Of a DNA stretch of 29,115 bases, positions 1 to 29,115 are shown piece by piece (the first letter of the stretch is position 1; the number at the start of each line of letters is the position of its first letter). Position numbers and translations under genes: made by a program. The notes beneath the pieces are model-generated. The model had not been told where the DNA came from, did not search any database, and worked only from the letters and a program-made list of their open reading frames with translations. Origin of the DNA: a virus; IMG/VR virus record IMGVR_UViG_3300050821_004828, positions 1-29,115 of that record; one strand, written 5' to 3'.

Positions 1-47
1 CGCCGGGTACGGGATGCCGATGAATCCGCCGAAACGGGTCCGGGATC
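1..47. other. Left edge, downstream of the last gene
   Basis: These 47 bases follow the TAG stop of the LamG-like gene. One minus-strand frame reads FGGFIGIPYPA with codons like those of the neighbours, so the next gene of the operon may begin here or just beyond the edge. No ATG, GTG or TTG start is visible in that frame, so no gene is called. Confidence 0.25.
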
Positions 48-689
48 CTAGGGGAAGTAGAGTCTTGGATTGGGAGAAAATACTGGGCTCCCGGTTACGG
101 TCCAAGGCGTCGAGGAACAGTAATCCGGCTCGCTCGAAGCGCCGATAAGCATATTGTAGGAAACGAGGTTCGAGGGCTGGATCTTCTTCGGCGAGACCCC
201 GACGTAAAGCTGCGGGATTTCGATGTCGGCGACGACGCTCTTCCAGATTGCCACCTGGGCCAGCGTCAGCCCGGTCCCGTAAAATTGGGTCCCGCCGGAG
301 AGGACCCCGGCGATCTGCGAGAGGGTAAGCGTCCCGACGTTCTTTAAACTACCGGTAACTTGCTGGACGCCGTTAACCCAATTCCCCCGGTTGGTCGCGT
401 CGTAACAAATTAAGACGTAATGGAACCACGTCGAAAGCGCCATCGCCCCGGCGATCGAGTTCGTTACGTCGTCGACCGAGTTCCCGGCGCTCCGTTCGGT
501 TACTCCCCGGCCCGTATTGGAGATCTGGGCGCTAAAGTAATCCGAGCCGCTCGCGTTCCCGATCGTCGCGATCGCCGGGAAAGCCGCGAAGGAGGAGGCG
601 TTTACCCAGGCGGCAATCGAGAGCGGGACTCCGGCGACCATCGGGATCGCTTTCGAGAGGAGCTGGGCGGTAGCGAAGGAGAGCGCCAT
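48..689 (-). CDS. LamG-like (concanavalin A-fold) lectin, putative adhesin
   Basis: A 213-residue protein with the pattern of a laminin G-like/concanavalin A-like domain. An N-terminal strand (PLSIAAWVNAS, residues 22-32) is followed by WFHYVLICYD (residues 88-97), by NWVNGVQ (residues 103-109), and by a late strand LAQVAIWKSVV. This order (AaWv, then WhHv..yD, then vNG, then diriy) is typical of the family, which binds glycans. The protein is probably a receptor-binding or capsule-binding tail accessory, inferred from its place at the end of the fibre cluster. The ATG follows the TAA of the preceding gene after only five T residues, with no Shine-Dalgarno. No signal peptide or membrane segment is convincing. 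The fold assignment is fair; the ligand is unknown. Confidence 0.6.
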   Translation of the reverse strand: MALSFATAQLLSKAIPMVAGVPLSIAAWVNASSFAAFPAIATIGNASGSDYFSAQISNTGRGVTERSAGNSVDDVTNSIAGAMALSTWFHYVLICYDATNRGNWVNGVQQVTGSLKNVGTLTLSQIAGVLSGGTQFYGTGLTLAQVAIWKSVVADIEIPQLYVGVSPKKIQPSNLVSYNMLIGASSEPDYCSSTPWTVTGSPVFSPNPRLYFP

Positions 690-694
690 AAAAA

Positions 695-1300
695 TTACGG
701 GGTCCGGACCGCGACCGCGAAGACGAAGGCCGGGCTCGTGGTATTCGAGGCGACCGTCGTATCCCGTAAAAGTTTTAGAACGTAGGGTTCTTGGGCCGCT
801 AAACTATCGATCGTCGTTAGGGTAATCGAGATAACCGCTCCCGGAATATTCGCCGTCCCGTTCGGGGTCCCGGTCGTTCCGGCCGCAGTGTCAAAGCTAT
901 CGGCGATAAAGGAGGCCCCAACTAAACGGTCGATCGCGGCGGTAAACCGGATATTCCCCGTCGTTAAGGCGGAGAAAAAGAAAACGTCGACGATTATTCC
1001 GCTCGTTAGGACGGCTCCCTGGGGGACGACGGAATTAAAGAGGATGGATTGCGAGCTGGCGTTATCGAAAGCGATATACGGGCGACCGTTCCCCGCCGCC
1101 GCGCTGAAGGCCGCGTTCGCGGTTAAGGGCGGGTACGCCTCGTAAGCCGAGAAGCGGGCGATCGTTTTCGTTCCCGCGCCTCCTCCTCCGCCGCTCCCGG
1201 CGGGACCGGGAATGCCCTGGATGCCTTGCGGACCGCCGGGAGAGGCGAGGCTTCCGCTCGCCACTACACTTCCGGGAACTGCTACACCTGGAGTTGCCAT
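695..1300 (-). CDS. Short collagen-like tail-associated protein
   Basis: A 201-residue protein. Residues 22-36 form a short Gly-X-Y stretch (GGPQGIQGIPGPAG), followed by a flexible Gly run and then a beta-rich, Thr/Ala-rich domain of about 155 residues that I do not recognise. Short collagen-like stalks joined to a globular head are common in phage fibre trimers, so this is probably a small trimeric fibre or fibre tip. It lies between the tectonin-like trio and the LamG-like lectin. The leader (GTAGGTAGGTATAAAAT before ATG) overlaps the TAG-side spacer of the upstream gene. The function is inferred from the stalk and context only. Confidence 0.5.
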   Translation of the reverse strand: MATPGVAVPGSVVASGSLASPGGPQGIQGIPGPAGSGGGGGAGTKTIARFSAYEAYPPLTANAAFSAAAGNGRPYIAFDNASSQSILFNSVVPQGAVLTSGIIVDVFFFSALTTGNIRFTAAIDRLVGASFIADSFDTAAGTTGTPNGTANIPGAVISITLTTIDSLAAQEPYVLKLLRDTTVASNTTSPAFVFAVAVRTP

Positions 1301-1313
1301 ATTTTATACCTAC

Positions 1314-1586
1314 CTACGGAGCCGGGACCGGAACCCGTTGCAGCCATTCTCCAGTTTCATATGTAAATGACCAAAGCGTATCGTCGTCGGCGAGGATAAA
1401 GACCCGGGATTGCCCGACCGGGCCCGGATAGGTTCCCGCCGTTAAATCGACCGGGATTCCCGTTCCGCCGTACGGGACCGCGACCCAATTTAGCGGGACC
1501 TCGGTCGAGTCGGCTTGCCAGATCGTATCGTCCGACCGGATCGCGAATAACCAGAGGTTCGCGGTCGCTATTTTTAGGATCGTCAT
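1314..1586 (-). CDS. Tectonin-like two-blade protein, third of a tandem trio
   Basis: A 90-residue protein with two copies of a beta-propeller blade motif: LWLFAIRSDDTIWQAD followed by NWVAVP, then RVFILADDDTLWSFT followed by EWLQRVP. The pattern (hydrophobic strand, SD-x-x-L/I-W, then a W-containing strand) is that of tectonin/tachylectin-type propellers, which bind sugars. Two blades are too few to close a propeller, so it must pair with other copies. Its ATG overlaps the TAA of the preceding paralogue (TAATG), indicating translational coupling and perhaps matched amounts. The lectin role is inferred from the repeat type. Confidence 0.5.
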   Translation of the reverse strand: MTILKIATANLWLFAIRSDDTIWQADSTEVPLNWVAVPYGGTGIPVDLTAGTYPGPVGQSRVFILADDDTLWSFTYETGEWLQRVPVPAP

Positions 1587-1888
1587 TAGCTTAAGTAGGG
1601 TACCGAGAGCCAGCTTCCCGAGTCCCGGTCGTAGCGCCAGAGTTGAGTCGAGGTCGAAACGAAGAGGTATAAATTCGCCGACGGGCCGGGCCAGCGGTTC
1701 GCGCAGATCGCGCTAATCGGCCCGGTTCCGGGGAAGGCCGGGCTTAACGCTTTCCAGCCCGTCCGGTAATCGTCCGAGTAATAGATCGCATTATCCGACC
1801 CGAGGGCGAAGAGGGTATGCGCGGTCGAGGCGAGCGCGTTAATCGTCTTCGGCGGCGGAGCGGGCGCTAAAGGAGTCGTTTCGGACAT
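1586..1888 (-). CDS. Tectonin-like two-blade protein, second of the trio
   Basis: A 100-residue paralogue of its neighbours on both sides. After a Pro-rich N-terminus of about 17 residues come two blade motifs: TLFALGSDNAIYYSDDY with GWKALSP, and NLYLFVSTSTQLWRYDRD with SWLSVP. It starts three bases after the TAG of the first trio member and its own stop overlaps the start of the third. It is probably a sugar-binding propeller piece in a tail adhesin. It may combine with the two neighbours into one ring, which is an inference from copy number. Confidence 0.5.
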   Translation of the reverse strand: MSETTPLAPAPPPKTINALASTAHTLFALGSDNAIYYSDDYRTGWKALSPAFPGTGPISAICANRWPGPSANLYLFVSTSTQLWRYDRDSGSWLSVPYLS

Positions 1889-1891
1889 ATT

Positions 1892-2164
1892 CTAGGGCGT
1901 ATTCTCTTTAAACCAGCTATTCGCCGGGGTTAACCGCCAGAGGCTCCCGTCCGAAACCGTACAGTAAAGCGAGAGGCTCGGGTCGCTCGGGAACATCCGG
2001 GCGAGGGCGATACTAGAGACGACGCCCGCGCCCGACCCGCTCCAGGCCGGTAACGCGCTCCACTGTAACGGTTCCCGGGTCGACGCGACCCATAGCGAAC
2101 CGTCGCTTTTTAGCCCAAATATCCTAAATTGGTCGGAGACGATTACCTGGAGCGTAGCGGGCAT
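1892..2164 (-). CDS. Tectonin-like two-blade protein, first of the trio
   Basis: A 90-residue protein with two blade motifs: RIFGLKSDGSLWVAST with QWSALP near residues 14-40, and LYCTVSDGSLWRLTP with a final W near residues 66-84. The repeated SDGSLW core is the clearest view of the motif in this trio. The start lies four bases downstream of the stop of the 677-residue collagen-like fibre gene, with AAGGAT just before ATG. This placement suggests that the trio decorates or caps that fibre. No enzyme motif is seen. Confidence 0.5.
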   Translation of the reverse strand: MPATLQVIVSDQFRIFGLKSDGSLWVASTREPLQWSALPAWSGSGAGVVSSIALARMFPSDPSLSLYCTVSDGSLWRLTPANSWFKENTP

Positions 2165-2168
2165 ATCC

Positions 2169-4202
2169 TTAGAAGTTGTTAATTAAATTCGCTCCTTGCC
2201 ATACCGCCGCCGAAGTATTCGACCGGAACGCAACCTCCCAGAGGTCCAAGCTATCCGTATAGGAAGTCGTTCCCGAAGCTCCGTTCGAGATATACCGGAC
2301 GACCGTTAGCGGGATCGAGGTTCCGGGAACGTTCGCGGTAATTAAGCTCGATTTCGCCGGAGCCGTCCCGCCCCAAGAGTAGATCTTAAAATAGACCCCG
2401 GACGCGGTAAGCGAGAACGAGAGGTCCATCCAGGCGGAGGTACTGTAGGCGACCGTCGTATCCGTCCAGGTTACGGTCGAAGCGTTTACCGTTTTAAGAT
2501 ACCAATTGTTCGCGGCGTTGGTTTGTCCACTCGAAGGATCGAAGGTAAAGAAAACGCCGTTCGCCGGAGCGTAAACGCCGGTCGTTGGCGTGGTTCCGAG
2601 ACCGAGATGGATAATCGCGAGATTGGCTGCCGTGCTCGTTGGTTTGGTCGACGGAGCCAGGTAGACGCAACGGAAAGCGAGCGCTCCGCCCGCTCCGATA
2701 ACGAAGCCGTTCCCCGAGACTTGCCCCATGTAACCTGTCGTTCCGTTACTGGTCCCCGTCGTCAGATTAAAAATACCACTGTGGTCGCTAACCGAGGTCC
2801 CTTGCGCTCCGGCGACCCCGGTCCCGGTTCCGAGAATAACCGAACTGGTTAGCGAGGCGTTTAGGCCGTTTAGGAAATGGTCCCGGTAGCTGTTAATCGT
2901 CGGGGGCGCTAAAGTGTCCTCGGGGAGGATAGGCGGGGCGGTCGGGACGGCGAGGGTAAGAACGTTCCCGGCGACCGAAACGATCGTTAGAGCGCCCGCT
3001 AGGCCGCTCCCGCCCGCTCCGGCGAAATAGGCTAGCTCGCCCGGTACCGCCCAGCTCGCGTCGGCTACGGTTACCGTCGTCGTTCCGCTCGACGGAACGG
3101 TAAACGGGCCGCTCGTCGTCGTGTAACAATTTTTACCGGCGGCTCCGGTCGAGCCGGTATTACCCGCCGGACCTTGCGATCCCGTAGTTCCGGCGACGCC
3201 TTGGGGAACGGTAAAGTTAAAAACTGCGGCCGAACTCGATCCGCTATTCGTTACGCTCGCGTTCGATCCGGCGCTTCCGGTCGTCGTCGTTCCGACCGCG
3301 ATCGTCGCCGCGCTTCCCGCCGGGCCCGTATTCCCGATCGGACCCTGGGAACCGGTCGGTCCGGTCGCGCCGGTCGAACCGGTATCGCCCTTCGGTCCTT
3401 GCGGGCCCGGTACGGTCGAATCGGCTCCCGCCGGTCCGGTATTCCCGATCGGCCCTTGCGGCCCTTGCGGCCCTTGCGGTCCTGTAGCGCCGGTCGGTCC
3501 TTGCGGTCCAGGTACAGTACTATTGGCTCCCGCCGGGCCGGTCGCGCCGGTATTTCCGGTCGGCCCTTGCGGTCCTGTAGGCCCGGGAACTCCCTGTACG
3601 CCTTGGGGACCAGTATTTCCGGTCGGTCCCGCCGGACCGGTACTTCCCGTAGCGCCCGCTGGGCCTTGCGCGCCCTGCGGGCCGGTCGCGCCGGTCGCTC
3701 CGGCGGGCCCTTGGATCGGCCCTACGTCGACCCACGTTCCCGGCGTCGACCAGACCCAGCCGTGTCCCGTGTCGCTGGTAACCCAGAGGTCTCCGAAGGT
3801 ATTCCCGGTCGACGGTAAGTCCGCGTGGGTATCGACCGCTCCTTTTAGGACGACCGAAGTTCCATCGTTCCCTTTCGGCCCTTGAGGACCGGTTGGACCT
3901 TGGATGCCTTGCGGACCGGTCGGACCGCTCGGTCCGGTACTTCCCGCCGGGCCGGTCGCTCCGGTATTCCCGGTCGGTCCGGTCGGTCCCGGTTCGCCGA
4001 CCGGACCGATATTTCCGGGATCCCCTTTCGGGCCGCTCGGCCCGGTCGCGCCGGTCGGTCCCGCCGGGCCTACCGGACCGGGAACTCCGGCGGCTCCGCC
4101 TCCGGCGACGGTAACGAGAATCGACTCGTCGACGTTAAGGACGGTTAGCGAGGTCGAAACCGGGCTAACGGAAACCGAAGTAGTCGTACCGGGAGCGGGC
4201 AT
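2169..4202 (-). CDS. Collagen-like tail fibre, modular
   Basis: A 677-residue fibre protein. Residues 39-114 and 162-297 are almost uninterrupted Gly-X-Y repeats, as in collagen-like phage fibres that form trimeric shafts. Between them (about 119-162) is a compact module with GDLWV, HGWVW and WVDVGPIQG, a common spacer in phage fibres. Residues 298-340 and 358-425 carry two further beta modules that recur in neighbouring genes. The last 240 residues (from about 437) form a Ser/Thr/Gly-rich, lectin-like head with a DLWEVAFR strand near the end. Strong GC skew and repeats make this stretch prone to length change by slippage or recombination. It is very likely a host-recognition fibre; the receptor is unknown. 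Confidence 0.75.
3312..3719 (-). repeat. Gly-X-Y coding repeat, second collagen block
   Basis: Encodes residues 162-297 of the 677-residue fibre, with Gly at almost every third position and many Gly-Pro-Gln/Gly-Pro-Ala/Gly-Asn-Thr triplets. Two copies of a STVPGPQGP unit divide it, which points to internal duplication. Such blocks often vary in length between related phages. Confidence 0.85.
3861..4088 (-). repeat. Gly-X-Y coding repeat, first collagen block
   Basis: Encodes residues 39-114 of the 677-residue fibre as continuous Gly-X-Y triplets, rich in Gly-Pro-Thr and Gly-Pro-Gln. It ends at GNDG, where the globular GDLWV-containing module starts. Confidence 0.85.
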
Positions 4203-4205
4203 AGC

Positions 4206-4580
4206 TTAAGACGGGGTTACCTCCGTCGCGTCGTCCCAAGGCGGCGAATCCTCGACCGTTAACGGCCCGGCAACAACAACAGTTGTGGTACCGGTCGTTC
4301 CGGAAGGCGAACGGACGAACTGCCACGTGTACGGTTTTGCGGCGACGAGCGGCTCGGTCTCGGCGTCCGGAATCTCGAAGGAAACGACATTCGTTTCGAC
4401 CCCGGGATTCCGGTTCGCGATTACCGGAACCGATCCGGTTATCGGCGGAGTCGGGAAAACGAAAAGCGCTAAACCGTCCCCGCTAACGTCGAACGGATTT
4501 TTCTCGGCGTCGTAAAGGGTAAAGTTCGCCGTCCAGACGCGATTCCGAAAGATGGTAACCGGGACGTTAAAACTATTCAT
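4206..4580 (-). CDS. Small Ig-like/BppU-type tail accessory protein (copy 2)
   Basis: A 124-residue beta-rich protein. The opening (VTIFRNRVWTANFTLYDAE followed by NPFDVSGDGLALFV) resembles the N-terminal domain of baseplate upper proteins, in which a hydrophobic strand, an acidic turn, N/D-P-x-D-L/V and a further strand build an Ig-like fold. A similar 119-residue protein is encoded at 6844-7203, so the locus has two paralogues. It sits just before the 677-residue fibre gene. It probably attaches or organises fibres; this is inferred from fold similarity and place. The ATG follows a short GTTAAGCGCG leader with no Shine-Dalgarno. Confidence 0.45.
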   Translation of the reverse strand: MNSFNVPVTIFRNRVWTANFTLYDAEKNPFDVSGDGLALFVFPTPPITGSVPVIANRNPGVETNVVSFEIPDAETEPLVAAKPYTWQFVRSPSGTTGTTTVVVAGPLTVEDSPPWDDATEVTPS

Positions 4581-4585
4581 CGCGC

Positions 4586-5086
4586 TTAACTCGGCTGAAC
4601 CGGATTTAGAAGCGTCAGGGTATTTCCGGAAATTCCGGTAACGACGAGTATTCCGGGAAGATCCGGTCCGCCTCCGGCGCTTTCGAGATAGATAAAGCTC
4701 CCGAGGACGAGAAAACCGGGGTCGGCGACGTTAACCGTCGTCGTCGCGCCGTAAGCCGGAACCGTTAACGGATTCGTCGTCGTCGTATAGGCGTTCCCTC
4801 CCGCCGGTCCGGTCGGTCCCGCCGGTCCGGTCGCCCCGGAGGGCCCCTGAATTAACCCTATATCGATCCAGGCCGTCCCGGACCAGGTCCACCCGTGCCG
4901 GGTATCGGCGGCGATCCATATATCCCCGACCGTATTCCCGCTCGTCGGGAGAGAAGCCGAGGTAGCGACCGTTCCCTTAACGTTTAGGGGCGGTCCCGCC
5001 GGGCCGGTCGCGCCGGGCGGTCCGGGCGCTCCGGCGGGAACGAGAACCGAATTCGCCGGGATAGGAGTTCCAACGACACTAGACAT
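4586..5086 (-). CDS. Short collagen-like fibre protein
   Basis: A 166-residue protein built from pieces also found in the 677-residue fibre. It has a short Gly-X-Y stretch (residues 18-33), a module with GDIWIA, HGWTW and WIDIGLIQG, a second Gly-X-Y stretch (about 79-96), and a C-terminal beta module with LTVPAYGATTTVNVAD and GNTLTL. It looks like a reduced version of the long fibre without the large C-terminal head. Possible roles are a fibre adaptor, a chaperone-like partner, or an alternative tip. The leader is A-rich (TCTAAAAATATTT before ATG) with no Shine-Dalgarno. Confidence 0.6.
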   Translation of the reverse strand: MSSVVGTPIPANSVLVPAGAPGPPGATGPAGPPLNVKGTVATSASLPTSGNTVGDIWIAADTRHGWTWSGTAWIDIGLIQGPSGATGPAGPTGPAGGNAYTTTTNPLTVPAYGATTTVNVADPGFLVLGSFIYLESAGGGPDLPGILVVTGISGNTLTLLNPVQPS

Positions 5087-5094
5087 AAATATTT

Positions 5095-5346
5095 TTAGAC
5101 CCGGTCTTTCGAAGCGAACTCGGTTTCCGCCGCTTCTTTCCCTTCCTCCTCGGAAGCGAAAGTACCGAGATGGTAGTTGGCGAAGCCGGGACTTTTCTCC
5201 TCGATCCGGATTACCCAGTAAGTTCCATCCTCCGACTTGTTGACCCGGTAGGAAATTCTATCGGAAGCCGTTCCGACCGCGACAGTCGCCGTTCTCGTAA
5301 ATTCCTCGGGTAAGGGATCGATCCACTTTATAGCGTTGCTACTCAT
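5095..5346 (-). CDS. Unknown 83-residue protein between fibre genes
   Basis: I do not recognise this protein. It is small and acidic, with a beta-strand-rich centre (RISYRVNKSEDGTYWVIRIEE) and a charged, probably helical C-terminus (SEEEGKEAAETEFASKD). Its ATG overlaps the TGA of the upstream collar fibre gene (ATGA), so translation is probably coupled. By position it may help that fibre to fold or bind; no motif proves this. It has no signal peptide, membrane segment or Cys. Confidence 0.5.
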   Translation of the reverse strand: MSSNAIKWIDPLPEEFTRTATVAVGTASDRISYRVNKSEDGTYWVIRIEEKSPGFANYHLGTFASEEEGKEAAETEFASKDRV

Positions 5347-6839
5347 ATTCGGATTAGTTTCGAAACTACCGCGAAAGGCGGCATTGTATTATGGGGGGTA
5401 CCGAGTCCCGCCGGATCGGACGAATTCGTACTCGGTCCCGCCGTCGTATTTACGTTCGGTCCGGAGGTCGTTAAATCCCGGTCCGCCGCCGCCGTATACG
5501 CCCAAGCGCCGTTCGTCTGCGAGGCGTAAATAGTATTCCCGGCGGGCGTATTCGCCGCTCCGGTCGTTAGATCCCGGTCCGCCGCGCCGGTATTCGGATA
5601 ACCGGCGGCGCTCGCCGTTCCGGTACTTCCGGCGGGGAGCGTTACGTCGCTCGTATTACTCGTAAGCTGGCCCCAAGCGGCGGTCGCGACGCCCCACTGG
5701 TTTCCGGCATTAGCGGGCCAGACGTACGTGTGGTGGTGGTTGAACTGGCCCGCCGGGATCCCGTGGGCGTGGTCCATGTTATGGAGATGGTTTACCCCGG
5801 GATGGGTATGGGACCCCTGGACGTTCCAGTTATGGTAATGGTCCATGTAGTGCAGATGGTTTACCCCGACGTGGGTATGGTTCTGCATCGAGTGGGTATG
5901 GTTCCCGAGGGTATGGGAATGGGGGGCTTCTTCCGCGACTAAAAGGGCGTGGGCCTCTTCGCCCCCGGTCGCGCCCCGGACCCGGTTCGTCGCGCCCGAG
6001 TACGTTCCCGTTCCCGAACCGACCCCGACCCGGCCCCGGAGATCCGGAACGTTAAAGGTACTCGACCCGTTCCCCTGGCCCCAAGGGGAAGCCGCGCCGC
6101 CTAAGACGGCGTACAACCCCGAGTAAGTCGTCCGGCTAACCGCCGCGCCGTCGCACGGGAGCCAGCCCGCCGGAGGATTTAGCCCCGCGAAATCGATAAT
6201 CGTCCCGGTCGGCATCGGGGAGGGATGGCACAGATTATCCCCGCCGACGTAATCGGTCGAGACCCCGCTCGTCGTCCCTAAAAGACCGGGAGCCGTCGGG
6301 CTCGCGAAAACCTTATTCGTTATATTCGGCCAGTCGACGGCGAGCGCTACGGCGGAGGTATTTACGATCCCGTCCGAGTCCGGATCGTAGACGGCGCGGA
6401 ACATATCTCCGCCCCCGCTAACCCCGCCCGATCCCGAAAGATTTTTTACGGTTAACGTCGTTCCGCTTTTCCCGACGACCTGGAGGTCTCCGGCGTTCCC
6501 GCTTCCGGACGCCCCGGCGAAATAGAGCATCTGCCCGATGGTTATCCAGCTCGCATCGGAAACGTTTACCGTCGTCGTCGCCCCGATAAGCGGGATCGTA
6601 AACGGGCTCGTCGTCTTCGCGCTCGCGTTCGATCCCGCCGGGATCGTAAAATCGAGGACGGCGGCGTTCGAATTCCCGGAGTTATGGACGGCGGCGGGAC
6701 TTCCGGGAATTCCCGTAACCGTCGCCCCGACCGCGACGGTCGCCGCGACCCCCGGTACGCCCATCGTCTGCTTACTGTAGAAAACGACCGGCGTTTCGCT
6801 CGTTGTTACGTTCGTCGAACTATCCGTTAGATCGGCCAT
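5343..6839 (-). CDS. Tail-collar fibre with His-rich (HxH) metal-binding tip
   Basis: A 498-residue fibre. Residues 31-68 and about 74-133 repeat two beta modules also present in the 677-residue fibre. A phage tail-collar domain spans about 210-300, with TGTIIDFAGLNPPAGWLPCDG and TFNVPDLRGRVGVG as its hallmarks. Residues 307-370 contain nine His-x-His pairs (first His at 307, 314, 321, 328, 334, 344, 351, 357, 368). The last part holds two DRDLTT repeats and ends with MPPFAVVSKLIRI, the usual end of collar proteins. In the T4 long-fibre tip, HxH pairs from three chains hold iron ions, so this is probably a metal-bound trimeric receptor-binding tip. The stop overlaps the next start (ATGA). Confidence 0.8.
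   Translation of the reverse strand: MADLTDSSTNVTTSETPVVFYSKQTMGVPGVAATVAVGATVTGIPGSPAAVHNSGNSNAAVLDFTIPAGSNASAKTTSPFTIPLIGATTTVNVSDASWITIGQMLYFAGASGSGNAGDLQVVGKSGTTLTVKNLSGSGGVSGGGDMFRAVYDPDSDGIVNTSAVALAVDWPNITNKVFASPTAPGLLGTTSGVSTDYVGGDNLCHPSPMPTGTIIDFAGLNPPAGWLPCDGAAVSRTTYSGLYAVLGGAASPWGQGNGSSTFNVPDLRGRVGVGSGTGTYSGATNRVRGATGGEEAHALLVAEEAPHSHTLGNHTHSMQNHTHVGVNHLHYMDHYHNWNVQGSHTHPGVNHLHNMDHAHGIPAGQFNHHHTYVWPANAGNQWGVATAAWGQLTSNTSDVTLPAGSTGTASAAGYPNTGAADRDLTTGAANTPAGNTIYASQTNGAWAYTAAADRDLTTSGPNVNTTAGPSTNSSDPAGLGTPHNTMPPFAVVSKLIRI
5730..5921 (-). repeat. HxH array of the 498-residue collar fibre
   Basis: Encodes residues 307-370 with nine His-x-His pairs. The first four are exactly seven residues apart and later ones vary from 6 to 11. 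The unit NHLH-x-MDH-x-H occurs twice (residues 327-336 and 350-359), which points to a duplication. Confidence 0.85.
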
Positions 6840-6843
6840 ATTT

Positions 6844-7203
6844 TTAAGGTACGATTACGAGTACCGAAGGCCCGATCGCGACGGGGCCTTCTAAGCGGGT
6901 TTGGGTTACGCCGGTTGGATCTTCATAAACAATCTCATAATCAGCGCTCGCGGTCGAAGCCCATCCCGATCCGGAAACCGAAACGAGGAACGAATACTTC
7001 CCGAAGGCGAGATCGCTCGTGTAAAAATGCTCGCTTAGATAAAGAGCGCGGGAATCCGGATCGGTAATATTTCCCTTTATTACCATCGCAATCTTCATCC
7101 CCCTTAAATCCCACGGGTTCCCTTCGTCGGTTAATTCCGTGACGCTGAGAACGAAGTCGCGGTTTAAGCGAAGCGAAATGGGCATGTTAGCCGGAGTAGC
7201 CAT
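6844..7203 (-). CDS. Small Ig-like/BppU-type tail accessory protein (copy 1)
   Basis: A 119-residue beta-rich protein. The motif ISLRLNRDFVLSVTELTDEG followed by NPWDLRGMKIAMVIKG matches the layout of the 124-residue protein at 4206-4580 and of BppU-type N-terminal domains. It lies between the two collar fibre genes. Its ATG overlaps the TAA of the upstream fibre gene (TAATG), so it is likely made in step with that fibre. It is probably a connector or adaptor of the fibre assembly. The family assignment is tentative because similarity is judged by eye. Confidence 0.45.
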   Translation of the reverse strand: MATPANMPISLRLNRDFVLSVTELTDEGNPWDLRGMKIAMVIKGNITDPDSRALYLSEHFYTSDLAFGKYSFLVSVSGSGWASTASADYEIVYEDPTGVTQTRLEGPVAIGPSVLVIVP

Positions 7204-8756
7204 TAATATTTTATCAATTTATTCAGGACCGTATACGGACTCATGTTGTTCGCCGGGACGTTATTTCCCGTATTCGCGAGCGAAATATTGGCGTGGCTCG
7301 TACCGAGCCCGATCCCGGTCGTTCCGGCGTTAACGGTAATATTCGCGTTCGAGGGAACGATCGAAGCGTTCGTTACCGAGGGATTAAGGGTAAGCCCGGT
7401 CGCCGCTCCGTTTATCGAGAGATTGGCGTTTGCGGCTTGGATCCCAATTCCCGTACCGGTTCCATAAATCGCCACTCCCGTCGGATTAGTACTCGTATAC
7501 GAGTTAAAGCGCCAGACCCCGTGCGATCCATAATTTATTTCGTAGTCGGGCGTCCCGTCTATACTCTCGTATCCATATTTCGGAATCGAATCCCGCCCGG
7601 CTTGCGGCGGCCCGGAATCCGAATTCGTTTCCATAAACCCGATATGTTTATGGCCCGGATCGTAGACTAAATGGGCGTGCGAAGGGTCGCTAATCCCGTG
7701 GGAGTGGGGGCTCTGGTTAACGCCGTGGGCGTGCCCCGGGTCGTAATAAGTATGGGCGTGCCCGGGGTCGGAGAGAGCGTGGGAGTGCTGGGATTGGGTT
7801 AAAGAGTGGGTATGCCCGTTATCGTTAACCGGGTGGACGTGCCCCGGGTCGGTAACCGAGTGGTTATGGGAGGGCATCTCGGCGACGCTTAAGATATGAG
7901 TTTCCTCGCCCCCGGAAGCGGCGAGCGAACGATTCGTTAAGCCGACGCCCGTTCCGGCCCCTAAACTCATCCTCCCGCGCAGGTCGGGTACGTTAAACGT
8001 ATCGCCCGAGCCGCCGAACGAATATCCGATAACCGCGAAGAGATTCGCGAAAAGTCCGACCGCATTATACGTCGACCCGTCGCATATTAACCATCCCGGC
8101 GGCGGCGTCGCCCCGGCGTAATCGATAACCTCGCCGACGATCCTCGGTACGCTCGCCCAGCTCGCGTTCGTCGTTCCGACGAGAACCTTCGACGGGTCGT
8201 CTGGGGTCTTCGGGATAAGGCCGACGTCGTTAACGTTTCCGACCGGGAGCGGGTCGGTCGAACTACCGTCGGTCCGCTGGAGATGCGTAACGGCATGCAG
8301 GGCAGGAGGGACAAGCGGCGAAATCGTCGCGACGGTATTCGGGGTACTCGAAAAGGTTATCGTTAACGAGTTGTAATCGAGAACCGCGCTCGCCGGGCCG
8401 GACGGACTAATCGTATCCGGGGGATCGGTTGTATAATGGTACGCGACCATTACCGGTACCCCGCCTTCCCCGAGCTTCGCGAAGAGGCCGACTTCCCGTA
8501 ACGCGTAGCTCGTCGTTACCTCGGTACTATCGATAATAAATTGATATGTGCTCTGGTAGGGGACCAGTGCATTCGACGACGTAATATTGTAAGTCGCGAC
8601 GACGTGGACTAAGTCCTCTAAGGTCGCCGGATCGGTCGCGCCGACCGCCCCGTCTCCGCAAATAATCGCGACCGGATAAATCGTTCCTCCGGCGACCGCC
8701 GCGTTCGAGAAAAGGGTTTCGCCGTTCGCGGTAATGACTGCTGAGTAGTCGGCCAT
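7203..8756 (-). CDS. P2 gpH-like tail-collar fibre with a perfect HxH repeat
   Basis: A 517-residue fibre. Residues 1-150 match the N-terminal tail-attachment domain of P2 gpH-type collar fibres (ITANGETLFSNAAVAGG, later TTSYALREVGLFAKLGEGG). A tail-collar domain follows at about 205-290 (GEVIDYAGATPPPGWLICDG and TFNVPDLRGRMSLGAG). Residues 297-371 contain nine His-x-His pairs spaced exactly nine residues apart. The C-terminal 130 residues are Asn/Thr/Gly-rich and end in MSPYTVLNKLIKY. It is the only fibre here with the baseplate-anchoring N-terminus, so it is the best candidate for the primary fibre held by the gpI part of the upstream protein. GGAG nine bases before ATG is a good Shine-Dalgarno. 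Confidence 0.85.
   Translation of the reverse strand: MADYSAVITANGETLFSNAAVAGGTIYPVAIICGDGAVGATDPATLEDLVHVVATYNITSSNALVPYQSTYQFIIDSTEVTTSYALREVGLFAKLGEGGVPVMVAYHYTTDPPDTISPSGPASAVLDYNSLTITFSSTPNTVATISPLVPPALHAVTHLQRTDGSSTDPLPVGNVNDVGLIPKTPDDPSKVLVGTTNASWASVPRIVGEVIDYAGATPPPGWLICDGSTYNAVGLFANLFAVIGYSFGGSGDTFNVPDLRGRMSLGAGTGVGLTNRSLAASGGEETHILSVAEMPSHNHSVTDPGHVHPVNDNGHTHSLTQSQHSHALSDPGHAHTYYDPGHAHGVNQSPHSHGISDPSHAHLVYDPGHKHIGFMETNSDSGPPQAGRDSIPKYGYESIDGTPDYEINYGSHGVWRFNSYTSTNPTGVAIYGTGTGIGIQAANANLSINGAATGLTLNPSVTNASIVPSNANITVNAGTTGIGLGTSHANISLANTGNNVPANNMSPYTVLNKLIKY
7644..7868 (-). repeat. Nonapeptide HxH array of the 517-residue fibre
   Basis: Nine His-x-His pairs begin at residues 297, 306, 315, 324, 333, 342, 351, 360 and 369, an exact nine-residue (27-base) period. 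The usual unit is D-P-G-H-x-H followed by three residues, with QSQHSH and QSPHSH as variants. Confidence 0.9.
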
Positions 8757-8774
8757 AGATATTTTCTCCGAGAT

Positions 8775-8782
8775 ACTTACCC
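8775..8782 (-). promoter_or_regulatory. GGGTAAGT leader motif before the gpH-like fibre
   Basis: An exact GGGTAAGT on the minus strand. Its TAA is the stop codon of the upstream gpI-fusion gene (GGG TAA). It stands 18 bases before the fibre ATG and is followed by a separate GGAG Shine-Dalgarno. The same word occurs before other genes here. Confidence 0.45.
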
Positions 8783-10636
8783 GGCGCTCGACGCTCCTAG
8801 TCTCCGGATCCGGAGCCGGAAGAAAGCCGGGCCCATATACACCGTCGAGTTACCGACCGTTCTTATCCGGGCAACCGGATCGGGCCAGCGGCTAACCGGT
8901 TTCGTCGCCAGAATCGCCCGGTTCATTATCGCGATCCGGTTCGGATCGATTACCGGGTCGGTTGTTCTCACCCGGAACCGGTACGGTTTTCCTTCCGGAT
9001 ACTCCCACCACTCCTCAACGATCGCCTCGTGGAAGACGAAGTTAAGAAGCTTCTCGACGGAAGCGGGAGTCCCGAGATGCGCATTATCAAAACAGGCGCT
9101 TAAGACGAGGGCCCGCTTCTGATCGAGGGGCATCGACATATCGTACCCGACCGCCCGAAAATCCAACATTCCGAGCTGGTCGAGAAGATCTTCCGGTAGC
9201 GTCCGGATCTTCGATTTAACCCCGAGTTCGTTAAGCTTCGCCGGGTCGACGTGCGTTAAAAAGGTTTGGAGCGCGTTCGTAAACGCCGCCGTCATCGCCT
9301 TAAAGCTCGGGTTCTCGAAAACGACCTCCGGCGTCGGGCTCGTTAAATCCGAGCTAAAGATCGAATCGTTCGGGTTCGCCGGGACCGGGGCGAGAACGAT
9401 CGGGGGAAACGTTTCGCCCGGCGCGATCGGAGTCGGCGGAGGCGGAGTTCCGTCCGGCGGCGGAATAATAACCGGCGGCCCGGGCGGGATCGGCGGGACG
9501 TAGAGATAGGGCCCGATCGGCCACGAGCCCGCGATCGCCGCCCCGTCCCGGTCGACGGTTATCGGGGTCGGGATCCCGGCTCCGATTAGAAAGGAGTCGG
9601 AAGCGAGCCGGTAATTAAGCGGCGGGTTAACGAACTTCGGGTCGCCCCCGTTAATAAAATTTACGCCCTGGTTCTCGTTATTAATCTTCGGAGCGTTATT
9701 CGCTCCGGCGAAATAGTTATTCGAGATAACCCCCTGGCTCGGGGTCGCGGAGTTAAAGTTAATATCTTTCGCGTTATTCCGGAAGACGTTATTATAGAAC
9801 TTAAAGCCGTCGCTATTATATTTCGGATCGGTCGAGTAGAGGCTAACCGCGTAGCCCTGGTTGGCACCGACGTTATCGAAGATATTATTATAGAAAGCGG
9901 TATTGGGGATCCCGCTAAAGAGCGAGTTATCGATATTAAGAAAGAGATTATTCGCGAAGACCCAGTCGCGAACGTTCGGGTTCCCGTCGGTCTCGGTATT
10001 CCCGCACTGGCAGCTAGAGTTCCGGACCGTATTATTAATAAATAAGACGTTATAGGAGACGGTCCCGGAACCGAACCCCCAGGTCTGGACGAAATCCGTA
10101 TGGTTAAGCTGGTAGTTAATCTGGGAGAGATTATCGACCAGACAGTTACTAACCGTAATATCGTGGCCCCAGATATGGAAGGCGTCGATGTCGTTAATAT
10201 TAAGGATCGAGCAGCGGTCGACCGTCTGGAAGAAGCCGGAGGTCGCGATCGCGGCCTTCTGCTCCTGGGCGGTCGCGAAATAGTTCGTTACGATGCAGCC
10301 CTCGACGATATTGTTATTCCCGTCGAGATTTATCCCGTCGCCGCCGCTCGGCCCGGTATCGGGCGGGCTTACCGTTAGCCCGGAAATCGTTAAATAGGCC
10401 CCCTCGATATAGAGGCAGCCGAGGACGATCGGGTTCCCGTTCCCGGCGAAAGTAATCCGGGCGATCGCCGTCCCGCTCTTATCGAAGCGCGGGGCTTCGG
10501 GATAAGTTCCCGGTAAAATATTTACGACGTCGCTCGGACCGGCGACCGCCGCGCTCTTCCCGATCGTCGCGAACGGAAGATCCGAAGTTCCGGGGTTCGA
10601 ATCGTTCCCGGTCGGAGAAACGTAGTACGTACTCAA
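8777..10636 (-). CDS. I: Beta-helix protein fused to baseplate protein gpI
   Basis: A 619-residue fusion. Residues 1-380 form a right-handed parallel beta-helix: YYVSPTGNDSNPGTSDLPF at the start, then many Asn-rich turns (NNNIVEGCIV, NNTVRNSS, FYNNIFDN, YNNVFRNN), ending like pectate-lyase-type repeats (GSWPIGPYLYV). Residues 381-425 are a Pro-rich linker. Residues about 435-619 match P2 tail protein I (PFxAMTAAF region, PEDLLDQLGMLDFRAVGY, and RWPDPVARIR near the end). P2 gpI is about 176 residues long and has no such helix. The helix could bind or cut surface glycans, but I see no proven catalytic residues. The start is TTG overlapping the gpJ stop (TTGA). Confidence 0.8.
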   Translation of the reverse strand: MSTYYVSPTGNDSNPGTSDLPFATIGKSAAVAGPSDVVNILPGTYPEAPRFDKSGTAIARITFAGNGNPIVLGCLYIEGAYLTISGLTVSPPDTGPSGGDGINLDGNNNIVEGCIVTNYFATAQEQKAAIATSGFFQTVDRCSILNINDIDAFHIWGHDITVSNCLVDNLSQINYQLNHTDFVQTWGFGSGTVSYNVLFINNTVRNSSCQCGNTETDGNPNVRDWVFANNLFLNIDNSLFSGIPNTAFYNNIFDNVGANQGYAVSLYSTDPKYNSDGFKFYNNVFRNNAKDINFNSATPSQGVISNNYFAGANNAPKINNENQGVNFINGGDPKFVNPPLNYRLASDSFLIGAGIPTPITVDRDGAAIAGSWPIGPYLYVPPIPPGPPVIIPPPDGTPPPPTPIAPGETFPPIVLAPVPANPNDSIFSSDLTSPTPEVVFENPSFKAMTAAFTNALQTFLTHVDPAKLNELGVKSKIRTLPEDLLDQLGMLDFRAVGYDMSMPLDQKRALVLSACFDNAHLGTPASVEKLLNFVFHEAIVEEWWEYPEGKPYRFRVRTTDPVIDPNRIAIMNRAILATKPVSRWPDPVARIRTVGNSTVYMGPAFFRLRIRRLGASSAG

Positions 10637-11811
10637 ATCATCCCCCCGTAGTTAAAGACCGGGTCGTCGACGAGGACCGGTTGCTCGTTATCGGCGAGGA
10701 TCTCGAAGACCGGGGCGGTAACCTGGACGTTAATGAAGCCGAGATCGGAGAGCGAGTTCGTTAAGGAACTCGGATCGATATAGCCGCCGAGCGACGCTTT
10801 CTCGTTAAGGATAAAGGTATTGACGACCGTAAAGGCGTTATCGAGGATCGTCCCTTCCTGGGCGGAGAGGGAGGAAGGAAGATTCGCGGAGACGGTAACC
10901 GAGTAGGGATGTCCGCTAGGGGAGGCGGCGATTACCCGGTCCGCTAACGGGCGGTTATTATCCCCGTTACAGGCGGCGAGGACTTGATTAAGTTCGAAGT
11001 CGGTCGGCGTTCCTCCTCCCGCCATTAAGGGCGTTAAAACGACCGTCCCGCTAATTCCCGGGTTCGATTGAACGGCGACCCGGGAGATACTGGGGTTCGC
11101 GGAGAGCGCGTAAAACTCGTAGCTCTCTTTCGGTCCGCAGGTCGAAAGGCCCTTCGGTAACTTATAGAGCCGGATCCGGTACCGGTCGTCGGTCTCGGCG
11201 TCGGCTCCCCCGGACGGAACCGTCGAGTTCGACGCGGAGACGACGTACGGTTGGTTCCAGTCCTGGAGGACGTTAATCGAACCGAGCGGAAGATCGTTCG
11301 CGATAATCCCGAGCGTCGTACATTCCGCGACCGTAATAACGAAAAGGCTTTCGGCGATAATTACCGCGTCCGCGAGCGTCTTAAAAACTAACAAGTTATT
11401 CGGATCGGTCGTCGCGACGCTCGTTCCCGCCGGGACCGTTATGTTTACGCCCGCCGGAGCGTCGATCGAAAACGTTATCGAACAGACCGCTCCCGCCGCC
11501 GCTAGCCGCTTACCCATATCGCCCCAGAAACTTCCCAAAACATCGAGATTCGCCGAGACGGAATATTTTAACATATTCTGTTTCGCGACCCAGTTTCCGG
11601 CGGCGTACGACTGGCTAATAAGGTCGGCCTGGTAGAGGAGTTCGTAACGGCGGGGATCCGCCGCGCCGAGGGTTAAAGGCGTCCCGGTTGCCGCCGTATA
11701 ACCGGCTTCGAAGCCGACGAGCATTACCTGCGCTATGAGCGAGACGTCGCTCTCGAAGAGTTGAGGGTCGGGGACGGCGGCGAAAACGGAGGCTACGGTA
11801 TCGGAGGCCAT
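10633..11811 (-). CDS. J: Baseplate wedge protein J
   Basis: A 392-residue baseplate J-like protein (P2 gpJ is about 300 residues). Typical features are the N-terminal region with LYQADLISQSYAAGNWVAKQN, the middle segment VPAGTSVATTD, the late GADAETDDRYRIRLYKLPK motif, and PSISRVAVQSNPGISGTVVL. Wedge proteins W, J and I build the arms that surround the central hub and trigger sheath contraction. The gene follows W and precedes I as in P2. A GGGGG run close to the ATG serves as the ribosome binding site, and CGGTAAGT lies just upstream. The stop is overlapped by the TTG start of the gpI fusion. Confidence 0.9.
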   Translation of the reverse strand: MASDTVASVFAAVPDPQLFESDVSLIAQVMLVGFEAGYTAATGTPLTLGAADPRRYELLYQADLISQSYAAGNWVAKQNMLKYSVSANLDVLGSFWGDMGKRLAAAGAVCSITFSIDAPAGVNITVPAGTSVATTDPNNLLVFKTLADAVIIAESLFVITVAECTTLGIIANDLPLGSINVLQDWNQPYVVSASNSTVPSGGADAETDDRYRIRLYKLPKGLSTCGPKESYEFYALSANPSISRVAVQSNPGISGTVVLTPLMAGGGTPTDFELNQVLAACNGDNNRPLADRVIAASPSGHPYSVTVSANLPSSLSAQEGTILDNAFTVVNTFILNEKASLGGYIDPSSLTNSLSDLGFINVQVTAPVFEILADNEQPVLVDDPVFNYGGMI

Positions 11812-11820
11812 ACCCCCTTT

Positions 11821-11828
11821 ACTTACCG
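11821..11828 (-). promoter_or_regulatory. CGGTAAGT leader motif before gpJ
   Basis: A one-mismatch form of the recurring GGGTAAGT word, nine bases before the gpJ ATG. It is followed by AAAGGGGGT, which is itself a plausible Shine-Dalgarno. Confidence 0.35.
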
Positions 11829-11836
11829 ATCTATTT

Positions 11837-12205
11837 TTAAGCGCTCGCCGAGGTCGCGATCCGTACGCGGCAAGTTACTTTCCCGAGGAGAAGTTCCGCC
11901 GTCGTCCCTTCGAACCGGACGTCGGTCAGCTGGCACCGGGGCTCGTACCGCTTAATCTTTCCCGGGATCTCCGCGAGGACCATCGCGCACGCTAGCGGCA
12001 GCGGTTTATCGACGAAGGAGTAATCGATCCCGATCGCCCGGTCGAGGGTAACCGAACCGACGGGAGTATTAAGTAGACAATGGACACATTGGAGGATTTC
12101 GAGCCGGGAATTTCCCGCCGCCGTAAAATCGAACCAATCCTCTCCGGGAACTTCCCCGGAAATATCCTCGACCTTAAAGACGACCTGGATCGACGCTAGC
12201 GCCAT
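11837..12205 (-). CDS. W: Baseplate wedge protein W (gp25-like)
   Basis: A 122-residue member of the GPW/gp25 family (P2 gpW is 115 residues). The core motif runs from GSVTLDRAIGIDYSFVDKPL to the signature KRYEPRCQLTDVRF in the second half, where the YEPR motif is the family hallmark. This family forms part of the wedge next to the hub in contractile tails and related injection machines. It lies between U and J as part of the baseplate block. The leader is GCTAAAAT before ATG, with no Shine-Dalgarno, which is notable for a protein needed in several copies. Confidence 0.88.
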   Translation of the reverse strand: MALASIQVVFKVEDISGEVPGEDWFDFTAAGNSRLEILQCVHCLLNTPVGSVTLDRAIGIDYSFVDKPLPLACAMVLAEIPGKIKRYEPRCQLTDVRFEGTTAELLLGKVTCRVRIATSASA

Positions 12206-12208
12206 ATT

Positions 12209-12871
12209 TTAGCTAACCTTTATCCCGGCGGGAATTAAACTAGAGGTTCCGCCGCTCGCCGCCGGAATCGCGGCTAAGGCTTTCCCGCCTATTTGACCTA
12301 TCATATTCGGGATCCCGGCGACCGCTCCGGCGACTCCTCCGACGGCGGAAATCGCCGAATTAATCGAGCTACTAAGCGTCGACCCGACGATCGGGATTCC
12401 GGAAACGGCGGAGGCGACCCCGCCGAGCGCCGAGCCTAACCCGCCGAGCCCGCTTCCGGTCGCCGAAGCCGTCGAAGCGGCGACGCGATACTGCTTAAAT
12501 TCGACCTGGACGCTGGAGTGCAAGCCCCGGCCCCGGTTATCGGTAACCTCGTAGGAGGCGTCGACCTTCGTTAAGATGTAGTTCGGGGCGGTAAACCCTC
12601 CGACCATCTGCATCCCGATTATAAGCGGGAAGTTCGCCCCCGATTTCGCGTACGATTCGAGTAGGAGAAGCCCGGTTTCGAAGGCTAAAGTATGCCGCCG
12701 ATTAAAGGTTATCGTCGCCGAGAACGTCGATAGTTCTCCTCCAGTCCTTTCCAGGGTCGGGATGTTGCCCAAGATCTTATGCTCCGCCCATTCCGACGAA
12801 GCTCCCCGCTTCATCTCTTTTACGAGGAAAGTTCCGGCGTCGAAAAGGACGGCTCCGAATAATCCAACCAT
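12209..12871 (-). CDS. U: Tail protein U-like with Gly/Ala-rich C-terminal extension
   Basis: A 220-residue protein. Residues 1-130 fit the P2 gpU family: VGLFGAVLFDAGTF at the start, WAEHKILGNIPTLERTGGEL, then a loop ending in VQVEFKQYRV. P2 gpU is about 159 residues. The extra C-terminal part (about 135-220) is made mainly of Gly, Ala, Ser, Val and Ile, with repeats such as GGVASAVSGIPIVG and GGVAGAVAGIPNMIG, and resembles a membrane-active or glycine-zipper-like segment. gpU is a tail protein of P2-like phages; whether it sits at the baseplate or tail end here is not clear. In P2, U lies next to T, but here it lies between V and W. Confidence 0.65.
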   Translation of the reverse strand: MVGLFGAVLFDAGTFLVKEMKRGASSEWAEHKILGNIPTLERTGGELSTFSATITFNRRHTLAFETGLLLLESYAKSGANFPLIIGMQMVGGFTAPNYILTKVDASYEVTDNRGRGLHSSVQVEFKQYRVAASTASATGSGLGGLGSALGGVASAVSGIPIVGSTLSSSINSAISAVGGVAGAVAGIPNMIGQIGGKALAAIPAASGGTSSLIPAGIKVS

Positions 12872-12881
12872 ACGCTCTCTT

Positions 12882-12889
12882 ACTTACCT
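12882..12889 (-). promoter_or_regulatory. GGAGGTAAGT ribosome binding site of gpU-like gene
   Basis: On the minus strand AGAGGAGGTAAGT follows the spike gene TAG. GGAGG is a full Shine-Dalgarno core but lies 14 bases before the ATG, further than usual. AGGTAAGT overlaps it and links the recurring leader word to a true Shine-Dalgarno. Confidence 0.5.
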
Positions 12890-12892
12890 CCT

Positions 12893-13540
12893 CTAGCAGG
12901 AGTTAGTTGAGAGACCATCTGCGTTGGTCATGTGAGGGGTGGTTGTTCCGCCGCCTTTACAGCTCGTAAACCCGTCGACCGTAAGAGTTCCGGGAATATG
13001 GACATTCCCAGAACTATCAATTATCACACCATTTAAATTAATCGAGGGAGCGGTAACCGAGAAAGTACCCCCGATACTAAAGGTAATCGTCCCGTTCGCG
13101 TTTAGGGTCGTCGCCCCGCCGACGTCGAGGGTAAGAGCGTTCGTCGCGACGAGATGCATCCCCGAACCCGGCGCGACCGTTAAGGTACTCCCGTCGTCGA
13201 AGGTCTTATGGACGTTATCGGGGGAGCCCTGGGGCGGAGCGGCGACGGACGTCGAGTAAAGCGCGGCGGTCGCGACGGCGTCTTCCGGCCCGTTCCCGAG
13301 CTTCTGGATAAGCATCCGTTCTCCGATCCGGGGAAGAAAGTATTCCGCCGTCCCGACGCAACTCTTTTGCCCGACCGCTATCCAGCCGGTAACTTTGTTA
13401 TCCTGATCGGGGATCGTAAAGCGGGCGACCGGCCCCCAGATCGGATCGTTCTTCCGGTCGGAAACGATCCCGACGACGTGGTCGGACTCGGCCCGGTTAA
13501 GGGTTCGTTCGGTTTCGGTTACGCGGTCGAAAAAGCCCAT
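12893..13540 (-). CDS. V: Baseplate spike protein V
   Basis: A 215-residue gpV-type spike (P2 gpV is 211). An N-terminal OB-fold-like part is seen around VVGIVSDRKNDP and GWIAVGQKSCVG. Next come PRIGERMLIQKLGNGPEDAVA and KTFDDGSTLTV, and then a C-terminal beta-helix/prism with repeated short strands (LTLDVGGATTLNANGTITF, GNVHIPGTLTVDG). It forms the trimeric needle that pierces the outer cell layer. The tip is unusual: it ends CKGGGTTTPHMTNADGLSTNSC-like, with one His and two Cys instead of a clear HxH iron site. The last 60 bases differ in composition from the rest of the gene. Confidence 0.85.
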   Translation of the reverse strand: MGFFDRVTETERTLNRAESDHVVGIVSDRKNDPIWGPVARFTIPDQDNKVTGWIAVGQKSCVGTAEYFLPRIGERMLIQKLGNGPEDAVATAALYSTSVAAPPQGSPDNVHKTFDDGSTLTVAPGSGMHLVATNALTLDVGGATTLNANGTITFSIGGTFSVTAPSINLNGVIIDSSGNVHIPGTLTVDGFTSCKGGGTTTPHMTNADGLSTNSC

Positions 13541-13544
13541 AGAT

Positions 13545-14042
13545 TTAACCTAACGTCTCGATATTCCCGGTCGCCGGATTTACGAAGGTTTTCGGGGCTC
13601 CGCCGAGCTGGGTCGCGAGCGGGGTCGGAGAAGCGTTCCCTAAAAGCGCCGGAGCGACGCTCGATCCCGGTGAGAAAGTTTTCGCCGGAGTCGCCTTCGG
13701 AGCGGTCCCTTTATCGTGCCCCTTTAGGCACTTATGCCCCTCGACCGCCGAGGTGTAGCCCTGGCGGCCCATACGGTGGACGACTTTATCGATAAAATAT
13801 TTCCCGGTAAAAACCCCGAAGGTCGAGTCGAGGTTTACGGTTATCCCCGCCATCCACACCGTATCCCCTTCGAGCGTAAAATCGAACGTCGTCTCGTTCG
13901 TATTCTTACCCCGCATCTCGCCCATTAACTTCTTATCCGCCGCGTCGTCGTGACCCGGGAGGGTATCGTTCCCGAGAAATTTCGTCTTCGTCTCGGACGG
14001 GTCGATTTTCTGCGAGACGGCTTTTTCGCTCGGCGTCGCCAT
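13545..14042 (-). CDS. Hub protein gpD, C-terminal part as a separate gene
   Basis: A 165-residue protein. Residues 35-105 resemble the end of P2 gpD/late-control D-type hub proteins: FDFTLEGDTVWMAGITVNL, then FTGKYFIDKVVHRMGRQGY and VEGHKCL. The rest is a Pro/Ala/Thr-rich tail. Together with the 294-residue protein encoded just upstream it makes about 459 residues, against 387 in P2 gpD. The hub is therefore probably two chains. The gene has its own ATG eight bases after the TAA of the upstream gene, with no Shine-Dalgarno (ATTAATTTATAT leader). I see no sign of a recent frameshift. Confidence 0.6.
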   Translation of the reverse strand: MATPSEKAVSQKIDPSETKTKFLGNDTLPGHDDAADKKLMGEMRGKNTNETTFDFTLEGDTVWMAGITVNLDSTFGVFTGKYFIDKVVHRMGRQGYTSAVEGHKCLKGHDKGTAPKATPAKTFSPGSSVAPALLGNASPTPLATQLGGAPKTFVNPATGNIETLG

Positions 14043-14049
14043 ATATAAA

Positions 14050-14934
14050 TTAATCGCCGGAATCGCCCGGCTGCCCTTTACCGATCGGAACCTCGGGATC
14101 GGGATCGGGATCGTCCGTCGGCCCGATAAAGTTCGGACGCTTACGGGAGTTTAAGACCGCCGCCGGAGGAACCTCGTTCGTCGCGTCGTCGAGCGCGACC
14201 TCGACCTCCTTCGTTAAAAGCTTACCGGTCTTGGGGTCGTGGTACTTGATCTTTCCCTTCTTAAACTTGCCCTGGTTCGTGGTCTTAAGCTTCCCGCTTA
14301 AGAGGTTCGAGGTCCCGTCGGAAATCGTATAGAGCGGGTTCGCCGCCTCGACGTCCGCCATCCGGTAACTATAAATCTTCCCGTCCCGGACGACGACGAC
14401 CTTTCCGGCTTCTTTAGCTTTCCGCTCGGCGTACTCTAGATCGCTCTCGTTCTCCTGGTCGGCGCGTTTCTGCTTCGGGTCGGCGGTCGGATCCTCGCTC
14501 GGGTTCCCGAGAAACGCCGTCGTCCCTTCGGTCGGCGTAACGTTCGCCGCCGTAATCGCATTAACGTTCTTACCCTCGGTCCCTTTATGCTTCTTACCGC
14601 CCTTTTCGAGCGCCGGATCGATCGAGGTCGCCTTAAAGGTTACCGTCCTCGGCTTTAGCTCCATCTCGACCGTATCGACCCACATATCGCCGGTTCCCCG
14701 AGGCGGGGAATTATTCCCGTTTAAGACCCGGAAAGAAGCGGCGATCTTCGTCCCTTTCTTTATAAAGAGGCGGTTCCGGTACTTAAGATCGGTATCGCGG
14801 AGCTTAATATCGACCGTACTGGCCTTGGCGCTAAACTCCTCGGTAAAGGTAAATTCGAGGAGATCGTCGGTAATATCGACGACCGCCGTCCCTTTAACCC
14901 AGAGCAGCACCTGCGTAGCGACCGGTAGAGCCAT
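14050..14934 (-). CDS. D: Baseplate hub protein gpD, N-terminal part
   Basis: A 294-residue protein matching the first two thirds of gpD-type hub proteins. Early residues LLEFTFTEEFSAKASTVDIK and LRDTD are followed by the KKGTKIAASFRVLNG strand and by a charged stretch with GKIYSYRMADV. A Lys-rich linker (GKFKKGKIKYHDPKTG) follows, then an acidic Pro-Asp C-terminus. The hub connects the tube to the spike. The family's final beta domain is missing and appears as the next gene (13545-14042). A run of seven G directly before TATG acts as the likely Shine-Dalgarno. Confidence 0.7.
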   Translation of the reverse strand: MALPVATQVLLWVKGTAVVDITDDLLEFTFTEEFSAKASTVDIKLRDTDLKYRNRLFIKKGTKIAASFRVLNGNNSPPRGTGDMWVDTVEMELKPRTVTFKATSIDPALEKGGKKHKGTEGKNVNAITAANVTPTEGTTAFLGNPSEDPTADPKQKRADQENESDLEYAERKAKEAGKVVVVRDGKIYSYRMADVEAANPLYTISDGTSNLLSGKLKTTNQGKFKKGKIKYHDPKTGKLLTKEVEVALDDATNEVPPAAVLNSRKRPNFIGPTDDPDPDPEVPIGKGQPGDSGD

Positions 14935-14946
14935 ACCCCCCCGTTT

Positions 14947-15162
14947 TTAAGCGCTCCCGATCGCTACCCAAGGCGGATACCCGGTTACCCCCGGGGTCGG
15001 TAGATCCGGGATCGTTAGCGAGATCCCGTCGGCGAACCGGGTTACGTCGTAATAGCGCGGGTTCGCGTCGATTATCCGGTCGAGATAAAATTCGCTCCCG
15101 TATTCCCGAAGCGAGATTATATCGTACCAATCCCCGTCCCGCGTTTTAATCGTTTTCGGCAT
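14947..15162 (-). CDS. X: Tail protein X (LysM-like)
   Basis: A 71-residue protein of the P2 gpX family. The motif DGDWYDIISLREYGSEFYLD followed by IIDANPRY matches the LysM-like pattern 'D.wD.ia...YGse.y...l..aN'. It is probably bound near the baseplate hub or tube end. I chose the ATG at 15162, nine bases after the tape measure stop. A start further upstream at 15219 would overlap the tape measure gene by nearly 50 bases, and its first 19 residues do not look like the family. The leader is TAGAAAAAGCT, A-rich. Confidence 0.82.
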   Translation of the reverse strand: MPKTIKTRDGDWYDIISLREYGSEFYLDRIIDANPRYYDVTRFADGISLTIPDLPTPGVTGYPPWVAIGSA

Positions 15163-15170
15163 AGCTTTTT

Positions 15171-17483
15171 CTAGGTATAGGCGCGGCGTTCGTGCTCGAA
15201 GGCGGCGTCCTCGATCCACTTCGAGAAGTTCCGTTGGAGCGTCTCCGATAGTTCCGCGACGACCTCGGAGGTCGCGACGCCGGAAACCGAGATCGAGGGG
15301 GAGAAATTAAACGTATGCCCGCTGGAACCCATTCCCGAGAGAGCGTCCCGGCCTTTCGAGCCGGATAACGGAACGACCGCTTCCGGTCCCGACTCTCCGA
15401 GCCAGGAGAGGATCTTCTTCGAGACGATTCCCCCGGCGGCGAGGTGGAAGACGTCCTCGTTCATGGGGTTCTTCGATCCCGAGCGGTCGGCGAACCGGAC
15501 CGTTTGGCCTCGCGTATCGGTAAAAACGTCCCCGGGCTGGACGCCGTAGCGGGCCTGGGCTCCGTAGCCGAGCGCGACGTCGCCTTCCCGGAGCGGGTTT
15601 AGATAGCTCCACGCTCCCCGCCGGTTGTAGGAGTTTATATCCCAATCCGGCGAGCCGGGAGGATCGATCCTCGGCCCGTATTCGGTATAAAAGATTCCCC
15701 CCACGTTCCCCGTAAACCCGGCTCCGCCGCCCGCTCCGGTCGGCCCCATCCGGGTCGCGTCGAATAGCTCGTGCCCGTACGCATTGGGATTGGCTGGATC
15801 GATCCCGAGCGCCGAAAAGGTACTCGCTAAAATATCGAGCGTATTGGTATTGCGCTTATGAGGGACGATACTTTCCGGACCCGCTTCGCCGATTAGGCCG
15901 ACCTGGGGGACGTTAATAACTCCGCCGGTCGCGAAGCCGGAGGTTTTAAAAGGCTTTAGATTAGGCGTAGCGTTGCTTTTCGGAAGAGCCCCCGAATCTT
16001 CCAGCTCTTTTCTAAGCTTCGCCGCCTCCTCGGGATTACCTTGCGGAAGGTAACTCGCTAGCGTATTCGCTATCCGGGTCGCCGCATTGGCTAAATCGAC
16101 GACCGCTTTCTGCATCGTCTCCCAGGAGACTTTAACCATACTGGCCGTAATTTGCCCTAAGTTAATCGCCGCTTTACCTAGATTTTCCGAAATCGTAACC
16201 ATAGTCTCGACGAACTGAGACATGTTCTTCGCTCCCGGCTGTTCGTCGACGGTAACCCCGTAGCCGATGTCGATGCGGCGAGCCCCCCGCTTCTTTATCT
16301 CGTCCCGCCAGAGATTAAACTCGTTCCCGATCCGCTTCCAACTATCCCCGGCCCAAGTAACGAAACCGTCCCACCCGGCTTTTAAGGCCGGGATAACGTC
16401 CGTATTCCAAGCCTTTATTATCCGTTCCCCGAGATTAAGCTTCGCCCACGTCGGATCGTCTGGAGAGAAGACTTTCTTCATCTCCAAGTCGAGATCGTGC
16501 ACTAACCCCTTTACGACCTCCATCGGCGCTTTCAGGTAATCGTTAATCGCCGTCGCGATCGTCTTTAAGACCGGGATAAAGGCTAACCCTAGCTCTTCGG
16601 AAACGATTTCCCCTTGGGTCTGTATATCGGCTAAAGGCTCTCCGGCCTCTTTTAACGCCGCCCCGGTTTTTACCCCGAGCCCCATCTTCTCGGCGATTAA
16701 AGGCTGCTCCCGGATCATCGCCTCCACGTCGGTCATTCCCCCGAACTCCCTTACGAGAAGGGCTTCCTTCTGGGCCCGGGACATCGTCTGGAGGTCTTTA
16801 ACGCTCTGGAGCTGTAGCTCGCTAATTAATTCCGGCGGGATCCGGCCTTTCGGCAGGTTTATCATCGTCGCCCACTTGGCCGCCTGTTCCGCCGCCGCTT
16901 CCGGATTAATTTCGAGACTGCCGGTGGCGTGGACCTGCTTCTCGATAACCGCCTGGATTAAAGCGTTACTGGCCTGGATGCGTTGTTTCATAAACGCCTC
17001 CTGGATCGACCGCGTCATTCCCCTCCCGTAAATCGGGCCTTCTTTACCGGTAAAGCGGCTAAGGGTGTGTTCGCTCTGGCTCTTAAAGAACGCGTCCCAC
17101 GCCTTCGTCTTACTAACCCCGACGACGTCCGCGATCGTCGCCTTAAAAGCGGCGGCTGCTTCCCGGGCTCCCTTAAACTTGTCGATGGCGGTCTGGAGCG
17201 TATCGCCGATCGTCGAGAGCCCCTTAAAGGCGATCGAGATCCCGAGCAGCGGGAGCATCATATCCTTTAAGGCGACCGCTAACTCCTTACTCTTATTCGC
17301 GACCTCCATTAGCCCCTTCTTCATCCCGTCGGTCGTCTTCTTCGCTTCCGCGCCGACCTTCTTCTCCTGCGTTACGGTCTTCCCGAGTTCGGAGTTAAAC
17401 TTCATTAAATCCCGGAGAAGGGCGGCGTCCATTTTACCGTTTATGGTAATGGAAGTCTGGAAGGTCGTATCGGCGGCGGCCAT
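15171..17483 (-). CDS. T: Tail tape measure protein
   Basis: A 770-residue protein directly after the tail assembly chaperone pair and the largest gene of the tail block, both typical of tape measures. The N-terminal 65 residues are charged and helical; residues 68-95 are hydrophobic (MMLPLLGISIAFKGL). Two Gly-rich segments near residues 529 and 694 carry GLIGEAGPESIVP and SWLGESGPEAVVP, a motif found in many tape measures. At about 0.15 nm per residue the tail would be near 115 nm long, an estimate from the known ruler relation. It starts after TAAAAAT with no Shine-Dalgarno. No muramidase or peptidase domain is seen. Confidence 0.85.
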   Translation of the reverse strand: MAAADTTFQTSITINGKMDAALLRDLMKFNSELGKTVTQEKKVGAEAKKTTDGMKKGLMEVANKSKELAVALKDMMLPLLGISIAFKGLSTIGDTLQTAIDKFKGAREAAAAFKATIADVVGVSKTKAWDAFFKSQSEHTLSRFTGKEGPIYGRGMTRSIQEAFMKQRIQASNALIQAVIEKQVHATGSLEINPEAAAEQAAKWATMINLPKGRIPPELISELQLQSVKDLQTMSRAQKEALLVREFGGMTDVEAMIREQPLIAEKMGLGVKTGAALKEAGEPLADIQTQGEIVSEELGLAFIPVLKTIATAINDYLKAPMEVVKGLVHDLDLEMKKVFSPDDPTWAKLNLGERIIKAWNTDVIPALKAGWDGFVTWAGDSWKRIGNEFNLWRDEIKKRGARRIDIGYGVTVDEQPGAKNMSQFVETMVTISENLGKAAINLGQITASMVKVSWETMQKAVVDLANAATRIANTLASYLPQGNPEEAAKLRKELEDSGALPKSNATPNLKPFKTSGFATGGVINVPQVGLIGEAGPESIVPHKRNTNTLDILASTFSALGIDPANPNAYGHELFDATRMGPTGAGGGAGFTGNVGGIFYTEYGPRIDPPGSPDWDINSYNRRGAWSYLNPLREGDVALGYGAQARYGVQPGDVFTDTRGQTVRFADRSGSKNPMNEDVFHLAAGGIVSKKILSWLGESGPEAVVPLSGSKGRDALSGMGSSGHTFNFSPSISVSGVATSEVVAELSETLQRNFSKWIEDAAFEHERRAYT

Positions 17484-17487
17484 ATTT

Positions 17488-17700
17488 TTAGTAAGAGTTA
17501 ATTATCTCGCTCTCAATATTTATCGCTTCGTCGGGGTTCGGCGGCTTCTGGACGGCGCTAACGTCCTCGGCCCATTCGAGTAAATCGCCGTAAGTGCATT
17601 CGTTATAGAGTTGTAAGGCCGAGCTATAGGTCGCCGTCGCGAGTCGGATACATAATCTCCGGACCAGGCTCTCGCTTATCATCCGGTCCGGATCTATTCC
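17488..17700 (-). CDS. Tail assembly chaperone, -1 frame extension (E'-like)
   Basis: This reading frame is -1 relative to the 151-residue upstream gene and is open across that gene's stop. After slippage on the G run, translation would continue as GIDPDRMISES and run for 70 residues to a TAA just before the tape measure gene, giving a 220-residue fusion. An ATG lies inside at 17682, but it has no ribosome binding site and would drop the first residues. The position between tube and tape measure is where P2 E/E' and lambda G/GT produce such fusions. The region is rich in helix-forming residues, as in known chaperone extensions. Confidence 0.7.
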   Translation of the reverse strand, partial: GIDPDRMISESLVRRLCIRLATATYSSALQLYNECTYGDLLEWAEDVSAVQKPPNPDEAINIESEIINSY

Positions 17701-18149
17701 CCCAGGATCGTTTTCATGCGGATCTTATAGAACTCGGTAAGCTGGAGGTAGGCGTTCCCGTTTAAACGATCGAAAAAGCCTTCGTCGAGATCGTTTATCC
17801 GGGCGAAAAGGAGGATTAGGTAATCGTTATCGAGGAAGTAGGATTCGCCCGGGATCGGCTTAAAGCGGGCCTTAAACTCCCGACCGATCGCCTTTAGATC
17901 CGCGCCTTTAAGCTTCGAGAGATCGATCGAGATGAACTCGACCGTCCGCCCCTGGTACTCGATCGGCGGATTAAGAAAGAAACCCGGCTCCCCGACATAT
18001 TTCGCTTTTAAAGCCTCGATCCGTTGTTTTTCCGCTTCCCCCTCTAACGGAGGAGGCGGCTCGTCCCCGTTCCCGGTCGCGACCGGAGCCGAAGGAACGA
18101 TTTCGAGGGTCGATTCGAGAGAGGGAGGCGGAGAAGCGCTCTTAGGCAT
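17694..18149 (-). CDS. Tail assembly chaperone (E-like)
   Basis: A 151-residue protein. The first 60 residues are Pro/Glu/Ala-rich and probably disordered. Residues 60-150 hold a compact domain with IEYQGRTVEFISIDLSKLKG, DYLILLFARINDLDEGFFDR and LNGNAYLQLTEFYKIRMKTI. It sits between the tail tube and tape measure genes, the standard place of the chaperone that coats the tape measure during tail assembly. It ends in CTG GGG GAA TAG, a likely -1 frameshift site. The leader has GAGAGGAGT touching the ATG and GGGTAGGT ten bases upstream. Confidence 0.7.
   Translation of the reverse strand: MPKSASPPPSLESTLEIVPSAPVATGNGDEPPPPLEGEAEKQRIEALKAKYVGEPGFFLNPPIEYQGRTVEFISIDLSKLKGADLKAIGREFKARFKPIPGESYFLDNDYLILLFARINDLDEGFFDRLNGNAYLQLTEFYKIRMKTILGE
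17697..17703 (-). other. Putative -1 frameshift site GGGGGAA before TAG
   Basis: On the minus strand the zero frame reads CTG GGG GAA TAG. A tRNA on GGG can slip one base back and still pair fully (GGG again), and the next codon becomes GGA. The stop lies directly after the heptamer, which would slow the ribosome on the site. Lambda uses the related G-GGA-AAG. I did not find an obvious strong stem just downstream. Confidence 0.6.
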
Positions 18150-18159
18150 ACTCCTCTCT

Positions 18160-18167
18160 ACCTACCC
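18160..18167 (-). promoter_or_regulatory. GGGTAGGT leader motif before the chaperone gene
   Basis: A one-mismatch form of GGGTAAGT, ten bases before the ATG of the 151-residue chaperone. Between the two lies AGAGAGGAGT, which holds a Shine-Dalgarno core closer to the start than usual. Confidence 0.3.
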
Positions 18168-18180
18168 GGACTAAAAAGGC

Positions 18181-18714
18181 TTAAGCGAACCCGAGAAGCG
18201 ACTTATCCGCCGCGAGAATATCTTTCCCATTAACGGTAAACTTGTAGGCGTAAAAGTCCCATTCCAGTACCTTCGACTCGTTTAGGTAGTAGGTAACCTG
18301 GTCGACCGTCATATCGACGTTCGAATCGGATTTTTCGCCGACCGTTAATTTTCCTGGGGTGGCGGTCTTTACGCCGTCGCAACGCATCGCGACCCGTAAC
18401 GCGTCGGTATACCGTTTCCCACTCGCAGGATCTTTTCCTTGAATCAATCCTCTGGCTTCAATTATATCGCCGTCGACGTCATAAAAACCGATAAACTCGG
18501 AGTCGGGGGTATGGAGCGAGATCTTAACCGAGAGATTCGAGAAATGGCCCGGGATCGAGACGTCCGATTTTCCCAGGAGGCCGCTTCCCGAAAGCTCCAT
18601 CGTTAAAGCGGTAAAGGTAGGCAGCTCCAAATCCGCAGCCCCCAAGTAGATCGTCGGGCTCCCGATTCGCCGGAGTGAGAAGTTACGGATTACCGTAGGA
18701 ACGCGAGTAGCCAT
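18181..18714 (-). CDS. FII: Major tail tube protein (FII-like)
   Basis: A 177-residue protein of the P2 FII tail tube family (P2 FII is about 172). The family pattern is clear: IYLGAADLELPTFTALTMEL, then GSGLLGKSDVSIPGHFSNLS, VKISLHTPD, and a final YYLNESKVLEWDFYAYKFTV. Stacked rings of this protein form the rigid inner tube through which DNA passes. The gene is next to the sheath gene, as in P2. Its leader is GGGTAAATAAGAAAT before ATG with no classic Shine-Dalgarno, although the product is needed in over a hundred copies. Confidence 0.88.
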   Translation of the reverse strand: MATRVPTVIRNFSLRRIGSPTIYLGAADLELPTFTALTMELSGSGLLGKSDVSIPGHFSNLSVKISLHTPDSEFIGFYDVDGDIIEARGLIQGKDPASGKRYTDALRVAMRCDGVKTATPGKLTVGEKSDSNVDMTVDQVTYYLNESKVLEWDFYAYKFTVNGKDILAADKSLLGFA

Positions 18715-18721
18715 ATTTCTT

Positions 18722-18729
18722 ATTTACCC
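18722..18729 (-). promoter_or_regulatory. GGGTAAAT leader motif before the tube gene
   Basis: A one-mismatch form of GGGTAAGT, seven bases before the tube protein ATG, in the 24-base gap behind the sheath gene. Confidence 0.3.
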
Positions 18730-18738
18730 GTTAAATTT

Positions 18739-20241
18739 TTAGGCGGGAGCGGTCGTATCGAGGATTAAGAGGAGCGCCGTCGGGTCGAGTTCGATGTCGA
18801 ATTCGATCCATTGCGCCGGCAAGGGGGGCATAACCGAGCAGTAGAAAATAGCGTGCCCCGCTTCTAGCTCCCCGATGTCGTTGTCCTGGCCCCGGAAACT
18901 AATTTCTCCCTTTAGGAGAGCGCCGACTTTTACGAGATGGTTAAACCAGCTCTGGACCGTTAGTTCCACGCTCTGGGCCCATCTGCGAGTCATGGGTTGA
19001 TCGACAAACTGAAAGGCGAGAATCGTGACGTTGTTCCTAATGTAGGAAACCATCCTTTTCGCTGAAATCCACATGACCGCCGGATCGCTAGATGCGGGGT
19101 AGATCGCGGTATAATTCCCCCACGAGTGCCAGCCGCCGATCCAGTTTAGGCCGGTATAGACCGCTTGGGCCGAGAGAAGGTCCGCCGCCGGTTTCGGCTG
19201 CTTAATTAGGGTCCCGTCCCGGAGGCATAACCGGGTCATCGGCAGTAGATTATTCGACGGCGAAGCGTAAGGGAGAAAATTATGCGAAATATCGACTTCG
19301 GCGAGCTGGACCGCCGCCTGGGTCGACATACCGATAATATGCTCGTCGAGCGCCGAGCAGGGCCAGCAGTAGATCTGCGAATCGCTTTCGATATTCGCCG
19401 CCGTCTTCCCGATTAAAACCTGGTCCTTACTACGGACCGTCGAGGTATCGGAGTTAATCGGCGCGATCGCGTAAAAGCATCCGTTCGGATTGCACCGGGC
19501 GTTCATGACGGCCGCAATTTCCGGGTCGGTATCCCACTTCGGAACCGAGATAACCGAGGGAACGGTTAAATAATCGTGGAAGACGGTCTCGATCGCCATT
19601 AGACCGGTGTACTCCCCAGTTTCGACGTCGTAGCCGCCTTCGATGTCTTCCCGGGTAACCATACTGGGATCGCCCTGGTTGTACGAAACCTGAACGGTCG
19701 AGTTGGCGGCGATTAAGCCGCTCGAAAGCCGGGTAATAACCGCGTTAAGATCGTCGTTGTAACCCAATACATAATCGACGCCGAGCGTGTAGGTAATCGA
19801 GTTCGCCGAGTCCGTTATAACGACCGTCCCGTAAGTAACGTCGGTATCGTCGATTACGATCGTGTCCTTGACGAAGGTAAGACTAAGCGGGCCGAAGGCG
19901 TGGAAATGCTTCCCGATCGGGTCGAAGACGTTATGATAAATGCTCCCGCCGATTCCCGCTCCGATTACCATCGACCGGTAAGCGTGCTCGCATAGGGTCC
20001 ACTTATTAAAGTCCTCGGCGATCGGGGAGACGCCGAGAAAGTGGGTCGTAAAGTCGGCCAAATCTTGCACGAGGACGTTAACCCGGACGCTCGACGCGAC
20101 CCCGGAACCGGCGATCGGGACCCGATGGACCGGGGCGCTTCCGACGACGAAATTCGTCGCCGAGTCGACCGCCTCCGTCGCCAGGATTTGAGTCGGTAGA
20201 ACGCGAGTCGAAACGCCGTGGACTTGAGTTAGAGTAGCCAT
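18739..20241 (-). CDS. FI: Tail sheath protein (FI-like)
   Basis: A 500-residue contractile sheath protein (P2 FI is about 396). The N-terminus (VHGVSTRVLPT) and the segment APVHRVPIAG are of the FI type. The C-terminal domain has the conserved order seen in sheaths: RMVSYIRNNVTILAFQFVDQP, then MTRRWAQSVELTVQSWFNHL, GALLKG and the strand-forming end. It surrounds the tube and contracts to drive the spike into the cell. The extra 100 residues are probably an insertion facing outward. The leader is GAAGAAGAAATAATTTCCT before ATG. A stretch at 18961-19080 uses codons that differ from the rest of the gene. Confidence 0.88.
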   Translation of the reverse strand: MATLTQVHGVSTRVLPTQILATEAVDSATNFVVGSAPVHRVPIAGSGVASSVRVNVLVQDLADFTTHFLGVSPIAEDFNKWTLCEHAYRSMVIGAGIGGSIYHNVFDPIGKHFHAFGPLSLTFVKDTIVIDDTDVTYGTVVITDSANSITYTLGVDYVLGYNDDLNAVITRLSSGLIAANSTVQVSYNQGDPSMVTREDIEGGYDVETGEYTGLMAIETVFHDYLTVPSVISVPKWDTDPEIAAVMNARCNPNGCFYAIAPINSDTSTVRSKDQVLIGKTAANIESDSQIYCWPCSALDEHIIGMSTQAAVQLAEVDISHNFLPYASPSNNLLPMTRLCLRDGTLIKQPKPAADLLSAQAVYTGLNWIGGWHSWGNYTAIYPASSDPAVMWISAKRMVSYIRNNVTILAFQFVDQPMTRRWAQSVELTVQSWFNHLVKVGALLKGEISFRGQDNDIGELEAGHAIFYCSVMPPLPAQWIEFDIELDPTALLLILDTTAPA

Positions 20242-20247
20242 AGGAAA

Positions 20248-20508
20248 TTATTTCTTCTTCTTCGTCGGGACGAGGAGCGTTTGGAAATGGTTGTAGATCT
20301 GGCGTTGCGGCGACCCGGCGTTTTTTAGGGCGCGCATCGTCTCCGAAAGTTCCCGAGGCGCGATAAAGAGAGAGGCGAAACCGGGATGCTTCGCGATAAT
20401 CCCCCGGATCGTCGCCGGTAACCCGTTATTGAATTGGACGTACGGGAAGAGCCCGATCGGCGGCTTAAGGTACGGACCTACGTAAATTTTACTCTCGGCG
20501 GCGGCCAT
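20248..20508 (-). CDS. Unknown 86-residue protein upstream of the sheath
   Basis: I do not recognise this protein. It is basic and ends in four Lys. The middle reads as one hydrophobic strand-rich part (PPIGLFPYVQFNNGLP) and one helical part (PRELSETMRALKNAGSPQRQ). It lies six bases before the sheath gene, where contractile-tailed phages often carry small tail or neck accessory proteins. No signal peptide or Cys is present. A role in sheath or neck assembly is inferred only from place. Confidence 0.5.
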   Translation of the reverse strand: MAAAESKIYVGPYLKPPIGLFPYVQFNNGLPATIRGIIAKHPGFASLFIAPRELSETMRALKNAGSPQRQIYNHFQTLLVPTKKKK

Positions 20509-20517
20509 CTCTTAAAG

Positions 20518-20525
20518 ACTTACCC
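20518..20525 (-). promoter_or_regulatory. GGGTAAGT leader motif before the 86-residue gene
   Basis: An exact GGGTAAGT, nine bases before the ATG. It sits in a 37-base gap, preceded by a G-rich stretch. No other ribosome binding site is seen here except TAAGAG next to the ATG. Confidence 0.45.
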
Positions 20526-20545
20526 GCCGAGCCCCCGAGACGGCG

Positions 20546-21232
20546 CTAGGCGCGGTCGTCGTCGGTTATAACTAAGTCGGTCCCGGGCGTCGACCGGACG
20601 ACGAGAGCCCCGTCGAAGAGAAAATTGTTATCGCGAATATCGGCGTCGACGCTCGACGAGCTATCGGGCGGCGGCCCCATCTTATAGCTCATTTCGATCG
20701 TCGTAACGAAATAGTTGTTATGCCCGCTCGCGACGTTCTTCCACTCCGTCGTCCCCGTCATCTCGTACTTTTCTTGTAAAAGGCGGAACTGGAGGAGCTT
20801 AAAATAGATCATCTCCTTCAGATACTTCGCGTCGGAATAACCGCTAAAATCGGGCGCGTCGTCCCAGAGGGTTACGACGATCTTAACCGCGATCTCGTAC
20901 TCGCCCTCTTTCGACCCGAGTTCGAGCTTCCCGGAGACTCCCTCGACGAGGACCGAAGGGGCGCTCGGCGGATCGAGAAGCCCGTCCGGCGAGAGAAGGC
21001 TACTGGGAATGTATCCGGCATAAACCGGCGGCGTAATATAATTAACGAGGACGCCGTCCGGATCGTTCGGATCGGTCGCCGGGCTCTTATAGGTCTTATC
21101 CCCGATCCAAGCCGTTATCGAGTCGACTAAGGCCCTTTCCAGGCCTTCTACGTCGTCGCTATACCACCGTTTACCGATGTCCCCTTCGCGAGGGATCGTA
21201 ACCGTACCGTTTCCGCTCTTCGCCGCTTTCAT
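20546..21232 (-). CDS. Probable tail terminator or neck protein
   Basis: A 228-residue protein placed between the Z-like gene and the sheath block, where P2- and lambda-like phages encode the tail completion or terminator protein. The N-terminal part (YSDDVEGLERALVDSITAWI) and the following IAVKIVVTLWDD, YLKEMIYFKLLQFRLLQEKY and NNYFVTTIEMSYKMG give an alpha/beta pattern. The end is acidic (ITDDDRA). Terminators bind the last tube ring and the head connector; that role is inferred from position and size, not from a clear motif. The ATG overlaps the upstream TGA (ATGA), so translation is probably coupled. Confidence 0.45.
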   Translation of the reverse strand: MKAAKSGNGTVTIPREGDIGKRWYSDDVEGLERALVDSITAWIGDKTYKSPATDPNDPDGVLVNYITPPVYAGYIPSSLLSPDGLLDPPSAPSVLVEGVSGKLELGSKEGEYEIAVKIVVTLWDDAPDFSGYSDAKYLKEMIYFKLLQFRLLQEKYEMTGTTEWKNVASGHNNYFVTTIEMSYKMGPPPDSSSSVDADIRDNNFLFDGALVVRSTPGTDLVITDDDRA

Positions 21233-21837
21233 CTCGGTAAATTCCCGAACGCCTTCTTCATCTCCAGATCCGTTAACCGCCTAAATTCCTTATCGAACTC
21301 GTTCTTCCCGATCTCCTCTAGCTTCTTCCGGACCGTTTCCCCGGCGAGCATACTCGCCGCGCTAACGTCCGAACGGAGCTTCGCGAACGGGTACCGCTTC
21401 TTCCCGCGCCGGGCGAAAACCCCGATAAACCCGCTCGGCATCCTCGCGACGAAGGCCCTCGGATCGCTCGTCGGAAGTTTCGCCGAAACCCCGGGCCCAA
21501 TTTGTACCGAGACCGCCCCGCCCGCTCTCCCTCCGGCGAAAGGCTTCGAAGGACTAAATTTAAACGAGCTTAGAAAGAGATTTTTCCCGGTCGCGACGAG
21601 TCCCCCTTTAAGATTCGACGGGTTCGCCCGGATCTTCTTGGTCGCCCGGCTAAAATACTTCATCTTCGTAAAGTATTCCGGTTTAACAACCTTCCAAGCT
21701 TCCGTATACATCCGGTCGACGGCGTGGTTAATGGAGCGGGAAGTTACGCTCGGGATCTTCTCCGGAAGGCTATTAAGGCCCGCCGCGAGCGCTTTTAGGC
21801 CGCGTAGATCGATATTAAACGCGGAATTCTCGGCCAT
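21229..21837 (-). CDS. Minor tail protein Z-like
   Basis: A 202-residue basic protein resembling lambda gpZ/prophage minor tail protein Z. Features are the opening FNIDLRGLKALAAGLNSLPE, the helix INHAVDRMYTEAWKVVKPEYF, the basic run RATKKIRANPSNLKGGL, and a late GFIGVFARRGKKRYPFAKLR. In lambda, Z acts at the tail-head junction to make tails functional. Here it keeps the lambda-like order (head-tail joining, Z, terminator), which supports the call. It starts one base after the upstream TAA (TAATATG) and ends in an overlap with the next gene. Confidence 0.65.
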   Translation of the reverse strand: MAENSAFNIDLRGLKALAAGLNSLPEKIPSVTSRSINHAVDRMYTEAWKVVKPEYFTKMKYFSRATKKIRANPSNLKGGLVATGKNLFLSSFKFSPSKPFAGGRAGGAVSVQIGPGVSAKLPTSDPRAFVARMPSGFIGVFARRGKKRYPFAKLRSDVSAASMLAGETVRKKLEEIGKNEFDKEFRRLTDLEMKKAFGNLPR

Positions 21838-21838
21838 A

Positions 21839-22186
21839 TTAAGGGACGTTCTTCGCGAGCTTTATCGAATAGACGCCGTAATCGACGAGGACCTCGACGA
21901 CTTGCCACTTATTCCCGGCGGGACTCTCTAGGACCGAGGTATAGGGGCGGGGCCGGGTCGGGAAATCGTCCGCCCGGAGGGTAACTAAGACGTCGGCCTT
22001 AAAATAGACTCCGTTCGGGCTTAGAGCGACCGTCTCGTCGGTATTCTCCCCCGTCGACCAGATACAGTCGATTACCGTCGTAACCGGGGTCCCGGTAACG
22101 TCGAGCGTTAGGAATTCCCTAGTACACCCGGCGTCAATTAAGAGCTGTTCGAAACCGGCCCGTTGCTGCGTATCGAAAGCGTTCAT
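21839..22186 (-). CDS. Head-tail joining protein (lambda FII-like place)
   Basis: A 115-residue protein in the place of the lambda-type head-tail joining protein: after the capsid block and before Z. It begins MNAFDTQQRAGFEQLLIDAG, typical of short neck proteins with an N-terminal helix, and continues as a beta barrel-like chain (PVTTVIDCIW, GVYFKADVLVTL, KWQVVEVLVDYGVYSIKL). The match is by shape and place, so the call is moderate. It lies beyond a terminator-like hairpin, with the recurring GCGGTAAGT word 14 bases before the ATG. Confidence 0.5.
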   Translation of the reverse strand: MNAFDTQQRAGFEQLLIDAGCTREFLTLDVTGTPVTTVIDCIWSTGENTDETVALSPNGVYFKADVLVTLRADDFPTRPRPYTSVLESPAGNKWQVVEVLVDYGVYSIKLAKNVP

Positions 22187-22200
22187 CTCGTCGCTTCTAG

Positions 22201-22208
22201 ACTTACCG
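22201..22208 (-). promoter_or_regulatory. CGGTAAGT leader motif before the joining protein
   Basis: CGGTAAGT on the minus strand, 14 bases before the ATG of the 115-residue gene, close behind the hairpin of the 93-base gap. Confidence 0.35.
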
Positions 22209-22215
22209 CCTCGCC

Positions 22216-22258
22216 GGAAAAGGAAAGACGGCGGGTACTAATTACTTCGCCGCCGTCT
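22216..22258 (-). terminator. Terminator-like hairpin behind the capsid block
   Basis: On the minus strand a nine-pair perfect stem (AGACGGCGG at 22258-22250 pairing with CCGCCGTCT at 22234-22226) has a 15-base loop and is followed by TTCCTTTTCC. It looks like an intrinsic terminator with an imperfect T tract. It lies in the 93-base gap between the 78-residue gene and the head-tail joining gene. It may act as a partial stop that keeps capsid mRNA more abundant than downstream mRNA, or protect the capsid message from 3' decay. Confidence 0.5.
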
Positions 22259-22279
22259 ACCGGGACTAGAAAGGAGATT

Positions 22280-22516
22280 TTAGTAAGTCCCGAGATTATG
22301 AGGATACCGGGCGACGTACTTATGGACCGGGAAATTTTCGGTCCAGACTTCAACTTTCGTCGTATAACCGCTACCGGATCCGGAAACGATACCCGCTACG
22401 TAACTCTTCGCGTAGGCCATCTGAGTATTTAGGGGAGTCTCCGGCCCGTACACTTGGGTCGCGGGGGCGTACCCACTCGCCGTACCCAGATACTGTAACG
22501 TAAGGCCGCGTCGCAT
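22280..22516 (-). CDS. Unknown 78-residue protein after the capsid gene
   Basis: I do not recognise this protein. It is Gly/Ser/Tyr-rich (LQYLGTASGYAPATQVYG, VSGSGSGYTTKVEVW) and ends PHNLGTY, with little predicted helix. The position just after the major capsid gene is that of head-decoration or FI-type accessory proteins, which is the best guess. Its leader is CCTCCTAAAAATTTT before ATG; the CCTCC is on the wrong strand to serve as a Shine-Dalgarno. A terminator-like hairpin follows it. Confidence 0.5.
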   Translation of the reverse strand: MRRGLTLQYLGTASGYAPATQVYGPETPLNTQMAYAKSYVAGIVSGSGSGYTTKVEVWTENFPVHKYVARYPHNLGTY

Positions 22517-22543
22517 AAAATTTTTAGGAGGGAAGAGAAGAAA

Positions 22544-23443
22544 TTAAGCGGAGATAATTCGCTTTAGAGCGGCGGGGTTAATGACCTTGTAGCCGTAGTT
22601 CGCTTCGAGAACTTGCCAGCGGGTACCGGACTTATTATCGTAGAAGTCCCTGAATCCCAACGTCATACCGCTGTCGTTGGTCACTGGCGCAGCTTGAAAA
22701 TATGTATTTCCTTCTTGCGGGGCCATATACCGCATCGCCACGCCCATCGCATCGGGCATCGCCGCGAACCCGACGAGATTTTCCGAGTTAGCCGGGACTA
22801 ACATACTTTCGAAGACCTCGATCCCGAGAAGGTTCGGGAGGTGGCCGCTCTGGACCGGGGTCGCCGCTCCGGCCATACCGATCGCTTGCGCCTGTTTAAC
22901 GCTCGGATCTTTAATCAGCGAGTTGTAATACAGGTTATTGAGGATCATCTTCCGGTCCACGTCGGGCCAGTAAAGTAAATCGAGCGCCGAATCGATGTCG
23001 ACCACGGAATCGGAGTCGAACGTCGAAGAAGCGCCGGTAAAAACTGCACTCCCATAATTCGCATTCGTCACGATCGACCAGATGTCCTGCAAGACCGCCT
23101 TCGCGAGCTTAAAGCCGTACTGGCGACCGAAAGACTCGATCTTTACGAGCTGATTTAAAGAGGATTCGAGGTCGGACAACTGCCAACTCACGAACTTCCA
23201 CTTATTTACCAGGATGTCGATCCCGTTCGCCGCCGAACCCGCGTTAGCGGTATAGTCGCCCGCGAAATCCGTCGCATCGGCCTGGGATGGGATGAAAACG
23301 ACCCTTACGCCGGTCCCTTTAGCCGCCGCTTCGCTCGAAAAATCGGTCGCGAAACTCTTAATCGGGGTTAGCGCGGCGATAAAAGCCTCCAACGCGGCGG
23401 AGGTAAGGATTATCGAACTAGTGTTAGTGAACGTATTGGCCAT
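22544..23443 (-). CDS. Major capsid protein
   Basis: A 299-residue protein directly after the prohead protease/scaffold gene, the standard place of the major capsid protein. The N-terminal arm (TNTSSIILTSAALEAFIAAL) and the A-domain-like strands VFIPSQADATDFAGDY and WKFVSWQLSDLESSLNQL, followed by a late GFRDFYDNKSGTRWQVLEAN and a hydrophobic end, are consistent with an HK97-fold coat protein. Its ribosome binding site GAGGT, eight bases before ATG, is the best in the head block and fits a highly expressed gene. The region 22621-22740 has more TG/CA steps than the rest of the window. Confidence 0.75.
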   Translation of the reverse strand: MANTFTNTSSIILTSAALEAFIAALTPIKSFATDFSSEAAAKGTGVRVVFIPSQADATDFAGDYTANAGSAANGIDILVNKWKFVSWQLSDLESSLNQLVKIESFGRQYGFKLAKAVLQDIWSIVTNANYGSAVFTGASSTFDSDSVVDIDSALDLLYWPDVDRKMILNNLYYNSLIKDPSVKQAQAIGMAGAATPVQSGHLPNLLGIEVFESMLVPANSENLVGFAAMPDAMGVAMRYMAPQEGNTYFQAAPVTNDSGMTLGFRDFYDNKSGTRWQVLEANYGYKVINPAALKRIISA

Positions 23444-23449
23444 TGCGGA

Positions 23450-23923
23450 TTACCTCTTAGGATGGGAAAATTGGGCGTGGATTCGGCTTTTATGCTTCTC
23501 ATAAAAGGCTTGCTGCTCGACGGGGTCCTTAAAACCCATTAGCGCGGTCGTAAAATCGAGGATTTTATCGCCGGTCTCGGCGCTCGGCGCTTTCCCGGCG
23601 GGGAGACCGGTCGCGGCCATCTTCCGGGCGGCGAGAATATTGGCGTCCTTAAGCTGGGCGGTAAACTCGGCGGCCTGGGTTTCGAGTCTCTTCTCGAAGG
23701 CGGTCTTCGTTTCCTCGACCGTCGCGGAAAAGCCGTTTACCACCGTCTCGACGGCGCTCATCTTCGTCCCGAGCGCGGCGAGCCCGGAAAGATCCGCTAG
23801 CTTAGCAGTAACGGCGGTAAGAGCCGCCTCCAAAGCGGCCATCCGGCTATCGAGCGAAGGAGCTTCCTCCGTTTTATCGTTAGCCGCCGGGGGAGTTTCA
23901 GGTTTCTTAGCTTCTTCACTCAT
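23450..23923 (-). CDS. Possible nested scaffold protein (internal start)
   Basis: Inside the protease gene, an ATG at 23923 (Met162 of the full protein) begins MSEEAKKPETPP, just at the junction of the protease and scaffold domains. It would give a 157-residue scaffold alone, as Nu3 does inside lambda C. The leader is CTATTTTCTAAGAAA, A-rich as for many other starts here and containing a 7-bp inverted repeat (ATTTTCT/AGAAAAT). No Shine-Dalgarno core is present, so this start is plausible but unproven. Confidence 0.4.
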   Translation of the reverse strand: MSEEAKKPETPPAANDKTEEAPSLDSRMAALEAALTAVTAKLADLSGLAALGTKMSAVETVVNGFSATVEETKTAFEKRLETQAAEFTAQLKDANILAARKMAATGLPAGKAPSAETGDKILDFTTALMGFKDPVEQQAFYEKHKSRIHAQFSHPKR

Positions 23924-24406
23924 TTTCTTAGAAAATAGGCCGCCTTTATTGGCGGCGGGGCTATCGACGAGGTCGCAACTGTAAATTTCGATACATCTAA
24001 CCGCCGGATACGGGAGTCCGTCGACTTCTTCGGATTCGAAAGAGAAGGCGATCGACATGCCGACCTGTTCCGGGACGGTCGAAGCGAGTTCGAGGACGTA
24101 ATTAGAGTGCTCGGAAGACTGTAGAAGATGGAAATCGGCCCGTAATTGTTCGCCGTCGATCCGGAATCCGTCGAGATAACCGACGATCGATCCGACGTCG
24201 GAGCCGTGGTTGAGCTTAACCTTAAGCCCGTTGTACTCTTTCGCCGCCGCTAAAACCGTCTTTAAAGTCTCCGCGTCGGCGTAAAACTCGTGCCCCGAGA
24301 CGGGGCCGACGGTAATAACGGAGATTCCCCGGATTAGACCCGCCGTCGCGTCGATATTTCCGACTTCGGCGGTCGCGAAAGCGGTTAAAGAAGGTAAAGC
24401 GGTCAT
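23450..24406 (-). CDS. Prohead protease fused to scaffold
   Basis: A 318-residue protein in two parts. Residues 1-155 form a protease domain with LNHGS (His67) and VPEQVGMSIAF (Ser118), the likely catalytic pair of an assemblin/prohead-type serine protease. Residues 162-318 are charged and helical (SLDSRMAALEAALTAVTAKL, VEETKTAFEKRLETQ), as expected for a scaffold core. P2 gpO has the same plan: an N-terminal protease and a C-terminal scaffold. The enzyme should cut itself and head proteins during maturation. Its stop codon overlaps the capsid gene's GAGGT. It starts after GTCTTATTCTAG, with GGGTAAGT ten bases before the ATG. Confidence 0.78.
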   Translation of the reverse strand: MTALPSLTAFATAEVGNIDATAGLIRGISVITVGPVSGHEFYADAETLKTVLAAAKEYNGLKVKLNHGSDVGSIVGYLDGFRIDGEQLRADFHLLQSSEHSNYVLELASTVPEQVGMSIAFSFESEEVDGLPYPAVRCIEIYSCDLVDSPAANKGGLFSKKMSEEAKKPETPPAANDKTEEAPSLDSRMAALEAALTAVTAKLADLSGLAALGTKMSAVETVVNGFSATVEETKTAFEKRLETQAAEFTAQLKDANILAARKMAATGLPAGKAPSAETGDKILDFTTALMGFKDPVEQQAFYEKHKSRIHAQFSHPKR

Positions 24407-24416
24407 CTAGAATAAG

Positions 24417-24424
24417 ACTTACCC
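24417..24424 (-). promoter_or_regulatory. GGGTAAGT leader motif before the protease-scaffold gene
   Basis: An exact GGGTAAGT. Its TAA is the stop codon of the portal gene (GGG TAA), and the protease ATG is ten bases further on. Confidence 0.45.
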
Positions 24425-26035
24425 GCTTATTACTCGCGGCGAAGCGGGGACCGAACCGGGCTTTGGAAGCGGGGTCTCGCCGTCGCCGGAATTATCGCCG
24501 GGATTATCGCTCGGGTTCCCGTTCGGCGTTAGTAGGCACATATCCGAATCCGTAATCTCGACTCCGAACGCTTTCCCGACTTCGGCGGCGATTTTCTTCC
24601 GCTGGGCGACCTCGACCGCCCGGGCATAGAGCTGGGCTTCGGTATCGAGCCCCTGTTCCTCTAGAATATCGGTTAGGTTGCGGATCCCGAGCCTATAGTC
24701 GTTCTGATCCGCTGTACGTTCCCGACCGCCGTCGACCGAAAGCCTCGGCGGTAGCGTCGGCTCCCACTTCATCCAGTCCGCGTTCTCCGGGAGTAACCCG
24801 AGCTTAATAAATTTCGCGACCCCGTACCGGATCATCCGCGTCCAGGCCGGACGGAAGAGATCTTGCCGGTCGGCGCAGGACCGCATCGCTTGCCCTAAAA
24901 CGAGCCGGAGATTAGCGCCGCCGAGCCCTTCCGGATCGATCGCCATCCCGTACGGCCACGGTATCCCCATGCAGCATTGCCGCTCTAGCCGCTCCATAAA
25001 CCGTTCCCAGTTCTCGTGCGGATTACGGTTATACATTACCTCGACCTTCCCGCCGGTCCCGGCCCGGAAATATTTTACGAGCCCGCCGAGGAACTCCTTC
25101 GAGGTTACTCCGCTCGGGACCGGGAACGGGGCGGTATTACCGGGTTGGGCTTGCTGCATTAGGCTCGCGAGGTTCGTCGGCGTCCCGCTCTCGTTCGTTT
25201 CGAGGAGCCCGATCGAGGAAGCGAGCATGGTCGACTGCTTCTGGAACCCGACGGTATGCTTTAAATCTAAAAGATCCTGGAGCGCGTGGGTAAAGGCCGG
25301 TAGCCCCCGGCATTGGTCCGGAAACTCCGGATCGGAAAGTAGCATACAATCGGCGACCGATATATCGTCGAAAGTCGGCGATTCGCCCTTAATTTCGCCC
25401 CCGGATTCGACTCTATACGCGATCGGACGACCGTCCCGGTTCCGGATAACCCCGTTATAGAGGGTCGCTCCGGCGTAATCGCCCCCTTTAACGAAATCGT
25501 CCGGGGAATCGCCGGAATTAACCCGATGCGCCCGGACGCGGACTAATTGGGGGTAACCGGCGTCGTCCTCGGTAAAAACGATTAAAACGTCCCCGTCGAC
25601 GTCAACGCAGAAGGAGTCGAGCTGTAAAGCGGTAACGAAATCGGTCCCGCGAACGTCGGCGAGCGGATAATAGAGTTCGGTTAGAAGGGTCGTCGCCGCT
25701 TTCCCCCATCCTTCATCCGCTCCGGCGAACTTTGGCTGCCAGGCCCTCCCGAACGAGTAAGCGGTCCGTTGTAAGACCGCCGCCCGAGCGGGCCCTAAAT
25801 TCGCGAAAAGCTTCCGGGATTGGCTCCGGATCTGGATAAAGTCGAAATTCGAGACCCCGGAATCGAAGTCCCAAGCCTGGAGCGGTTCCCAAGGCCTCGT
25901 CGGATCGGGCCGGGTCCCGTCGATTAACCCCCAGCTCCCGAAGGCGTTAACGTTCGTCGACGTAAACTCCTTTAGGTCTTTCGGCTTCGGCTTCTCTAAG
26001 CGGAAGAAATTATTAAACCGTTCGAGGAATTTCAT
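24419..26035 (-). CDS. Portal protein (lambda gpB-like)
   Basis: A 538-residue portal of the lambda family (lambda gpB is 533). The N-terminus is rich in basic and aromatic residues (MKFLERFNNFFRLEKPKPKD). Next comes LQLDSFCVDVDGDVLIVF, then RNRDGRPIAYRV, FPDQCRGLPAFTHALQDLLD, and a final core with QCCMGIPWPYGMAI and MRSCADRQDLFRPAWTRM. The portal is the dodecameric ring through which DNA enters. I chose ATG at 26035, one base after the upstream stop; a TTG at 26074 would add 13 residues that overlap the upstream gene. No Shine-Dalgarno is visible. Confidence 0.85.
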   Translation of the reverse strand: MKFLERFNNFFRLEKPKPKDLKEFTSTNVNAFGSWGLIDGTRPDPTRPWEPLQAWDFDSGVSNFDFIQIRSQSRKLFANLGPARAAVLQRTAYSFGRAWQPKFAGADEGWGKAATTLLTELYYPLADVRGTDFVTALQLDSFCVDVDGDVLIVFTEDDAGYPQLVRVRAHRVNSGDSPDDFVKGGDYAGATLYNGVIRNRDGRPIAYRVESGGEIKGESPTFDDISVADCMLLSDPEFPDQCRGLPAFTHALQDLLDLKHTVGFQKQSTMLASSIGLLETNESGTPTNLASLMQQAQPGNTAPFPVPSGVTSKEFLGGLVKYFRAGTGGKVEVMYNRNPHENWERFMERLERQCCMGIPWPYGMAIDPEGLGGANLRLVLGQAMRSCADRQDLFRPAWTRMIRYGVAKFIKLGLLPENADWMKWEPTLPPRLSVDGGRERTADQNDYRLGIRNLTDILEEQGLDTEAQLYARAVEVAQRKKIAAEVGKAFGVEITDSDMCLLTPNGNPSDNPGDNSGDGETPLPKPGSVPASPRVISG

Positions 26036-26036
26036 A

Positions 26037-26351
26037 TTACCAGTAAACGGCGACTTGGGTATCCGACGGAGCAATCTTCAAATAGTTCGCGATCTCGTCC
26101 GGGGTATAATTCCCGATCATCCACGCCACCTGTCCGAGCATCCCCGTAACGATCGCGAGCGGGAGCCCCTGGCCCGAGGACGACTGCGGCCAGCTATAGG
26201 AAGTCATCTTGCCGCCGTGATTCGTCTGGGCGATATATTTCCCGCCCGATTGGGTAAGCGTTATCGCGTTCGCCGTTAAGAGCGCGTTAAAAGCGTCCGG
26301 GTTCGCTAGAGCCCAGGCCAGTAGAACGCGAAAAGTCCACTCATAGTACAT
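26037..26351 (-). CDS. Unknown 104-residue protein in the gpW position
   Basis: I do not recognise this protein. It is encoded between the large terminase and the portal, where lambda encodes gpW, a head-tail joining protein of 68 residues. The sequence is not clearly gpW-like: helical ends (LLAWALANPDAFNALLTAN, PDEIANYLKIAP) flank a beta hairpin-like centre (GGKYIAQTNHGGKMTSY). The C-terminus is hydrophobic. A role in head completion or packaging is only an inference. GGGTAAGT lies eight bases before the ATG. Confidence 0.5.
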   Translation of the reverse strand: MYYEWTFRVLLAWALANPDAFNALLTANAITLTQSGGKYIAQTNHGGKMTSYSWPQSSSGQGLPLAIVTGMLGQVAWMIGNYTPDEIANYLKIAPSDTQVAVYW

Positions 26352-26359
26352 CGGTTAAG

Positions 26360-26367
26360 ACTTACCC
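26360..26367 (-). promoter_or_regulatory. GGGTAAGT leader motif behind the large terminase
   Basis: An exact GGGTAAGT in the 28-base gap after the terminase stop, eight bases before the ATG of the 104-residue gene. The gap also carries a GC-rich repeat (GGCCGGGCCGGGCGGG-like). Confidence 0.45.
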
Positions 26368-26379
26368 GCCCGGCCCGGC

Positions 26380-28185
26380 CTAAGCCGCGACTTCGGTCGC
26401 CGGAGCTTCGAGGGTTACCGCGAAGTTCTCGTCTAACCGTACGATCCCCATCATTATCGCTAGACAAACCTGCATCACCTCGACATCCCATAGATGGTTC
26501 GGTCGGCCCTCGATCGGCATCCACCGTTGCGCTAAATCGCCGCCGGTCCCGATTACGTCCCGCCGTACTTCGCTCGACATATGGAGCGAATACTCGGTCG
26601 AGACGTCGTTCGGAACCTCGAACGGAACGACCCGCCCGAGCCTTAAAAGCTGGAGGGTATCCTTAACATGTAGATTGGAAAAGTAGACTAGGTAGTTAAG
26701 TTTTCCGTCGACGGTATAGTTCGGGACGAAGGGACTGTACGGTTTCCGGCTCGTCGTTCCTTTCGCGTCCTTATGGGTCCAACTATTTAGCCGGTCGCCC
26801 CGGAGCGCGAGAAAGCCGTGCGAGGCGCAGAAGCTCTTAACCGAGGTCGTATCGTAGCCGGAATCGATCGCGACGCCCGGATGGAGGACCTTGTACTGGG
26901 CCTGGAGTTTAATAATATCGTCCCAGGCCGAGATCCGGTCCGCCCGTAATAGCCGCGAACTCCCGTCCGCCCGCCAGGCCCTTACCGCGAACCAGAAGTG
27001 GTCCTTGCCCTTGTCTACCGTTAGGAAGCGGACCGCTTCGCCGTCGATCGGTTTCCCGTCCTCGAACTCGCTCGACCTATAACCGCCGCTCTGTAGCTCG
27101 ACGGTAACGACCGCGTCCGCCTCGATCCAGGCCCGGGCTTCCCGCTTCTGCGTAAACGTCCTTAGAGCGCTCGGATCGCCGAGTAAAGCCCGTTCCTCGC
27201 TCCTAATCTTTTCGAGGATTAACGCCGACCACTTTATCCAGGGGATCGCCGCCGCGTGGAGATGGAGCCCTAAGCGATCGGGCCAAGCGTCCGCCGCTCC
27301 GGTCGAGCGGTATTCCCCGGCGGCGGAGAGCTTATACCGGTTCGTCTCGTTATCGGCGAACTCGGCGGCGCAGCGGGGGCATCGTATCCGGACGCTCGCG
27401 ATTAGTGCGGGCCAGAGCCACTCTCCTTTCTCGTTTCGGGCGTCGTCGTAGCGGAGGCTCTCGGTCGCGTACGGGTTAAACTCGGAGCAATTCGGGCAGC
27501 GCCAGTTATATTCGTAGGCGGTACAGGTGGCGTGGAGCTTATCGTGCTCGTCGCCTTGGACGCCGCCTTGGCCTAAAGCAAGGAGGATACCGTTCGCCCG
27601 GTCGTGCAAGCGGGCCCGGGCTTCTTCTACCATCCCGACTTTAAAGGTCCAAACCTCATCTAAGAAAACGTAGCGGCAGCTCTTCGACTGGAGCGTATTA
27701 ATGTTAGCCCCGCCGAGCCGGAGGAACATGTGGGGGAAGACGATCTCCGTCTTCTTAATCGCGTACCGGTTATGAGGGAGAAGCGACTTGGTCGCCGGCA
27801 TCTGGGTTAACATCGGCATTAGCCGTTCCGTCGCCCAGTCGCCAATATCCTCGTCGCTCTGCCCTACGATTAACATAGGGCCCGCGTCGAGGCAGATTAC
27901 GTAGGACGTAACCGTTTCGATAAAGGTCGTCTTACCCGCGCCGGTCGGGCCGATAAAGGAGATTACCCGCCATTTCCCGCTCGCGAACTCGGTTAGCGGA
28001 AAGTTAAACCAGGGCGCAAACGAGCGTTTAAAGGCCGGGGACCGGTCGGAGTGGGGGAAGACGACGGCAGATTCGGCCCAGTCGAGGATGTCCCGCTTAA
28101 CCCCGGAGGAGGCGAGCGAGATAAGATGCTCGGCGAGGATCTTAAGCTGGTTGTAGTCGGGACGGCGAGGATCGGCGAGGACCAT
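26380..28185 (-). CDS. terL: Terminase large subunit (GpA family)
   Basis: A 601-residue packaging ATPase-nuclease of the lambda GpA type (lambda gpA is 641). It has Walker A GPTGAGKT (residues 79-86), Walker B VFLDEV (173-178), a zinc ribbon C-x2-C (230, 233) and C-x2-C (269, 272) as in GpA, and a nuclease domain with candidate acidic residues in TVDKGKD (Asp391) and AIDSGYD (Asp441). It cuts the concatemer and drives DNA into the prohead. The start ATG lies 127 bases after the small terminase. A 6+6 inverted repeat sits just upstream of it. Confidence 0.93.
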   Translation of the reverse strand: MVLADPRRPDYNQLKILAEHLISLASSGVKRDILDWAESAVVFPHSDRSPAFKRSFAPWFNFPLTEFASGKWRVISFIGPTGAGKTTFIETVTSYVICLDAGPMLIVGQSDEDIGDWATERLMPMLTQMPATKSLLPHNRYAIKKTEIVFPHMFLRLGGANINTLQSKSCRYVFLDEVWTFKVGMVEEARARLHDRANGILLALGQGGVQGDEHDKLHATCTAYEYNWRCPNCSEFNPYATESLRYDDARNEKGEWLWPALIASVRIRCPRCAAEFADNETNRYKLSAAGEYRSTGAADAWPDRLGLHLHAAAIPWIKWSALILEKIRSEERALLGDPSALRTFTQKREARAWIEADAVVTVELQSGGYRSSEFEDGKPIDGEAVRFLTVDKGKDHFWFAVRAWRADGSSRLLRADRISAWDDIIKLQAQYKVLHPGVAIDSGYDTTSVKSFCASHGFLALRGDRLNSWTHKDAKGTTSRKPYSPFVPNYTVDGKLNYLVYFSNLHVKDTLQLLRLGRVVPFEVPNDVSTEYSLHMSSEVRRDVIGTGGDLAQRWMPIEGRPNHLWDVEVMQVCLAIMMGIVRLDENFAVTLEAPATEVAA

Positions 28186-28196
28186 ATTAAAGCGGT

Positions 28197-28270
28197 ACGT
28201 TCGGAACGTCGGTGTTCAATGGGGCGTAAAATAAAACCCAAAAACGCCCGCCGGAACCGTCTTCCGGTTC
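28197..28270 (-). repeat. Cluster of inverted repeats between the terminase genes
   Basis: The 127-base gap contains three inverted repeats. ACGTTC-G-GAACGT (28197-28209) lies 11 bases before the large terminase ATG. GGGCGT and ACGCCC (28222-28227, 28244-28249) flank a 16-base A/T-rich loop. CCGGAA and TTCCGG (28251-28256, 28262-28267) overlap a second form GAACCG/CGGTTC. No other gap in the operon is this large. They could be RNA hairpins that control terminase translation or a site bound by the small terminase. Confidence 0.55.
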
Positions 28271-28312
28271 TATGCCCGACGCTCCAAACGCTTTTGCTTT
28301 CCAGGGCGATCC

Positions 28313-29014
28313 TTAACTACCGTCTTTAATCGGGAACCGGTCGGCGTACGCTTTTAGAGCGGAAGTCGCCGCTTCGCGCATCCCGCTTAGAAGCATCTCG
28401 GCGATCGCGGTAAACTTATTCCGTTCGGCCTCGTCGGTCGCCGCGTCGGGAAGCTTACGGATCGCGATAATACTCGGGAGAAGGAGCTTGGAAGCTATAT
28501 CCTTCGCTTCGTCGATCGTAATAAGCTTTCCCCGAGCCCGATCTAACTTTACGGCGTCCTGTTCGGCCTTGAAAAGAGAGCTTACGGCGGCCCGTTGTTC
28601 CTTGCGGAGTGCCTCGATTTTATAATGTATTACGGTAATTTTACGCTCGGCTTCGTCTCGCGCTTTACCGGGGCGAGCGTTATCGCGTTCCTTAATCGCT
28701 TCTGGGAGTGCTATGTCAATCCATCCCGTAAGTCCCGCCGCGATCGTTCTCTCGGCTAGCCGGAGCCTTTTAACGACCAGAGTTGGGTCTTCGTCGGGTA
28801 AAGCGACGAGCGGCTGCTTTAAATCCTCGGTCGGCGTCGACGTTCTACGGTGGGCAGTAACCGGTTTATTCGCTTCCATCCACTCGCGAGCCGCCGCGAT
28901 CGTCCCGTTCGGCATCCCTAGTTTACGCCAGACCCCAATCGTCACCGCTTCTACTCCGAGACTCCTCGCAATATCCACGTTCGTCGGACAAAGACGGTTA
29001 GCTTTAGAGGGCAT
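28313..29014 (-). CDS. terS: Terminase small subunit (DNA-binding)
   Basis: A 233-residue protein in the standard place before the large terminase. Residues about 10-35 read as a helix-turn-helix (NVDIARSLGVEAVTIGVWRK), and residues about 125-175 are a highly charged helix-rich stretch (AERKITVIHYKIEALRKEQ). The end is also helical. Small terminases bind the packaging start site and recruit the large subunit. The start is taken as ATG at 29014; a GTG two codons upstream (29020) is also possible. The protein is larger than lambda Nu1 (181), so it is family-like rather than a clear match. Confidence 0.65.
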   Translation of the reverse strand: MPSKANRLCPTNVDIARSLGVEAVTIGVWRKLGMPNGTIAAAREWMEANKPVTAHRRTSTPTEDLKQPLVALPDEDPTLVVKRLRLAERTIAAGLTGWIDIALPEAIKERDNARPGKARDEAERKITVIHYKIEALRKEQRAAVSSLFKAEQDAVKLDRARGKLITIDEAKDIASKLLLPSIIAIRKLPDAATDEAERNKFTAIAEMLLSGMREAATSALKAYADRFPIKDGS

Positions 29015-29115
29015 ATACACGAAACGTACTAAATGTTACCCGTTTAGGGGTAAAAGGGAGCAAAGGTAAAGTTTTAGTCAATTTTCTCAGTCGTTTCAAA
29101 AGTCGGGTCCAACAG
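29015..29115 (-). other. Non-coding region upstream of the operon
   Basis: About 100 bases at the right edge without a supported gene. On the minus strand it contains CTTTACCTTTGCTCCCTTTTACCCC, a run of similar short units, followed by TAAACGGGTAAC. It is more A/T-rich than most of the window and may hold the late promoter or the packaging site. TTGACT occurs at 29081-29076, but I do not see a matching -10 box at 16-18 bases. Confidence 0.3.

Follow-up and report, generated by a model that had tools for sequence, protein, structure and literature searches.

Three tandem paralogous genes for predicted two-blade, PLL-like propeller proteins in the tail-fibre region of a contractile-tail phage

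The DNA analysed is a 29.1 kb virus record (IMG/VR IMGVR_UViG_3300050821_004828), and this whole stretch is referred to here as the window. At its left end, among tail-fibre genes, three small adjacent genes lie on the minus strand, named g3, g2 and g1 in order of transcription. Gene g3 (1892–2164) encodes 90 residues, with a first blade at ~2027–2164 and a second at ~1895–2026. Gene g2 (1586–1888; 100 residues) opens with a 12-residue Pro-rich N-terminal extension, followed by blades at ~1721–1852 and ~1589–1720, and g1 (1314–1586; 90 residues) carries blades at ~1458–1586 and ~1317–1457. These assignments draw on open reading frames and paralogy, together with codon usage for g3 and g2 and an AF2 model for g1. 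An adjacent trio of 90, 100 and 90 residues had been described in an earlier, sequence-only reading of this DNA, and its coordinates, strand and lengths agree exactly with the open reading frame list. The TAATG stop/start overlap which that reading placed between the second and third genes (g2/g1) is likewise present in the junction sequence, at 1584–1588 on the minus strand.

The g3/g2 junction (1886–1894, minus strand) reads TAG-AAT-ATG, and the two genes share a reading frame. Gene g1 occupies the −1 frame relative to g3/g2, and its frame is open upstream as far as position 1712. In frame 0, the codon usage of all three genes resembles that of other phage genes (0.36–0.47 bits/codon), and both remaining sense frames score negative. 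Because g3 and g2 are in frame, readthrough of the g3 TAG would yield one 192-aa, four-blade g3-g2 protein. The TAG is read here as an ordinary stop, since it terminates several other genes in the phage; an alternative code in which TAG specifies Gln was rejected for the same reason.

The phage has a contractile tail, as judged from genes for terminase GpA, a portal, a sheath-like protein, GpU, Baseplate_J and Tail_P2_I. It also encodes two Collar fibres and collagen-like proteins, and all genes listed are on the minus strand. Directly upstream of the trio is the gene for a 677-aa collagen-like tail fibre (2169–4202; PF01391, E=5e-28; PHROG tail families), which is a possible carrier of the three proteins. 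Directly downstream (695–1300) is a gene for a protein of 201 residues, in which a short collagen-like segment is recognisable from the sequence and which gives no Pfam match, and the last gene before the contig end specifies a 213-aa concanavalin-like (Laminin_G_3) protein (48–689; PF13385, E=1.4e-6). It is from gene position that attachment of the trio to the tail is suggested, as is a role in receptor binding as an adhesin.

Several other genes of the window, also on the minus strand, merit description in their own right. A 619-aa open reading frame with a TTG start (8777–10636) combines an N-terminal right-handed β-helix (PF22842, 2e-9) with a C-terminal Tail_P2_I region (3e-15), a combination that may join a polysaccharide-active domain to the baseplate I protein. 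Two proteins of ~120 residues beside the fibre genes (4206–4580 and 6844–7203) are perhaps fibre adaptors; their similarity is weak, at 30% over 37 residues (E=4e-5 in a single comparison). Both Collar-domain fibres (5343–6839 and 7203–8756) contain extended His-rich regions in which HxH motifs are numerous, as they are in phage fibres that bind metal.

A propeller blade is a repeated, four-stranded antiparallel unit of ~40–50 residues, and a β-propeller is a closed ring of 4–12 blades. AF2 modelling of g1, using an alignment of the three phage sequences alone with neither PLL sequences nor templates, gave a mean pLDDT of 85.9 and a pTM of 0.75; two of the five models were good and three were poor (pLDDT 55–57). 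The predicted strands fall into two groups of four, at residues 3–9, 12–17, 22–25 and 34–37, and at residues 45–53, 59–66, 71–75 and 80–84, in keeping with one four-stranded blade per group. Together with blade matches across the genes, these eight strands bear out the view that each protein holds two blade repeats. The repeats had been described as SDxxLW blades, but the strict motif occurs in only two of the six blades, both in g3; the four in g1 and g2 read SDNAIY, STSTQLW, SDDTIW and DDDTLW.

In a Foldseek search of the PDB with the g1 model, the leading matches with an identifiable fold were propellers. The PLL lectin entries 5c9l/5c9o appeared at ranks 2 and 5, CV39L was also among the top matches and tectonin 2 was found at rank 25; the best E-value was 0.008, a modest value of the kind expected from a short query. 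VIA-align superposed the g1 model on nvPizza2 with Z 8.6 over 76 of the 84 nvPizza2 residues, and gave Z 8.9 for both Pizza6S and CV39L and Z 8.2–8.6 for Pizza2/nvPizza2. As a Z of ~8 may reflect just a common arrangement, the case for a propeller leans on the agreement between fold and sequence. The two-blade model also found fold matches in BFVD among sawfly nucleopolyhedrovirus proteins of ~100–120 residues (Q6JK87, Q6JK88 and Q6JP96); one of these is annotated as RCC1-type, and they are possibly further natural short propeller chains.

A profile built from the trio matched the PLL-family lectin 8q82 with E=4.1e-5, through repeated in-register alignments, and this was the best sequence match in the PDB. 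Neither outcome named beforehand as refuting the proposal, profile searches devoid of propeller similarity or confident models with each protein in its own closed ring, was encountered. Against the NCBIfam beta_propeller_lectin model (NF052348), g3 scored E=0.0015 and 17.6 bits, far below the cut-off of 200, and g2 and g1 gave no match to this model in the NCBIfam scan. Within the fetched locus set, the trio profile matched a seven-repeat, PLL-type protein from a Chlorobiaceae MAG (locus L088) at 2e-10. That MAG protein (L088 6636–8792) shows weak similarity to Peptidase_C13 (20.6 bits, under the cut-off of 22.8) and ends in a PLL-type lectin propeller of seven repeats, which matches PLL2 at E 1e-137.

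Scans of g1, g2 and g3 against Pfam, PHROGs and NCBIfam returned no significant family. Specifically, the Pfam fungal fucose-lectin profile matched none of g1, g2 and g3 at E≤10, and the tectonin family was not found in the Pfam or NCBIfam scans. In the proposal of a tectonin-like propeller, the propeller is supported by the profile, the AF2 model and the fold comparisons; as to family, the PLL lectins stand nearer to the trio than the tectonins, although one tectonin also matches in fold. Taken together, sequence and model support the assignment of g1, g2 and g3 as two-blade propeller parts of a PLL-like blade type, and the sequence matches suggest a relation to the PLL family that is distant only.

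Two kinds of sugar site are known from PLL-family lectins: a hydrophobic site in PLL3, formed by the pair Trp203 and Trp218, and a polar site in PHL, comprising Arg91, Glu93 and Trp107. These positions were mapped onto the phage blades by eye via the alignment, which equates Trp203 with the Trp of the xLW motif and Trp218 with the second Trp of WxxW. Trp occupies the Trp203 position in five of the six phage blades and the Trp218 position in none. The Arg-x-Glu pair and the Trp107 residue of the polar site are each absent from all six. With the Trp218, Arg-x-Glu and Trp107 positions lost, the blade pattern has been kept and the known PLL sugar sites have not. The ligand of the trio may accordingly differ from that of the PLL lectins, or binding may be absent.

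Pairwise identities among the three proteins are 32–38%, and their alignment scores lie 8.8, 10.8 and 13.1 s.d. above those of shuffled sequences, with none of 2000 shuffles scoring as high. By this comparison g1, g2 and g3 are paralogs, copies of one ancestor. Blade-by-blade alignment across the trio, with blade limits taken from the AF2 model, gave a mean z of 6.9 for blades in the same position vs 2.6 for first against second blades, a difference that vanishes when the blade labels are swapped in one gene or two. First and second blades do match across genes (g1a/g2b, z 6.6; g1b/g3a, z 4.9), and inside a single gene the first and second blades align with z of 3.3, 2.8 and 0.2 in the three genes. 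That blades in the same position are most alike argues for duplication of a two-blade unit and not for the splitting of a six-blade gene. The best explanation for the trio is that it arose through such duplication in the tail-fibre region of the phage. In the literature, growth of propellers from a two-blade unit is recorded as rare, a large survey having found a single example (PMC9218822).

The same evidence makes it highly improbable that the trio represents what is left of one six-blade gene after disruption by a stop codon and a frameshift, or a single gene split by a sequencing artefact. Such an origin would account for the in-frame arrangement of g3 and g2 around one TAG and for the −1 frame of g1, open upstream to 1712, and propellers interrupted by stops and frameshifts are on record (PMC9218822). 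However, the gene ends of the trio fall on blade ends, every gene begins with an ATG of its own and shows intact codon usage, and the blades resemble one another in the way expected after duplication of a two-blade unit. The Pro-rich extension of g2 would also be unexpected between adjacent blades.

Relatives of the trio were sought in several collections. No match was obtained by tblastn of g1, g2 and g3 in named phages; scans of viral contigs by short patterns, a method of limited sensitivity, were likewise empty for g3, for g1 and for the trio profile. The g2 scan returned six viral loci, but the match was a 19-residue segment inside a different, glycosyltransferase-like open reading frame, and these loci were rejected because the trio profile scores that frame at E ~5. 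A trio relative was found neither among 80 loci retrieved by a baseplate J profile and searched with the trio profile nor, with the trio profile and NF052348, in 46 whole records of baseplate-J loci. The C-terminal part of the collagen-like fibre, used as a query, recovered no relative, and the loci L002 (88% in J) and L003 (identical in terminase), both short fragments, gave no trio match. A profile combining the trio with the L088 blades showed too little conservation to serve for scanning. Within the collections searched, and at this limited sensitivity, no relative with the trio arrangement was found.

A single two-blade chain would be unable to close a ring, and closure would thus proceed by oligomerisation. 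Precedents for this are well described. The two-blade chains of RSL and BambL trimerise into a six-blade ring and acquire further sugar sites where the subunits meet (PMC6631993, PMC11883740, PMC5478714); the designed two-blade chain Pizza2 self-trimerises to six blades (PMC7337062); and two-blade WD40 fragments form eight-blade homotetramers (PMC6805158). The statement that two blades cannot close a propeller is consequently correct for a monomer and fails for oligomers. Nor does it follow from two blades per protein that three genes make one ring, as RSL, BambL and Pizza2 close as homotrimers; these homomeric precedents leave a three-gene ring as one option among several. For the trio, we infer that three chains would most likely form a six-blade ring, with four chains and eight blades also possible, and that each paralog would more probably assemble its own homomeric ring. 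The phage would then have as many as three small, related adhesin heads that differ in specificity, and rings with three-fold symmetry would match fibres of the same symmetry. This reading, of duplicated two-blade PLL-like chains that oligomerise into rings, more probably homomeric for each paralog, is preferred tentatively and with somewhat less than even confidence. Counting against it, PLL-type blades normally form seven-blade rings, which two-blade subunits cannot give; the three poor AF2 models of g1 and the loss of most PLL/PHL sugar-site residues weigh in the same direction.

In the alternative assembly, g1, g2 and g3 would join 1:1:1 in one six-blade hetero-propeller with six non-identical inter-blade pockets. 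Such a ring is somewhat unlikely, though it would explain why tandem paralogs are kept separate, similar in size and closely packed; three proteins of two blades make six, and the overlap between g2 and g1 is just as compatible with a mixed ring. Modelling also allows g3 and g2 to contact each other with propeller geometry. The fused g3-g2 protein, read through the TAG and aligned with g1 and the seven-blade PLL-type L088 sequence, gave an AF2 model with pLDDT 71.6 and pTM 0.68. All four of its blades superpose on six-blade Pizza6 in a single contiguous stretch of 161 residues (Z 15.2, rmsd 2.6), and Foldseek returned TMq values of up to 0.66 for Pizza6 entries, with PLL lectins and tectonins also matched. 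On this model, mixing of g3 and g2 in one ring is possible, but the covalent fusion and the seven-blade alignment rows bias it towards a mixed ring, and it cannot tell hetero- from homo-oligomers. Against a mixed ring, the natural two-blade cases known are homotrimers, and when propeller fragments that differed in blade number were mixed, in another family, only homo-oligomers resulted (PMC6805158). A narrow word search, with incomplete coverage of the literature, found no description of a natural ring assembled from two-blade subunits that differ from one another. From the two-blade precedents and the failed engineered hetero-oligomers, homomeric rings are slightly favoured over a mixed ring. 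That the phage tail bears a natural 1:1:1 hetero-propeller, whose six non-equivalent pockets could evolve separately via single small genes, is also unlikely. It is quite improbable that the proteins close no independent rings and bind instead as small subunits, for example in capping or chaperoning the adjacent collagen-like fibre. The location of the trio between fibre genes, its lack of an obvious fibre-attachment domain and the absence of most PLL-family sugar-site residues would fit such a role; yet no similarity to tail-fibre chaperone families was seen in Pfam, PHROGs or NCBIfam, and the propeller fragments studied to date fold as closed oligomers (PMC7337062, PMC6805158).

The neighbouring two-blade paralogs, three in number and diverged from each other, offer a natural test of whether a propeller can be assembled from mixed subunits, an assembly that failed with engineered fragments of another family (PMC6805158). 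If tail-borne, the trio would also constitute a modular phage adhesin made from unusually small units.

Among known systems, the PLL/PHL lectins of Photorhabdus (NF052348) have a blade pattern in common with the trio and are also among the leading fold matches, but carry seven blades per chain vs two in each phage protein. The tectonins, such as tectonin 2 of Laccaria bicolor and fish-egg lectin, are propeller lectins that match the phage model in fold; they hold a whole ring in one chain, and a sequence match to the trio was not detected. Pizza2/nvPizza2 match the two-blade chain over nearly their whole length, but unlike the phage proteins they are artificial, NHL-derived and built of identical blades. 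RSL (Ralstonia solanacearum lectin) and BambL (Burkholderia ambifaria lectin), both of AAL type, resemble the trio in being small two-blade chains. No sequence similarity of RSL or BambL to the trio was detected through the Pfam fungal lectin profile or the PDB profile matches, and both are absent among the fold matches listed for the g1 model, where similarity is still possible. In RSL and BambL, one gene product forms the homotrimer, whereas the phage encodes three tandem paralogs.
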